A stretch of 54,676 nucleotides of DNA from Bacteroidales bacterium (lineage in GTDB: Bacteria; Bacteroidota; Bacteroidia; Bacteroidales; WCHB1-69). The stretch is taken from contig JAFYNM010000020.1 of the NCBI GenBank assembly GCA_017549765.1, forward strand, positions 1 through 54,676, in the 5' to 3' direction. The notes under the pieces are model-generated. The model saw nothing but the letters and a program-made list of their open reading frames with translations, made no database searches and was not told the DNA's origin. A program made the position numbers and the translations under genes. Of the stretch, positions 1-54,676 are shown one piece after another (position 1 is the stretch's first letter; the number at the start of each line of letters is the position of its first letter).

Positions 1-1850
1 GCCCGGCAGCCCAGGTTGGTGACGGTGACGCTGTAGGTGCCAGCGCTGTCGAGGGTGATGGCGGGACCTGAGGAGCCGTCGCTCCACAGGTAGCTCAGCA
101 CGTTGGGCTGCTCCACGGAGAGCTGTGCCCCGTGGCAGAGGGTGTCGTCATGGCAGTAGGTGAATATCGGTGGGGGCACCACAACAATGAAGGTGGTGAT
201 GGTATCGGGACAGTTGTCGTAGTGCAACACAAGTTGCGCGGTAAGGGTATCGACTTGGGGGAGGAGGAAGGAGAGGTCGGAAGCCATGTAGGAGTCTCCA
301 TTGTAGATCCACTCCACGGGCACGGAGTCGGGGTTGTGCTCCACACGCAGATGCAACGTGTCGCCCACGCAGCGATACACGGTGGCGGAGTCAGTCATGC
401 TGAGGTTAGAGTGGGGAAAGGGCCATGTCTGGATGGTATGCCCAGAATATGACATCATAGAATAGATGGGATACATCAAATTTCCAGTTGTAGGATAGCC
501 ACTATACCGGACAGCAAAACCTATCTCTGCAAGATAGGCAGAAAAGCCGTTAGGATTTTCCACTGTAATATAGGCGGGCAAACTGTCGCTGCTCCACCAA
601 GCCAGTTGCGCATAATAGTACTCTCCATTGGTGGCGGGAAAGGTGTCGAAGGCGGTGGCGGGCAAAAGCTCCCCATTGAAATAAGTGGAACCGATACCGT
701 CCTGGTGCGTGTAGATGACGAGATCCACGTAGGTGGTGTCCAGAATATTGGCAGGCAACTGGAATGTGTTCTTTGTGATGGGACAAGACCAGCTTGTGGT
801 CATGATTTCTGTCGGATGGTAAGCAAGGGAACAATCGAAACGCCAGATGCCTCCACCACTTGTAGTGTAAGGAGGAGACCACCAAATGGGAACATGAGGT
901 CTCGTCACGAAAAAGGGTAAAATAGCCCCAGGGGAGGAGTATCTTACGGAAGCGCAACCTGCAGGATTGCAATTCGTTTGTTCGGTAGTGATTGTAAGAG
1001 GGTTTAGTTGGGATGAGGAAGGAAAAGTGTCGGGATAAATATCATATTCATTATTGAAATCCCAGATTTCCAAATCAATATTGAAAAACTTGTCCTTCAT
1101 TCCTTTTGCCAAAAAATCATAACCAGTATACACAGATAAATCTTCATAATTAGAGGCAAAGCGAAAATCCCCAGCTGTGGGTGTGTATGTAACTATTTTT
1201 TTACAATTTGTTCGGATAAAAAGTGAATGGATTGGTCCCGTTCCCACATTAAACAAATATACATCCCCTGCATCCAGGGCGACAGTGTCGGTAGCGGTGT
1301 AGGCAATGGTTTGGTCTTCCGTGGCAATCACATAGAGACTGATTGGAGTTTCTGATGAAAACAAAGTGGAGCATCTCTCAATCGGATATAGTCTAACTTT
1401 CGATGCTATCCCTTCCGTTCCATAATAAGAAAAAAAGTTAGGCGTTTGTACCCAAACCTCAATATTTTCCGTGCTTCGAACCACAAAAGATTTCCCATGT
1501 GATATAGGATTGGTTATACCAGTGTTGGGGTCGTATGGGATTGTAATAGCCTCTGCCGGAAGTGTAATTGTAATCAAGGAGTCAGGTTGTACTATGAAAT
1601 CCAGGTGAAAGGAAGACCAAATAATCTCAAGATGGCCCGTACACGCGTGTTTGCCCAAAACATACACTATCACGCTATCGTTCTGGCATGGGAAAGTGTC
1701 AATTTGTCCGTTATGCACCCATAAATAGTCTTGAAAATAATTGTTTTCACCAAGCGTGTACCAGAACTCTTTCCCCTCATATTGGGCGGAAATGGCGCTG
1801 CAGGAGATCAGGCAGATTAACAATATGACAAATCGTTTGAGCATACTCAT
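1..1850 (-). CDS. Large secreted protein with IgGFc-binding-like N-terminus (3' end beyond window)
   Basis: The reading frame is open from an ATG at 1850 to the left edge, giving at least 616 residues without a stop. The start MSMLKRFVILLICLIS is a signal peptide, probably cleaved after SCSAISAQ; a second in-frame ATG lies at 1844. The next segment (EGKEFWYTLGENN, then a beta-rich stretch with PDSLITITLP and KSFVVRSTENIEVW) resembles the IgGFc-binding N-terminal domain family of extracellular adhesin-like proteins. Around residues 560-616 an Ig-like module appears (SYLWSDGSSGPAITL, then GTYSVTVTN), typical of Bacteroidota giant surface proteins. A T9SS sorting domain would lie off the left edge, so its presence is inferred. 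The start is 3 nt after the stop of the upstream gene, so the two are co-transcribed and probably translationally coupled. Binding target unknown. Confidence 0.8.
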   Translation of the reverse strand, partial: MSMLKRFVILLICLISCSAISAQYEGKEFWYTLGENNYFQDYLWVHNGQIDTFPCQNDSVIVYVLGKHACTGHLEIIWSSFHLDFIVQPDSLITITLPAEAITIPYDPNTGITNPISHGKSFVVRSTENIEVWVQTPNFFSYYGTEGIASKVRLYPIERCSTLFSSETPISLYVIATEDQTIAYTATDTVALDAGDVYLFNVGTGPIHSLFIRTNCKKIVTYTPTAGDFRFASNYEDLSVYTGYDFLAKGMKDKFFNIDLEIWDFNNEYDIYPDTFPSSSQLNPLTITTEQTNCNPAGCASVRYSSPGAILPFFVTRPHVPIWWSPPYTTSGGGIWRFDCSLAYHPTEIMTTSWSCPITKNTFQLPANILDTTYVDLVIYTHQDGIGSTYFNGELLPATAFDTFPATNGEYYYAQLAWWSSDSLPAYITVENPNGFSAYLAEIGFAVRYSGYPTTGNLMYPIYSMMSYSGHTIQTWPFPHSNLSMTDSATVYRCVGDTLHLRVEHNPDSVPVEWIYNGDSYMASDLSFLLPQVDTLTAQLVLHYDNCPDTITTFIVVVPPPIFTYCHDDTLCHGAQLSVEQPNVLSYLWSDGSSGPAITLDSAGTYSVTVTNLGCR

Positions 1851-1853
1851 GTG

Positions 1854-3518
1854 CTAAGGGAGTGAAAAGACTTTTTTAACAGAAAGGTTCCCCTTTGAAT
1901 CCATAGCTCTCAGAATATATATACCGCATTTTTCAGGCAAGGGGTTATACTGCCCACTATAGGTCTTACCTGTAGAAACTAAGCTGCCGGTCATGTCGTA
2001 GAAGCAGTACTGTATGCTGCCATCAAAGCCCGTGCAATAGAACTGCTTGCATTCCGACAGGACGATGTCCTGTTTGGATTCGGAAGTGATTGGCAAAGCC
2101 TTGGTCAAGGAATCCCTTTCCAAAGAAGGGCAGGCGTCGGGGCCGTAGCAAAGGATACTTTCCGTGACGTTATCTATTAACGGTTGGGGGTACGTTATGC
2201 CACAAGACGGATTTCCAAGTGTGGTGGTTAGTTGGCAGTTCGCGATTATCGGGGAGGCAGGCTTCCACACAACAGGAAGTTCCTGGTCGCAATCTGACTG
2301 GGAAATATCATAAGTTTCGGTCAGAATGCTTCTATCATCAGCCAAAGAAGGATACCACCCTGCCCCTGCAATCAACAATGGGACACATTCGTGATAAATG
2401 TCCAGGGCCAGATTGGTCGTGTTGAGATAGGAACCATATATGTCAATCGTCGGGGAGGTCGTGCTAGGACAGGGAGGGGAGATGGCAAAACCGCCGTCCA
2501 GTTGTTTCGCCTTCATGCCCAAGTAAAAATTGTAAGGATCCACTTGGGCGAGAAATTGGGAGTTGTGGGTTGTGCAGTATATGAATTCACCTAAGAAGTT
2601 CAGGCGCTGGTGAATCGGGTCGTACAACATGTCCAAGGCAACAAGCTTGTGGGTCGGAACATGGAAGAAATAACTGCTATCCACCACGCGGGAGGGATCC
2701 CAATAATTATATATGGTTGTCAACCAGATGACTTCCTCTGTTGACGTTCGCAGGTCACGAAATACCAGTAGCGTGTCGTCGTGCAGCTTGACATGCATGG
2801 CCTGGTGCTCTGCCATGCCTGGGATTGCATTGTTGTCCACATAATACTGAAGCGTGTGGTTGATGGCAGGTGGTGTGGAGGCATCAAAAGTGAACAGGTC
2901 CACAAAAAAACGGGGATAGGACAGTCCGTATGAAATCGGACCGGTTGCAACAAAAAAATTGTGGGTGTCATCCCATGAAATGTCGGTGTAATATTCATTT
3001 GCCGTGATTGAAGTGATATTGGACGACATGTCCACGGCTATCATCTGCCCGTTATCCAGAACAAACATATATATCTGATTACCGTTGATGTCATACCCAG
3101 CACAACCATCCAGAATCCTATTTCCTATTGATATATTATTGAAATACTTAAGAAGATTGGTTGAAGTTTCAAAAGCTGCAAAAGCAGGTGTGGAATTTCC
3201 AGACAAAGAGAGCTCACTTCCATAAACAACACAGTTGCCGTCAAAAGTTTTGAAACCTCCTTTTAAGTTGAAGTTTGTGTTCAGTGTCATATAATGAGTT
3301 GTTCCATTTGAGAGCAATGAATTGGGGTCAATCTTGGCAACAGACATAGTTCCTTTATCTGTTTGAAAATAATAGATAGTTGCATTGCTATACACAATCG
3401 AAACGGCACTTTCAGGTCTCGTTACTATTGAAGAAAGGTAGTTCCAATACTGGTTTTGGGCATTCGAAACTGTCGCAAAAGCAAGCAGGGAAAAAATGAA
3501 AGCGTAAAATCTTTTCAT
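1854..3518 (-). CDS. Secreted protein with T9SS type A-like sorting domain
   Basis: A 554-residue protein starting at MKRFYAFIFSLLAFATVSNA, a clear signal peptide. An ATG 39 nt further upstream is rejected because it lies upstream of the transcription start expected from the -7 element at 3546-3553. The body (residues about 25-470) is beta-rich with recurring short strands and resembles a beta-propeller-like surface domain, but I cannot name a family. The last ~80 residues fit a T9SS type A C-terminal domain: a strand containing QYCFYDMTGSLVSTG, then CGIYILRAMDSKGN and a final basic KKVFSLP. The protein is therefore probably carried across the outer membrane by the Por system and anchored or released there. 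It is the first gene of a two-gene operon with the partial adhesin-like gene 3 nt downstream. Function unknown. Confidence 0.8.
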   Translation of the reverse strand: MKRFYAFIFSLLAFATVSNAQNQYWNYLSSIVTRPESAVSIVYSNATIYYFQTDKGTMSVAKIDPNSLLSNGTTHYMTLNTNFNLKGGFKTFDGNCVVYGSELSLSGNSTPAFAAFETSTNLLKYFNNISIGNRILDGCAGYDINGNQIYMFVLDNGQMIAVDMSSNITSITANEYYTDISWDDTHNFFVATGPISYGLSYPRFFVDLFTFDASTPPAINHTLQYYVDNNAIPGMAEHQAMHVKLHDDTLLVFRDLRTSTEEVIWLTTIYNYWDPSRVVDSSYFFHVPTHKLVALDMLYDPIHQRLNFLGEFIYCTTHNSQFLAQVDPYNFYLGMKAKQLDGGFAISPPCPSTTSPTIDIYGSYLNTTNLALDIYHECVPLLIAGAGWYPSLADDRSILTETYDISQSDCDQELPVVWKPASPIIANCQLTTTLGNPSCGITYPQPLIDNVTESILCYGPDACPSLERDSLTKALPITSESKQDIVLSECKQFYCTGFDGSIQYCFYDMTGSLVSTGKTYSGQYNPLPEKCGIYILRAMDSKGNLSVKKVFSLP

Positions 3519-3545
3519 AATCGCATTGTTTTTATAATTTCGGGG

Positions 3546-3553
3546 CAAAGATA
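3546..3553 (-). promoter_or_regulatory. Bacteroidota -7 element for the left-edge secreted-protein operon
   Basis: CAAAGATA on the plus strand reads TATCTTTG on the minus strand, an exact TAnnTTTG match, 28 nt from the chosen start at 3518. Confidence 0.7.
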
Positions 3554-3600
3554 ACATTTTTTATAAGTAATTAAATCATGAAACTATTAAATGATGAAGT

Positions 3601-3648
3601 TGAGAAACTAAGAAGTTAAAAGGTTTCAACTGATAACTGACAACTAAA
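3601..3648. repeat. Composite intergenic microrepeat, copy A
   Basis: Contains GAAACTAAGAAGTTAAAAGG followed by CTGATAACTGACAACTAA. The same two motifs occur in the same relative order near 31872-31948 (reverse orientation) and 54415-54491, and in looser form at 22266-22497. It lies just upstream of the -7 element of the C69 peptidase gene. Confidence 0.6.
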
Positions 3649-3654
3649 AATTTG

Positions 3655-3662
3655 TATCTTTG
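3655..3662 (+). promoter_or_regulatory. Bacteroidota -7 element for the C69 peptidase gene
   Basis: TATCTTTG matches TAnnTTTG exactly, 41 nt before the ATG at 3704. No convincing -33 element was seen at the usual spacing. Confidence 0.7.
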
Positions 3663-3703
3663 CGCTTTCTTTTTGGAATTATTCAACAATAAAATATCCT
3701 TCT

Positions 3704-5446
3704 ATGAAAAAAGCAATTCTCTTGACATGGCTGTGTGGTCTGCTCTGCATGGGCACCACGATGGCCTGCACCAACTTTATCATCACCAAGGGGGCCAGCA
3801 AGGATGGTTCCTGCATGCTGACCTATTCGGCCGACTCCCACCAGCTCTACGGGGAGCTCTATTACCGTCCTGCCGCCAACTATCCTGCCGGCGCCATGAT
3901 GGACGTCATCGAGTGGGACACCGGCAAACTGCTGGGCCAGATCCCGCAGGTGGCGCACACCTACTCGGTGGTCGGCAACATGAACGAGCACCAGCTGGCC
4001 ATCGGCGAGACGACCTACGGCGGCATCAAGCAGCTGGAGGAGGGCCATGGTATGCTCGACTACGGCTCTTTGATCTACATCACGCTCCAACGTGCCAAGA
4101 ATGCCCGCGAGGCTATCAAGGTGATGGTGGAGCTGATAGCCCAGTACGGCTACGCCAGCGAGGGTGAGTCTTTCTCTTTTGTGGATCCCAACGAGGCGTG
4201 GGTCATGGACCTCATCGGCAAAGGCGAGACCCTCTATGATGCCAAAGGCAAGGTCTCCAAAGTGTGGAGCACCGGTGCCGTGTGGGTGGCCCGTCGCGTT
4301 CCCGACGGCTATATCTGCGGCCATGCCAACCAGTCCCGTATCAGCACCTTCCCGATGCGTGACGGCAAGACCTCCATCACCAGCAACGAGCTCAACAAGA
4401 TCTTCCTGCCCACCGTGGAGACGGTCTATTCCGCCGAGATGGTCGATTTTGCCAAGGCTGCCGGTCTCTACCCCAAGGATGGCAAGCCCGCCGACTTCAG
4501 CTTCTGCGATGCCTTCAACCCCATCGACTTCAGCGGCGCCCGCTTCTGCGACGCCCGCGTGTGGATGGCCTTCTACCGCTGCAACCCGGGCCTCATGGCC
4601 TCTTACGAGGACTATGCCCGTGGCGATAATTTGAAACACCGTATGCCCCTCTGGATCAAGCCGGCCGACAAAAACAAAATCGATGTCCGTTTTGTCATGA
4701 ACCTGATGCGCGACCACTATGAGGGCTCCACCATGGATATGTCCAAAGACCTCGGTGCCGGCCCTTACGCCTGCCCTTACCGCTGGCGTCCCATGACCTG
4801 GTCCTATAACGGCAAGGACTATATCCACGAGCGCGCCACCGCTACCCAGCAGACAGGCTTCACTTTCCTGGCCCAGTGTCGCAGCTGGCTCCCCGACATG
4901 GTGGGCGGCATCTTCTGGTTCGGCGTGGATGACTGCGCCAGCTCCTGCTTTGTGCCCATGTACTGCGGTATCACCGAGATCCCCTATCAGTATGCCGAGG
5001 GCAACGGCTCCATGGTTCAGTACTCTCCGACAGCCGCTTTCTGGACTTTCACCAAGGTGAGCAACTTCGTCTATACCCGCTATAGCGACATGATCAAGCA
5101 TGTCAACGAGAAGCAGGACTATTGGGAGAATCTCTTTATCAAAGAGACCAGAGACTTCTCTTCCAAGCTGGCCGACATCTGCAGATCCAATCCTGAAGCC
5201 GCCCGCAAAGAGTTGAACGAATACTCCAGACAAGCCGCCACCAACGTGGTCAACGAGTGGAATCATCTCTTCGAGTATCTGCTGGTGAAATACCATGATG
5301 GCAACGTCAAGAAGGAAGAGAACGGCAAGTTCCTGACCAATGGCACTGCCAAACCGCAGGTGGTCTTCCCCGACCAGCCAGAGTATCCGCAGAGATGGTA
5401 CAAGATGATTGTCGATGACTGCGGCAATAACATCCAGGCCAAGTAG
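3704..5446 (+). CDS. Secreted C69-family dipeptidase
   Basis: A 580-residue protein of peptidase family C69 (PepD-like), N-terminal-nucleophile hydrolases that usually cleave dipeptides. Residues 1-21 form a signal peptide ending TTMA, directly followed by Cys22 in ACTNFIITKGASKDG. This is the family's autoprocessing site and catalytic nucleophile, so signal peptide removal would expose the active N-terminal Cys. The following segments (ADSHQLYGELY, MNEHQLAIGETTYGG, FSFVDPNEAWVMDLIGKG) are also typical of the family. The length is in the normal range for Bacteroidota C69 peptidases with a long C-terminal part. The product should act in the periplasm or outside the cell, probably in peptide nutrition. 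It is a single gene with its own promoter (3655-3662) and a strong terminator (5467-5496). A long open frame on the opposite strand is a codon-bias shadow. Confidence 0.9.
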   Translation: MKKAILLTWLCGLLCMGTTMACTNFIITKGASKDGSCMLTYSADSHQLYGELYYRPAANYPAGAMMDVIEWDTGKLLGQIPQVAHTYSVVGNMNEHQLAIGETTYGGIKQLEEGHGMLDYGSLIYITLQRAKNAREAIKVMVELIAQYGYASEGESFSFVDPNEAWVMDLIGKGETLYDAKGKVSKVWSTGAVWVARRVPDGYICGHANQSRISTFPMRDGKTSITSNELNKIFLPTVETVYSAEMVDFAKAAGLYPKDGKPADFSFCDAFNPIDFSGARFCDARVWMAFYRCNPGLMASYEDYARGDNLKHRMPLWIKPADKNKIDVRFVMNLMRDHYEGSTMDMSKDLGAGPYACPYRWRPMTWSYNGKDYIHERATATQQTGFTFLAQCRSWLPDMVGGIFWFGVDDCASSCFVPMYCGITEIPYQYAEGNGSMVQYSPTAAFWTFTKVSNFVYTRYSDMIKHVNEKQDYWENLFIKETRDFSSKLADICRSNPEAARKELNEYSRQAATNVVNEWNHLFEYLLVKYHDGNVKKEENGKFLTNGTAKPQVVFPDQPEYPQRWYKMIVDDCGNNIQAK

Positions 5447-5466
5447 GGAGTCATTATGCCATAAAG

Positions 5467-5496
5467 AAAATAGCGTGCCGACGGCACGCTATTTTT
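5467..5496. terminator. Strong hairpin terminator, probably bidirectional
   Basis: AAAATAGCGTGCC (5467-5479), loop GAC, and GGCACGCTATTTTT (5483-5496) form a 13-bp stem with A and T tracts on both sides. It lies between the convergent C69 peptidase gene and the META lipoprotein gene, so it can serve both. Confidence 0.9.
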
Positions 5497-5549
5497 GTAA
5501 ATGCCTTACTATTCTCTTGGACGGCACTTACATATAAAGAAAACCCGTA

Positions 5550-5978
5550 CTATTCTTTCGGGGCGGTTCCTTCGAAACGCAGAATCTCTTTCGATCCGTC
5601 GGACAGGATGAGGATGTTGCCTTCGATGGTGAAATCATGAATTTCCTTTTTCAACGCCTTCATAAAATCCCTTTCCACCTCCATTTTGGAACACAGTTTC
5701 TTGGTGGAGCCTGTGTATTCGAGATCGAGGTTCTGTTTGCGTTGATAATAGGTTCCTTGGAAATCGTTGCATCCAAGATTGCCGTAGAACTGCCCGTCGT
5801 CGCCAAAAATAAGATAGGGCTGGACAGGGGAATCGTCGGAGATGGCATTCTGCTCGATGGCGACGAGGTTCCATTGGGTCTGGCGGAGCGGCATGTCGCC
5901 GGAGGCAGCCTTTTTGGTGGACTTGCAGCAGGTGAAGCACATAAGACAGATAAACATTAAGGGGATGATTTTTTTCAT
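5550..5978 (-). CDS. META/HslJ-domain lipoprotein
   Basis: A 142-residue protein beginning MKKIIPLMFICLMCFTCC, a short hydrophobic signal rich in cysteine that fits a lipoprotein, though the lipobox is weak. The rest matches the META (HslJ) domain: TQWNLVAIE, then LIFGDDGQFYGNLGCNDFQG, then STKKLCSKMEVERDF and a final strand ILILSDGSKEILRFEG. HslJ-type proteins are small envelope proteins of unclear biochemical role, in E. coli linked to heat shock and novobiocin resistance; the role here is unknown. Its ATG overlaps the TGA of engB (ATGA), so it is the last gene of the envC-engB-META operon and is translationally coupled to engB. Confidence 0.85.
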   Translation of the reverse strand: MKKIIPLMFICLMCFTCCKSTKKAASGDMPLRQTQWNLVAIEQNAISDDSPVQPYLIFGDDGQFYGNLGCNDFQGTYYQRKQNLDLEYTGSTKKLCSKMEVERDFMKALKKEIHDFTIEGNILILSDGSKEILRFEGTAPKE

Positions 5979-6592
5979 TGTTCAGATTGTTGAGATGAAT
6001 ATTGTTGGTTGATTTCTTCGATGAGATCCAGGACGCGCTCTTTGCCATAGCAGGTCTCGGCGGAGGTGGCGATCATCAGGGGCATCTCCTCCCACTGTTC
6101 GGCAAGGGCGTTCTTCATCCGTTGAATGTTGCCCTGCACCTTGCCGTTGGATATCTTGTCAGCTTTGGTGAAGATCAGTGCAAAAGGAATCTCCCGTTCG
6201 CCGAGGCTGTTGATGAACTCCAGGTCTATCTTTTGCGGCTCCAGACGGGAATCGATGAGGACAAAGACGATCTGCAGATTCTCGCGCAGCTGCAAATAGT
6301 CGGAGATCATCTTTCTCCACCTGTCGCGTACTGTCTTGGAGATGGAGGCATAGCCATAGCCCGGCAAATCGACCAGATACCAGCTGTTGTTGATGAGGAA
6401 ATGATTGATGGTCTGCGTCTTGCCTGGCTTTGAGGAGGTCTTGGCCAGTTTTTTATTGTTGACCAGCATGTTGATGAGTGACGACTTGCCCACGTTGGAG
6501 CGGCCGATGAAGGCGTACTCCGGCATCGTTGCTGGCGGACATTTGCGCCAGTCGGTATTGCTCTGTATGAATTCGGCCTGTTTGATGATCAT
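5975..6592 (-). CDS. engB: Ribosome biogenesis GTPase EngB (YihA/YsxC)
   Basis: A 205-residue TRAFAC GTPase needed for assembly of the 50S ribosomal subunit. The start MIIKQAEFIQ lies 2 nt after the upstream stop; a further-upstream ATG would overlap the preceding gene and is not preferred. Visible motifs are the P-loop GRSNVGKS (residues 30-37), G3 DLPGYGYA and G4 TKAD. The segment RWRKMISDYLQLRENLQIVF and the short C-terminus are typical of EngB. It is placed between a cell-division hydrolase activator and a META lipoprotein in one operon, overlapping the latter by ATGA. It acts in the cytoplasm on the large ribosomal subunit. Confidence 0.95.
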   Translation of the reverse strand: MIIKQAEFIQSNTDWRKCPPATMPEYAFIGRSNVGKSSLINMLVNNKKLAKTSSKPGKTQTINHFLINNSWYLVDLPGYGYASISKTVRDRWRKMISDYLQLRENLQIVFVLIDSRLEPQKIDLEFINSLGEREIPFALIFTKADKISNGKVQGNIQRMKNALAEQWEEMPLMIATSAETCYGKERVLDLIEEINQQYSSQQSEQ

Positions 6593-6594
6593 GA

Positions 6595-7917
6595 CTATCT
6601 GCGTGCTAACCAACTATTTGGATTTACGTGGGCATCATTCTTCCACAACTCGAAATGCATCTCGTAGGTGTTGGTGGCGCTGTTTTTGGCCACCGTGGCG
6701 ATGGTCTGCTTGGTGCTCACCTTGTCTCCTTTCTTGACCTTCACACCTGTTACGTTCTGATAAACGGAAATATATTCGCCATGGCGGATCATGATGACCT
6801 TGGAGCCCATAACGTCCAATACGGCAGTCACCTCTCCTTGGTAGATGGCACGTACCGGGGTGCCGGCCTCCGTCATGATGTCGATGCCATGGTTCTCCAC
6901 GATTACCGAGGGGACGTCGGGGTGTGGATAGTTGCCGTAGTCGCCCACCTTGGCACCCTTGGCGACGGGCCACGGCAGACTGCCCTTGTTGTTGACGAAG
7001 GAGTTGTTCAGCGTCTTCTCCTCCGGTGTCAACGTGATGGTGGCCGTGCTTCTCGTATTCGTGCTGGCAGAGGCGGTGGAAGATGAGGACGTGCCGCTCT
7101 TGCCACTGGCGGAGGTGCTGGCCGTCGAGCCCTTGGAGGACTTGTTGCTCTTGGCGTTGGCCGCCGCGATCTCCGCCTTGATGGCCGCCTGGATGGCGGC
7201 ATCAATCTGCTTGCGCTGCTGCTGCTTTTTCTTCAATTCGGCACTCAACTGCTGCGATTTTTTCTTCAACGCCTCGGCATTCTTCGTCTTCTGATTACGG
7301 TCTTTCTCCAACTGCTTGATCTCCTTCTCTTTTCCAGACAAAACATTCAGTTTCTCGCCCTTTAGATGGATGATCTCCTCATTCTTCTGCTGCAACTCCT
7401 GCTTCGTATTGTTGATCTGTTCCACCTGCTCGTGCATGCTCTTGGAAATCAAGGAGTAATAGCGCAAACGGTGAAACATCTGTTGGAAGTCTTCCGCCGC
7501 CAAAATGAAGGTGATCTTGTCCATCAGCCGACGATGACGGTAGGCCATATAGACCATCTGCGCATAGTCGGTCTTCATATATTCCAGTTTTTTCTGCAAG
7601 ACGTTGATGGCCTGCTGGTTGTCTTCCTGCTGGACCTCAATCTGCAATATCTCGTTGTTCAAGGTGGTGATATATTTCTCTCGGTTGTTGATCTGCTGAC
7701 GCAAAACGGCGGCCTGTTGCAGGGAGGCTTGCTGGTTTTTCTCCGTTTTTTTCAGCAGACTTTGCGTGTTGGCGATCTCCTTCTCCAGTCTTTGCTTGTC
7801 TTGCTTGAGCTGGGAACTGCTCTTCTTCTGGCCATAAACGGGCGAGTAGAAGCACAATCCGAGGATGAACACCCACAGAAAAAGCCATTTGGGAATATTT
7901 TGATGACGATATTGCAT
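6595..7917 (-). CDS. EnvC-like murein hydrolase activator (degenerate M23/LytM)
   Basis: A 440-residue secreted protein with an N-terminal hydrophobic signal (FLWVFILGLCFYSPVYGQ). A long coiled coil follows at about residues 30-240 (repeated KQLEKD, LKKKSQQLSAELKKK), then a Ser/Thr/Gly/Ala-rich linker at about 255-295, then an M23/LytM domain at about 320-440. The M23 metal ligands look degenerate: the first motif reads NHGID rather than HxxxD, and the second reads EMHFE rather than HxHFE. This matches EnvC, an FtsEX partner that activates amidases without being an active peptidase itself. It is the first gene of an operon with engB and a META lipoprotein, driven by the -7 element at 7939-7946. 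It acts in the periplasm, probably in daughter-cell separation; ftsEX is not in the window. Confidence 0.88.
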   Translation of the reverse strand: MQYRHQNIPKWLFLWVFILGLCFYSPVYGQKKSSSQLKQDKQRLEKEIANTQSLLKKTEKNQQASLQQAAVLRQQINNREKYITTLNNEILQIEVQQEDNQQAINVLQKKLEYMKTDYAQMVYMAYRHRRLMDKITFILAAEDFQQMFHRLRYYSLISKSMHEQVEQINNTKQELQQKNEEIIHLKGEKLNVLSGKEKEIKQLEKDRNQKTKNAEALKKKSQQLSAELKKKQQQRKQIDAAIQAAIKAEIAAANAKSNKSSKGSTASTSASGKSGTSSSSTASASTNTRSTATITLTPEEKTLNNSFVNNKGSLPWPVAKGAKVGDYGNYPHPDVPSVIVENHGIDIMTEAGTPVRAIYQGEVTAVLDVMGSKVIMIRHGEYISVYQNVTGVKVKKGDKVSTKQTIATVAKNSATNTYEMHFELWKNDAHVNPNSWLARR

Positions 7918-7938
7918 ATTACGGGAATATTAAGGTTG

Positions 7939-7946
7939 CAAAGATA
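7939..7946 (-). promoter_or_regulatory. Bacteroidota -7 element for the envC-like/engB operon
   Basis: Minus strand TATCTTTG, exact TAnnTTTG match, 22 nt from the start at 7917; divergent from the purL promoter. Confidence 0.7.
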
Positions 7947-8026
7947 CGCTATTGCGTCGCTTCTTTTTTTATCTTGTAATTATTTTATAAACATGATAAC
8001 GTTAATTGATACCCGATATTTTTTAT

Positions 8027-8034
8027 TATTTTTG
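8027..8034 (+). promoter_or_regulatory. Bacteroidota -7 element for purL
   Basis: TATTTTTG matches TAnnTTTG. It lies 26 nt before the ATG at 8060, which excludes the in-frame ATG at 8006 as start. Confidence 0.65.
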
Positions 8035-8059
8035 CCACCTCAAAAAAATATTTTGTGTC

Positions 8060-11000
8060 ATGCGCAACGCTCGAATCTTTGTAGAAAAAAAACCGGGCTT
8101 CAATGTCGAGGCCGAGAGTCTGAAAAACACACTGAATCACAACTTTAATCTTCATATTCGCGATCTTCGTCTGGTGAAGGTCTATGATGTCTTCCATGTG
8201 GAGGACGCCTTGCTGGAGAAGGCCAAGACGGTCATTTTCTCGGAACCGGTGACCGATGATGTCACCGAGACGGTCGATTATGCCGGTCATCCTTTTGTGG
8301 CGGTGGAGTTCCTGCCCGGCCAGTTCGACCAGCGTGCGGACAGTGCCATGCAGTGCCTGGCCCTGCTGGATCCCAAGACCCAGGCGGTCATCAAGAGTGC
8401 CACACTCTATATCCTGGACGCCGACCTCACCGACCAGCAGTATCAGCAGATCAAAAAGTACTGCATCAACGAGGTGGAGGCCCGCGAGAAAAATATGGAG
8501 GTGCTCGAATTGACGGAGAACCCTGAGGTCCAGGATGTGCCGGTCTATGAGGATTTCATCCACTGGGACCGTGACCGTCTTCAGGATTTCCGCCAAAAGA
8601 TGGGCCTGGCCATGTCGCTGGAAGACCTGATCTTCATCCAGACCTATTTCCGTGATGAGGAGCGCCGCAACCCGACCGACACGGAGATTCGTCTGTTGGA
8701 CACCTATTGGAGCGATCACTGTCGTCACACCACCTTCGAGACGGAGTTGACGAAGATCGTCTTCAAGCCCTCTACCTTCCAGCAGCAGTTGCAAGAGGCT
8801 TACGAACAGTACCTGGCCTTGCGCAAGGAGGTCTATGGCGACCGCGAGAAGCCTCAGACGCTGATGGACATGGCCTCCATCAACGGCAAATACGAGCGCA
8901 AGGCAGGCAACCTCCCCGATATGGAGGTCTCCGAAGAGAACAATGCCTGCAGCATCTGTATCACGGTGGAGGTCGATGGCAAGAAAGAGCCGTGGCTGCT
9001 GATGTACAAGAACGAGACGCATAACCATCCTACGGAGATAGAGCCTTTCGGTGGGGCTGCCACCTGTGTGGGCGGCGCCATCCGCGACCCGCTGAGTGGT
9101 CGTAGCTATGTCTATCAGGCCTTGCGCGTGACGGGTGCGGGTGACATCAACGCGCCTATCAGCGAGACCATCGAGGGCAAGCTGCCGCAGTCGGTCATCT
9201 CCAAGAGTGCCGCTGCCGGCTACTCCTCCTACGGCAACCAGATCGGTCTGGCCACCACGCACGTGCGGGAGCTCTATCATCAGGACTACCGAGCCAAGCG
9301 TCTGGAGATAGGTGCAGTCGTGGGTGCCGCCCCACAAGACCATGTCCGCCGCGAGCGCCCGCAGCCTGGCGACGTCATCATCATGTTCGGCGGCCGCACC
9401 GGCCGTGACGGCATCGGCGGCGCCACCGGATCTTCCAAAGAACATAACGAGAAGTCGCTCGACACCTGCGCCGCCGAGGTGCAGAAGGGCAACGCCCCCG
9501 AAGAGCGCAAGATACAGCACCTCTTCCGCCGTCCTGAGGTGACCCGCCTCATCAAGAAGTCCAACGACTTCGGCGCCGGCGGCGTCAGCGTCGCCATCGG
9601 CGAGCTGGCCGACGGCCTGACCATCGACCTCGATACGGTACGGACCAAATACAAGGGCCTCAACGGCACCGAGGTGGCCATCAGCGAGTCCCAGGAGCGG
9701 ATGAGCGTGGTGGTGGACAAGAACGATGTGGAGCAGTTCTTTGAGTACTGCCGTCAGGAGAACCTCGAAGCCAACATCATCGCGCGCGTCACCGACGACA
9801 ACCGGCTCACCATGACGTGGCGCGGCAAGACCATCGTCAGCCTGAGCCGCGACTTCATCAACACCAACGGCGTGCGCCAGAAGACGGAAGCCGTGGTCAA
9901 TGAGATCCCAGAGGATGTGCTGGTGGCAGAGCCCGTGAAGGGTGGCAACATGCAAGAGCGTGTCATCAACTGCCTCACCAACCCCAACGTGGCTTCCCAA
10001 AAGGGACTCATCGAGATGTTCGATGCCACGATCGGTGCCACCACGGTGCTGATGCCTTTCGGCGGCAAACACCAGCTGACGGAAGCCCAGGCCTCCGTGC
10101 AGAAACTGCCGGTCTTGCATGGCCATACCAACACCTGCTCGGTGATGGCCTTCGGCTATAACCCCTTCATCGCCCTCAAGTCACCGTTCCACGCCTCGGT
10201 GATGGCCATCCTGGAGTCTATGTCCAAGGTGGTGGCTACCGGCGCAGATTACAAGACCATCCGTTTCACCTTCCAGGAGTACTTTGAGAAGATGGCCGGC
10301 GTCCCGGAGCGTTGGGGCAAGCCCGTGGCCGCCATGCTCGGCTCCGTCTGGATGCTCAAGTCTTTCGACTTGGCCTCTCTGGGCGGCAAGGACTCCATGA
10401 GCGGCACCTTCAAGGATATGCACGTGCCGCCTACCTTCGTCTCTTTTGCTATCACGCCCGCAGACGCCCGACAGATCATCTCTCCGGAATTCAAACATCA
10501 AGGCAACTATATCTACTTCATCCAGAATAAGATAGATAATGCCCTTCCCAATATTGAGCGTACCAAGCGCATCTTCGATTTTGTGCATCAGGAGATTGTC
10601 AACAAACATATTGTCTCCGCTTTCACGCTGCAGTTCGGCGGTATCATGGAGGCGCTGGCCAAGATGAGCTTCGGCAACGACTTGGGCTTCAACGTACAGA
10701 CAGACCTCAACCTGTTCGATTACGGCTATGGCAGTTTCGTGGTGGAATCCACCACTCCGTTGGACTTCGAACATACGATTCTGCTGGGCAAGGTGGACGA
10801 TGACTTTGTCGTCAATGGTGAGAAGCTCGACAAAGCCGCTTGTCTGGCCGCTTGGCGCGGGGTCTATGACAACCTCTACCCCGAGATGTGTGCCAACGAG
10901 ACGCAGTCGGTAGGTGCTGAGTTCCCCACGGAGCAGGCTGCCCACAAGACCACAGCGTCCGGCATCCATGTCGAGCGCCCGAAGGTCATCCTGCCGGTCT

Positions 11001-11773
11001 TCCCGGGCACGAACTGCGACTACGACACGGCCAAGGCCTTTGAGGATGCCGGTGCCGAACCCCGCATCTTCGTCTTCCGCAATCTCAACGAGAAGGAGAT
11101 CAACGACTCCATCGACGAGCTGGCAGCGGCCATCGAGGAATCCCACATCTTGGCGTTGTGCGGTGGCTTCAGCTTGGGCGATGAGCCAGACGGCAGTGGT
11201 AAGTTCATCGCCAATGTGCTGAACCAGGAGAAGGTCAAGGCGGCAGTGGAGCACCTGCTGCAACGCAAAGGCTTGATATTGGGCATCTGCAATGGTTTCC
11301 AGGCGCTCGTCAAATCGGGACTGTTGCCTGACGGCCATATTGGCGAGGTGACCCCGGCATCGCCGACGCTGTACCGCAACAACATCAACCGCCACATCTC
11401 CCGTCTCGTGCGCACGCGCGTGGCATCGGTCCACTCTCCGTGGCTCTCCTCCTTCCAGGTGGGAGACGTCCATACCATCGCCGTCAGCCATGGCGAGGGC
11501 AAGTTCATCGTGACACCGGAGATGGCCAAACGCCTCTTCGAAAATGGCCAGGTGGCCTTTCAGTATTGCGACGAACAAGGTGAGCCTTCCATGAACCCTG
11601 CCGACAACCCCAACGGCTCCTTCTATGCCATTGAGGGCATCGTCTCCCCTGATGGACAGATTCTGGGCAAGATGGGACACAGCGAGCGCAAGGGCGAGAA
11701 CCTCTACAAAAATGTGGAGGGTGACAAATTCCAGGACATCTTCCGCAATGCGGTCGAATATTTCACGAAATAA
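8060..11773 (+). CDS. purL: Phosphoribosylformylglycinamidine synthase, single-chain (FGAM synthase)
   Basis: A 1,237-residue enzyme of step 4 of purine synthesis, converting FGAR, glutamine and ATP to FGAM. The length and layout are those of the large single-chain PurL: an N-terminal PurS-like domain (about 1-150), a linker with the signature SDHCRHTTFE (near 220), and two AIRS-type ATP/substrate halves (with NHPTEIEPFGGAATC and, later, LGGKDSMSGTF). The C-terminal class I glutaminase starts near residue 977 (FPGTNCDYDTAKAF). The glutaminase nucleophile is Cys1077 in ILGICNGFQ, and MGHSERKGENLY near the C-terminus carries the partner His. The start is fixed by the -7 element at 8027-8034. 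The stop overlaps the next ATG by 1 nt (TAATG), coupling purL to the BFN nuclease gene. Long antisense frames across this gene are shadows. Confidence 0.97.
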   Translation: MRNARIFVEKKPGFNVEAESLKNTLNHNFNLHIRDLRLVKVYDVFHVEDALLEKAKTVIFSEPVTDDVTETVDYAGHPFVAVEFLPGQFDQRADSAMQCLALLDPKTQAVIKSATLYILDADLTDQQYQQIKKYCINEVEAREKNMEVLELTENPEVQDVPVYEDFIHWDRDRLQDFRQKMGLAMSLEDLIFIQTYFRDEERRNPTDTEIRLLDTYWSDHCRHTTFETELTKIVFKPSTFQQQLQEAYEQYLALRKEVYGDREKPQTLMDMASINGKYERKAGNLPDMEVSEENNACSICITVEVDGKKEPWLLMYKNETHNHPTEIEPFGGAATCVGGAIRDPLSGRSYVYQALRVTGAGDINAPISETIEGKLPQSVISKSAAAGYSSYGNQIGLATTHVRELYHQDYRAKRLEIGAVVGAAPQDHVRRERPQPGDVIIMFGGRTGRDGIGGATGSSKEHNEKSLDTCAAEVQKGNAPEERKIQHLFRRPEVTRLIKKSNDFGAGGVSVAIGELADGLTIDLDTVRTKYKGLNGTEVAISESQERMSVVVDKNDVEQFFEYCRQENLEANIIARVTDDNRLTMTWRGKTIVSLSRDFINTNGVRQKTEAVVNEIPEDVLVAEPVKGGNMQERVINCLTNPNVASQKGLIEMFDATIGATTVLMPFGGKHQLTEAQASVQKLPVLHGHTNTCSVMAFGYNPFIALKSPFHASVMAILESMSKVVATGADYKTIRFTFQEYFEKMAGVPERWGKPVAAMLGSVWMLKSFDLASLGGKDSMSGTFKDMHVPPTFVSFAITPADARQIISPEFKHQGNYIYFIQNKIDNALPNIERTKRIFDFVHQEIVNKHIVSAFTLQFGGIMEALAKMSFGNDLGFNVQTDLNLFDYGYGSFVVESTTPLDFEHTILLGKVDDDFVVNGEKLDKAACLAAWRGVYDNLYPEMCANETQSVGAEFPTEQAAHKTTASGIHVERPKVILPVFPGTNCDYDTAKAFEDAGAEPRIFVFRNLNEKEINDSIDELAAAIEESHILALCGGFSLGDEPDGSGKFIANVLNQEKVKAAVEHLLQRKGLILGICNGFQALVKSGLLPDGHIGEVTPASPTLYRNNINRHISRLVRTRVASVHSPWLSSFQVGDVHTIAVSHGEGKFIVTPEMAKRLFENGQVAFQYCDEQGEPSMNPADNPNGSFYAIEGIVSPDGQILGKMGHSERKGENLYKNVEGDKFQDIFRNAVEYFTK

Positions 11774-12474
11774 TGGAACGTCAGAACCAAGATCCGGAAA
11801 TGTCCAGACTGATAGAGCTGCGAGTGGAGGATGTCTTGCCTTCGCCACAGACTACGGATGCCTTTTCTCTCATATTGCGAGAGTTGCGTGAGGATCGGGA
11901 CGAACATGGTTCCTTTCTTGTGCCCACCAACCGCTACATCTCCATTATCATCGGTCAGAGTGAAGCGCGGGCCATCTTGGTGGAGCTGAACAAACTGCCC
12001 ACCCACCGGCCGCTGACTCACGAGCTTTTCCATACCTTGTCGCTCCATACCCGCTGTGACCTGCTCATGGTCAATATTATCCATTTTGAGAATGGTGTCT
12101 ATTACGCCGACATGGTGATGCTGAATCATCAGAATGACACCACCATCCACATTGACGCCCGCCCGTCCGACGCCATCGCCCTGGCTTTGAAGCTGGGTGT
12201 GATGATCCATATCCGCTCCGAGATATTCGAAGAGAACTGTCTGGAGGATGCCAAGGAACCAGAGGAAGAGGATCGTTTGCTGGATGCCATGATGGAGGAT
12301 TTTGACCAATCTTATCATCAAAGAGAGGCGCAAACGGACAAAATGCCGGAGTTCAGCATGGAGTTGTCGGAGATGTCCAAGGAAGAATTACAGGAACTGC
12401 TGGATGCCGCCGTGGACAGCGAGGACTATGAACTGGCGGAGAAGGTCCAGCAGGAACTCGACAAGCGGGGATAG
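11773..12474 (+). CDS. Bifunctional nuclease (BFN/DUF151) with C-terminal UVR motif
   Basis: A 233-residue protein. Residues about 10-150 form the bifunctional nuclease (BFN, formerly DUF151) domain: RYISIIIGQSEARAI, PLTHELFHTL, and the signature IDARPSDAIALALKLGV. The last ~35 residues (SKEELQELLDAAVDSEDYEL, then AEKVQQELDK) are a UvrB/UvrC interaction motif. Some BFN proteins degrade RNA and DNA; the UVR motif suggests contact with the nucleotide excision repair machinery, but this is inferred. An acidic linker (EEDRLLDAMMEDFD) joins the domains. This BFN-UVR fusion is common in Bacteroidota. It overlaps purL by 1 nt and is translated from the same message. It ends 8 nt from the convergent flavoprotein gene, with no clear terminator between them. 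Confidence 0.9.
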   Translation: MERQNQDPEMSRLIELRVEDVLPSPQTTDAFSLILRELREDRDEHGSFLVPTNRYISIIIGQSEARAILVELNKLPTHRPLTHELFHTLSLHTRCDLLMVNIIHFENGVYYADMVMLNHQNDTTIHIDARPSDAIALALKLGVMIHIRSEIFEENCLEDAKEPEEEDRLLDAMMEDFDQSYHQREAQTDKMPEFSMELSEMSKEELQELLDAAVDSEDYELAEKVQQELDKRG

Positions 12475-12482
12475 GGACGTAT

Positions 12483-13601
12483 TTAGTCGTTTTGCCCAGT
12501 GATATTTTGTGCTACGATAATGGCGGTGGCGAAGGCAAAGAACAGGTTGTAGCCGCCACAGACGCCGTCCATGTCCAAGATCTCACCCATTGCGTAGAGT
12601 GATGGGTGTTTTTTTATGGCCAGATGCGCATCCACCTCTGCCACGTCAATGCCGCCGTGGCATACCTGCGCGAAGGTGAGGTCGTAAGGCTCTTCAATGG
12701 CCAGTTCCATATTCCTGATGTCAAAAGGCTGGCGCTCATAGAGGGCGTGGAGTTTGGGGTGCAGGACTCCTTGCAGGGAGCCGTGCCGTTGCAGGTGCGT
12801 GGCCACGTCGAAGGTGTCACGGCCATAGAGGAAGTTCAAGGCGATACGGCAGTTCCGCTGGTTGTCCAGCCGGTTGTAATAGGCCGACAAGTTGAGGATG
12901 ACGATGCCGGAAATGCCGTCATTTTTGAAGGTAATCTCTCCAAACTCGCTGTGTATGAGATGGTTGTTTTGATACAAGGAGGCAACTGCCTTGACACGGC
13001 AGCCAGCGAGAGAGGTGGGGTAGTCCTTGATTTTGAAGCCGACTAACGAAGGAGTCCAAGGATGGATGTCCAGCTGGAGGTCGGAGAGATAGGAGTTGTA
13101 TTGCTTGCGGTTTTTAGGGATCATGTTGGCCGGACTTCCCGAGGCGAGCACGAGGGCATCGAACGGGGTGGGGTAGTCGTTGACGTGCCACTGGCCGTTC
13201 TCATGCCAGACACGGGTGATCTCGTATTCCATGACGGGATGGATACGGGGGTGTTCGGGATTCCAGAGCACGTCCACCACCGTTTGCGAGAACTCGGAGA
13301 GTGGATAGACACGTCCTTCTTCGTCGGCGCACATCTCCAAGCCGAAGGACTCGAAGGTCTGGAGCAGGCGTTCAGGGGTGACCTTCTCCAAAATCTGGGC
13401 GGCGAAGGCGGGATGGTTATAGCAGTCGGGGGTGACACAAGTGTTGAAGATGTTGGCTTTGCCGCCGCCGGAGGCGCGCAGCTTGGTGCCCACTTGTTTG
13501 CAGCGGTCAAAGAGATGGATCTCCACGTCGGGATGCTCCCTCAGCAGTCGGGAGAGAAACAGTCCGGAGGCCCCGGCTCCTATGATGGCGACATGCTTCA
13601 T
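12483..13601 (-). CDS. NAD(P)/FAD-dependent oxidoreductase, HI0933/BaiN family
   Basis: A 372-residue flavoprotein of the HI0933-like family (YhiN, BaiN, aminoacetone oxidase-like). The N-terminal FAD-binding Rossmann motif is IIGAGASGLF (residues 5-14), followed by the family signature GTKLRASGGGKANIFN. The C-terminal FAD contact is seen in YAMGEILDMDGVCGGYNLFF. A Rossmann segment DALVLASGSPAN lies in the middle. Members have been linked to bile-acid dehydroxylation and to other reductions, but substrates are mostly unknown, so no substrate is claimed. Its ATG overlaps the TGA of gmk (ATGA), so it is the second gene of a gmk operon. Cytoplasmic. Confidence 0.9.
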   Translation of the reverse strand: MKHVAIIGAGASGLFLSRLLREHPDVEIHLFDRCKQVGTKLRASGGGKANIFNTCVTPDCYNHPAFAAQILEKVTPERLLQTFESFGLEMCADEEGRVYPLSEFSQTVVDVLWNPEHPRIHPVMEYEITRVWHENGQWHVNDYPTPFDALVLASGSPANMIPKNRKQYNSYLSDLQLDIHPWTPSLVGFKIKDYPTSLAGCRVKAVASLYQNNHLIHSEFGEITFKNDGISGIVILNLSAYYNRLDNQRNCRIALNFLYGRDTFDVATHLQRHGSLQGVLHPKLHALYERQPFDIRNMELAIEEPYDLTFAQVCHGGIDVAEVDAHLAIKKHPSLYAMGEILDMDGVCGGYNLFFAFATAIIVAQNITGQND

Positions 13602-14179
13602 GATTCCGTAATCTCCTCCTCCAGGAATTCCTTCACCAGCTGGTAGATCTCCTGTTGGGCGACGGAGAGGTCATCGTTGAGGACGGTCACATCAAACTGC
13701 GGGGCGAAGGAGATCTCGTACTCTGCTTTGGCAAGTCTCTTGTTGAGCGTCTCTTCGGTCTCGCTGCCACGGTTGAGGAGGCGTCTTTTCAGTTCTTCCA
13801 TGGAGGGAGCCTTGATAAAGATGGCCAGGGCCTTGTCGCCATAGAAGCGCTTGATGTTGAGACCTCCGAGCACATCCACGTCGAAGATGACGGTGTTGCC
13901 CTCTTGCCAGATGCGTTCCACCTCGCTCTTCAGGGAGCCGTAGAACTGGTGGGCATAGACCTCCTGCCATTCCAGGAAGGCGTCGTTGTCGCGATGCTGG
14001 TGGAACTCCTCCTCCGTGATGAAGTAGTAGTCTTGGCCGTCCACCTCATAGTCGCGTTTGGGGCGTGTGGTGGCGGAGATAGAGAACTTAAGCTCTGGAA
14101 TCTCTTGCAGCAGATAGCGGACCAGGGAGGTCTTGCCGGTGCCGGAGGGGGCGGATACGATGATGACTTTTCCTTGCAT
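13598..14179 (-). CDS. gmk: Guanylate kinase
   Basis: A 193-residue GMP kinase that makes GDP from GMP and ATP. The P-loop is SAPSGTGKTSL (residues 9-19), followed by the GMP-binding segment FSISATTRPKRDYEVDGQDY with conserved Ser, Arg and Tyr. DVLGGLNIKR and IFIKAPSMEELKRRLLNRG complete the fold. The chosen ATG at 14179 gives normal family length; the open frame extends far upstream, but those extra codons lie upstream of the -7 element at 14202-14209 and are not family sequence. gmk lies 3' to 5' next to purL-containing DNA, so purine synthesis genes are dispersed through the window (purL, gmk, purA). It overlaps the downstream flavoprotein gene by ATGA. Confidence 0.96.
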   Translation of the reverse strand: MQGKVIIVSAPSGTGKTSLVRYLLQEIPELKFSISATTRPKRDYEVDGQDYYFITEEEFHQHRDNDAFLEWQEVYAHQFYGSLKSEVERIWQEGNTVIFDVDVLGGLNIKRFYGDKALAIFIKAPSMEELKRRLLNRGSETEETLNKRLAKAEYEISFAPQFDVTVLNDDLSVAQQEIYQLVKEFLEEEITES

Positions 14180-14201
14180 GCCTGTGTTTTTTTTGAGACG
14201 G

Positions 14202-14209
14202 CAAAGGTA
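14202..14209 (-). promoter_or_regulatory. Bacteroidota -7 element for gmk
   Basis: Minus strand TACCTTTG, exact TAnnTTTG match, 23 nt upstream of the gmk start. Confidence 0.65.
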
Positions 14210-14294
14210 ATGAAAAAATGGATATGATGGTAAACAGGAAATCGGTGTTTCATTCTTCTGGCGACACGGCATGGAGAATTGTTTTGCCCTGCAC

Positions 14295-14316
14295 CGCACG
14301 CCGGAGGTCTGCGGGG
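14295..14316. repeat. REP-like GC-rich element, copy 1 (inverted relative to 22349-22370)
   Basis: CGCACGCCGGAGGTCTGCGG and two further bases are the reverse complement of 22349-22370 with one mismatch. A third related copy is at 22408-22425. The copies lie on either side of the riboswitch-adhesin unit. The rest of 14230-14500 shows no gene. Confidence 0.5.
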
Positions 14317-14502
14317 ACCGGTGGGCCGTGAAGAAATGACGAAAAATGTGGATGGTTTCCGAAAATGTTCCGAAATTTGAGGGTTGTGGAGGGATGCAAC
14401 CAGAGCGACAATCCCGCCAAACAATGCTTATTTTATTGAAAAACAGCAAATTACCCCCCCCATATTTTTTGTAAAAAAGGGATATCCTATATAAATATTT
14501 TT

Positions 14503-14510
14503 TACTTTTG
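14503..14510 (+). promoter_or_regulatory. Bacteroidota -7 element driving the riboswitch transcript
   Basis: TACTTTTG matches TAnnTTTG. A transcription start about 6-7 nt downstream would fall at 14516-14517, exactly at the 5' strand of the riboswitch P1 stem. Confidence 0.7.
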
Positions 14511-14514
14511 AAAC

Positions 14515-14677
14515 TGATTCTTGGTGAGGGGTCCAGGCCCCGAGAGGGAAACAGGTGAGAGTCCTGTACAGTACCCGCTGCTGTGAGTTCCATCAATCTT
14601 TGCGCATGATGCCACTGTTATGTTCTATGGGAAGGCGCGCAACAGACGGAACGAGTCAGAAAACCTGCCAAGATTCA
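14515..14677 (+). ncRNA. Cobalamin (B12) riboswitch aptamer
   Basis: P1 is formed by TGATTCTTGG (14515-14524) and CCAAGATTCA (14668-14677), 9 of 10 pairs. Between these strands lie the expected conserved blocks of the cobalamin family: GGGAAACAGGTGAGAGTCCT with its short P3 stem (CAGG/CCTG), CCCGCTGCTGTGAG, GCCACTG, GGGAAGGCG and the B12 box GAGTCAGAAAACCTGCC (14653-14669). The order and spacing fit the known family; the B12 box differs slightly from the usual AGGAGACCTGCC. In known cases, adenosylcobalamin or related corrinoids bind the aptamer and lower expression of the gene downstream. Here the only gene downstream is the giant secreted protein at 14798. Confidence 0.93.
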
Positions 14678-14735
14678 TGAGTGTGAAAGCTTCGGGAAGT
14701 GAGCTGACGCAGGCTGCGAGCATCATAGTACAAGT

Positions 14736-14770
14736 TCCTGTCGTCCATTTTCCCGAATATGACGACGGGA
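14736..14770 (+). promoter_or_regulatory. Candidate riboswitch expression platform (terminator-like hairpin)
   Basis: TCCTGTCGTC (14736-14745) pairs with GACGACGGGA (14761-14770), 10 pairs including one G-U, followed by the T-rich TTATTTGTCT. The 15-nt loop contains TTCCCGAA (14750-14757), the exact complement of TTCGGGAA at 14691-14698 just after the aptamer. These could form competing or pseudoknotted structures. The T tract is weak, so translational control is also possible. Confidence 0.5.
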
Positions 14771-14797
14771 TTATTTGTCTAACTTTAAATACATACT

Positions 14798-17700
14798 ATG
14801 ATGAAAAAGTTACTCTTTCTTTTAGGCTTGATGAGCTTGCTGGCTTTCACGATAGAGACGCAGGCTCAGACTGTCTGGAACGGCACCGCGGATGTCTCGT
14901 GGTATAATGCCAGCCAGACCTCTTTTAACATCACCACGCCGGAGCAGTTGGCGGGTGTGGCGCAGTTGGTCAACAACGGCACCACGACCTTCAACGGTGT
15001 GACGTTGAACCTGATGAACGACATCTGGCTCAACAGCACGGGCGACTCCACCAACAACTGGACCCCCATCGGCGGCGGCTCGCCTACGAGCCAGTCACCA
15101 GAGGCGGGCAATGCATTCCAGGGCGTCTTTAATGGCCATGGCCATGCTGTTTTCAACATGTATTGCGACAAGACCAACACGTTCCATGCGGGTCTATTCT
15201 GTGCTGTCAAGAATCCATCCACCATCGATTCGTTGGTGATGGTTAATCCCGTTGTGAAATCACGAGGCATGATGGGTGCTATCATCGGCTTTACTCGTAG
15301 TGGAGGAGGTCCTGTTTATGTTCGTAACTGCCTGGTGGTCAATGCCCGCCTGCAAGGTTCGACGGGTACTGATGACGGTAACATTGGTTGTATTATTGGT
15401 GCATCCTATAGCAATGAAGCTGGGAACTTTATTCAGGATTGCGGTGCCACGGGATGGGTTTCGGGTCTCTATGTGGGTGGTATTGGCGGTAACTGTATGC
15501 ACGAAACTATCACGAACTGTTATTTTGCAGGAACTATTGAAGGCAATAACAATGCCAATGCTGGTGGCATTTCTGGTTATTCCGGTACTCGTAACAACTG
15601 CTATTCATATCCGTTGGCTCTAATGGGAAACGGTCAAGGGAATGGTACGATTGTATCTCAAGCTGATTTGCAGTCGGACGAGATGATTACGCTGTTAGGA
15701 GATGCGTTTAGAAAAGACTGCTGCTTCAATAATGGATATCCTGTCATGTCCTATATGCCTGGAATGGAACCCACTGCAGAGGAAATTTGTACTGGTGAAT
15801 CCGTAACACTAAGAGCTTTTGGTTTTGGCAGTTATCTCTGGTCCACAGGTGAGAGCACGGATTCTATTGTGGTTTCTCCCACTTCCACTACGACCTATAC
15901 CGTCACAGGTACAGCATACGGAACAAACTTTTCTGTTAATTCTACCATTACCGTTTATCCGCAGGCTGTCATAACAGCTTCCGTGGCACCGAGCGCGGAT
16001 GGACAAGTACATGCCACTCTCAATCAATATACCTTCACGGTTCCTTGTGGCAGTTCTGACAATATTACCCTTATTGTTACTCCCGATATCAACTATCGGG
16101 TGAACCAAGTGACACTGAATGGTGTTGCTTTGTATGATGAAGGCAGTTTCAGCGAAGGTGTAACATCTTTTCAGATTAATCCCGGAGGTACTCTTGGCGA
16201 GATCAGAGTCTATCTCACCAATATCTATACCTTGACTACCACGCTGTTGGATAATATGGGAGACACGCTCCATTATACCCATTTGGTGCAACCCTACGGG
16301 ACAGATGGCCTTTATGTTATGAATGCAGGCGATACGTTGGTGGTTGACATCAATAATACAGACCGCTGGGTTTTGACGGATGCGACGATAGACGGAATCT
16401 CTGTGGGTACTGTATCCTCTTATACTTTTGCCGATATCCACGAGAACCATACTATCGTAGCCACCTATATGGATGTCTGCGGTATTGACACGCTGCCCTT
16501 CTTCGATGGCTTTGAATATCCTCAGGGAACGTTCCCTGACTGCTATTTCAGAAACCCGGCCAATCCTTCTATTCCATTCATAGGCCAAGATCCGTATCAG
16601 GGTACCTATTCTATGAGTGCTCTTAATAACATTGCTATTGGAGAATATGCTGCCAATGTTCCATGCCTTATTTTGCCCAAACTTGATGATCAAATAGATG
16701 TTACCACTTTGATGGTTCAATTCTATGGAAAAGTGACGGCTGAATGTCATTATGTGGTGGGTGTGATGACAGATCCTACGGATATGTCCACTTTTACCAG
16801 TGTCCAAACCATATATCCAACGGGTACTACGGGCACATACGGCCAATATTCGGCATATTTGGCAAATTATCAGGGAACAGGAAAATATATAGCTATCAAA
16901 TTCCCATTGCCTGCATGGCAATATATGATAATTGATAATCTTTTAGTAGATGTGGCTCCGCCATGTTCTCCTATTTCCGATCTTCAGGCAAGTAATATTT
17001 TTGCCACGAATGCCACCATCTCCTGGAATCCCACAGTGGTGGGCACACCGCAGCAATACCATGTTGTAGTAAAGGACATGACTACCCAGACTGTCACTAC
17101 CTTTACGACTACCGACACTACCTATTTGTTGACTAACTTGTCAGAGCAGACTACCTATCAGGTGGGTGTCTATACAGATTGCACCAACAATTTTTCCAGC
17201 GATACGGTGTTCACATCATTTACTACTACCTGTCTGTCGCCTGTATTTGTTGAGTTAGCTGGTGATCCGGATGATCCATCTTCTGCCGGTGTTTTTTATA
17301 TGCCTCCTTCTGATTTTTCTTCCAATTATTCGTATAGTCAGCAGTGGTTTTATGCGGATCAATTAGGTGTTACACCAAGAGATTTCACCTCTATCTATTT
17401 CCATTGTGGTTCACAAGTGTCTGTGACAAGATATTGGAATGTTTATGTGGCAATCAGCGATATTAGTTCTACCGGCATGATGGGTTTCGAGGTTCCGACA
17501 GCAAGTCACCCCTTCCAATTAGTGTATTCAGGTATTGTGAATGTATCACCAGGGCCTGATGGTTGGTTTGAACTTGAACTGGATGCCCCTTTCAGTTACA
17601 ATGGGCATGACGATTATGTGCTGGCTATTGCGGATAATACGGGCTCTTCTACTACCTCACCTGGTTTTTATATTCACGTAGATTGGGAAGGTTTGACAGG

Positions 17701-20700
17701 AAGCTTGGTTACTTATGGTACCCATGGCCCTGTTGACATTAATAATCCATCCTCTTTTATAGGTATGATGGAGGGCTTTTGGTGGTCCAACGACATTCGT
17801 TTTGGTTATTGTAATTCTACCACCTGTCTTGTTCCTAATACCTTGACTATTTCCAATGTTACGGATAATGCTGCTGATGTATCTTGGTATAGCACGGATT
17901 CTGTAGCCACGTGGGAGGTTCAGTATCATACGGCTGCTGACACCAACTGGATAACCGCCGCAACGGTGAGCGTTCCTAGCTACTCGTTCACTGGTTTGAA
18001 TCCCAATACGGAGTATTCTGTTCGTATCCGTACTATCTGTAGCAGTACGAGTGTCAGTTCCTGGAGCCCGGTGGAGACTTTCCGCACAGAATGTGTAAAC
18101 ATCACGGCCATTCCCTATTTTGAAGATTTCGAGAACACCTTAAATCTCTATAGCACCAACCAAGGAACTTATATCACCTGTTGGGACCGCTATGCTTCCA
18201 GCGAATCGCACTATGTGCATATCCCGAGCAACGGCAATGCCCATAGTGGTTCACACTTTCTGGATTTCCATCAAACTCCTAACTGCTTTGATATAGCCAT
18301 CATGCCGGCTTTGGATGCTTCCATCGATCTAAGCACTCTAATGTCCCACTTCTATGCTCGTAAAACAGGCACGACCGGTACTTTGGAAGTGGGAGTGATG
18401 ACGGATCCTGCAGATCCGACCACCTTTGAAGCTTTGGATACCATTGACCTCTCTGCCTATGCAACGAATGTGTATTATGAAAATGTGGTATATTTTGAGA
18501 ATTATGGTGGTGTTGGCCGACATATTGCCTTCCGCGCTTCCAATGCGGATAATTGTAGCTTTTATATTGATGATGTGACGTTGCAAGAAATCCCCAATTG
18601 TGTGAATCCTGCTAATTTTAATATGGTGAGTTGTGATTCCAGTAATGCTACGTTGAATTGGACAGAGGCGGGGAACGCCGTCACATGGAACATCCTGTAT
18701 GGTCCTGCGGGCTTCAATCCAGAGACCGAAGGCGTGGAGGTGGTGGCGGACACTACAACCTTCACCATTGGCAATCTTGCCTCCATCACGACATACGAGT
18801 TCTATGTACAATCCAATTGCGGAGGTGCACAGAGCGAATGGATAGGCCCTGTATTTGCGACCACGGATCTCTATGTTATGACGACTACTGGTTTTAATGA
18901 TCTCACCACTTGCGGAGCCATTATTTGTGACGATGGTGGACTTTTCGGTGATTTAAGTGGTGGTTGTAATTCCACGTTGGTAGTATATCCTGCTAATCCT
19001 GGCGCAATGATGAAATTGACGGGTACCTGTTCTGTGATAGGCCCCCCAGGTGCTCCAATGACTTTTGGTCATCTTTATATCTATGATGGAGAAGGAACTT
19101 CCGGAACTGAATTGCTCCATGTTTGTGGTACCAACAATCAAATATCTGTAATTTCCACCACGGGTCCGTTGACCATACATTTCACTTCTGGTTCAGCTGG
19201 TGGCAATTATGTTTTGACGGCGCAATGTGTTAACTGTTTCCCGCCAACCAATGTAGTGGCAGACACGACTGCTGCAAATCAGGCAACACTATCTTGGAGC
19301 GGTGTGACAGACAGCTATAGTGTGTATGTATATGGCCCGGATACCACTTATTATACCACCACAGACACCTTTATCACCATTAACAACCTGATGCCTGGTA
19401 CTGCCTACCGTGCACAGGTCCGTTCACTTTGTGCCCCGGATTCCTCCGACTTGTCTTCTGTATGCTATTTCAGCACTGCTTGCGCCCCGATTACAATAAC
19501 AGCGACTACGCCTTGGGTTGAGTCTTTTGAGAACTATCCTGGAAGTGGCGAACAACCGTTTGTTTGCTGGGAACCACTGGCGACAGATGCGATTTATAAC
19601 GGTCCATTTGTTTATTGTGGTCACGCTCCTTCCTGTCACTCCGGTTCCAACTCCGCTGAAATGAAAGGTTCCTACAACTTGCTGGTTCTTCCTGCGTTTA
19701 GCAATGATGTCATGGATTTACGTCTCTCTTTCTGGGCAACGGCCACAAATACAAATCTAGGTGTTTTGGAGGTCGGCGTTGTGACTGACATGAACAATCC
19801 TAACTCCTTTGTGGTTTTGGATACCTGTGGAGCGCCGGGCCCCCGTGGAGGGAGTGGATCTGGTAATGGAAACCTTATGGGACCGTACGATTTCAATACC
19901 ATCGCTTCAGGTGTTGGACGTATTGCTCTTCGTTATACCAACACCATCGCTTCTGCCTCCTGGAATCTGGATGACTTCAAGGTGGAGCTGATACCCGATT
20001 GCCCTTCACCGGTGAAGTATAGTGTCACGGCCTCCAATGTAGGCAGCCATACAGCCACGATTTCCTTTACGGATAATGTCCCCACCCACAACTCCTGGAC
20101 CGTTTACTATAAACCGTCTTCCAGTACTGCTTGGGCTTCCGTTGTCACGAACACTACCTCTGTGGACCTTGTGAGTCTCAATGCCTCAACTACATACGAC
20201 GTATATGTGGTGACTAACTGCAGTACGCCGACTTCCCAAGCTGATGCCACCCATACCATTCATTTTACTACAGCAGTTGCTTGTCCTGCTCCTACGAACT
20301 TGACAGTTTCCGATGTTACCATGTCTTCGGCCACCATTTCATGGCAAGGAACGGCCGATAGTTACAATATCACCTATGGGACCGACAATACCTCTACGAT
20401 GATGAACTTCGTGAATCTTGGTTATCTTACCCCGGGTACCACCTATCTGGTCTCCGTGGTGTCTGACTGTGGTGTGGAAGGAACTTCCACCGCAGCAACC
20501 GTTACGTTTACCACTCCTTTGTGCGATGTTGCTGACCAATGTGTCTATACCTTCCACATGACCGACTCCTATGGTGATGGCTGGAACAATGCTACGATTA
20601 CTGTCAAGCAGGGTGGTCTGGTTGTGGCCAATATCGGCCTCAATAGTGGCAATCTCGGTACAGCTACTGTGTCCTTGTGTGACAACCAGCCCACCACCTT

Positions 20701-22258
20701 GATTTGGAATTCCGGTAATTATGACGACGAATGCAGTTTCACTATATTCGATGCGTATGAAAATGTGATTTATGCCTCTTCGGGTACGCCATCCGACACG
20801 CTGACTACTTTCACTGCCAACTGTACACCTCCTTCCTGTCCGCCGCCTGCCGACATTACGATTTCCAATATCGGTCCAGCTTCGGCTCAAGTTGCATGGA
20901 CAACAATAGGGACGGCGACCAACTGGAATTTGGAGTACAAGAAAGAGACCGACACCATCTGGACGGTTGTGCCGGTTACCACCAACTCGTACACCCTGAC
21001 AGGTTTGACTGCTCTCACCAACTATAATGTACGAATTCAGACCAACTGTGGCAATGGGGATGTGTCCAACTACAGAACCACTTCGTTTATGACAACGCTT
21101 TGCGAGATGGCTAATCAATGTACCTACACTTTCCTCTTGCGCGATAACTATGGCGACGGATGGACTGGCGGCCATATTTCTATCGTGCAAGATGGACAGG
21201 AGGTGGCTCAGTTAGAAGCTGTTGACCATAACCTTTTCAATACACTAACCACCGATACTGTGATCGTCAATTTATGCGACAACATGTCCACTTCTTTGAT
21301 TTGGACCGCAGGTGACTATCCAGAGGAGGCAAGCTTTTTCTTGATAGGTCCTGATGGTACTACCATGTATTACTCTTCTTCAATGTACAACTACACCACC
21401 TATACCTTCACCACCAATTGTAGTGGTTCCGGTCCGGCTTTGTGTGTCACACCGTTAGGTTTGGTTGTAGGCACGCCGACGCAGACCGATGCCACTGCCA
21501 CGTGGATGGCAGGTAGCACAGAGACAACCTGGAACTTTGAGTACAAGGCTGCTTCCGCCACCACATGGCAGAGCAGTACTGTCCATATGCCTTCCTTCAC
21601 GATGTACGGCCTGATGCCGAACACTGCTTATCAGGTGCGTGTACAGGCTGTGTGCGACACCAACTTAACCAGTGACTGGACCGAGGCTGTGACCTTCACA
21701 ACGGCTCAGGAGCAGCAGACCTGTCCGGCCCCGACGAACCTGACAGCCACTATTGACGCCACGAGCCACACCACCGTGACGCTGACCTGGCAACAGGAGC
21801 CCAATACGGCCGACGAATGGCAAGTGAACTACCGTCAAACAACGGAGAGCGACTGGAGCACAGCCACGGCCACCAGCACTACCTACACGCTGACCGACCT
21901 CGTCCCGAATGTCGATTATGAGGCCAATGTGGTGGCGCACTGCACCAACGGACTGACGAGCGATCCTTCCAACACGGTGACCTGGCACACCGACGATGTG
22001 GGCATCCAAGGTTATTTGGAGAGAAACGTCAACCTCTACCCGAACCCGGCCACGGAGATGATTGCTGTGGAGGTGAGCGATGCCAACATCATGATCACGG
22101 GTGTGGAGGTATATAACGTCTATGGCCAGTTGATCAACACGATTGTCTCCACGGAGAATCCTCTGCGCATCAACGTCAGCGGTCTGGCCGACGGCATGTA
22201 CTATGTGCGTGTCACGACCGACAATGGTGTGGTGACGAAGAACTTTGTGAAGAGATAG
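14798..22258 (+). CDS. Giant T9SS-secreted adhesin-like protein under cobalamin riboswitch control
   Basis: A 2,486-residue protein with signal peptide 1-24 (MMKKLLFLLGLMSLLAF, ending QAQ). Domains in rough order: GLUG/beta-helix-like region (about 25-300); Ig-like module (325-390, SYLWSTGESTDSI); three choice-of-anchor-J / cleaved-adhesin-like domains (about 565-720, 1098-1267, 1563-1735), each opening like PYFEDFEN and ending in YIDDVTL-type strands; about nine fibronectin-III domains; a CUB-like domain (1360-1480, HLYIYDGEGTSG); and twin modules with DSYGDGWNN and DNYGDGWTG (about 1908-2010, 2105-2210). The last ~80 residues are a T9SS type A sorting domain (VNLYPNPATEMI, then GMYYVRVTTDNG). 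Cleaved-adhesin domains are known from Porphyromonas hemagglutinins and gingipains. It is monocistronic: promoter 14503, riboswitch, this gene, terminator 22298-22337. Ligand unknown; a role in corrinoid or host-surface binding is inference only. Confidence 0.9.
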   Translation: MMKKLLFLLGLMSLLAFTIETQAQTVWNGTADVSWYNASQTSFNITTPEQLAGVAQLVNNGTTTFNGVTLNLMNDIWLNSTGDSTNNWTPIGGGSPTSQSPEAGNAFQGVFNGHGHAVFNMYCDKTNTFHAGLFCAVKNPSTIDSLVMVNPVVKSRGMMGAIIGFTRSGGGPVYVRNCLVVNARLQGSTGTDDGNIGCIIGASYSNEAGNFIQDCGATGWVSGLYVGGIGGNCMHETITNCYFAGTIEGNNNANAGGISGYSGTRNNCYSYPLALMGNGQGNGTIVSQADLQSDEMITLLGDAFRKDCCFNNGYPVMSYMPGMEPTAEEICTGESVTLRAFGFGSYLWSTGESTDSIVVSPTSTTTYTVTGTAYGTNFSVNSTITVYPQAVITASVAPSADGQVHATLNQYTFTVPCGSSDNITLIVTPDINYRVNQVTLNGVALYDEGSFSEGVTSFQINPGGTLGEIRVYLTNIYTLTTTLLDNMGDTLHYTHLVQPYGTDGLYVMNAGDTLVVDINNTDRWVLTDATIDGISVGTVSSYTFADIHENHTIVATYMDVCGIDTLPFFDGFEYPQGTFPDCYFRNPANPSIPFIGQDPYQGTYSMSALNNIAIGEYAANVPCLILPKLDDQIDVTTLMVQFYGKVTAECHYVVGVMTDPTDMSTFTSVQTIYPTGTTGTYGQYSAYLANYQGTGKYIAIKFPLPAWQYMIIDNLLVDVAPPCSPISDLQASNIFATNATISWNPTVVGTPQQYHVVVKDMTTQTVTTFTTTDTTYLLTNLSEQTTYQVGVYTDCTNNFSSDTVFTSFTTTCLSPVFVELAGDPDDPSSAGVFYMPPSDFSSNYSYSQQWFYADQLGVTPRDFTSIYFHCGSQVSVTRYWNVYVAISDISSTGMMGFEVPTASHPFQLVYSGIVNVSPGPDGWFELELDAPFSYNGHDDYVLAIADNTGSSTTSPGFYIHVDWEGLTGSLVTYGTHGPVDINNPSSFIGMMEGFWWSNDIRFGYCNSTTCLVPNTLTISNVTDNAADVSWYSTDSVATWEVQYHTAADTNWITAATVSVPSYSFTGLNPNTEYSVRIRTICSSTSVSSWSPVETFRTECVNITAIPYFEDFENTLNLYSTNQGTYITCWDRYASSESHYVHIPSNGNAHSGSHFLDFHQTPNCFDIAIMPALDASIDLSTLMSHFYARKTGTTGTLEVGVMTDPADPTTFEALDTIDLSAYATNVYYENVVYFENYGGVGRHIAFRASNADNCSFYIDDVTLQEIPNCVNPANFNMVSCDSSNATLNWTEAGNAVTWNILYGPAGFNPETEGVEVVADTTTFTIGNLASITTYEFYVQSNCGGAQSEWIGPVFATTDLYVMTTTGFNDLTTCGAIICDDGGLFGDLSGGCNSTLVVYPANPGAMMKLTGTCSVIGPPGAPMTFGHLYIYDGEGTSGTELLHVCGTNNQISVISTTGPLTIHFTSGSAGGNYVLTAQCVNCFPPTNVVADTTAANQATLSWSGVTDSYSVYVYGPDTTYYTTTDTFITINNLMPGTAYRAQVRSLCAPDSSDLSSVCYFSTACAPITITATTPWVESFENYPGSGEQPFVCWEPLATDAIYNGPFVYCGHAPSCHSGSNSAEMKGSYNLLVLPAFSNDVMDLRLSFWATATNTNLGVLEVGVVTDMNNPNSFVVLDTCGAPGPRGGSGSGNGNLMGPYDFNTIASGVGRIALRYTNTIASASWNLDDFKVELIPDCPSPVKYSVTASNVGSHTATISFTDNVPTHNSWTVYYKPSSSTAWASVVTNTTSVDLVSLNASTTYDVYVVTNCSTPTSQADATHTIHFTTAVACPAPTNLTVSDVTMSSATISWQGTADSYNITYGTDNTSTMMNFVNLGYLTPGTTYLVSVVSDCGVEGTSTAATVTFTTPLCDVADQCVYTFHMTDSYGDGWNNATITVKQGGLVVANIGLNSGNLGTATVSLCDNQPTTLIWNSGNYDDECSFTIFDAYENVIYASSGTPSDTLTTFTANCTPPSCPPPADITISNIGPASAQVAWTTIGTATNWNLEYKKETDTIWTVVPVTTNSYTLTGLTALTNYNVRIQTNCGNGDVSNYRTTSFMTTLCEMANQCTYTFLLRDNYGDGWTGGHISIVQDGQEVAQLEAVDHNLFNTLTTDTVIVNLCDNMSTSLIWTAGDYPEEASFFLIGPDGTTMYYSSSMYNYTTYTFTTNCSGSGPALCVTPLGLVVGTPTQTDATATWMAGSTETTWNFEYKAASATTWQSSTVHMPSFTMYGLMPNTAYQVRVQAVCDTNLTSDWTEAVTFTTAQEQQTCPAPTNLTATIDATSHTTVTLTWQQEPNTADEWQVNYRQTTESDWSTATATSTTYTLTDLVPNVDYEANVVAHCTNGLTSDPSNTVTWHTDDVGIQGYLERNVNLYPNPATEMIAVEVSDANIMITGVEVYNVYGQLINTIVSTENPLRINVSGLADGMYYVRVTTDNGVVTKNFVKR

Positions 22259-22297
22259 CCATTCGGCTGTTGGCTGTTAGCTATTAGCTGTTATTTT

Positions 22298-22337
22298 AAG
22301 GACGCTGGTTCCGAGATGGGAACTGGCGTCCTTTTTT
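22298..22337 (+). terminator. Rho-independent terminator of the giant adhesin gene
   Basis: 22298-22312 pairs with 22319-22333 (15 continuous pairs including two G-U), with a 6-nt loop and a run of T at 22332-22337. It begins 39 nt after the stop codon, so the riboswitch unit is monocistronic. Confidence 0.88.
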
Positions 22338-22348
22338 CTTTGTGTCCT

Positions 22349-22370
22349 CCCCGCACACCTCCGGCGTGCG
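22349..22370. repeat. REP-like GC-rich element, copy 2
   Basis: CCCCGCACACCTCCGGCGTG and two further bases are the inverted copy of 14295-14316 with one mismatch. Confidence 0.5.
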
Positions 22371-22407
22371 ATTGCGCGTGCCGTACCGTTTCATGGCTAC
22401 CGACCCA

Positions 22408-22425
22408 TGCAGACCTCCGGCCTGC
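22408..22425. repeat. REP-like GC-rich element, copy 3
   Basis: TGCAGACCTCCGGCCTGC shares the core GCAGACCTCCGGC with the reverse complement of copy 1. Confidence 0.4.
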
Positions 22426-22471
22426 CGGGGTCACCCGGTCCGTTCATTCAATCAACAAATCAGCATCCATT

Positions 22472-22594
22472 CCCCTTAACTTCTTAGTTTTTTAACTCCT
22501 TCCACTACCCCGCCCTTCGGGCACCCCTTCTCCAAAGAAGGGGAATCGCGCCCCTCCTCAACAAATCAACACTCTTCGTGTCCTTTGTAGTGTT
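22472..22594. repeat. Left direct repeat flanking the RhuM gene
   Basis: About 120 bp nearly identical to 23559-23691. Its core contains two hairpins: GCCC-TTC-GGGC and CCCCTTCT-CCAA-AGAAGGGG. It begins at the stop codon of the minus-strand RhuM gene, just as the right copy begins at the stop of tadA. The left copy lacks about 10 bp of the TTAACTTCTTAA part. Confidence 0.85.
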
Positions 22595-23471
22595 ACGCAA
22601 ACAATTGCAGCAGGGTAGTGACAACCATGGGCTCTTCAATTCTTGTCACTACGAATATCCTTTTTCCTAAATCTTTGAAAGATGCTCCGAAATGATAAAG
22701 CTGTGAATTGTCCAAGATCAAGAAACGATCATGTACTTTGGTAATTGTTGTTATAAATACAGGTGGGTATTGCGAGTTGTATTTTTCGAGGTCAGAACGA
22801 AGCTGGGGAGTGATTCTTTCTGTATAGATGGTTGCCTTAACACCAACTTGACGCTTCCCCAATAACATCAGAACGGATTCGTCAATATAATTATCAACCA
22901 GTTTGATGTCTTGATGTGCTTTGCGAATCAGATCTGCTGCAAAAACGTATGCGTCAAAGGTTTCGCCATTGAAGAAAAGGCCCGCCTTGGGAGGAAGCGC
23001 AGTCTGCACCAGCTCTTTAATTTGATGTTCTGTTAGAGAAACCCTTTGTTCGAGCTTTTTCAAGCGGTCGCTAAGAGGGAAACCATACATAAAGTACTCC
23101 TTCAAGAGATTGTTAGCCCATTGTCTGAATGCTATTCCTTTTTTCGTGTTGACTCTAAACCCAACAGAGATGATTACATCCAGATTGTAAAACTCTATAT
23201 ATCTCTTAACTAGACGTTTGCCTTCCTTTTGAACAAGTTCCAAAATGGAACAAGTTGCTTCTTTGTCTAATTCGCTAACCTCAAAGATGTGCTTCAAATG
23301 TTTGGTGATAGCTTGTCGTTGAGTTCCAAACAGTGTTGCCATCTGTGCCTGTGTGAGCCAGACGGTATCTTCGGCTACACGAACTTCGAGATATATTTCG
23401 TCTGTAGGATGATAGACTACTGTCTCTTGCTGAGAATCGTTTTTGCAGGGCAGATTGTTTCCCATTGTCAT
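22593..23471 (-). CDS. RhuM-family protein with PLD-like C-terminus
   Basis: A 292-residue protein. The N-terminal half is a RhuM (virulence protein) domain: VWLTQAQMATLFGTQRQAIT (DNA-binding-like), HIFEVSELDKEATCS, RYIEFYNLDVIISVGFRVN and GIAFRQWANNLLKEYFMYGF. The C-terminal half (about 170-292) looks phospholipase-D-like: IKLVDNYIDESVLMLL, then VHDRFLILDNSQLYHFGASF, where HDRFLILD stands in for the HxK(x4)D motif with Arg for Lys. RhuM proteins occur on genomic islands and phage-related loci; their biochemical function is unsettled. Start at 23471, with 23465 (MGNN) possible. The gene has its own -7 element (23487-23494) and a palindrome upstream (23508-23528), and it is flanked by 120-130-bp direct repeats, which suggests insertion as a unit. 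Confidence 0.85.
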   Translation of the reverse strand: MTMGNNLPCKNDSQQETVVYHPTDEIYLEVRVAEDTVWLTQAQMATLFGTQRQAITKHLKHIFEVSELDKEATCSILELVQKEGKRLVKRYIEFYNLDVIISVGFRVNTKKGIAFRQWANNLLKEYFMYGFPLSDRLKKLEQRVSLTEHQIKELVQTALPPKAGLFFNGETFDAYVFAADLIRKAHQDIKLVDNYIDESVLMLLGKRQVGVKATIYTERITPQLRSDLEKYNSQYPPVFITTITKVHDRFLILDNSQLYHFGASFKDLGKRIFVVTRIEEPMVVTTLLQLFA

Positions 23472-23486
23472 GCGATTTTACGTCGG

Positions 23487-23494
23487 CAAAGATA
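23487..23494 (-). promoter_or_regulatory. Bacteroidota -7 element for the RhuM gene
   Basis: Minus strand TATCTTTG, exact TAnnTTTG match, 16 nt from the start at 23471. Confidence 0.7.
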
Positions 23495-23507
23495 CAAAAA
23501 TCATATA

Positions 23508-23528
23508 ACATATTGATATTCAATATGT
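23508..23528. promoter_or_regulatory. Perfect palindrome, candidate operator of the RhuM gene
   Basis: ACATATTGA-TAT-TCAATATGT, a 9-bp-arm perfect inverted repeat centred about 27 bp upstream of the -7 element, so it would cover the -33 region. This suggests binding by a dimeric repressor, perhaps the RhuM protein itself. Confidence 0.5.
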
Positions 23529-23558
23529 TTTTAACAATTATTCGTTAAGAAATGTGCC

Positions 23559-23691
23559 CCCCTTAACTTCTTAGTTTCTTAACTTCTTAATAACTTTCCC
23601 ACTACCCCGCCCTTCGGGCACCCCTTCTCCAAAGAAGGGGAATCGCGCCCCTCCTCAACAAATCAACATTCTCCGTGCTCTTTGTGGTGTT
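23559..23691. repeat. Right direct repeat flanking the RhuM gene
   Basis: Near-identical to 22472-22594, including both core hairpins and TCAACAAATCAACA. It abuts the stop codon of tadA (23693). It starts with CCCCTTAACTTCTTAGTTTC, which is also a motif of the composite intergenic microrepeat. Confidence 0.85.
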
Positions 23692-23692
23692 G

Positions 23693-24133
23693 CTACCGCT
23701 TTTCCGCGAAGAACGCCTTCAGCAGCTGGCTGCACTCGTCGGCGAGGAGGTCGTGTTCCACGACGACCTTCTTGTGCAGGATCTGGGCGTCGCGGTGGCG
23801 CGTGAAGCCCCGCTTGGGGTCGCCCACCCCATACACCACGCGACTGATCTGGGCGTGCGCGATGGCTCCGGCGCACATGTCACACGGCTCCAACGTCACA
23901 TACAAGGTGCACCCCGGCAGGTACTTGCCCCCGAGATGGTTGGCCGCCGCCGTCAAGGCGATGATCTCGGCGTGCGCCGTCACATCCCGCAACGTCTCCG
24001 TCTGGTTGTGACCACGACCCAGGACTTGTCCGTCCATGACGACTACCGCGCCCACGGGCACCTCGTCCTCTTCCGCCGCTAACTGCGCCTCTTCTAAGGC
24101 TAACCGCATGAAATGTTCGTCTTGTGCTGTCAT
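23693..24133 (-). CDS. tadA: tRNA adenosine(34) deaminase TadA family
   Basis: A 146-residue zinc-dependent deaminase that converts adenosine to inosine at the tRNA wobble position. The zinc and catalytic motifs are intact: His54-Ala-Glu56 in TAHAEIIAL, and Pro83-Cys84-x-x-Cys87 in EPCDMCAGA. Segments VPVGAVVVMDG and SRVVYGVGDPKRG also fit TadA rather than the cytidine or guanine deaminases, although the guanine deaminase relatives are close in sequence. It starts 12 nt after mutY, as the last gene of the OmpA-like-mutY-tadA operon. Its stop abuts the right direct repeat of the RhuM cassette. Confidence 0.9.
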   Translation of the reverse strand: MTAQDEHFMRLALEEAQLAAEEDEVPVGAVVVMDGQVLGRGHNQTETLRDVTAHAEIIALTAAANHLGGKYLPGCTLYVTLEPCDMCAGAIAHAQISRVVYGVGDPKRGFTRHRDAQILHKKVVVEHDLLADECSQLLKAFFAEKR

Positions 24134-24145
24134 CGTTTCTGGTGT

Positions 24146-25147
24146 TTAGGTTAGGGTTATCTGTAGATGCTCTTTCAAAAAATGAGTCATGATCTTGGGC
24201 ATGGGGTATTGCGGGAGCTGGTCCAACGACACAACAAGCTGATGCTCCTCCAGTTTCGGCAATCTCCGGCACGGCACCACGTAGAGGTCCGCCTGCAGCT
24301 GCTGGTGGGTCAGCGTTTCGTGAATGGTGGCTACATAGTGCTCTCCCTGCTCCGGTGGCGCTGGAAATTCCTGCAACGGGAACTGGTACATGTTGCGCCA
24401 GATGTCGTTGCCCACGCGTTTCTCCAGGATGGTCTTGTTATTGGCAAGATACATGGTGAGTTGGAAATAGCGATGCTTCTTCTTGTTTTTCTGAATCTTG
24501 ACGGGCAGCATATCCGTCAAGTCGTGCTGATGGGCATAGCAGGACTTCTGTAGCGGACAAATATCGCAATCGGGGTTGGTGGGGGTGCACTGGGTGGCGC
24601 CGAAGTCCATCATGGCTTGGTTGAATTTGGCGGGGTCGGTGCCCTTCATCTCGCGGGTGGCGAGGGCGGTGATCTCCCGGCGGGTCTTCGGCAGGGCAAT
24701 GTCCTCGCGGATGCCAAAGTAGCGGCTGAAGACGCGGAGCATATTGCCATCCACGGCGGGGTGGGGGAGCCCGAAGGCGAAGGCGGCGATGGCGGCGGCG
24801 GTGTAGTCGCCTACCCCCTTCAACGTGCGGATGTCCTCATAACGTGTCGGGAAGACGCCCCCGAAGTCGGTCATGATCTGCTTGGCGGCATGGTGGATGT
24901 GGCGGGCGCGCGAGTAGTAGCCCAGCCCCTGCCAGACGCGCAAGACCTCCTGCTCGTCAGCCTCTGCCAACGAGTGGATGTCGGGAAATGTCTCGATGAA
25001 TCGATGGTAGTAGTCCCACCCTTGCTGTACGCGCGTCTGCTGCAGGATGATCTCCGAGACCCACACCTTGTAGGGGTCTTGTTCTCCCCGCCACGGCAGG
25101 TCGCGCTGATGGTCGTCGTACCAGGTGAGTAACGCCTGCGCGAACAT
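24146..25147 (-). CDS. mutY: A/G-specific adenine DNA glycosylase
   Basis: A 333-residue base-excision repair enzyme that removes adenine opposite 8-oxoguanine. The catalytic Glu32 is in SEIILQQTRVQQG. The helix-hairpin-helix is TLKGVGDYTAAAI, with Asp133 in HPAVDGNMLRVF. The [4Fe-4S] cluster ligands have the exact MutY spacing C-x6-C-x2-C-x5-C (Cys187, 194, 197, 203). The C-terminal ~110 residues form the NUDIX-like domain that recognises 8-oxoG (TILEKRVGNDIWRNMYQFPL). It lies between the OmpA-like lipoprotein gene (9-nt gap) and tadA (12-nt gap). Confidence 0.96.
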   Translation of the reverse strand: MFAQALLTWYDDHQRDLPWRGEQDPYKVWVSEIILQQTRVQQGWDYYHRFIETFPDIHSLAEADEQEVLRVWQGLGYYSRARHIHHAAKQIMTDFGGVFPTRYEDIRTLKGVGDYTAAAIAAFAFGLPHPAVDGNMLRVFSRYFGIREDIALPKTRREITALATREMKGTDPAKFNQAMMDFGATQCTPTNPDCDICPLQKSCYAHQHDLTDMLPVKIQKNKKKHRYFQLTMYLANNKTILEKRVGNDIWRNMYQFPLQEFPAPPEQGEHYVATIHETLTHQQLQADLYVVPCRRLPKLEEHQLVVSLDQLPQYPMPKIMTHFLKEHLQITLT

Positions 25148-25156
25148 GACGGCTCG

Positions 25157-26140
25157 TTAGTTGCCCTGGATGAGCTGGAACAGCTGGTCCAGATTGGGCG
25201 TCAGGATGATCTCCGTGCGGCGGTTCTTGGCGCGGGCCTCCGCATTGTCGCTGGCATCGATGGGCAGATATTCACTACGGCCGGAGGCAGACAGCCGGAC
25301 AGGGTCGATGTCGCCGTTCTGCAACAAGGCTTTGACGACCGAGGTGGCACGCATGACACTCAAGTCCCAGTTGTCTTTCACCTGGCCGTTGCCGTTGAAC
25401 GGCACGTTGTCGGTGTGGCCCTCGATGAGGACGGAGATGTCTTTCTCGTTCTCCAAGACGCTGGCCAGATTGCGGATGGCCTTCAAGCCCTGCTCGTTCA
25501 GACTCCAGCTGCCGGAGGCGAAGAGGAGCTTGTCCTGCATGGAGACATATACCTTGCCGTCCTTCTCATAGACGTTCAGGCCGCTGCCTTCAAAACCCTT
25601 CAGGGCAGCCGTTACCTTGTCTTTCAACGCCTTGACCTCGGCATCTTTCTGACTCAGGATCTTCTCCATCTCGTTGATGCGGGCCTCTTTCTCCGCCAGG
25701 ATGGCTTTGGCAGCCTCCAGGGAGTCCTTCTGGGCATTCAGCAGTTTCTCCTTGGCGTTCAGTTCGTCTTTGTAAGCATCAATATTACCCAACAGGCTGT
25801 TCATGGCCGACTGGTTGCTGACATTCAGTTCCGAGAAGTCCTTCAACAGATCGTCATAGTCTTGGGTGGCCTTGGCCAGGTCGCGCTCCGACATACGCAG
25901 ACGGCGCGAGAGCGAGAGCGTGTCTTTGACCAACTGGTCCACCTGCTGGCTCAGGGTCTCTAACTGGGAGCGAAGCCCTTTCAACGTGTTGTTGGCATCT
26001 ACATTCTCTGCATTGACGTACGTCAGCTCGTCCTGACACTTCTGATAGCGGCGCTGCAGCTCGTCGTATTTCTGTTTGGTCACACAGCCGGAAAGGCTTA
26101 CCAGTAAAATGGTGATTCCTAAAATCAAAAGTTTCTTCAT
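25157..26140 (-). CDS. OmpA-family lipoprotein with coiled coil
   Basis: A 327-residue outer-membrane or periplasmic lipoprotein. The signal ends in a good lipobox LSGC (Cys19). A long heptad-rich coiled coil (about 20-190: LQRRYQKCQDELTYVNAE, NAKEKLLNAQKDSLEAAK) leads to an OmpA C-terminal domain that binds peptidoglycan. Key residues are the Asp in LIEGHTDNVPF and the Arg in AKNRRTEIILTP, plus the LSASGRSEY segment. It is thus likely to tether the outer membrane to the cell wall, and resembles the OmpA/MotB-like lipoproteins common in Bacteroidales. It is the first gene of the operon with mutY and tadA, with the -7 element at 26166-26173. A functional link between envelope tethering and DNA or tRNA repair enzymes is not obvious. 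Confidence 0.9.
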   Translation of the reverse strand: MKKLLILGITILLVSLSGCVTKQKYDELQRRYQKCQDELTYVNAENVDANNTLKGLRSQLETLSQQVDQLVKDTLSLSRRLRMSERDLAKATQDYDDLLKDFSELNVSNQSAMNSLLGNIDAYKDELNAKEKLLNAQKDSLEAAKAILAEKEARINEMEKILSQKDAEVKALKDKVTAALKGFEGSGLNVYEKDGKVYVSMQDKLLFASGSWSLNEQGLKAIRNLASVLENEKDISVLIEGHTDNVPFNGNGQVKDNWDLSVMRATSVVKALLQNGDIDPVRLSASGRSEYLPIDASDNAEARAKNRRTEIILTPNLDQLFQLIQGN

Positions 26141-26165
26141 TGTTGCTTAATTTGACAAAAGTAGG

Positions 26166-26173
26166 CAAAAATA
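26166..26173 (-). promoter_or_regulatory. Bacteroidota -7 element for the OmpA-like/mutY/tadA operon
   Basis: Minus strand TATTTTTG, TAnnTTTG match, 26 nt from the start at 26140. Confidence 0.6.
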
Positions 26174-26369
26174 CGGTGTTTTACGATATCTTTCCTGATT
26201 GTATAAAAAACTTATAAACAATGATTTTTGAATAATCCAGAGGGGGAAATGGGAGCCGCCTGCTCTGTCCGCCCTCTTTTTTCATAACATACTTGTCAAT
26301 AGCTTGGAAATACAAATGTTTATTGTAACAGTAACAATGAGTAATAATGGTCATGTTCCAGGGGAATCC

Positions 26370-26903
26370 CTACTTGACTTTAATACTTTTGACGATTTTG
26401 TTGAGTTCTTGCAAGTGTGGGTCGGAGTCAGCGGCCAGAAGGCAGAAGACTATTTTTTTCTTCTCTATAATAATCACCATAGTCCCCTGAATATCCGTGG
26501 TGTTTGACGAACCTGTAAAGTCAACCGATGAGTTGGGATAGGCGATAGGGAATTCTTTGACCTCACCAGTTTTGACATTTTGGAAGGAATTTCCAAGTTC
26601 CTCGATCAACGGAGGCATGAGCTCTTGGAAAAATTCATCACACTCGCTTTTCGTGGGGTGTCCGCTCATTTTTCCCAACATACCGATATAGACCAGGGAC
26701 ACTTCCCCGTCATCTTCTGGGATGCTACAATAGAAGTCGAAGGTTTTGTCTTGCTTGTCGTACTTTTTGTCGGAGATGACGTAGTTGTCTGGATAGTTGA
26801 GGGACAGTCCGTGCCACGAGAAAGATTTGGTGGTTGGGCCTCCTTGGCACCAGGCGGTGGTGGTGAGGAGGAGAATGGCGAATAAAAAGGTGATGCGTTT
26901 CAT
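26370..26903 (-). CDS. Small secreted protein of unknown function
   Basis: A 177-residue protein with a signal peptide (MKRITFLFAILLLTTTAWCQ). The mature part starts KSFSWHGLSLNYPDNYVISD and ends with a strand-helix element that includes MVIIIEKKKIVFCLLAADS and ELNKIVKSIKVK. This pattern, a short exported protein whose first strand leads into NYPDNY and whose C-terminal helix follows a hydrophobic strand, resembles the PsbP/LpqN-like fold of small exported proteins, but I cannot assign a family. It lies 38 nt downstream of the TldD/PmbA-like gene with no visible promoter between them, so it is probably the last gene of the pyrH operon. Confidence 0.7.
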   Translation of the reverse strand: MKRITFLFAILLLTTTAWCQGGPTTKSFSWHGLSLNYPDNYVISDKKYDKQDKTFDFYCSIPEDDGEVSLVYIGMLGKMSGHPTKSECDEFFQELMPPLIEELGNSFQNVKTGEVKEFPIAYPNSSVDFTGSSNTTDIQGTMVIIIEKKKIVFCLLAADSDPHLQELNKIVKSIKVK

Positions 26904-26941
26904 ATGGGTGATTTTTCAGTGCAGGTTTAAGATAGATGCTA

Positions 26942-29407
26942 TTAACGGGTTGGAGTCAGTTCCAGGCGCTCGAACAGCAGGGCGTGGGGCATGATGACGC
27001 TGCAGGGAATAGCTTCTCTAAAATTTTTATACAGGAGAAAGTTATGGGCACGCGTCTCGCTGTCGGCGCACGACATCTGTTGAAAGTTCCGATAGGTGAT
27101 TGTCTCCAAGTCCGCATCGCGCACAAGGGTCATCTTGCCGTTGTGGATGTTGACGCGGTATAAGATGAGTCTTTCACCTAGGTTGGTGATGAGGTAGGCG
27201 TGGTTGTAGCCGGCGGCGCGGGCTTTTTCTCGAAGGCGTTTCAGCAGTTTCGGGTAGGAAAGGGTGCTCTTGCATTGCATGGTCAGCACTCCAGGGCCAC
27301 AGTGGCGCGTCAGCTCGTTATTAAATATGTTGATGGCGAAACGCTGGTGTCCATTGCTGTAGGCGACACCCGCTGTCGGAGTCCGGTTGGAGAGCAAGGT
27401 CACCAGCTCACCGTGATTGACGAGTTCCAGTTTCTGTTCTACCTGCACACCCTCGGCATCCACCTGATAGCTGCCAATCAGCGGCATGCCGTTATAGGTG
27501 TCGAGAGGGTCTTCGGCGGTGATGGAAATGCCGGGGTGTATGATGCGCTTGTCAATCAGCCATGACATGGGCGAGCGCGAGGGCAACCATGGTTTGATCC
27601 CTGTCACCATCTTCAGCGGCTCCCGTTGCGCGATCAGACTCTCTTTGCCTTGCAAGAAGGCGGTGGCAAAGCATTCGACTGCCGCATCTCCGACCATTAG
27701 GACGGGCCCATCGTAAATCTCATCCATCGTGGGGGCTTTGGCGCGTGCATCCAACATCTCGCGGATGCCTTCTATGGCTGCCACGAGGGAGTCATGGTGC
27801 GCTTCCAACTCGTCAATCTCTTTGAAACAGAACGCTTTATAGAAATTTTCCTGATCGTCAGCAATCATGATGTGAACATAAGAGAGGGGCTGTGCATAAT
27901 AGAGCCCTGTGGCATCAGCATAGTAGGCATTGGCTTGATAAGAGGTGATCCTCACCCAGGACTCTATTCTGGTGCGGCCTAAGATCTGAGAGAACTCGCA
28001 GGCATAGTTCTGTAGTTGCGGCAGACACTCTTGCTGGAGGGTCTGTTCTGCTACCACGTTCTTGGTGATGGCTTCCGATCGGTCCGGCAAGATTTTATAC
28101 GCCTCTTCTTGCATGGATTGCAAGGAGCTCTCTTTCATCTTAAACAGTTGAACCACATAAGGATATCTTCGAGCTGCACTCCACCATAGTTGCCGCTTCA
28201 GGTTGTTTTTATGATTGTCAAAAGGAATATTCTCATAGTAAAAAAGACGAGCAGCTTCATCGAGATAGGGTCCCGGGACCTTGAAATGGCTGCTGTTGCG
28301 AACATCGCTGCCAATCTCCACGGTAGTTTCCAGATAACGACGATTGTGCTCTTCTGCTTCAGATGTAAATCCCAGAATGGCGGTGATGTCCGCCACATGT
28401 GCATCCGTGAGCAGATAGCTGAGGAAATAGGGCGAAGGGTGATCCCCAAGGTGGAGGGAGTCTCTGCCTTGACGGGTCATCTCCTGCAAGACATCCAAGA
28501 TCGAGGTCTGTTCATGAGTGCTGGAATCCAAGGTCAACCACCAGTCTTTCAACATCAAAGAGTCGCAGTTGGTGATGGAGGCTTCGTAAACAGAGTTGGT
28601 GTCTAGGCCATTATAGAGCTTCCACAAGTGTTCTTGGATCTCCTCAGTCAAGAAAATGTCGTCAGGGTTTTCAAAAGTAAAAGATTCCCAATGGCGCTCT
28701 AACTTTCCCTCGTCAGTTTGCCGTTCTACGACAAGGTTGAGTCTGGTTTTGATGTCGTTGTGGGCCGAATAATCTTTTTCTTGCACGGTCCATTTGCGTT
28801 GGAGTTCATAGGAGATAGTGGCGATGCAATTGACCACGTTAGGGACATGCTCAAAAATGGCGGTGCTTTTTTGTAGTTTGTCGATCAGCACCTCTTCGTT
28901 GAAGGATGTTTGAGTGGGAAGGGGCTCATAACCAGGTACAAAGGGGGCTTCCTCCTCATAGCTGGAGGAGAGGAATCCGTTTATTTTGGCAAGATAATAC
29001 CGGATGCTGCTATCGTAGGCCCGTTGGGTGTTGAATTGGAAAAGGCGATGCAGGGTGCTCTCATCGTTGGTTGTCGGAAGAGCGAACAGATAGTAAGCTG
29101 TGATGGACATGGGGTTGCCGACTTGCGAGATTTCGACGAATGAGGTACCCGCACGCTTGACGATAGAAGTTCTTTGGGTGACACTGCCGAAAGACACTCC
29201 AAGGTAGTATTCCTGGACTTCTTCTATCCGATAGGTGGCGGAGGTGATGGGGTAGGCCTTCTCGGTCACAATGCCGGAATGGTTGTCGGCCTCTCGCAGC
29301 AAGATCTGAAGCAGTGCGTCATCTTCTGGCGCAGACTGGCCGTATCCGTTGAAGAAGGACAGGATACAGCACAGGGCTGTCAGCAGCAGAGGACGGAGCG
29401 CTTTCAT
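26942..29407 (-). CDS. Secreted TldD/PmbA (TldE-like) protein lacking the HExxxH motif
   Basis: An 821-residue protein with signal peptide (MKALRPLLLTALCCILSFFN, ending GYGQ). The C-terminal half follows the TldD/PmbA fold: DEIYDGPVLMVGDAAVECFA (near 560-580), then DKRIIHPGISITAEDPLDTY and PLIGSYQVDAEGVQVEQKLE. TldD subunits carry a zinc HExxxH at the first of these positions; here it reads VECFATAF, so the metal site is absent, as in TldE. A catalytic TldD partner is not in the window. The N-terminal ~200 residues (RIEEVQEYYLGVSFGSV) match the other half of the fold, and a ~250-residue insertion separates them. Secretion of a TldD/E-like protein is unusual compared with the cytoplasmic E. 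coli pair. It lies 5 nt after purA, in the pyrH-2TM-purA operon. Confidence 0.6.
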   Translation of the reverse strand: MKALRPLLLTALCCILSFFNGYGQSAPEDDALLQILLREADNHSGIVTEKAYPITSATYRIEEVQEYYLGVSFGSVTQRTSIVKRAGTSFVEISQVGNPMSITAYYLFALPTTNDESTLHRLFQFNTQRAYDSSIRYYLAKINGFLSSSYEEEAPFVPGYEPLPTQTSFNEEVLIDKLQKSTAIFEHVPNVVNCIATISYELQRKWTVQEKDYSAHNDIKTRLNLVVERQTDEGKLERHWESFTFENPDDIFLTEEIQEHLWKLYNGLDTNSVYEASITNCDSLMLKDWWLTLDSSTHEQTSILDVLQEMTRQGRDSLHLGDHPSPYFLSYLLTDAHVADITAILGFTSEAEEHNRRYLETTVEIGSDVRNSSHFKVPGPYLDEAARLFYYENIPFDNHKNNLKRQLWWSAARRYPYVVQLFKMKESSLQSMQEEAYKILPDRSEAITKNVVAEQTLQQECLPQLQNYACEFSQILGRTRIESWVRITSYQANAYYADATGLYYAQPLSYVHIMIADDQENFYKAFCFKEIDELEAHHDSLVAAIEGIREMLDARAKAPTMDEIYDGPVLMVGDAAVECFATAFLQGKESLIAQREPLKMVTGIKPWLPSRSPMSWLIDKRIIHPGISITAEDPLDTYNGMPLIGSYQVDAEGVQVEQKLELVNHGELVTLLSNRTPTAGVAYSNGHQRFAINIFNNELTRHCGPGVLTMQCKSTLSYPKLLKRLREKARAAGYNHAYLITNLGERLILYRVNIHNGKMTLVRDADLETITYRNFQQMSCADSETRAHNFLLYKNFREAIPCSVIMPHALLFERLELTPTR

Positions 29408-29412
29408 GGGAG

Positions 29413-30690
29413 TTAGTCTCTGAAGATGGTGGCGTTGCGGTCAGGGCCCACGGAGACGATGGAGATTTTGACGCCGGTGAACTCTTCGATATAGCGGATA
29501 TAGTCCTTGAAGGTCTGGGGCAGTTCTTCGTAGCTCTGGCATTTGCTGATGTCCTCTTTCCAGCCCGGCAGTGCGGTATAGACGGGCTCGATGACCGCGT
29601 CGGTCTCGGTGGGCATGCGGTTGGTCAGCTCGCCGTTGACCTTGTAGGCGGTGCATACCTGGATGGTGTCGAAGTCGGACATCACGTCGGCCTTGGTGAG
29701 GGCGATGTCGGTGACACCGTTGATCATGAGGGCGTACTTGAGGGCGATGAGGTCGAGCCAGCCGCAGCGGCGCGGGCGTCCCGTGGTAGCGCCGAACTCG
29801 TTGCCGATGGTGCGCAGCTTCTCGCCAGTCTCGTCAAAGAGCTCCGTCGGGAAGGGACCGCTGCCCACGCGGGTGCAGTAGGCCTTCACGATGCCGATGA
29901 CCTTGCCGGCGAAGTGCGGGTCGAGGCCCAAGCCGGTGAAGCAGCCGGCGGCGATGGTGTTGGAGGAGGTGACGAACGGGTAAGCGCCGAACTCCAGGTC
30001 GAGGAGCGTGCCTTGGGCACCTTCCGCCAGCACGCGCTTGCCCTGCTGCAGGTACTCGTAGAGAACATACTCGCTGTCGATGGCCGTGAACCGCCGCAGC
30101 GTGTCCAACGCCTTCAGCCAACGCGCCTCCAACTCGGGCAGCGTCTCACTGAAGTCGTAGTGATATTGCATCAGCATCTCCTTGTGCTGGGAGAGCAGCT
30201 TCTGGTATTTCTCCTCAAAACGGTCGGAGTAGAGGTCGCAGACGCGCAGGCCGGAACGGGCGGTCTTGTCGGTATAGGTCGGTCCGATGCCCTTGAGGGT
30301 GGAGCCGATCTTGCCGGCGCCCTTCTTGGCTTCCTGCGCGGCGTCCAGCAACCGGTGCGTGGGCATGATGAGATGCGCCTTCTTGGAGATGAACAGGTTC
30401 TTCACCGGTTCCAGCCCCATCTTCTCCAACGCCATAATCTCCTCCTCGAAGGTGATAGGGTCGATGACGACACCGTTGCCGATGATGTTGGTCTTCTCCC
30501 GGTGGAAGATGCCCGACGGGATGATGTGCAGCACATGGCGGATGCCGTTGAACTCCAACGAGTGTCCGGCGTTGGGACCACCCTGGAAGCGGGCCACCAC
30601 GTCATAGTCGGGGGTTACCACATCCACAATCTTTCCTTTTCCCTCGTCACCCCACTGCAAACCGAGCAAAATATCTATCTTCATTATCAA
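29413..30690 (-). CDS. purA: Adenylosuccinate synthase
   Basis: A 425-residue GTP-dependent enzyme that joins IMP and aspartate, the first step from IMP to AMP. The GTP P-loop is GLQWGDEGKGKIVD, followed by RFQGGPNAGHSLEF, with GIGPTYTDKTARSGLRVCDL and GTLLDLEFGAYPFVTSSNT, all PurA signatures. The C-terminal TGRPRRCGWLDLIALKYA is also typical. The start is MIMKIDIL; the third codon (MKID, 30684) is equally plausible. The gene follows the 2TM protein by 49 nt and precedes the secreted TldE-like gene by 5 nt. purL and gmk elsewhere in the window supply other purine steps. Confidence 0.97.
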   Translation of the reverse strand: MIMKIDILLGLQWGDEGKGKIVDVVTPDYDVVARFQGGPNAGHSLEFNGIRHVLHIIPSGIFHREKTNIIGNGVVIDPITFEEEIMALEKMGLEPVKNLFISKKAHLIMPTHRLLDAAQEAKKGAGKIGSTLKGIGPTYTDKTARSGLRVCDLYSDRFEEKYQKLLSQHKEMLMQYHYDFSETLPELEARWLKALDTLRRFTAIDSEYVLYEYLQQGKRVLAEGAQGTLLDLEFGAYPFVTSSNTIAAGCFTGLGLDPHFAGKVIGIVKAYCTRVGSGPFPTELFDETGEKLRTIGNEFGATTGRPRRCGWLDLIALKYALMINGVTDIALTKADVMSDFDTIQVCTAYKVNGELTNRMPTETDAVIEPVYTALPGWKEDISKCQSYEELPQTFKDYIRYIEEFTGVKISIVSVGPDRNATIFRD

Positions 30691-30739
30691 AATGTTTTAT
30701 TGAATGTCAAAAAAATCAGAGAGCCGATATTCTTAGACG

Positions 30740-31129
30740 TTACTCTTTGTCTTTCAGCGTGCTCTCGTTCTCGTTGATCTCGTTCTTCAGGGCACGGATC
30801 TCCTCCAGCTGTTTGTCGCGTTTCTTGCGCAGCTTGGAGACCTCCTTCTCGGCATGGGTGCGGGTCCACTTGAAGGCTATCAGATAGTGGAATATCGCGA
30901 TGACGAGCCATATCAGGGAGAAGCAGAGGCAGATCTTGAGCAGACCGCCCGAGAATTCCTCCTTGACGATGTTGTTGAGGAAATACCAGAGCACCCATAC
31001 GATGATGTTGGCCAGGATGAAGATGCTCAGATGGATAAAAAAGCCCCGACGGAAGTTGGCGGTTCTGGTGATCTGCACCTCTTCTTCGGTGTTGGCGATT
31101 TCTTTTTTGATGTCAGTATTCTCTTCCAT
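30740..31129 (-). CDS. 2TM-domain membrane protein
   Basis: A 129-residue protein with an acidic N-terminus (MEENTDIKKEIANTEEE), two transmembrane helices (about 28-50, FFIHLSIFILANIIVWVLWY, and about 63-85, GLLKICLCFSLIWLVIAIFH), and a charged heptad tail (AEKEVSKLRKKRDKQLEEIR) that may form a coiled coil. This layout fits the 2TM domain family found in Bacteroidota, of unknown role. It lies 5 nt after pyrH and 49 nt before purA. Its co-transcription with nucleotide synthesis genes gives no clear hint of function. Confidence 0.85.
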   Translation of the reverse strand: MEENTDIKKEIANTEEEVQITRTANFRRGFFIHLSIFILANIIVWVLWYFLNNIVKEEFSGGLLKICLCFSLIWLVIAIFHYLIAFKWTRTHAEKEVSKLRKKRDKQLEEIRALKNEINENESTLKDKE

Positions 31130-31134
31130 AATGA

Positions 31135-31839
31135 TTATTGGATTAAAGTTCCGATAGGTTCTTGATGAATGACTTTGAGGAGGTTGCCGGGGATGTTGGC
31201 GTTATACACATAGATGGGCATCTGGTTCTCCTTGCACAGGGTGAAGGCGGTGAGGTCCATGATGTGGAGGTTTTTGGCGTAGGCCTCGTCGAAGGTGACA
31301 GTCGTGTATTTGGTGGCGGTGGGGTCCTTTTCGGGGTCTGCGGTATAGACGCCGTCCACGCGGGTGCCCTTGAGGAGGATGTCGGCCTTGATTTCGACGG
31401 CGCGCAGGGCCGCGGCAGAGTCGGTGGTGAAGAACGGGTTGCCGGTGCCGCCGCCGAGGATGACGACGTAGCCTGCGTCAAGCAGCTCGGTAGCCTTGCG
31501 CCAGGAGATCTTCTCGCTCACCCCCTCGATGGCGGCGGCGGAGAGCACCTTGGCGGGGACGCCCAGCTCAGCCAACACGCCCTGCAGGGCCATGGAGTTG
31601 ATGATGGTGGCCAGCATGCCCATCTGGTCGCCCTGACGGCGCTCGAAGCCCTTACCGGCGCCCTGGACACCACGGAAGATGTTGCCCCCGCCGATGACGA
31701 CACCCACCTGGATGCCTTCCCGGACGGCTGATTGTATTTCTTCGGCATAGTGGCGCACATGCTCGTAGCCGAGCCCGTAACCATCACTCCCCATAAGGGA
31801 TTCGCCACTCAATTTCAATAAGATGCGTTTGTAACTCAT
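31135..31839 (-). CDS. pyrH: UMP kinase
   Basis: A 234-residue hexameric UMP kinase of the amino acid kinase fold, making UDP from UMP and ATP. The start MSYKRILLKLSGESLMG is the family's N-terminal phosphate-binding motif. IGGGNIFRGVQGAGKGFERR (GTP/UTP effector region), MGMLATIINSMALQ and the active segment LLKGTRVDGVYTADPEKDPT complete the family picture. It is the first gene of the operon with the 2TM protein, purA and the secreted proteins, with the -7 element at 31859-31866. In E. coli this enzyme is activated by GTP and inhibited by UTP. Confidence 0.96.
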   Translation of the reverse strand: MSYKRILLKLSGESLMGSDGYGLGYEHVRHYAEEIQSAVREGIQVGVVIGGGNIFRGVQGAGKGFERRQGDQMGMLATIINSMALQGVLAELGVPAKVLSAAAIEGVSEKISWRKATELLDAGYVVILGGGTGNPFFTTDSAAALRAVEIKADILLKGTRVDGVYTADPEKDPTATKYTTVTFDEAYAKNLHIMDLTAFTLCKENQMPIYVYNANIPGNLLKVIHQEPIGTLIQ

Positions 31840-31858
31840 ACCTGGAACAATTAAAGCG

Positions 31859-31866
31859 CAAAGATA
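31859..31866 (-). promoter_or_regulatory. Bacteroidota -7 element for the pyrH operon
   Basis: Minus strand TATCTTTG, exact TAnnTTTG match, 20 nt from the start at 31839. Confidence 0.7.
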
Positions 31867-31871
31867 TAAAT

Positions 31872-31948
31872 TTTTAGTTATCAGTTACCAGTTAGAAGTT
31901 TGGAGTTAGAAGTCGGGGGAGCCCCCTTAGTTCCTTAACTCTTAAGGT
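31872..31948. repeat. Composite intergenic microrepeat, copy C
   Basis: Contains TTAGTTATCAGTTACCAGTT and, about 30 bp on, CCCCCTTAGTTCCTTAACTC, the reverse-complement order of copies A and D. A short GGGGG-AG-CCCCC hairpin lies between. It fills the gap between the 3' end of the NfnSL-like gene and the pyrH promoter. Confidence 0.5.
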
Positions 31949-31952
31949 CTCC

Positions 31953-34226
31953 TCACTTCTTCAGGTATTCGTCGATGCTCTGGGCGGCTTGTTTGCCGGC
32001 ACCCATGGCGAGGATGACGGTGGCTGCGCCCGTGACGATGTCGCCGCCGGCGAAGATGCCACGGCGGGAGGTGCGTCCGCCCTCGTCGGCAACCACACAG
32101 CCATGACGGTTCGTGTCCAGCCCATCGGTGGTGGAGACGATGAGCGGGTTGGGCGACGTGCCGACCGCGATGATGACCATATCCACGTCAATGGTGAAGT
32201 CGGAGCCGGGGATGGGCACGGGTCTCCGTCGGCCGGAGGCGTCGGGCTCGCCCAGTTCCATGCGGGTGCAGATGATGCCCTTGACCCATCCTTTCTCGTC
32301 GCTGAGGATCTCCTTGGGGTTGCAGAGCAGGTTCATGACCACGCCCTCCTCCTTGGCATGGTGCACCTCCTCGGCGCGGGCGGGCAGCTCGGCCTCGGAA
32401 CGACGATAGACGATGTGCACGTCGGCACCCAGCCGGATGGCCGTGCGGGCCGCATCCATGGCTACGTTGCCACCGCCGACGACGGCGACTTTCTTGCCCA
32501 CGAAGTTAGGCGTCTCATGCTCTTTCTTATAGGAGAACAGCAGGTTGTTGCGCGTCAGGAACTCGTTGGCCGAGACGACACCGCAGAGGTTCTCGCCTTC
32601 GATGTTCAAGAAGTTGGGGAAACCGGCACCCGTGCCCAAGAAGACAGCGTCGAAGCCCCATTTCTCCAACAGCTCGTTGACGGTCACCGTGCGTCCCACG
32701 ACGATGTCGTTCTCGAATTGGACACCCAATCGGCGTAGGTTCTCGACCTCGTGTTTCACCACCGTGTCTTTGGGCAGACGGAAGGAGGGGATGCCATAGA
32801 CGAGCACGCCGCCATATTCGTGGAGCACCTCGAAGATGGTGACGCCATAGCCCTTGGTGCGCAGCTCTTTGGCGCAGGTCAGGCCGGCGGGACCGCTGCC
32901 GATGACGGCCACGTTGTGACCGTTCTCGACGATGTCGGTACCGAAGTTAAGGTTGTGCTCGCGCATGTAGTCGCCTACGAAGCGTTCCAGCTTGCCGATG
33001 GCGATGGGTTCGCCCTTGCGGCCGAGGATGCACTGCCCTTCGCACTGGGTCTCCTGCGGGCATACGCGTCCGCAGACGGCCGGCAACGCCGTGTCCTGGC
33101 TGATGATGCGGGCGGCCTCCTCGAAGTTGCCCTCCGCCACCATCTTGATGAATTCGGGGATATGGATGGAGACGGGACAGCCGGTGACACACATCGGCTT
33201 TTTGCAGTTGAGACAGCGGCGGGCCTCCTCGATGGCCTCTTCGGCGTTGTAGCCATAGCAGACCTCTTCGAAGTTGTGGCGACGCCGCTCGGCGGGCTGC
33301 TCGCGCACGGGCACACGCCGCTTCGGCATCGGCGCCTCGTGGGTGATGCCCCCGACATGACACTGATGGCCTTCTGCCTCCTCTTCTTGCTCCATTTGCT
33401 TGCGGGTCTCTATGTGGTCGTACATAACCTGTCGGCGCATGCACTCGTCAAAGTCGATCTTGGAGGCGTCGAACTCGGGCCCATCGACGCAGGTGAACTT
33501 GGTCTCGCCACCCACGGTCACACGACAGGCGCCGCACATGCCCGTGCCGTCCACCATCAGGGAGTTGAGGCTGACCACACAGGGGATGCCCAGCTCGGCG
33601 CACTTCCTGGCGGTGAACTTCATCATGATCATCGGGCCGATGGCCGTCACCTCGTCATAATGCTTGCCCTCATCCACCACCAGATGTTGCAGCATGTCGG
33701 TCACATTACCCTGAAAACCTAAGGAGCCGTCGTCGGTGGCGATATATAGGTTGGTGGCCACGGCACGCAGCTTCTCCAGATAGAAGAGCAGCGAAGCGTT
33801 GCGCGCACCGATGATGACATCACTCTCCAGACCGTGGGCATACATCCAGCGCACCAAGGGCAAGATGGGCGCAATGCCCACACCGCCGGCGATAAAGCAG
33901 TAGCGTTGCTGGCGTAACAGTTCCATAGGACGGTTCACAAAAGCGGATGGCTGGCCCAACGGTCCGGCCACATCCAAAAAAGAGTCACCTACGGCAAACT
34001 GGTTGACCATCTTGCGGGTAGAGTATCCTATCGTCTTGATGACTAACGAGATGGTTCCCGTCATCAGATTGGAATCGCTGATGGTGAGCGGGATACGTTC
34101 TGCGGTGGCATCGGATTTGACGATGACAAACTGTCCGGGCAGCGCGGCACGGGCAATATGGGGCGCCTCTACTACAATAAGATGCGTGTCTTGTCCCAGT
34201 TCCTCTTTCTTGATGATGCTGTACAT
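31953..34226 (-). CDS. Fused NfnSL-like / glutamate-synthase-small-subunit-like NADPH oxidoreductase
   Basis: A 757-residue fusion. The N-terminal part (about 1-260) is a ferredoxin-NADP reductase-like FAD/NAD module as in PyrK or NfnS: IPLTISDSNLMTGT, then FIAGGVGIAPILPLVRW, and a [2Fe-2S] segment VDGTGMCGACRVTVGGETKF with a later Cys. The C-terminal part (about 290-757) is the GltD/NfnL-type NADPH-binding flavoprotein: Fe-S cysteines CLNCKKPMCVTGCP and CGRVCPQETQCEGQC, FAD Rossmann VIGSGPAGLTCAKEL, and NADPH Rossmann AVVGGGNVAMDAARTA. Such fusions are annotated in Bacteroidetes either as dihydroorotate dehydrogenase B/GltD fusions or as NADH-dependent ferredoxin-NADP reductase; the latter links NADH, NADPH and ferredoxin. 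Its own -7 element (34281-34288) sits inside an inverted repeat. Confidence 0.88.
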   Translation of the reverse strand: MYSIIKKEELGQDTHLIVVEAPHIARAALPGQFVIVKSDATAERIPLTISDSNLMTGTISLVIKTIGYSTRKMVNQFAVGDSFLDVAGPLGQPSAFVNRPMELLRQQRYCFIAGGVGIAPILPLVRWMYAHGLESDVIIGARNASLLFYLEKLRAVATNLYIATDDGSLGFQGNVTDMLQHLVVDEGKHYDEVTAIGPMIMMKFTARKCAELGIPCVVSLNSLMVDGTGMCGACRVTVGGETKFTCVDGPEFDASKIDFDECMRRQVMYDHIETRKQMEQEEEAEGHQCHVGGITHEAPMPKRRVPVREQPAERRRHNFEEVCYGYNAEEAIEEARRCLNCKKPMCVTGCPVSIHIPEFIKMVAEGNFEEAARIISQDTALPAVCGRVCPQETQCEGQCILGRKGEPIAIGKLERFVGDYMREHNLNFGTDIVENGHNVAVIGSGPAGLTCAKELRTKGYGVTIFEVLHEYGGVLVYGIPSFRLPKDTVVKHEVENLRRLGVQFENDIVVGRTVTVNELLEKWGFDAVFLGTGAGFPNFLNIEGENLCGVVSANEFLTRNNLLFSYKKEHETPNFVGKKVAVVGGGNVAMDAARTAIRLGADVHIVYRRSEAELPARAEEVHHAKEEGVVMNLLCNPKEILSDEKGWVKGIICTRMELGEPDASGRRRPVPIPGSDFTIDVDMVIIAVGTSPNPLIVSTTDGLDTNRHGCVVADEGGRTSRRGIFAGGDIVTGAATVILAMGAGKQAAQSIDEYLKK

Positions 34227-34274
34227 AGTGGTCGGTGTTGGTGATGATCAGTTTAGGGGTCGTTTTCAAAAAAC

Positions 34275-34294
34275 AAATGGCAAAAATACCATTT
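34275..34294. promoter_or_regulatory. Inverted repeat around the NfnSL -7 element, candidate operator
   Basis: AAATGG (34275-34280) and CCATTT (34289-34294) exactly flank CAAAAATA (34281-34288), the -7 element of the NfnSL-like gene (TATTTTTG on the minus strand). A bound protein would block the promoter. The TetR-type gene 23 bp away is a natural candidate, but the pairing is an inference. Confidence 0.45.
34281..34288 (-). promoter_or_regulatory. Bacteroidota -7 element for the NfnSL-like gene
   Basis: Minus strand TATTTTTG, TAnnTTTG match, 55 nt from the start at 34226. Confidence 0.6.
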
Positions 34295-34316
34295 TTTGAC
34301 GAAGATGCAAATCAAA

Positions 34317-34907
34317 TTATGCACTCTCCAAACTGCTGATGACAAACTCCATCAGCTCCATACCCCGCTCGTTCAAAGCCGGCGTCAATAAGTATCGTAT
34401 CATATCCCCGTCAAGATCCCGGCGAAGAACATAGTGGAAGACGTTGAAGAGGAAAAAGGAGGCATAGGTGGTGCCGTTAAGCGTCTCCCGAATCTGATAA
34501 TGCTGCTTCCCCTCCTGTAGCACATCCATGATAATCTTGGCAAAGGGTGCCTTCACATCCATCATCAGATCGCGCTCCGCCGCAAAAGCGTAAAAGGGTG
34601 TATCCTCCCCGGCAATCTGCTGTATTTCGCTGATAAAGACAACCAAAGCTTCCACGACATTGTTGCAGTCCGTCTGTCTGCCGCGTATCTGTTCCGCGAG
34701 GTTGCGCATCCACAAGTCGAAGGAGAGCTTGATGGAGTTCTCCTTCGAGAGGTATCGGTTGAAGAAGGTCTTTTTGGAGATGCCCATCCGTGCGGCGATG
34801 AATTCCGTGCTATGGTCAAAACCGTAGGCCATATAAAACCGATAGACATCTTCTATCTTTCTTTGATAAAGGGTTTTATCTTTCTTGACAAGACCTTTCA
34901 TAATCAA
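34317..34907 (-). CDS. TetR/AcrR-type transcriptional regulator
   Basis: A 196-residue protein. The N-terminal ~60 residues form a TetR-type helix-turn-helix: KIEDVYRFYMAYGFDHSTEF, then FIAARMGISKKTFFNRYLSK. The rest is all-helical and divergent, as usual for TetR ligand-binding and dimerisation domains, with no visible clue to the ligand. The start may be MIMKGL or the third codon. It lies 11 nt after the DoxX/thioredoxin-like gene, so both are probably co-transcribed. It precedes the NfnSL-like gene, whose promoter carries an inverted repeat; control of that promoter or its own operon is plausible but unproven. Confidence 0.85.
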   Translation of the reverse strand: MIMKGLVKKDKTLYQRKIEDVYRFYMAYGFDHSTEFIAARMGISKKTFFNRYLSKENSIKLSFDLWMRNLAEQIRGRQTDCNNVVEALVVFISEIQQIAGEDTPFYAFAAERDLMMDVKAPFAKIIMDVLQEGKQHYQIRETLNGTTYASFFLFNVFHYVLRRDLDGDMIRYLLTPALNERGMELMEFVISSLESA

Positions 34908-34918
34908 GGTTTCAAATG

Positions 34919-35851
34919 TTAGGGCAGGAAGGTGGTCACCTCGTGTTCTGAGAGCTGCCGCAGGTCGGCCGCCTTGACGATCTGGTGGTTATGGACAAAG
35001 AGATAGGTGGGGAAACGTCCGTTGACGACCTCCACGGCCTGGATGGGGGTCACGGTCACATAGCGGAATCGGCCGCTGCCAGTCTCTTCCTTGAATTTCT
35101 CGATGGCGGCCTCGTCTTTTCCCCAGATGGTGATAAGGACGCGGCTGTCGTCCACGCCGTTGCGCTCGCAGATGGCGCTGAGTTTCTCCATGCTGATCTT
35201 GCAGTATTTACATCCGGAAGCCACCACCCCGATGATGTAATGGCCCGTATCCAGGGTCTGGTCGGTCATCACCGAGTCTTGCATCAGTTCCTGAAAAGCC
35301 TTCTCGTTATAGGAACTTTGACTTTTCTTGAAGAAATTATAGACGCCGTCGGTGGGGAAGAGGACGAAGGTGGCGATGAAGGCGGCCAAGACCCCGACGA
35401 TGCCGACAGCCTTCCATCCTTTGAAATGCGCCGTTGTCTCCTTCCGGATCAAGAGGAGCAAGGCGATGGTGACGAGGTTCTTGACAATGGACCAGGCGGG
35501 GTTCAGTTCTATAAGATCCCCCATACAGTGACAGTTGGTGTCGTTACGGAAAAGAACAACATAGACCAGCAACAGGGTGAAGCCGACCATCATCAGCATC
35601 GTGGCCCACCAGGTGGGCTTGTACAAGATCTTGAAGATGAGGAAAAAGCCCAGGATGAGCTCTGCGGCAATGACCAGACGAGCGATGATAGTGCTGAAGA
35701 CAAAACTGAAGAGCTGAAAACTGAAGATGTAGAGTTCAAAGTGATCCAATCCCAGCAGTTTCAGGATGGCGGTGGCAATGAAGAATGCCCCGAGCAGTAT
35801 GCGGAGGATTGTCTTGAAGATGAAAACGGGTTGTCTTTCAGCGGTGTCCAT
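34919..35851 (-). CDS. DoxX/MauE-like membrane protein fused to a thioredoxin-like domain
   Basis: A 310-residue inner membrane protein. The chosen start MDTAERQPVF (35851) is downstream of the -7 element at 35893-35900; a longer frame from 35971 starts upstream of it. Residues about 10-180 hold about six helices (ILRILLGAFFIATAILKLLG, FSTIIARLVIAAELILGFF, WWATMLMMVGFTLLLVYVVL) of the DoxX/MauE type, with a NCHCMGDL motif in a loop. The C-terminal half (about 190-310) is soluble and thioredoxin-like, with VVASGCKYCKISMEKL as the CxxC motif. This layout occurs in a Bacteroidota family with proposed roles in thiol redox work at the membrane. The gene leads an operon with the TetR-type regulator. 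Confidence 0.8.
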   Translation of the reverse strand: MDTAERQPVFIFKTILRILLGAFFIATAILKLLGLDHFELYIFSFQLFSFVFSTIIARLVIAAELILGFFLIFKILYKPTWWATMLMMVGFTLLLVYVVLFRNDTNCHCMGDLIELNPAWSIVKNLVTIALLLLIRKETTAHFKGWKAVGIVGVLAAFIATFVLFPTDGVYNFFKKSQSSYNEKAFQELMQDSVMTDQTLDTGHYIIGVVASGCKYCKISMEKLSAICERNGVDDSRVLITIWGKDEAAIEKFKEETGSGRFRYVTVTPIQAVEVVNGRFPTYLFVHNHQIVKAADLRQLSEHEVTTFLP

Positions 35852-35892
35852 AATTACATTATAAATATCTTTCGGTAGAAAAAACGGGAGCG

Positions 35893-35900
35893 CAAAAATA
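35893..35900 (-). promoter_or_regulatory. Bacteroidota -7 element for the DoxX-like/TetR operon
   Basis: Minus strand TATTTTTG, TAnnTTTG match, 42 nt upstream of the start and 28 nt after the stop of the giant gene. Confidence 0.6.
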
Positions 35901-35927
35901 CATAAAAATGTGTCTGTTGTGCCAATC

Positions 35928-38900
35928 TTACAATATGGTGATAGTCCCTTTGAACAGGAGAGGTCTTCCATTCGGATTGGTGCACCGGATGATGTAGCTG
36001 TAGATGTTGTCGCGCATGAGTTTGCCGTTCACCGTTCCATCCCATCGGAACTGTTTGTCGCGGGACTGGTAGATGAGGCTGCCCCAGCGGTTGTAGATGA
36101 GGATTTCAAAGTCGTCGATCTGGTTGTGATATCTCTCGGGGAGGAAGAACTCGTCGTTCAGGCCGTCGCCATTGCCGGGGGTGATGGTGTTGGGAAGGTA
36201 GAGAATCAGTTCGCAATCCTTCAACTGATAGGAGGTGGAGTTGACGCAACTATTCTGGGAGACTGTCACGCTGTAAGTGCCCGACTCTGTGACGGTGATT
36301 TCAGGACTGGTCTCGCCAGTGCTCCAGAGATAATTTTCCATCTCGGTGTTCACATACAGGATGGCCGTATGGTCCTCGCAGTAATACTCTGTCAGGGGCA
36401 CGATGCGGAGCGATGTGTCGATGATGGAGAGTCGGAGTTCCACAATGCTGTCGCATCCTTTTTCGGTCTGCAGGTTGAGATTCCGTTGCAACAGGTCTTG
36501 CCCGACAGTCTCTAAAGGAGAGATGCTGAAGCCATGGTTTAGATATCCTTCACCTTCGCAGATCTCGTCTTCAAAATGGAGATTGTATTGGGGGTTGACG
36601 ATCAGGATGAGCACGATCAGGCTGTCGCAGTGGCCGGTGGAGAACAGCTGTTCGAAGCGGTGTTCGCCGGGTTGGCTGAGCACCTCGGCGGGGATGTCGA
36701 ATCCCTGGATCTGGCAGGGGACATTCTGGCAGGTCTCCACGGTGATGGTGTCGTTGTAGTAGGACCACACATAGACGTTGACGGTGTTGCTATAGACGGT
36801 GCCACAGGCTTGGCTGATCCAGGCGCGTCTGAGGGAGAGGTTGTCGGAGGCCACATCGGGGTAGATATAGTCTTGGCCGTCGTTGCTCCCGGGGGCGGGG
36901 GCCCAGGTGGTGCCGTCGGTGGAGATCTGCCATTGATAGGCACTCTGATCCCCTCCGGAGGCGGCATTGCCGGTGAATGGCTCCAGGGTTCCGGAGCCAC
37001 AGAGATTCTGGTCGTCGGCGATGGTGCCGGGTGTCAGCTCGCCACTCAGGGTGTTGAGGGTCACGGAGGCTGTGGCCGCGCATCCTAACGGGTCGGTGAC
37101 GGTGAAGAGATAGGTGCCGGCGGGCTGGCTGGACAGCGTGGTGCTGGAGGAGAGCGTCGCGCCCGCCGCATTGGTCCACTGGTAGGTCAGCGGAGACTGT
37201 CCGCCGGTGACCACTGCTACCGCTCCGCCCGTGGAGTCCCCATGACAGAGCACATGGGTGGTCTCTCCTATCGAGGTCGTCATCTGGTCTGCCGACAAGT
37301 GGAGGTGCACGGTGCTGTCAGCCCCATGCAGGGTGTTCAGGGAATAGGTGTGCTGCCCGGCGGCCGTGAAGGTGTGGCCGCGCCATGTGTAGGGCAACTC
37401 CGTGGCACAAACAGTCGTGTCGAAAGTGGCAGAAGTGTTCAGATATACCGTCAGGTTCAAGGTGATGGTGCTGTCACAACCGGCCCCGTTGGTCAGCGGC
37501 TGTGTATAGACGCCCGTTGTCTGGTAGGAGACCCCGTTCAAGACGTAGGGCAGCTGGTTCTCCACGATGGTGGCCGTGATGACTGTGTCGGTGCTGGGCA
37601 GTGTCGATACGGTCATGGTCACCACACTATCGACTCCGTTGGCGGCCGTCAAGGTGCTGTTCTGGGTGCCGGCGGCCGTGAAGAGCTTCCCGTTCCACGT
37701 GAGCGGATACTGGCTGGCACAGACAGCACTGTCCACCGCCGTGTGCACATTGTGGAGCACATTCAGATGCACCGTCAGGGTGCTGTCACAACCGTGGGCG
37801 TTGTTCAGGTGCTGGACATAGGTGCCGGTATCCGTCATGCTCTGGCCGTTCATCACCAAGGGCAAGGCATTCTCCAGCACGGTGGTGTCGATGGTGAGGG
37901 CGGTCTGTACATGCACTGGCAAGGTGATGATGGTGTCATAGGTGCATCCATAATCGTCGAAGAAATGGACGACATAGCTGGCCAGCGTGTCGTGTGCCAG
38001 GGTGCTGGGAGGGGTGATGGTGAAGGTGGTGTCGGTCGCAGGCTGCACCCAGGGACCGTCCACCGTCGCAGAGGTCACGGGGTTGCTGCTGACAGGCAAC
38101 AGGGAGGGATCCAGGGCCAACTCCCAGCCGAAGATATAGCCGTTGTCGCCACTCCAAGCATCCACCACCTCTATGTACCAAGAGCCGTTGAGCGGACAGC
38201 CTATCAGGTTGGAGAACGACTGGTCGGGATGGTAGAAATGGGTGCCCGCGGCCACGTTGGAGGAATCGACCCTGTCGTTGTGCGCGTTGGCCGACCGGTA
38301 GATCAGGCTCCCCGCACCTGGGGCATAGGAATAGCCCTCTGTCGAGTTGTTCGACCAGCAGTAGTTCCATCCCGTGCCAGGCTGGTTCCCACTGGCATTA
38401 GGATTACAATCGTCCCACAGACTCTCATAGTCGTATGCATTGCCTAAGAAAGTCCACCTGTTCATGTTGGAGCCACTCTGCCAACCAATGGCACCTGAGG
38501 GTACCACCTGGTTACAGTTGGAGGTTCCGCTTCCGCCATACTTGAGGATGTGAGCCTTCTGGCCGTTGGGACAGGTGATGTTGATATAGAGATCGCCGAT
38601 ATAGGAGTGCTCCATGTTGAGACGTACGAATAAGATATCGTTCACACTCTGGATGGAGGCATTGGGTGCGAAGTCGGTGAAGGTCAGCGGTGAACGGTAG
38701 GAACAGCCGTAGGGTGGACAGGAGACACCGTCGGGCAGGAAGATGGTTTCCGCCAACGCCAGGGAGGACACGCCATGGGCCAGCTGCACGGTGGCGGTAT
38801 TACTATAGCCGATGGTCATGGAATAGTTGTTTCCCGCACACATCTCAAAGGCGTTGACGGCCGCCACCCCGTCGATGTCCGAGGAGGCGATGGTGTGGCT

Positions 38901-41900
38901 CGCCTCGGCGGAACACCCGTTGCTGTCGGTCACAGTCACCGAATAGGTCCCCGGCTGCGAGACGGTCACCGTCTGGCTGGTGGCACCGGTGCTCCAATGG
39001 TAGGCGGCGGCGCTGTCGGCTGTCAGCACGACATTGTTCTGGGGGCATATAAAGGAGGAGCCCGTGATGGCTGTGGTCATCGCGGGCCACACCGTGACGG
39101 TCATCACCACCGTGCTGTCGGCGCCGCTGGCCGCGGCGAGCACGGCACTCTGCGTGCCCGCCGCCGTGAAGGTCTTGCCGTTCCAGGTGAAAGGAAGCTG
39201 TTCCGGACATATCACGCTGTCAACGGCGGTCTCCACGTTGTAAAAGACGGTCAGATACAGCGTGACGGTGCGCACGCACCCCTCGGGCGTGGTCACATGA
39301 TGGACGAAGCAGCCCGCCGAGTCGCACACAATACCGCTGATGGTCACGGGCAGCTCGTTCTCCAGGACGGTGGCCCAGAGGGTCGTGTCCACGGCGAAAC
39401 CGATCGTCACCGACACGGCCACGATGCTGTCGGCGCCGGGGGCCACGGGATAGACGGTGGTCTGGCTGCCGCTCTCCGTGAAGGTGGCCCCGTGCCACGT
39501 CAAGGGCGTGGCGGCGTTGCAGAATAGGGTGTCGTATTGATAGAGGACGGACAGATGCAGGGTGACGGTGCTGTCGGCGCCGTACTGGCTCGTCAGGTGG
39601 GCGGTCTGCACACAGGGCGACACCAGCGGGGTGCCCTGCCACATATAGGGCAGCTGCGAGGCCTCCACGGTGTCGTAGAGGTCGAGTTGGTAGGGGATGA
39701 AGAAATGAGCCGTGACGGTCGTCTCCGCAACGCATCCATTACTGTCGGTGAGCGTCACGGTATAGGACGCGGCGGTGTCGTGGGTGAGGGTGCCCGGCGG
39801 CGACACGACGAGCAGGGTGTCGTGCCATAGGCCGGCCCACGGCCCCGACACGGCGAAGCTGTAGCCGGAGGCATGGCCAGAAGAGGTCCCGATAGCGACG
39901 GTGTCGCCGGTGCCGGCGGCGAGGTTGCCCAAGGACACGACGGGCGTGGGTGTGTCATAGGTCTGGAGGTGCAGCATCTGGACGCCCGTGCAGCCGCCGG
40001 ACTCGGTGTAGGTGTGTGTCTGGGTGCCCGGCCCTGTGAAAAGGACGCCCCGCCATGACATGGGCAGCTGGCTGGCGCAGACCACTGTGTCGGCAAAGAG
40101 CGTGTCGGGGCTCTCAGTCACATGCAGCACCAGCGTCTCCACGCTGTCGCACTGGTGGGCGGTGGTGAACGACAGCACCACGCTGTCCTCCCCGGTGAAC
40201 CAGCGCCCCCGCCACAAGAGCGGCAGGTCGGCGGAACAGACGGTCGTGTCATGCTGCGCAGAATGGCTGTCGAAGATGGTGATGTGGGCGAAGATGATGC
40301 TGTCGCAGCCGTTGGAACCCTCGACAATCAGGTTGGTGGTGGCGCTCTGGGTAAAGGTCTGGCCGTTCCACTCCAATGGCCCGCAGGAGGCGGTGTCCAC
40401 ATTGGACATGCTGATGTTGAGACGGTCCACCGTCAGCACCAGCACACTGTCGCACAGGTCGCTGTTCTGCAAGGTCAGCGACTTGGTGCCGGCGTTCACA
40501 AAGGTCAGCCCGTGCCAGACAAACGGGAAGGAGCTGTTGCAGACACTCGTGTCCAGATAGGTCGTGTCGGACTGATAGACCGTCACACCGACATGGTGGA
40601 TGTACGGGCAGCCGTCCCCGTTGGTGAGCTGCTGCTCATAGAGGCCCGACGCGGTATAGACCGTCCCGTGGAAGTCGAGCAGGTCGCAGACCGTCGTGTC
40701 GGTCCACCGGGCGGTGGTGTCTCCCACCGTCACGGTCATGACCACCAGGCTGTCGCACTGGTGCGACGTCAACAGCTGCGCCGTCTGCTGGCCGGGACCC
40801 GTGAAGGTCTTCCCGTTCCAGATGAGCGGCAGGCTCGCGGGACAGACGAGGCTGTCCGCTTCCGTCATTTCCGAATAGAAAACCGACAGCTCCACGGTCA
40901 CCAGGCTGTCGCACCCGTTCTCCGCCGTGAAGGTCTGCTCGTAGGTGCCCGACTCGTCATACTCCACCCCGTTCCAGACAAACAGCTCGCAGACGGAGGT
41001 GTCTATGAGCGTGGCCGGCACGGGGAGGACGTTGAGCGTCATCACCACCAGACTGTCGTAGTAGGGCGTCGGGTGGAGCGTGGCGGTCTGGGTGCCCGCC
41101 TCGGCGAACAGCAGCCCGTTCCACACCAGGGGCAGCGCGCCGGCACAGACGGTGCTGTCCACATACGTCGGGTCGGGCTGCAGGATGACCAGCGTCAGGA
41201 CGACAACGCTGTCGCAACCGTTCTGGGCGGTATGGTGGATGGCATGGCTGCCGGAGGTGTTCCACACGGAATCCCCGTATTGGTAATAGCCGTAGGCGGT
41301 GACGGTTTGGTAGGTATAGACCGGCGGGATAACCGTCAGTGTCAGCCGTTCTATGCTGTCACAGCCCTGCGAGTTGATGGCGTAGAAGGTATAGACGCCC
41401 TCCTGGTCCAGGGTGATGTTGTGCCACGTGGCGGGCAGCTCCGACTCACAGACGGTCTGTGTGTAATAGGTGACCTCCGCATCCCTGACGGTCAAATCCA
41501 GGATAAGCGTGCTGTCGCAGCCATGCTGGTTCTGCAAGATATGGGTGTAGATGCCCGAATACGGGTAGGTCTGGCCGAACCACTGGTATCCGTCGCAGGT
41601 GTCCACAGCCAGGTAGGTGGTGTCGCCCGTATGGATGGTCAGATGCAGCACCGCCACGCTGTCGCAGCCCGACTGGCTGGAGAAGCGCTGGGTGTAGGTG
41701 CCGTCTTGGTAGTAGGTCTGGCCGTGCCAGTTGTACGGACCGCAGCTGCTGACGTCCAATACCGTGGTGTCCATCGGTAAGACTGTCAAAATCAGCGTGA
41801 CGAAAGAGGAACAGCCGTTGAGCATCACCGTGCGGGTGCGGAGGATGTTGCCCGGCACGCTTGTCTCGTCTGCCGTCAAGGAAAACCCGTTGGCTTCATA

Positions 41901-42695
41901 GGGCTCGCCTTGGCAGATCTGTTCATAGATGTTCTGCGGCATACTCTGGGCTACAAGGATCGTCTGCGATTCACTGTTCTGGCAGCCGATCTCGTTGGTG
42001 ACCGTTACAGTGTAGGTTGTTGTCTGGGACGGCGTGACTTGGATATAGGGGGTGGTGTCTCCCGTGTTCCAGAGGTAGGTCAGAGAGGTGTCGTACTCTG
42101 CTGGCGGAATCGTGAAACTGCGAATGGCACGCACTTGTTGGAAAGATTGACGAGGCATATCCTGAGGCCTTCCGTACACGCTCATCCATGCATGATTATT
42201 ATTTTGGAGTGTACTACTCCAATATTGGCCTGCGGGCAACGAACCTCCCGCCGCAATTATTTCTTGTTCTATAAAAGGACGACTGGCAAACAACTTAAGC
42301 AATTGTCCGATGGCAGGAAGATACCAACCGTTCTGAAAATCCACCACTGTGGCAGCAATAGAGTTTTGAGTGGATAAGGAGGACCGAATAATCTGGGTAT
42401 TGGTATATCCTGCCGTATCTGCATCCACCAGTTGATATGCATCCAGACACCACTCATCACACTGATCCAGAAAATGGTTTAGTCCCGGAATTATCGTAGT
42501 GTTTTGACTCCATCTGCAACTCGAAGATGCATCTTGTAAAGCTACCACCCAACCTCCACTTCCATCCGGGTGAAGGTAAAAAATGATTCCTTGACTCCCA
42601 TCCGGTGCTGTATATAAGTCCCCAATCCGGTAGTGTTGTCCCCAAAGACTTCCTGCCAGAAAGAAAAAAGTTATATATGCAATTATTCGTTTCAT
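35928..42695 (-). CDS. Giant repeat-rich T9SS type B secreted protein
   Basis: A 2,255-residue protein with signal peptide MKRIIAYITFFFLAGSLWGQ. Residues about 22-195 are a FISUMP/DUF1566-like domain (GWYLPAIGQLLKLF, then QYWSSTLQNN). After an Ig-like module (about 205-250) come more than 20 repeats of ~50-75 residues (about 260-1230, 1600-1820 and 1985-2110), each with a VC...LP..WNG..FT..G core and a closing GCDS-type motif; in some copies the Cys is Ala, Val or Tyr (GADS, GVDS, YYDS). A proprotein-convertase P-domain-like segment lies at about 1335-1535 (MEHSYIGDLYINITCPNGQK, then GSWYIEVVDAWSGDNGYIFG), a SprB-like repeat at about 1820-1890, and a T9SS type B sorting domain at about 2165-2255 (NTITPGNGDGLNDEF, IYNRWGSLIYQS). 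It starts 12 nt after the 775-residue gene, so the two form an operon. Target unknown. Confidence 0.92.
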   Translation of the reverse strand: MKRIIAYITFFFLAGSLWGQHYRIGDLYTAPDGSQGIIFYLHPDGSGGWVVALQDASSSCRWSQNTTIIPGLNHFLDQCDEWCLDAYQLVDADTAGYTNTQIIRSSLSTQNSIAATVVDFQNGWYLPAIGQLLKLFASRPFIEQEIIAAGGSLPAGQYWSSTLQNNNHAWMSVYGRPQDMPRQSFQQVRAIRSFTIPPAEYDTSLTYLWNTGDTTPYIQVTPSQTTTYTVTVTNEIGCQNSESQTILVAQSMPQNIYEQICQGEPYEANGFSLTADETSVPGNILRTRTVMLNGCSSFVTLILTVLPMDTTVLDVSSCGPYNWHGQTYYQDGTYTQRFSSQSGCDSVAVLHLTIHTGDTTYLAVDTCDGYQWFGQTYPYSGIYTHILQNQHGCDSTLILDLTVRDAEVTYYTQTVCESELPATWHNITLDQEGVYTFYAINSQGCDSIERLTLTVIPPVYTYQTVTAYGYYQYGDSVWNTSGSHAIHHTAQNGCDSVVVLTLVILQPDPTYVDSTVCAGALPLVWNGLLFAEAGTQTATLHPTPYYDSLVVMTLNVLPVPATLIDTSVCELFVWNGVEYDESGTYEQTFTAENGCDSLVTVELSVFYSEMTEADSLVCPASLPLIWNGKTFTGPGQQTAQLLTSHQCDSLVVMTVTVGDTTARWTDTTVCDLLDFHGTVYTASGLYEQQLTNGDGCPYIHHVGVTVYQSDTTYLDTSVCNSSFPFVWHGLTFVNAGTKSLTLQNSDLCDSVLVLTVDRLNISMSNVDTASCGPLEWNGQTFTQSATTNLIVEGSNGCDSIIFAHITIFDSHSAQHDTTVCSADLPLLWRGRWFTGEDSVVLSFTTAHQCDSVETLVLHVTESPDTLFADTVVCASQLPMSWRGVLFTGPGTQTHTYTESGGCTGVQMLHLQTYDTPTPVVSLGNLAAGTGDTVAIGTSSGHASGYSFAVSGPWAGLWHDTLLVVSPPGTLTHDTAASYTVTLTDSNGCVAETTVTAHFFIPYQLDLYDTVEASQLPYMWQGTPLVSPCVQTAHLTSQYGADSTVTLHLSVLYQYDTLFCNAATPLTWHGATFTESGSQTTVYPVAPGADSIVAVSVTIGFAVDTTLWATVLENELPVTISGIVCDSAGCFVHHVTTPEGCVRTVTLYLTVFYNVETAVDSVICPEQLPFTWNGKTFTAAGTQSAVLAAASGADSTVVMTVTVWPAMTTAITGSSFICPQNNVVLTADSAAAYHWSTGATSQTVTVSQPGTYSVTVTDSNGCSAEASHTIASSDIDGVAAVNAFEMCAGNNYSMTIGYSNTATVQLAHGVSSLALAETIFLPDGVSCPPYGCSYRSPLTFTDFAPNASIQSVNDILFVRLNMEHSYIGDLYINITCPNGQKAHILKYGGSGTSNCNQVVPSGAIGWQSGSNMNRWTFLGNAYDYESLWDDCNPNASGNQPGTGWNYCWSNNSTEGYSYAPGAGSLIYRSANAHNDRVDSSNVAAGTHFYHPDQSFSNLIGCPLNGSWYIEVVDAWSGDNGYIFGWELALDPSLLPVSSNPVTSATVDGPWVQPATDTTFTITPPSTLAHDTLASYVVHFFDDYGCTYDTIITLPVHVQTALTIDTTVLENALPLVMNGQSMTDTGTYVQHLNNAHGCDSTLTVHLNVLHNVHTAVDSAVCASQYPLTWNGKLFTAAGTQNSTLTAANGVDSVVTMTVSTLPSTDTVITATIVENQLPYVLNGVSYQTTGVYTQPLTNGAGCDSTITLNLTVYLNTSATFDTTVCATELPYTWRGHTFTAAGQHTYSLNTLHGADSTVHLHLSADQMTTSIGETTHVLCHGDSTGGAVAVVTGGQSPLTYQWTNAAGATLSSSTTLSSQPAGTYLFTVTDPLGCAATASVTLNTLSGELTPGTIADDQNLCGSGTLEPFTGNAASGGDQSAYQWQISTDGTTWAPAPGSNDGQDYIYPDVASDNLSLRRAWISQACGTVYSNTVNVYVWSYYNDTITVETCQNVPCQIQGFDIPAEVLSQPGEHRFEQLFSTGHCDSLIVLILIVNPQYNLHFEDEICEGEGYLNHGFSISPLETVGQDLLQRNLNLQTEKGCDSIVELRLSIIDTSLRIVPLTEYYCEDHTAILYVNTEMENYLWSTGETSPEITVTESGTYSVTVSQNSCVNSTSYQLKDCELILYLPNTITPGNGDGLNDEFFLPERYHNQIDDFEILIYNRWGSLIYQSRDKQFRWDGTVNGKLMRDNIYSYIIRCTNPNGRPLLFKGTITIL

Positions 42696-42707
42696 GTCTG
42701 AAAATCA

Positions 42708-45035
42708 CTAGAAATCGATAATACTGCGAACTCTTCTTGTAAGAACATTTCCCCCTCCATAACCTACCAATATGTTGAACACAGATCCCATGTATATAGA
42801 AGTACCATTAGGTGTGTATTCAGCGGGAGAACTTGACCAGTATTGGGAATTCATCCACTGATAATATGAATCACCAATGGATGATGGAACAAAGAGTGTT
42901 CCGTTAACCTGTGACAGGGTTTCATTGACAACAGCCAACTCATAAAAAAGGAGCATCAGTTGCCCGATGGCCGGCAAATACCAACCATGATCAAAATCAA
43001 CGGCCCATACAGCAGGATAAATGACGGCATTGCCCATCGATCTTATTACCTGTGTATTAAATTTTCCATCAAGTAGATTTTGTGGTTCAAGATTGTAAAC
43101 AGAGGCTGGAATGCCACAACTAGCTGGTAAATCAACAGTACTCCAAAAATAATCACCCTGCTCCTGAAGATGAACCGCCCACCCATGCTCTCCCGTGGAG
43201 TCCACAAAGAAAACAATTGCCTTGGCTGTCTTGCCCGCCACGGGCCAGTCTTCCGGCTTCACAATGGTGCTGTCGGTACAGAGGATGTCGCCAGGCAGCA
43301 CAGCAGCTGGCTCAATGAGCGTCACCATCGCATTCTCTCCCAACGCATGGATGGTCGTGGTGTCGCCGGCACAGATCTCGGCAGGGCCCGCCATGGTGGT
43401 GACTGACGGAGTCTCTCCCACTACCAACCGCACCATCACATTGCTGTCACAACCTTGGATTGTTGTGTTTTGCGACGAGAGATAGTACACTCCCGCACTG
43501 TCCAAGATGCCCGTATAAATGCCATGTCCGTGATATTGAGAACCCGTACAGAGCGTATCCTCATAATACAAATCGTAGGAAGGCATATGCCAGATGGTTT
43601 TGGAGAAAGTATGACTGCCACAAGCATTGCCCGCCGTCACAGATATAATCGCCGGATTGGGGGCTTCATCTGTGAAATACAGATTCGCAACAGGAGAGTC
43701 ATTTCCAGAGAGGTTGATGACACTGTCCGGAATTGTCCACGAATAGGAGGTCAAGTGCCCGGAGAAATGCAGTGAATAGGGCGTAATCTGATTGTTACAA
43801 GTATGACTGTCTCCCAATAGCTCCCCTGAAATGGAGAGTATGGGGTTGACTGTCAGATGCAAATATCGATAACCCGAATCGCAACCATTATCTAACACAA
43901 TGGGAATACTGTCCAATATGTCACCCGGTTGTAGATTTGTATAGTGGAAACCGAAGTTATCATAATCGGAGCCTTCGCAAACCTCCTCATAATGATGAAA
44001 ATATCGTTGTAATACAGTAAGATACAGCCTGTTTTGCACTCCTGAAGAACAGTCGCTGGCGTTGAAAACGAGATTGTTCTTGATGAACGTGCCCGCCTGA
44101 TCCTGAGGAGGCAGATCAAAGCCATGGGCATGATACTCATTACCTTGACAGATGGTGTCATACCATACTCCTCCCTGCGTGATGTTCAACCCTTCTATGT
44201 GGGTGTTGTCCAAAACGGGTTGGCAACCGCGGTTGGATTGAAGTGTGCAGGAGACATCCAAGCCTTGCGAGGTTGAATAGGTGGTGGTCTGTGTGGTGGC
44301 CCCATTGCTCCAGAGATAGGATGAAAAATGATCGGGGGCGGACAGCGTGATGCTTTGGCTGTCACAATCCACCACGGTGAGATGATTGCTTCTGCAGGAA
44401 AAGGCAAAATAGGTGTAGCAAAACTCATCCGTGTGAATGCTACAGTTGTAATTGTAAAATGCCAAGGTCAGCTCTTGTCCGATATGGTCGGAAAGATCTA
44501 TTGCCAACGTCTGCCATGGCACCCAGCTGATCAAGCCGGAGATATGGCCGTTCATTTCATTTTCATCAAAACAAACGGTTCCACAAGGATAGATAGACTG
44601 ATATCCGTAACCTAACTCTGTATTGGTTTCCAAGATCATAAAACGAGCAAAAGGGCCTTGGTGATGGAAAAGGCCTGAATGCTTGAAGACTACCGCATAC
44701 TTGACGTACAGAATGGGATAGGCTGCGTCAACGGTGAAAGTGTATTCAATAGCTCGGGAACCAATCCCGCCCTGATCATTGCCCATTTTCACCACGGCGG
44801 TCTCTCCTTGCGGAATGATGGGCAGCTGATATCCGGAATAAGGGTCCATGCCGGGTTGTGTAATCACCGTATGGAGGTTCGGATCAACCCCGAGAATGAT
44901 GTGCGGGGATTCCCACGGTCCTCCCCAACAAGACACCCCCGGCGCCGTCAGGTTGGTGAAGTCGGGACACTGCCCGAAAACCCACCCGCAGCATAACAAC
45001 AGCAGACAACTTACGATGAACGACCGGCGTTTCAT
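42708..45035 (-). CDS. Secreted protein with C-terminal FISUMP/DUF1566-like domain, no visible sorting domain
   Basis: A 775-residue protein with signal peptide MKRRSFIVSCLLLLCCGWVF, ending GQ. The N-terminal ~210 residues form a beta-sandwich-like domain (PILYVKYAVVFKHSGLFHHQ, then WQTLAIDLSDHIGQELTLAF). Ig-like and repeat segments follow (SSYLWSNGATTQTTT; GCDSNVMVRLVV). The last ~190 residues (GDILCTDSTIV, then HGWAVHLQEQGDYFWS, DHGWYLPAIGQLMLLF and SSPAEYTPNG) match the N-terminal domain of the next gene. It ends in RRVRSIIDF with no type A or type B sorting domain, unusual for such a protein. It is the first gene of the operon, with -7 element at 45066-45073. It may be a truncated paralogue, or rely on its partner for surface retention. 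Confidence 0.85.
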   Translation of the reverse strand: MKRRSFIVSCLLLLCCGWVFGQCPDFTNLTAPGVSCWGGPWESPHIILGVDPNLHTVITQPGMDPYSGYQLPIIPQGETAVVKMGNDQGGIGSRAIEYTFTVDAAYPILYVKYAVVFKHSGLFHHQGPFARFMILETNTELGYGYQSIYPCGTVCFDENEMNGHISGLISWVPWQTLAIDLSDHIGQELTLAFYNYNCSIHTDEFCYTYFAFSCRSNHLTVVDCDSQSITLSAPDHFSSYLWSNGATTQTTTYSTSQGLDVSCTLQSNRGCQPVLDNTHIEGLNITQGGVWYDTICQGNEYHAHGFDLPPQDQAGTFIKNNLVFNASDCSSGVQNRLYLTVLQRYFHHYEEVCEGSDYDNFGFHYTNLQPGDILDSIPIVLDNGCDSGYRYLHLTVNPILSISGELLGDSHTCNNQITPYSLHFSGHLTSYSWTIPDSVINLSGNDSPVANLYFTDEAPNPAIISVTAGNACGSHTFSKTIWHMPSYDLYYEDTLCTGSQYHGHGIYTGILDSAGVYYLSSQNTTIQGCDSNVMVRLVVGETPSVTTMAGPAEICAGDTTTIHALGENAMVTLIEPAAVLPGDILCTDSTIVKPEDWPVAGKTAKAIVFFVDSTGEHGWAVHLQEQGDYFWSTVDLPASCGIPASVYNLEPQNLLDGKFNTQVIRSMGNAVIYPAVWAVDFDHGWYLPAIGQLMLLFYELAVVNETLSQVNGTLFVPSSIGDSYYQWMNSQYWSSSPAEYTPNGTSIYMGSVFNILVGYGGGNVLTRRVRSIIDF

Positions 45036-45065
45036 AACAGCCTATTACCATTTAATTTAAAAGTG

Positions 45066-45073
45066 CAAAGATA
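45066..45073 (-). promoter_or_regulatory. Bacteroidota -7 element for the two-giant operon
   Basis: Minus strand TATCTTTG, exact TAnnTTTG match, 31 nt from the start at 45035. Confidence 0.7.
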
Positions 45074-45153
45074 TACTTTTTGTATAATATCATGCATAAA
45101 AAAAGTTAAACCACACATCTGGGCATATCGCCGTACGTCTCACCAAAAAATCG

Positions 45154-45161
45154 TACTTTTG
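45154..45161 (+). promoter_or_regulatory. Bacteroidota -7 element for the BASS transporter gene
   Basis: TACTTTTG, exact TAnnTTTG match, 24 nt before the ATG at 45185. Confidence 0.7.
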
Positions 45162-45184
45162 CCGCCCGAAAAACGACCGTCGTC

Positions 45185-46129
45185 ATGCTGATGAAAATAA
45201 GGAGTTATGTGTTGCCTGCCGCTATCCTGCTGGGACTGCTGCTGCATAAGCTGTGGGCCACGATCGCTTTTCTGGCCCCCTATTTTATCTTCGTCATCCT
45301 GCTGCTCAACTTCGTGGCGGTGGATCTCCGCAAGCTGCACTTCTCCCGCCTGCAATGGTGGATCCTGGCTTTTCAGGTGGTGGTGAGCATCGGCACCTAC
45401 TATCTCGTCACCTTTCTGACGCACAACGCCTTGCTGGCGCAGGGACTCCTCATAGGCGTGCTCTGTCCGGTGGCCTCCTCCGTGGTGGTCATCGCCTGCC
45501 TGCTGGGTGCCGACCGCCAGACGGTGACGGCCTACACGGTCATCGGCAACCTGGCCGTCGCCATCGCCGCGCCGCTCTACTTCTCCTTCATCGGAGTGCA
45601 TCAGGATATGGGTATCTGGGCCTCTTTCTGGCTCATCCTCAAAAGGGTGGGCCCCACCATCGGTCTGCCCTTCTTTGTGGCCCTGCTGTTGCAGCTCTGC
45701 TGGCCCCGCGCCAACGACGCCCTCGCCCGTCTCAAGGACTACACCTTCTACATCTGGGCCTTCCTGCTGACCCTCACCTTGGGCCAGACCATCGACTTTA
45801 TCTTCCTCCATGGCAAAGGCAATGAGCTCAATATCTTGTGGTTAGGCATCGCCTCGGTGACGACCTGCGCCATCCAGTTCGGGGTGGGCAAGTGGGTTGG
45901 TCAACGCTATGGCGACAGCATCGCGGGCGCACAGATGTTGGGACAGAAGAACACGGCCATGGGCATCTGGATGGCCAACACCTATCTGATCCCGTTGGCG
46001 TCGGTCTTCTTAGCTTTCTATTCTATCTGGCAAAATATCTTCAACAGCTGGCGGATCTGGCGTCACGACCATCAAACGCCTACTTCTGCGCCATCTTCAG
46101 CAACACAATCGTCACCGCCAGGAAGATGA
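45185..46129 (+). CDS. BASS-family (bile acid:sodium symporter-like) membrane transporter
   Basis: A 314-residue membrane protein of about nine to ten hydrophobic helices. The pattern fits the bile acid:sodium symporter superfamily: SYVLPAAILLGLLLHKLW (TM1), LIGVLCPVASSVVVIACLLG (a conserved crossover-type segment with Pro and Ser/Thr), VTAYTVIGNLAVAIAAPLYF, and late in the protein GAQMLGQKNTAMGIWMANTY, matching the family's signature helix. The substrate is unclear; members carry organic acids or bile acids with sodium, and bile acids are only one option. The C-terminal tail is hydrophilic (RHDHQTPTSAPSSATQSSPP) and overlaps the 3' end of the convergent LptF/G-type gene by 50 bp. It has its own -7 element. 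Confidence 0.85.
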   Translation: MLMKIRSYVLPAAILLGLLLHKLWATIAFLAPYFIFVILLLNFVAVDLRKLHFSRLQWWILAFQVVVSIGTYYLVTFLTHNALLAQGLLIGVLCPVASSVVVIACLLGADRQTVTAYTVIGNLAVAIAAPLYFSFIGVHQDMGIWASFWLILKRVGPTIGLPFFVALLLQLCWPRANDALARLKDYTFYIWAFLLTLTLGQTIDFIFLHGKGNELNILWLGIASVTTCAIQFGVGKWVGQRYGDSIAGAQMLGQKNTAMGIWMANTYLIPLASVFLAFYSIWQNIFNSWRIWRHDHQTPTSAPSSATQSSPPGR

Positions 46130-47210
46130 TGTTGGGAATCCAGGTGCCTAACACCGGGGGCAGTCCGCCCGACACGGAGAAGACGGTGGAGACCTGCTGC
46201 AGGAAGATGAAGGTGAAGGCCAATCCCATGCCGATGAAGATGTGCACGCCCACGCCTCGTGCGTTTTTGCGCGAGGAGACGCTCACCCCTAAGAAGGTCA
46301 TGATGATGATACCCAACGGGTTGGAGACACGCTTGTGCGCCTCTATCTGATAGCTGGCCACCAGGTTGGAGCCCCTCCGTTTCTCTTCCCGGATGAACCT
46401 CCTCAACTGGTTGAAAGGCATCGTCTCACTGATGAAGATATCTTGGCTGAAATTGACGGGCAGCACGTTGAAGGTGGTGTCGAGGTCGTCACCGGTGGTC
46501 ACATGCTCCACCCCGTCGATGATCTGCCGGCGAACATACTTGTGGAGGTGCCAGAGACCTGTCTTCTCATTGTATTGCATCGTCTGGGCTGTGATCTTGT
46601 CCACCACATGCTGGTCTTCAAAGGCCTCGTAGGTGGCAAAGTAGCCCTGGTCCTGTCGCCGGTCCCAACGTTCCACAAAAATATAGCTGTGACTGTCGTT
46701 TTTCACATGGATATTGGTGGTGGAGATGGCCGCTCGTCCGAAGTAGGCATATTTGAACTCGTTAAGTCGCGCGTTGGTGTGTGGCACCACCAGGTTGGCC
46801 AATAACAATGATACCAGCATGATGATGATGGACCCCACCAGATAGGGACGAAGAAAACGTTTGAAAGAGATACCATTGCCTAAGATGGAGATGATCTCGT
46901 TGTGGGAAGAGAGTTTGGAGGTGAACCAGATGACGCTGATGAAGGTGAACAGCGGGATGAAGAGGTTGATGAAGTAGGGGATGAAGTTGAGATAGTAGCC
47001 GGTGATGATCTGTCCCACGGGAACCCCTTTGTCCATGAACCGCTGGATGTTCTCCGACAGGTCGAAGATAACCACGATGGTCATCAGGAGGACGATGGAA
47101 TAGACTACCGAGCCGATAAATTTCCTCAGCAGATAGGCGTCCAGGATCTTCCATCCCGTCACCTCGCGAAAACGCTCAATATATCTATGCCATTTCTCTT
47201 TCAACGACAT
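46080..47210 (-). CDS. LptF/LptG-family (YjgP/YjgQ) permease
   Basis: A 376-residue inner membrane protein of the LptF/LptG type, a transmembrane partner in the LptB2FG lipopolysaccharide exporter that drives LPS to the Lpt bridge. Visible parts are N-terminal TM helices (AYLLRKFIGSVVYSIVLLMT, FIPYFINLFIPLFTFISVIW), then a large periplasmic domain (about 130-280, FKYAYFGRAAISTTNIHV), and C-terminal TM helices (NPLGIIIMTFLGVSVSSRKN, GVHIFIGMGLAFTFIFLQQV). LptF and LptG cannot be told apart here, and the partner and LptB are not in the window. It lies 21 nt after the S9 peptidase gene and overlaps the convergent transporter gene by 50 bp. Confidence 0.9.
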   Translation of the reverse strand: MSLKEKWHRYIERFREVTGWKILDAYLLRKFIGSVVYSIVLLMTIVVIFDLSENIQRFMDKGVPVGQIITGYYLNFIPYFINLFIPLFTFISVIWFTSKLSSHNEIISILGNGISFKRFLRPYLVGSIIIMLVSLLLANLVVPHTNARLNEFKYAYFGRAAISTTNIHVKNDSHSYIFVERWDRRQDQGYFATYEAFEDQHVVDKITAQTMQYNEKTGLWHLHKYVRRQIIDGVEHVTTGDDLDTTFNVLPVNFSQDIFISETMPFNQLRRFIREEKRRGSNLVASYQIEAHKRVSNPLGIIIMTFLGVSVSSRKNARGVGVHIFIGMGLAFTFIFLQQVSTVFSVSGGLPPVLGTWIPNIIFLAVTIVLLKMAQK

Positions 47211-47231
47211 CTTCGTCAGTTCTTGTGATGG

Positions 47232-49355
47232 TTATTGTTGTTTATCCGTTTTCAGCCATTGGTCGAGCCAGCGGAAGAACTCGCGCTGCCAGAGCATGGC
47301 ATTCTGGGGTTTGCTCACGAAGTGGCACTCATCGGGGAAGAAGAGGAAGCGGCTGGGGATACCCTTCATCTGAGCCACATCGAAGGCCTGCATACCCTCG
47401 GTATAGGGGATGCGGAAGTCGTTGCCGCCATGGATGACCAGTATCGGCGTGTCCCAGTTGCCCACGAAGCGGTGCGGGGAGAATGCGTAGCTGCTCTGAG
47501 TGGGGAATTGCTGGGTGGTGTGGTCAGGCGTGTCCCAATAGTTGCCTTCGAGATCGTGGTTGGCGAAGAAGAGCTCTTCGGTGGTGCCGTACCAGCTCTC
47601 GAAGTTAAACATGCCGCAGTGGGCGATGAAGGCCTTGAAGCGTTTCTCGTGGTGGCCGGCGAGCCAATAGACGGAGAAGCCACCGAAGCTGGCACCCACG
47701 CAACCGAGCCGATTTTCATCGACGTAGGGCTCCTTCGCCACGTCATCGATGGCGGAGAGGTAGTCTTTCATGCACTGGCCACCGTAGTCGCCGCTGATCT
47801 GGTCGTTCCACTCGTGGCCGAAGCCAGGCAGGCCGCGCCGGTTGGGGGCCACGATGATGTAGTCGTGTGCCGCCATCATCTGGAAGTTCCAGCGGTAGGA
47901 GAAGAACTGGCTCACTGACGACTGCGGGCCGCCCTGACAGTAGAGCAACGCCGGATAGGTCTTCGTGGAGTCGAAGTTGGGGGGCAGGATGACCCACACC
48001 AACATGTCCTTGCCGTCGGTGGTCTTCACCCAACGCTTCTCGGAACGCGCCGGCACGATCTGATCCAAGACCTCCTTGTTGATGAAGCTCAGCTGCTTCA
48101 CACTCTTGTCCTTCAAGTTCACGCTGTAGATCTCGGAGGGCTCCGCATGCGTGGTGCGTGTCACGATGAGCTGGTCGCCGCACACCTGCAGGGTGTTGTA
48201 GTCGTAGTCGCCGGTGGTGATCTGCTCAAACTTGCGGGTTGCCAGGTCCAGACTGTAGATCTGATAGGTGGCCTCCTGACAGGTGGTGAAATAGATCTTG
48301 CCGCCGTCTGCGCTCCAGCCGAAGTTGGTAGCGTCCTGGTCGAAATCGACACTGTAGTCGGTGGCCTTCTGGGTGGTGAAGTCATAGACCATCAGGCTGC
48401 GCTTCTCCGACTCGAAGCCGTCGGTCTTCATGTTCCACCACACCAGCTTGGTGCCGTCTGGGGAATAGACAGGGTCCATATCATAGCCCTTGTTGTCTTC
48501 AGTCAGGTTGACGGTCTTCTGGGAGGCTAAATCGTAGAGATAGAGGTCGGTGTTGGTGCTCTCGGCGAAGGCCTTGCCGGTAAGCTTTTTGCAGCAATAG
48601 ACCAGCTGTTTGCCGTCTGGGCGCCAGGCCACCTCCTCCATGCCGCCGAAAGGCGGGTTGGGGGCGTGGAACTTCTGACCCTCCAGCAGATCAACAGGGT
48701 TTTTCATCTTGGGATAGTCGGCCACGAAGAGATGACTGTAGGTGCCGTCAGCCCAGTAGTTCCAGTGACGGTACATGAGGTCGTCGTAGATCATGGCGTT
48801 GGCGTTGGGCAGATCGGGGTAGCGCTGCTCGATGGTGGGCTCCAGACGCACATTCATGGTGTAGCAGATGTGTTTCATGTCGGGTGCGTAGCTGAAGGCG
48901 TTGATGTCGCCATCGACATGGGTGAGCTGTTTGGTTTTGGAACCGTCGGGGTTGCACTCGAAGACCTGCATGCCCTTGTCGTCCGGGTAGAGGTAGGCGA
49001 TCTTCTTGCCGTCGGGGCGCCAGATAGGTTGGGCCTCGTCGGCCGCCGTGGTGGTGATACGGGTCGGCTCGCCGCCCTCCACAGGCATCGTATATAACTC
49101 CGCATTGCCCTTGTTGGCCCGATAGTCATAGTATTTCACGCTGTAGAGGATCATCTTACCGTCGGGCGACACCTGCACGTCCGACAGTCGGCCCAGATAC
49201 CAGAGGATCTTCTCGTCCATCACATGTTTAGAGAAGTCGGGCGTTTCGCGGTTCTCTTTCGTGATGATATCCTTGTTTTTTTTCTCCGTTTTGTTGTCGT
49301 GACAGCTGCAAAGGGTCATAATGAGGAGGGTTAAAATGATGAGATTCCGTTTCAT
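47232..49355 (-). CDS. S9-family serine peptidase (DPP-like), lipoprotein
   Basis: A 707-residue peptidase. The start MKRNLIILTLLIMTLCSC (49355) is preferred over an ATG at 49430 that lies upstream of the -7 element at 49399-49406. The lipobox ends at Cys18, so it is anchored in the envelope. Residues about 40-430 form a beta-propeller with TolB-like repeats (VQVSPDGKMILYSVKYYDYR, IWRPDGKKIAYLYPDD). Residues about 450-707 are the alpha/beta-hydrolase domain: catalytic Ser556 in GASFGGF, then Asp in HGGNDFRIPY and His in PDECHFVSKP. DPP5-type enzymes from oral Bacteroidota have the same layout and release dipeptides, so this role is likely. It leads an operon with the LptF/G-type permease. Confidence 0.9.
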   Translation of the reverse strand: MKRNLIILTLLIMTLCSCHDNKTEKKNKDIITKENRETPDFSKHVMDEKILWYLGRLSDVQVSPDGKMILYSVKYYDYRANKGNAELYTMPVEGGEPTRITTTAADEAQPIWRPDGKKIAYLYPDDKGMQVFECNPDGSKTKQLTHVDGDINAFSYAPDMKHICYTMNVRLEPTIEQRYPDLPNANAMIYDDLMYRHWNYWADGTYSHLFVADYPKMKNPVDLLEGQKFHAPNPPFGGMEEVAWRPDGKQLVYCCKKLTGKAFAESTNTDLYLYDLASQKTVNLTEDNKGYDMDPVYSPDGTKLVWWNMKTDGFESEKRSLMVYDFTTQKATDYSVDFDQDATNFGWSADGGKIYFTTCQEATYQIYSLDLATRKFEQITTGDYDYNTLQVCGDQLIVTRTTHAEPSEIYSVNLKDKSVKQLSFINKEVLDQIVPARSEKRWVKTTDGKDMLVWVILPPNFDSTKTYPALLYCQGGPQSSVSQFFSYRWNFQMMAAHDYIIVAPNRRGLPGFGHEWNDQISGDYGGQCMKDYLSAIDDVAKEPYVDENRLGCVGASFGGFSVYWLAGHHEKRFKAFIAHCGMFNFESWYGTTEELFFANHDLEGNYWDTPDHTTQQFPTQSSYAFSPHRFVGNWDTPILVIHGGNDFRIPYTEGMQAFDVAQMKGIPSRFLFFPDECHFVSKPQNAMLWQREFFRWLDQWLKTDKQQ

Positions 49356-49398
49356 AATGAGGTTGTCTTGAAAAAAACGCTTCTTTTTTTTGCAACGG

Positions 49399-49406
49399 CA
49401 AAGATA
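49399..49406 (-). promoter_or_regulatory. Bacteroidota -7 element for the S9 peptidase operon
   Basis: Minus strand TATCTTTG, exact TAnnTTTG match, 44 nt from the start at 49355. The rest of 49356-49609 carries only promoters and spacer. Confidence 0.7.
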
Positions 49407-49533
49407 TGTTTTTTTCAAACAAATGCCCAATGTCTTTAGTGATTCTTACAACAATCCTTGTTTTCAACGAGTCACTAGTGAGAAAAACTGCACCAATTAT
49501 TTTCCCTTTGGTTAGAAAATCAGCAATTTTTTC

Positions 49534-49541
49534 TATCTTTG
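49534..49541 (+). promoter_or_regulatory. Bacteroidota -7 element for the IgGFc-like T9SS gene
   Basis: TATCTTTG, exact TAnnTTTG match. A TTTG at 49507-49510 could be the -33 element but the spacing (23 bp) is a little long. The leader to the ATG at 49610 is about 60 nt. Confidence 0.65.
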
Positions 49542-49609
49542 CCCACTCTTTACAGTGTAATAAAAGTGGTGTTTCATTCGTCTTACAGACATGGTCGAAA
49601 TATTAAAAT

Positions 49610-52291
49610 ATGTTTAAATACATTTGGAAAAGAATTGTTTTAATGGTGTTGCTGGCCTGCGCCACGACGTCATATGCCCAGATCGACAACCTGTTCTGGT
49701 TCGCGGCGCCGTATATCTCCCCCAACCACGCCCATGATCCTATCACCTTCTGCTTCACCTCCTTCAGCAACCCGGCCACGGTGACTATCTCGCAGCCCGC
49801 GAACCCGGGATTCACGCCTGTCACCGTCAACCTGAATCCGTACAGCCTCTACACCTTGAATTTGACGAGCCAGGAGAACATCGTCCAGACAAATCCGCCT
49901 AACACGGTCTGCAACTACGGTTTCAAGATACAGTCCACCGCCAACATCACGACCTATTACCAACTGGGTGCCAACAATAGCGAGATCTACACCTTGAAAG
50001 GGCGCAACGGCTTGGGTACCGACTTCATCGTGCCGATGCAGAACTATCTGGTCTGTGGACCACCCTCTGACGCACGCAACAGCATCGAGATTGTGGCTAC
50101 CGAGAACAATACCGTGGTGACCATCGTGCCTTCCCGGCCTTTGACAGGCGGCGCACAAGCGGGTATGCCCATCATTATCACTCTGAATGCCGGACAATCG
50201 TACAGCATCAAGTCGGCTGACCAGACGGCCAACGGCCATCTGACCAACACGCGAATCACCTCCAACAAGCCCATCGCAGTCAACTCCACCGACGACTCCG
50301 TGGCCAGCAATCAGGTGTCCGGCTACTCCGGTCAGGACCTGGTGGGCGAACAGTTGGTCCCTATCGACTATGCCGGCGACCTTTTCATCGCCATGTACAA
50401 CAACCGGCAGTTTGAGAATCTCAACATCATCCCCACCCAAGACACCACACATGTCTATATCAACGGCAACACCACGCCTGCCGCGACGTTGAATGTGGGG
50501 CAGAGCTATACCTACATGCCCAGTAACTCGCCCACCATCGCCACGATGGTCACCTCCGACAAACCCATCCAGGTCTTCCAGCTCACGGGCTCAGATGGCG
50601 AGGCTGGCGGCACGCAACTGCCCGCCTTAGGCTGCACGGGCTCTCAAGAGGTGGTCTATGCCCGCCCCTCGTACTCCACCCACCTGCGACTTTCCATCGT
50701 AGTGCCGACAGCCTACGTGGGAGGCTTCACGATGACTTGCGGTAACAACAACATCCCGCTGCCCGCCACCGCCTTCACGCAACTGCCCTATAACCCCGCT
50801 TGGTCCTATTGCTACCAAGACTTCGCCAGCCAGGTGCCCACCCAGACGGTGATGATCCTCAAAAACAACCTCGGCCCGTTCCATCTGGGCATCCTCGACT
50901 ACTATTCGGGAATGTCCTCCTCGCTGGGCTACTTCAGCGACTACAGCAGCAACGGCCGCATCAACCTGATGATGAACGATGTCTATTGCCTGCACGACAG
51001 CATCCCCTTCAATTATGTCACGGAGAATGTGGACTCCATCCGGCTGGTCACACCCGCGGGCGACACTTTGACGCAGGAGCCTTACGTGCTGCAGGACATC
51101 TCTCTGGCAGATACGGGACTCTACTACATCATCGCACATAGCACAACAGGCTGCGACGGTGCCTGGGTGCATGACAGCATCCAGATCCGTGTGGTCAACT
51201 CCTACAAGCCGGATCTCGGTCCCGACCGCTATCTCTGCAACGGCGAGTACATCTATATCGGGACCAATTATTCGGATTCCACGGCCAACTACTTGTGGAA
51301 CACCGGCGATGAGGACTCCACCATCATGGTGCTGGCCTCCGGCGAATACATCCTCAACATCACGCTGGACAACACCGGCGCCTCAGTCCCCTGCCAGAGC
51401 GCCGACACGGTCAACATCTTCTACTATCCACAGCCATACGCCGCCTTTGAGGCCGACAAGACCTCCGGCTGTTCCCCCTTGACCATCCATTTCACCAACC
51501 AGACTACCCCGGACACGCTCTCCTATACCAGCGTCTGGACCGTCTGGAACCAAAACGGAGAGGTGGTTTATTCCTCCTTGGAGGCATCTCCCACCTGGGA
51601 ATTCAACGACAATGGAACCTTCACGGTCAAGTTGCTGGTGTTCTCTCAAGACGGCTGTGTGGACTCGTTGACCAGATGGGAGTATATCCATGTCTATCCG
51701 CAACCAGAGTTGGACTTTTCATCCGATCCGGAGATCTCCATGATGAGCGAGAATGGCGGTGTGGTACAGTTCACCTCCTATCTCTCACAGAATGTCATCG
51801 GCAACCCATCCAATCATCTTCAGTGGGATTTCGGCGATGGGGAGACCGAAGAGGAAGACTTCAATCCTTCCCACACCTATGCTACCTGGGGCGACTATAT
51901 CGTGACGCTGACCCTCTCCACCGACGGAGGCTGCTCCGACCAGGTGAGCCATACCGTTGTGCTGGAAGACGACCTGATATTCCCCAACGTCATCACCCCT
52001 AACGGTGATGGCATCAATGATGTGTGGGCTATCGGCAATCTGAATACGAATATCAATCCGGAAGATCCCGACGAATACCGGACCAACAAGCTCTATATCT
52101 ACAACCGGTGGGGCAAGCTCGTCTTCAAGGCTGAGAACTACAATACCTATGCCCGGAACGGACAGATCACGCTGGGCGATAACCCGTTCAGCGGTGAGAA
52201 TCTGTCGGACGGGGTCTATTATTATTCCTTCTACTACAAAGGCAAAGCCAAGGTGACGCAGTATAACGGCTCACTGACCATTGTCCGGTAG
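49610..52291 (+). CDS. T9SS type B secreted protein with IgGFc-binding-like and PKD domains
   Basis: An 893-residue protein. Signal peptide MFKYIWKRIVLMVLLACATT ends SYAQ. Residues about 25-440 match the IgGFc-binding N-terminal domain, seen in extracellular adhesin-like proteins: NLFWFAAPYISPNHAHDP, GTDFIVPMQNYLV, VEIVATENNTVVTIV-like and LVGEQLVPIDYAGDLF. About 440-620 is Ig-like (YLWNTGDEDSTIMVLASGEY). About 620-700 is PKD-like (FEADKTSGCSPLTIHFTNQT), and a second one includes LQWDFGDGETEEEDFNPSHT at about 740-770. The end is a T9SS type B sorting domain (FPNVITPNGDGINDVWAI, then LYIYNRWGKLVFKAENYN). It overlaps the 3' end of convergent truA by 21 bp. It may bind a host protein, as family members have been reported to do, but this is inferred. 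Confidence 0.9.
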   Translation: MFKYIWKRIVLMVLLACATTSYAQIDNLFWFAAPYISPNHAHDPITFCFTSFSNPATVTISQPANPGFTPVTVNLNPYSLYTLNLTSQENIVQTNPPNTVCNYGFKIQSTANITTYYQLGANNSEIYTLKGRNGLGTDFIVPMQNYLVCGPPSDARNSIEIVATENNTVVTIVPSRPLTGGAQAGMPIIITLNAGQSYSIKSADQTANGHLTNTRITSNKPIAVNSTDDSVASNQVSGYSGQDLVGEQLVPIDYAGDLFIAMYNNRQFENLNIIPTQDTTHVYINGNTTPAATLNVGQSYTYMPSNSPTIATMVTSDKPIQVFQLTGSDGEAGGTQLPALGCTGSQEVVYARPSYSTHLRLSIVVPTAYVGGFTMTCGNNNIPLPATAFTQLPYNPAWSYCYQDFASQVPTQTVMILKNNLGPFHLGILDYYSGMSSSLGYFSDYSSNGRINLMMNDVYCLHDSIPFNYVTENVDSIRLVTPAGDTLTQEPYVLQDISLADTGLYYIIAHSTTGCDGAWVHDSIQIRVVNSYKPDLGPDRYLCNGEYIYIGTNYSDSTANYLWNTGDEDSTIMVLASGEYILNITLDNTGASVPCQSADTVNIFYYPQPYAAFEADKTSGCSPLTIHFTNQTTPDTLSYTSVWTVWNQNGEVVYSSLEASPTWEFNDNGTFTVKLLVFSQDGCVDSLTRWEYIHVYPQPELDFSSDPEISMMSENGGVVQFTSYLSQNVIGNPSNHLQWDFGDGETEEEDFNPSHTYATWGDYIVTLTLSTDGGCSDQVSHTVVLEDDLIFPNVITPNGDGINDVWAIGNLNTNINPEDPDEYRTNKLYIYNRWGKLVFKAENYNTYARNGQITLGDNPFSGENLSDGVYYYSFYYKGKAKVTQYNGSLTIVR

Positions 52292-53044
52292 AAGGATCTC
52301 TTCCCAAGGGTATTGCACATCGGCCAAGAATAGTGCTTGTGCCGGCATGGAGGTGCCTGCTGAACAACGGTTTTTCTCTTCGATAATGCGACGGAAGTCA
52401 TCCACTGTCAGTTTCCCCAACCCAACGTCCATCAGAGTGCCCACGATGGCGCGGACCATGTTGCGCAGAAACCGGTTGGCCGTGATGGTGAAGACCAGCT
52501 CATGGCCTTGTTCGGTCCATTCCGCCTTTGAAACATGGCAGATGAAGTTGTTCACTTGGGTGTGTACCTTGCTGAAGCTGGTGAAGTCCTCGTGCTGCAA
52601 GAGCAATGCGGCGGCCTCGTTCATCAGGGTTACATCGGGTTTTCGATAGCTGAAAAAGCGGAGGTGTGACAGAAAAGGGTCTTTCTGGGTGGTGATATAA
52701 TAATGGTAGGTCCGTTCCATTGCATCGAAGCGGGCGTGGGCTTGTGGCTGGACGGGGAAGATGCGGTAGATGACGATATCGGAGGAGAGGTAGTTGTTGA
52801 ACTTGTCGGTGAATGCCTCACAATCTTCAAAAAGCATGCTTTCTGGCAGGTCGAAGTGGGCGTAGTAGCAGGAGCTATGCACGCCCGTGTCGGTGCGCCC
52901 ACAGCCCGTGATGGGAATGCGGTCACAATGCAGCAACAGCGACAGTCCGCGCTCCAGCGTCTCCTGCACCGAGGGATGGTGGGGCTGGATCTGCCACCCG
53001 AAGAAGGGGGCACCATTGTATGCCAGATGCATGAAATAGCGCAT
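52271..53044 (-). CDS. truA: tRNA pseudouridine(38-40) synthase TruA
   Basis: A 257-residue enzyme that makes pseudouridine at positions 38-40 of tRNA. The start MRYFMHLAYNGAPFFGWQIQ is family-typical and lies 2 nt after the stop of the aminotransferase gene; longer in-frame ATGs fall inside that gene. The catalytic Asp52 is in GCGRTDTGVHS. DAMERTYHYYITTQKDPFLS and NRFLRNMVRAIVGTLMDVG are further TruA signatures. It is the second gene of an operon with the DegT-type aminotransferase. It overlaps the convergent T9SS protein gene by 21 bp. Confidence 0.95.
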   Translation of the reverse strand: MRYFMHLAYNGAPFFGWQIQPHHPSVQETLERGLSLLLHCDRIPITGCGRTDTGVHSSCYYAHFDLPESMLFEDCEAFTDKFNNYLSSDIVIYRIFPVQPQAHARFDAMERTYHYYITTQKDPFLSHLRFFSYRKPDVTLMNEAAALLLQHEDFTSFSKVHTQVNNFICHVSKAEWTEQGHELVFTITANRFLRNMVRAIVGTLMDVGLGKLTVDDFRRIIEEKNRCSAGTSMPAQALFLADVQYPWEEILLPDNGQ

Positions 53045-53046
53045 GG

Positions 53047-54300
53047 TTAGCTGTTTTTCAGAGACTCTTTGATCATATCGACGATATAGCGGGCATCCTC
53101 TTCGGTGACGCACGGACCGCTGGGCAGACAGAGACCTTGCTTGAAGAGCGACTCGGAGATGCCGTTGGTGTAGGCGGGACAGCCTTGGAAGACGGGCTGT
53201 AGATGCATAGGTTTCCAGAGCGGACGAGCCTCGATGCCTTTCTGGTCGAGGAATACGCGCATGGCCTCCACGTTGGCATTCGGTTCGCAGTCGGTATGCA
53301 GGGCAGAGGCTTGGTGCACTACGCCTGCGGCGCCGCCCACGGCACCCTGCACGCCTGTCTGGTAGGCCTTCTCCTGCCCTTGGACCTTCAGTGTCGGATC
53401 CAGAAGGAGGGTGTTGAGCCAGAAGTTGGACTCGTAGCAGCGGTCGGGCTCACCATGTACGGTGATGCCGTCCACAGACTGCAGCAGTTCGGCGTATAGC
53501 TCATAGAGTCGGCGGTGATGGTCGATATGTTCCGCGAGCACCGACATCTGCCCGCGTCCGATGCCCGCGCAGATGTTGCTCATCCGGTAGTTGTAGCCGA
53601 TATGCTCGTGCTGGTAGTAAGGATATGCCTCGCGGGCCTGGGTGGCCAAGAACATGATGTGCTGCCAGGATGCGTCGTCGGGACAGACGAGCGCCCCGCC
53701 GCCAGAGGTGGTGATCATCTTGTTGCCGTTGAAACTCAACACCCCGTATTGGCCGAAGGTGCCCAGGACCTGTCCGTCATATCGGGAGCCGAAGCCCTCG
53801 GCGGCATCCTCGATGACGGGGATGTCGTAACGTTCAGCGATGGCCATGATACGCCGGATGTCGTAGGGCATGCCGTACAAGGCAACAGGAACGATGGCCT
53901 TGGGCTTGCGGCCCGTGCGTTCCATGCGGTCTATGATGGCCTTCTCCAAGAGGACAGGGTCCATATTCCAGCTGTGCGGCTCGCTGTCGATAAAGACGGG
54001 CGTGGCGCCTAGATAGGTTGCTGGGTTGGCGGAGGCGCAGAAGGTGAACGACTGCACCAGTACCTCTTCGCCGGGCTGCACGCCACAGGCGATGAGGGAG
54101 AGGTGTACCGCAGCGGTTCCTGACGACAACGCCACCACGCGCTTGTCCTGCCCCACGAAAGCCTCCAGGTCTTTCTCAAAACCGTTCACATTGGGGCCCA
54201 AAGGCACCACCCAGTTGGTGTCGAAGGCCTCCTTGACATATTGCTGCTCCAGACCCTCCTCGCTCATATGCGCCAAACAGAGATATATTCGTTTTTCCAT
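53047..54300 (-). CDS. DegT/DnrJ/EryC1/StrS-family PLP aminotransferase
   Basis: A 417-residue PLP enzyme of the sugar aminotransferase family, which transfers an amino group to a keto-sugar nucleotide in surface polysaccharide or glycan synthesis. SSGTAAVHLSLIACG binds PLP phosphate; Asp165 in VIEDAAEGFG contacts the pyridine nitrogen; the Schiff-base Lys194 is in SFNGNKMITTSGGG. EARPLWKPMHLQPVF near 357-371 is also family-typical. A ~38-residue segment (about 305-342, with GVQGAVGGAAGVVHQ) interrupts the usual spacing before that motif and looks like an insertion. It leads the operon with truA (2-nt gap), driven by -7 element 54325-54332. The sugar substrate cannot be told, as no glycan cluster is in the window. 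Confidence 0.9.
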   Translation of the reverse strand: MEKRIYLCLAHMSEEGLEQQYVKEAFDTNWVVPLGPNVNGFEKDLEAFVGQDKRVVALSSGTAAVHLSLIACGVQPGEEVLVQSFTFCASANPATYLGATPVFIDSEPHSWNMDPVLLEKAIIDRMERTGRKPKAIVPVALYGMPYDIRRIMAIAERYDIPVIEDAAEGFGSRYDGQVLGTFGQYGVLSFNGNKMITTSGGGALVCPDDASWQHIMFLATQAREAYPYYQHEHIGYNYRMSNICAGIGRGQMSVLAEHIDHHRRLYELYAELLQSVDGITVHGEPDRCYESNFWLNTLLLDPTLKVQGQEKAYQTGVQGAVGGAAGVVHQASALHTDCEPNANVEAMRVFLDQKGIEARPLWKPMHLQPVFQGCPAYTNGISESLFKQGLCLPSGPCVTEEDARYIVDMIKESLKNS

Positions 54301-54324
54301 GCCCTAGAATTTACTTTGAAAGTG

Positions 54325-54332
54325 CAAAAATA
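54325..54332 (-). promoter_or_regulatory. Bacteroidota -7 element for the DegT/truA operon
   Basis: Minus strand TATTTTTG, TAnnTTTG match, 25 nt from the start at 54300. Confidence 0.6.
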
Positions 54333-54414
54333 GGATTTTTGTTGATTTGTTGAACTGTTGAAGCGTTGGGGACTCTATTGTGTCGTGCCCTATGGGGTGA
54401 TGAAGACCAAAGAG

Positions 54415-54491
54415 GAATTAAGAAACTAAGAAGTTAAGAAACTAAGACACCCAACTGCTAACTGACAACTGATAACTGCTAACTGACAACT
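54415..54491. repeat. Composite intergenic microrepeat, copy D
   Basis: TTAAGAAACTAAGAAGTTAA, another GAAACTAAG, then CTAACTGACAACTGATAACT and a second CTAACTGACAAC. It ends immediately before the stop codon of the right-edge gene. Confidence 0.6.
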
Positions 54492-54492
54492 T

Positions 54493-54676
54493 TTATCTGA
54501 TCACCGCCACGCTTCCCGTCACGTCTCTTGTCTCATGGCCGCGGCTCTTGTAGCGGATGAAAACCACGTAGGTACCTATGGGCACGCCCGCAGCGTCCCA
54601 GCCCTGGTCCTTGGACTTCGTGCTGAACATCACCATGCCCCACCGGTCGTAGATGGTCATCTCAAAGCTCTCCACC
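54493..54676 (-). CDS. C-terminus of a T9SS type B secreted protein (5' end beyond window)
   Basis: Only the last ~60 codons are in the window. They match the end of a type B (gliding-motility-associated) sorting domain: ESFEMTIYDRWGMVMFSTKS, then DQGWDAAGVPIGTYVVFIRY and a final VTGSVAVIR. An in-frame ATG near 54675 is an internal Met of this domain, not a start. Its stop (54493-54495) is followed by copy D of the composite microrepeat. Confidence 0.85.
   Translation of the reverse strand, partial: VESFEMTIYDRWGMVMFSTKSKDQGWDAAGVPIGTYVVFIRYKSRGHETRDVTGSVAVIR

Follow-up and report, generated by a model that had tools for sequence, protein, structure and literature searches.

A cobalamin riboswitch ahead of the gene for a giant T9SS-tailed protein in a Bacteroidales genome

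What is a cobalamin riboswitch doing ahead of a gene for a giant secreted protein, where did it come from, and what would it control? The question is raised by a 54,676-nucleotide stretch of DNA from a Bacteroidales bacterium (contig JAFYNM010000020.1), analysed here at its full length and referred to as the window. A cobalamin riboswitch does stand ahead of the gene for a giant T9SS protein, as a preliminary description of this DNA had observed, and the same arrangement occurs in two species. The features of the locus are:

14231..23654, no strand: insertion of about 9.4 kb between gmk and the tadA/MutY-like end, borders set by relative G011
14503..14510, plus strand: Bacteroidota -7 promoter box TACTTTTG (TAnnTTTG), from sequence and the same position at genus sites
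14505..14686, plus strand: cobalamin riboswitch aptamer (RF00174, 93.9 bits, E 4e-22, model positions 1-189 of 189)
14691..14698, plus strand: proposed L13 strand TTCGGGAA, conserved as CTTCGGGA among the leaders compared
14736..14777, plus strand: terminator-like hairpin (10-pair stem, loop of 15), putative expression platform
14798..22258, plus strand: open reading frame of the giant T9SS-tailed protein P0001 (2486 aa; fn3, Por_Secre_tail, choice-of-anchor J, TIGR04183)
22298..22337, plus strand: terminator-like stem (15 pairs, 22298-22333) with T-rich tail after the giant gene
22593..23471, minus strand: RhuM-family gene within the insertion (PF13310, E 2.7e-21)

Riboswitch, promoter and leader

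RF00174 was the sole Rfam match within the window when gathering thresholds were applied. The match was full-length, not truncated, and far above the gathering score of 31.5 bits, and the model run bore out the aptamer that had been placed at 14515-14677. The P1 stem, described earlier as 9/10 paired, was present; by eye, 8/9 positions of the arms GATTCTTGG and CCAAGATTC were paired, near the claimed value. The element sits between promoter and gene, within the 5' leader. The -7 box overlaps the aptamer start, and 111 nt separate the end of the aptamer match from the giant start codon. A TAnnTTTG box at the riboswitch start was found at 101 of 107 genus sites versus 18 of 1588 background windows. 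No canonical -33 box was seen in the window copy of the promoter.

The strand TTCGGGAA is a proposed L13, which would kiss the L5 loop CCCG when ligand is bound. Within the loop of the terminator-like hairpin, TTCCCGAA (14750-14757) is complementary to it. The hairpin arms are TCCTGTCGTC (14736-14745) and GACGACGGGA (14761-14770), followed by TTATTTG, and an alternative shorter stem (TCCCG/CGGGA) is present in the leader. The T-tail is weak, with stronger T-runs in the leaders of G000:C24 (G000 being the source genome), G005:C28, G061 and G060 than in the window. The stem varies among relatives of the window leader; those of G000:C24 and G005:C31 carry TTCCCG/CGGGAA forms, unlike the window stem. 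MFE folding of the window leader gave a z of -1.17.

A simple terminator scan was run on leaders sorted by downstream gene. Hits were obtained in 10/36 leaders of NrdD genes (shuffles 0.13), 13/35 of DUF4430-type genes (0.25), 4/25 of BtuG genes (0.24), 3/3 of CoA transferase genes (0.37), 2/2 of giants (0.20), 0/2 of HpaB genes (0.23) and 0/3 of DUF4465 genes (0.42). The class-wide scan, being little or not above shuffles, does not support a general claim of terminator-based control in the genus. Because of this result and the differences in stem among leaders, translational rather than terminator-based control is possible.

The cobalamin regulon of the genome and genus

Four cobalamin riboswitches were found in the source genome, ahead of a class III RNR (C14), a CoA transferase (C1), a DUF4430-type T9SS protein (C24) and the giant. 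Across 40 genomes of the genus at least 108 were found; the best 48 or fewer first-look candidates per genome were scored, and riboswitches may exceed this number. The first downstream gene was classified for 106 of the 108 sites, leaving out G003:C180:5259 (contig end) and G060:C83 (no ORF in L066). With families confirmed on nine representatives, these 106 genes comprised 36 class III RNRs (NrdD), 35 DUF4430-type T9SS-cluster proteins, 25 BtuG-like DUF5074 lipoproteins, three DUF4465 proteins, three CoA transferases, two HpaB-like proteins and two giants.

Riboswitch-first genes fell into T9SS-type clusters in 40/106 cases. T9SS tails were present in all six of these that were scanned (L082, L136, L007, L162, L088 and P0001), and 38 of the 40 carry DUF4430-type or DUF4465 domains. 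T9SS-type proteins are an ordinary riboswitch target class in the genus, and most of them carry domains found in proteins that bind, or are likely to bind, corrinoids. The giant had been put forward as a new type of target; as a T9SS-type protein it is not a one-off.

The DUF4430-type family is tied to corrinoid capture by gene order, since in 13 of the 25 BtuG-like units such a gene follows within 600 nt. Its characteristic domain, designated FWVG, was linked to DUF4430 by Pfam (18 of 33 domain copies at E <= 0.01), and the FWVG profile found no useful chain in the PDB. The DUF4465 (BtuJ-type) family is reported as B12-binding (PMC13398666). Three T9SS-type genus members of that family stand behind a switch, as the giant does, and the giant differs from them in having no DUF4465 match. 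The presence of DUF4430-type and DUF4465 domains in T9SS-type proteins, often encoded directly behind BtuG-like genes, points to a little-described B12-capture system of T9SS-bearing Bacteroidales. Among 30 loci of the order listed outside the genus (29 with an ORF, aptamer position set by an assumed flank length), the FWVG domain was found in five, one of them weak (E 1.8e-4), and similarity to DUF4465 proteins in four.

In Bacteroides thetaiotaomicron, B12 is described as repressing through such riboswitches (PMC12751083, PMC8941943). The btu loci described there resemble the present locus in the RF00174 element, the surface-protein targets and the expected repression. Their targets are B12-uptake lipoproteins and transporters, whereas here the target is a giant T9SS protein without a recognised corrinoid-binding domain. 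By analogy with the family, repression by B12 is expected for the source-genome switches, and it fits class III RNR and BtuG-like targets in a genome that also encodes an NrdJ-type RNR. For BtuB, the source genome gave no match above the cut-off of the model and six weak matches.

The giant, its kin and the origin of its switch

P0001 starts with MKK and a hydrophobic stretch (by eye). Pfam matched fn3 in eight stretches and Por_Secre_tail (E 1.5e-12); NCBIfam matched choice-of-anchor J in three stretches and TIGR04183 (E 8.8e-13). The protein has the C-terminal sorting domain of T9SS cargo and the translocon is encoded in the genome, where SprA_N scored 542.7 bits and Por_Secre_tail had 87 matches (E <= 0.001). 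Of the modules named in the preliminary description, fn3 and choice-of-anchor J were recovered; the CUB-like and YGDGW modules had no Pfam match, and blocks homologous to them recur in related giants. Judged by its fn3 and choice-of-anchor J module types, P0001 is plausibly an adhesin-like surface protein. Behind the gene, at the place of the proposed terminator, lies a terminator-like 15-pair stem with T-rich tail. This stem is also dispersed: a 63-nt stretch including it recurs at G000:C7 with 93.7% identity.

A tree built from the N-termini of 21 giants places P0001 and G005:C31 in one clade (100/99), next to which (86/93) stand the copies G010:C40 and G000:C33, both without switch. G005:C31, the sole other member of the P0001 subclade, keeps the switch at similar spacing (90.2 bits), so orthologues are not consistently without it. 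No RF00174 match was found at the loci of the other 19, more distant giants, 18 of which offered roughly 1 kb or more of sequence upstream and one of which (G031:C20) had just 277 nt before the contig end. 

The switch itself has relatives of another kind. In a tree of 107 riboswitches, whose bootstrap had not quite settled, the switches of the two giants pair (96/83) and nest in a 100/97 group that also holds DUF4430-type switches from G000, G005, G060 and G061. Giant and DUF4430-type leaders align as far as the start codon. Given this nesting and alignment, the leader of the giant was probably taken from a likely B12-capture gene of DUF4430 type.

Riboswitch, giant and RhuM-like gene are the contents of an insertion that is absent in all five relatives fetched (G005, G011, G001, G061 and G060). 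From gmk to the MutY-like gene these have 0.6-0.8 kb versus about 10 kb in the window, and 14231-23654 has no counterpart in G011 apart from short repeats. RhuM-family matches numbered seven in the source genome. The giant of G005 lies at another site, behind a gene resembling that upstream of G000:C7. The latter encodes a paralogue of 1,365 aa whose signal sequence is almost that of P0001. Upstream of this paralogue, the DNA matches window positions 14295-14546 (promoter, first P1 arm and P2) at 95.6% identity; positions 14547-14764 (218 nt of the switch) have no counterpart there, and similarity resumes at 14765. With its promoter kept, the C7 copy should be free of corrinoid control. In the simplest order, the switch would have been gained at the C7/C31 site, the gene copied to the window site and the switch then lost at C7.

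The account that we favour, with moderate confidence, is that the giant, an adhesin-like surface protein, is under the control of a corrinoid-OFF riboswitch and that its leader came from a DUF4430-type T9SS B12-capture gene. We infer the ligand response, its direction, the attenuation mechanism and the surface role as follows. The donor, a gene of this type within the same lineage, would have supplied an ancestor of the giant gene with promoter, aptamer and leader. Binding of corrinoid would bring L13 onto L5, and the stem downstream would then form and end transcription. With corrinoid absent, L13 would pair with TTCCCGAA in the stem loop and the 7.5 kb gene would be read. The giant would be exported by the T9SS and act under corrinoid shortage, as a surface adhesin or scaffold at best guess, alongside the DUF4430-type T9SS protein (C24) and class III RNR (C14) of the genome. 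The riboswitch would in this way tie cell-surface make-up to vitamin supply. Counting against this account are the stem differences among close relatives, the outcome of the class-wide terminator scan, the leader z of -1.17 and the lack of a switch match at 19 related giants.

It is more tentative, and on balance doubtful, that B12 shortage remodels the surface, a copied switch turning on the giant T9SS adhesin while the C7 sister copy has been freed. If true, the adhesin would anchor cells to neighbours that make corrinoids, to host glycoproteins or to particles, as a way of foraging for the vitamin that they lack. The C7 paralogue, which retains the promoter and has lost most of the aptamer, offers a natural control for experiment. 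A riboswitch also couples surface adhesins to a small molecule in the c-di-GMP system of Clostridioides difficile, as described in PMC11477304; there, the ligand is a second messenger, and RNA and proteins are unrelated to those considered here.

The strongest competitor, which we consider unlikely, is regulatory hitch-hiking: giant genes shuffle and exchange pieces, one of them acquired a working riboswitch leader, and control brings little benefit to a protein whose function is unrelated to corrinoids. The distribution of the switch is consistent with this, as it occurs in 2/21 giants of the tree. The want of a detectable switch at 19 related giants together with the loss at G000:C7 indicates that corrinoid control is dispensable in the giant family. 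Paralogues also have long blocks in common and the move into the new site is recent. Against hitch-hiking, the switch survived in both lineages although the N-termini of the giants are now 65% identical and promoter-upstream DNA no longer aligns (G005:C31 and window can be aligned from 14494 onward, immediately ahead of the promoter box, at 79.9% identity across 512 nt). Both aptamers moreover still score above 90 bits.

Search for a corrinoid-binding domain in the giant

The preliminary description had suggested a surface protein that captures corrinoids. In this form the suggestion found no support: P0001 showed no DUF4430-type, DUF4465 or BtuG-like domain by Pfam, NCBIfam, FWVG HMM or hhalign, and comparison with PDB sequences gave no corrinoid-binding match. 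Nine modules of P0001 reached at most 1.5% profile-profile probability (hhalign) against the DUF4430-type, DUF4465 and BtuG-like sets, with positive controls at 99.9-100%; the DUF4465 set had four rows, and the sequence used as FWVG control, at 99.9%, had probably been part of the profile beforehand. These comparisons lend no support to corrinoid capture by the giant itself.

A variant in which corrinoids are bound by an undescribed module, for instance the N-terminal part or residues 806-1005, and handed on to uptake receptors appears distinctly improbable. It draws on the company that P0001 keeps. FWVG (DUF4430-type) domains, one to five per protein, occur in 35 of the 37 members of its cluster, as scored by an HMM built from the same riboswitch-linked proteins; several of these proteins, such as L082, are also giants with fn3 and choice-of-anchor J. 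Only P0001 and G005:C31 are without the domain. Module 806-1005 had no Pfam match and no PDB sequence match, which would fit an undescribed module. Against this variant stand the hhalign values and the presence of blocks homologous to the modules compared in paralogues without switch.

That leader and giant were wrongly joined in a draft of 36 contigs, where dispersed repeats surround the insertion and lie at the ends of genes, is hardly credible, as a second genome shows the arrangement at a different site and in diverged sequence, and the leaders of the window and of G000:C24 differ.

The giant resembles the DUF4430-type T9SS proteins of the genus (such as G000:C24 and L007) in its near-related riboswitch and leader and in its T9SS tail, and differs from them in having no FWVG/DUF4430-type domain. 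On the favoured account, cobalamin riboswitch regulons would reach giant T9SS surface proteins in addition to uptake functions and isoenzymes, and the copying of a riboswitch leader onto a different kind of surface gene would be one route of regulon growth. No earlier report of a cobalamin riboswitch before a giant T9SS protein was found in the openly available literature searched. A scan of genome contigs with P0001 gave one relative, a Bacteroidales MAG from yak abomasum, which gives a hint of habitat only.

Metabolic units behind cobalamin riboswitches

Four-gene units were located behind cobalamin riboswitches in two genomes of the genus, with genes assigned by a scan of locus L101 and by similar starts in L142:

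L101:638-5988 (G010:C27), four-gene unit
L142:476-5746 (G002:C42), four-gene unit

Both encode an HpaB-family protein, a CoA transferase, an iron alcohol dehydrogenase and a CoA-acylating aldehyde dehydrogenase. The HpaB-family protein is presumably of the 4-hydroxybutyryl-CoA dehydratase type. The unit apparently encodes a route that takes succinate to butyrate without B12. In Tannerella, a 4-hydroxybutyryl-CoA dehydratase gene is preceded by a riboswitch, according to PMC7160235.

CoA transferases also lie behind cobalamin riboswitches at three further loci:

L006:6788-9071 (G000:C1), CoA transferase
L124:586-2815, CoA transferase
L135:3668-5895, CoA transferase

The order CoA transferase, small ORF, NAAT-family transporter-like gene is common to these three genomes; the domain scan of the transporter-like gene covered L006 only.

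Giant proteins of the window's genome

L187:5343-9724 (G000:C7), paralogue of the giant, 1,365 aa
Window 35928-42695 (-), second giant protein of 2,255 residues

The promoter and first riboswitch part of the paralogue are the same as at the giant; 218 nt of aptamer and leader are missing, and the protein is shorter. The second giant matches the SprB repeat and has a T9SS signal of the CHU_C type.

RhuM-like gene and flanking repeats

Window 22593-23471, RhuM-family gene (PF13310), within the insertion
Window 22475-22588 and 23559-23686, dispersed repeats that resemble each other and flank it

The repeats possibly mark a recombination site. They recur at gene ends in contigs C7, C10 and C33 of the window's genome (G000). 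The RhuM family (PF13310) has seven matches in the whole of that genome.
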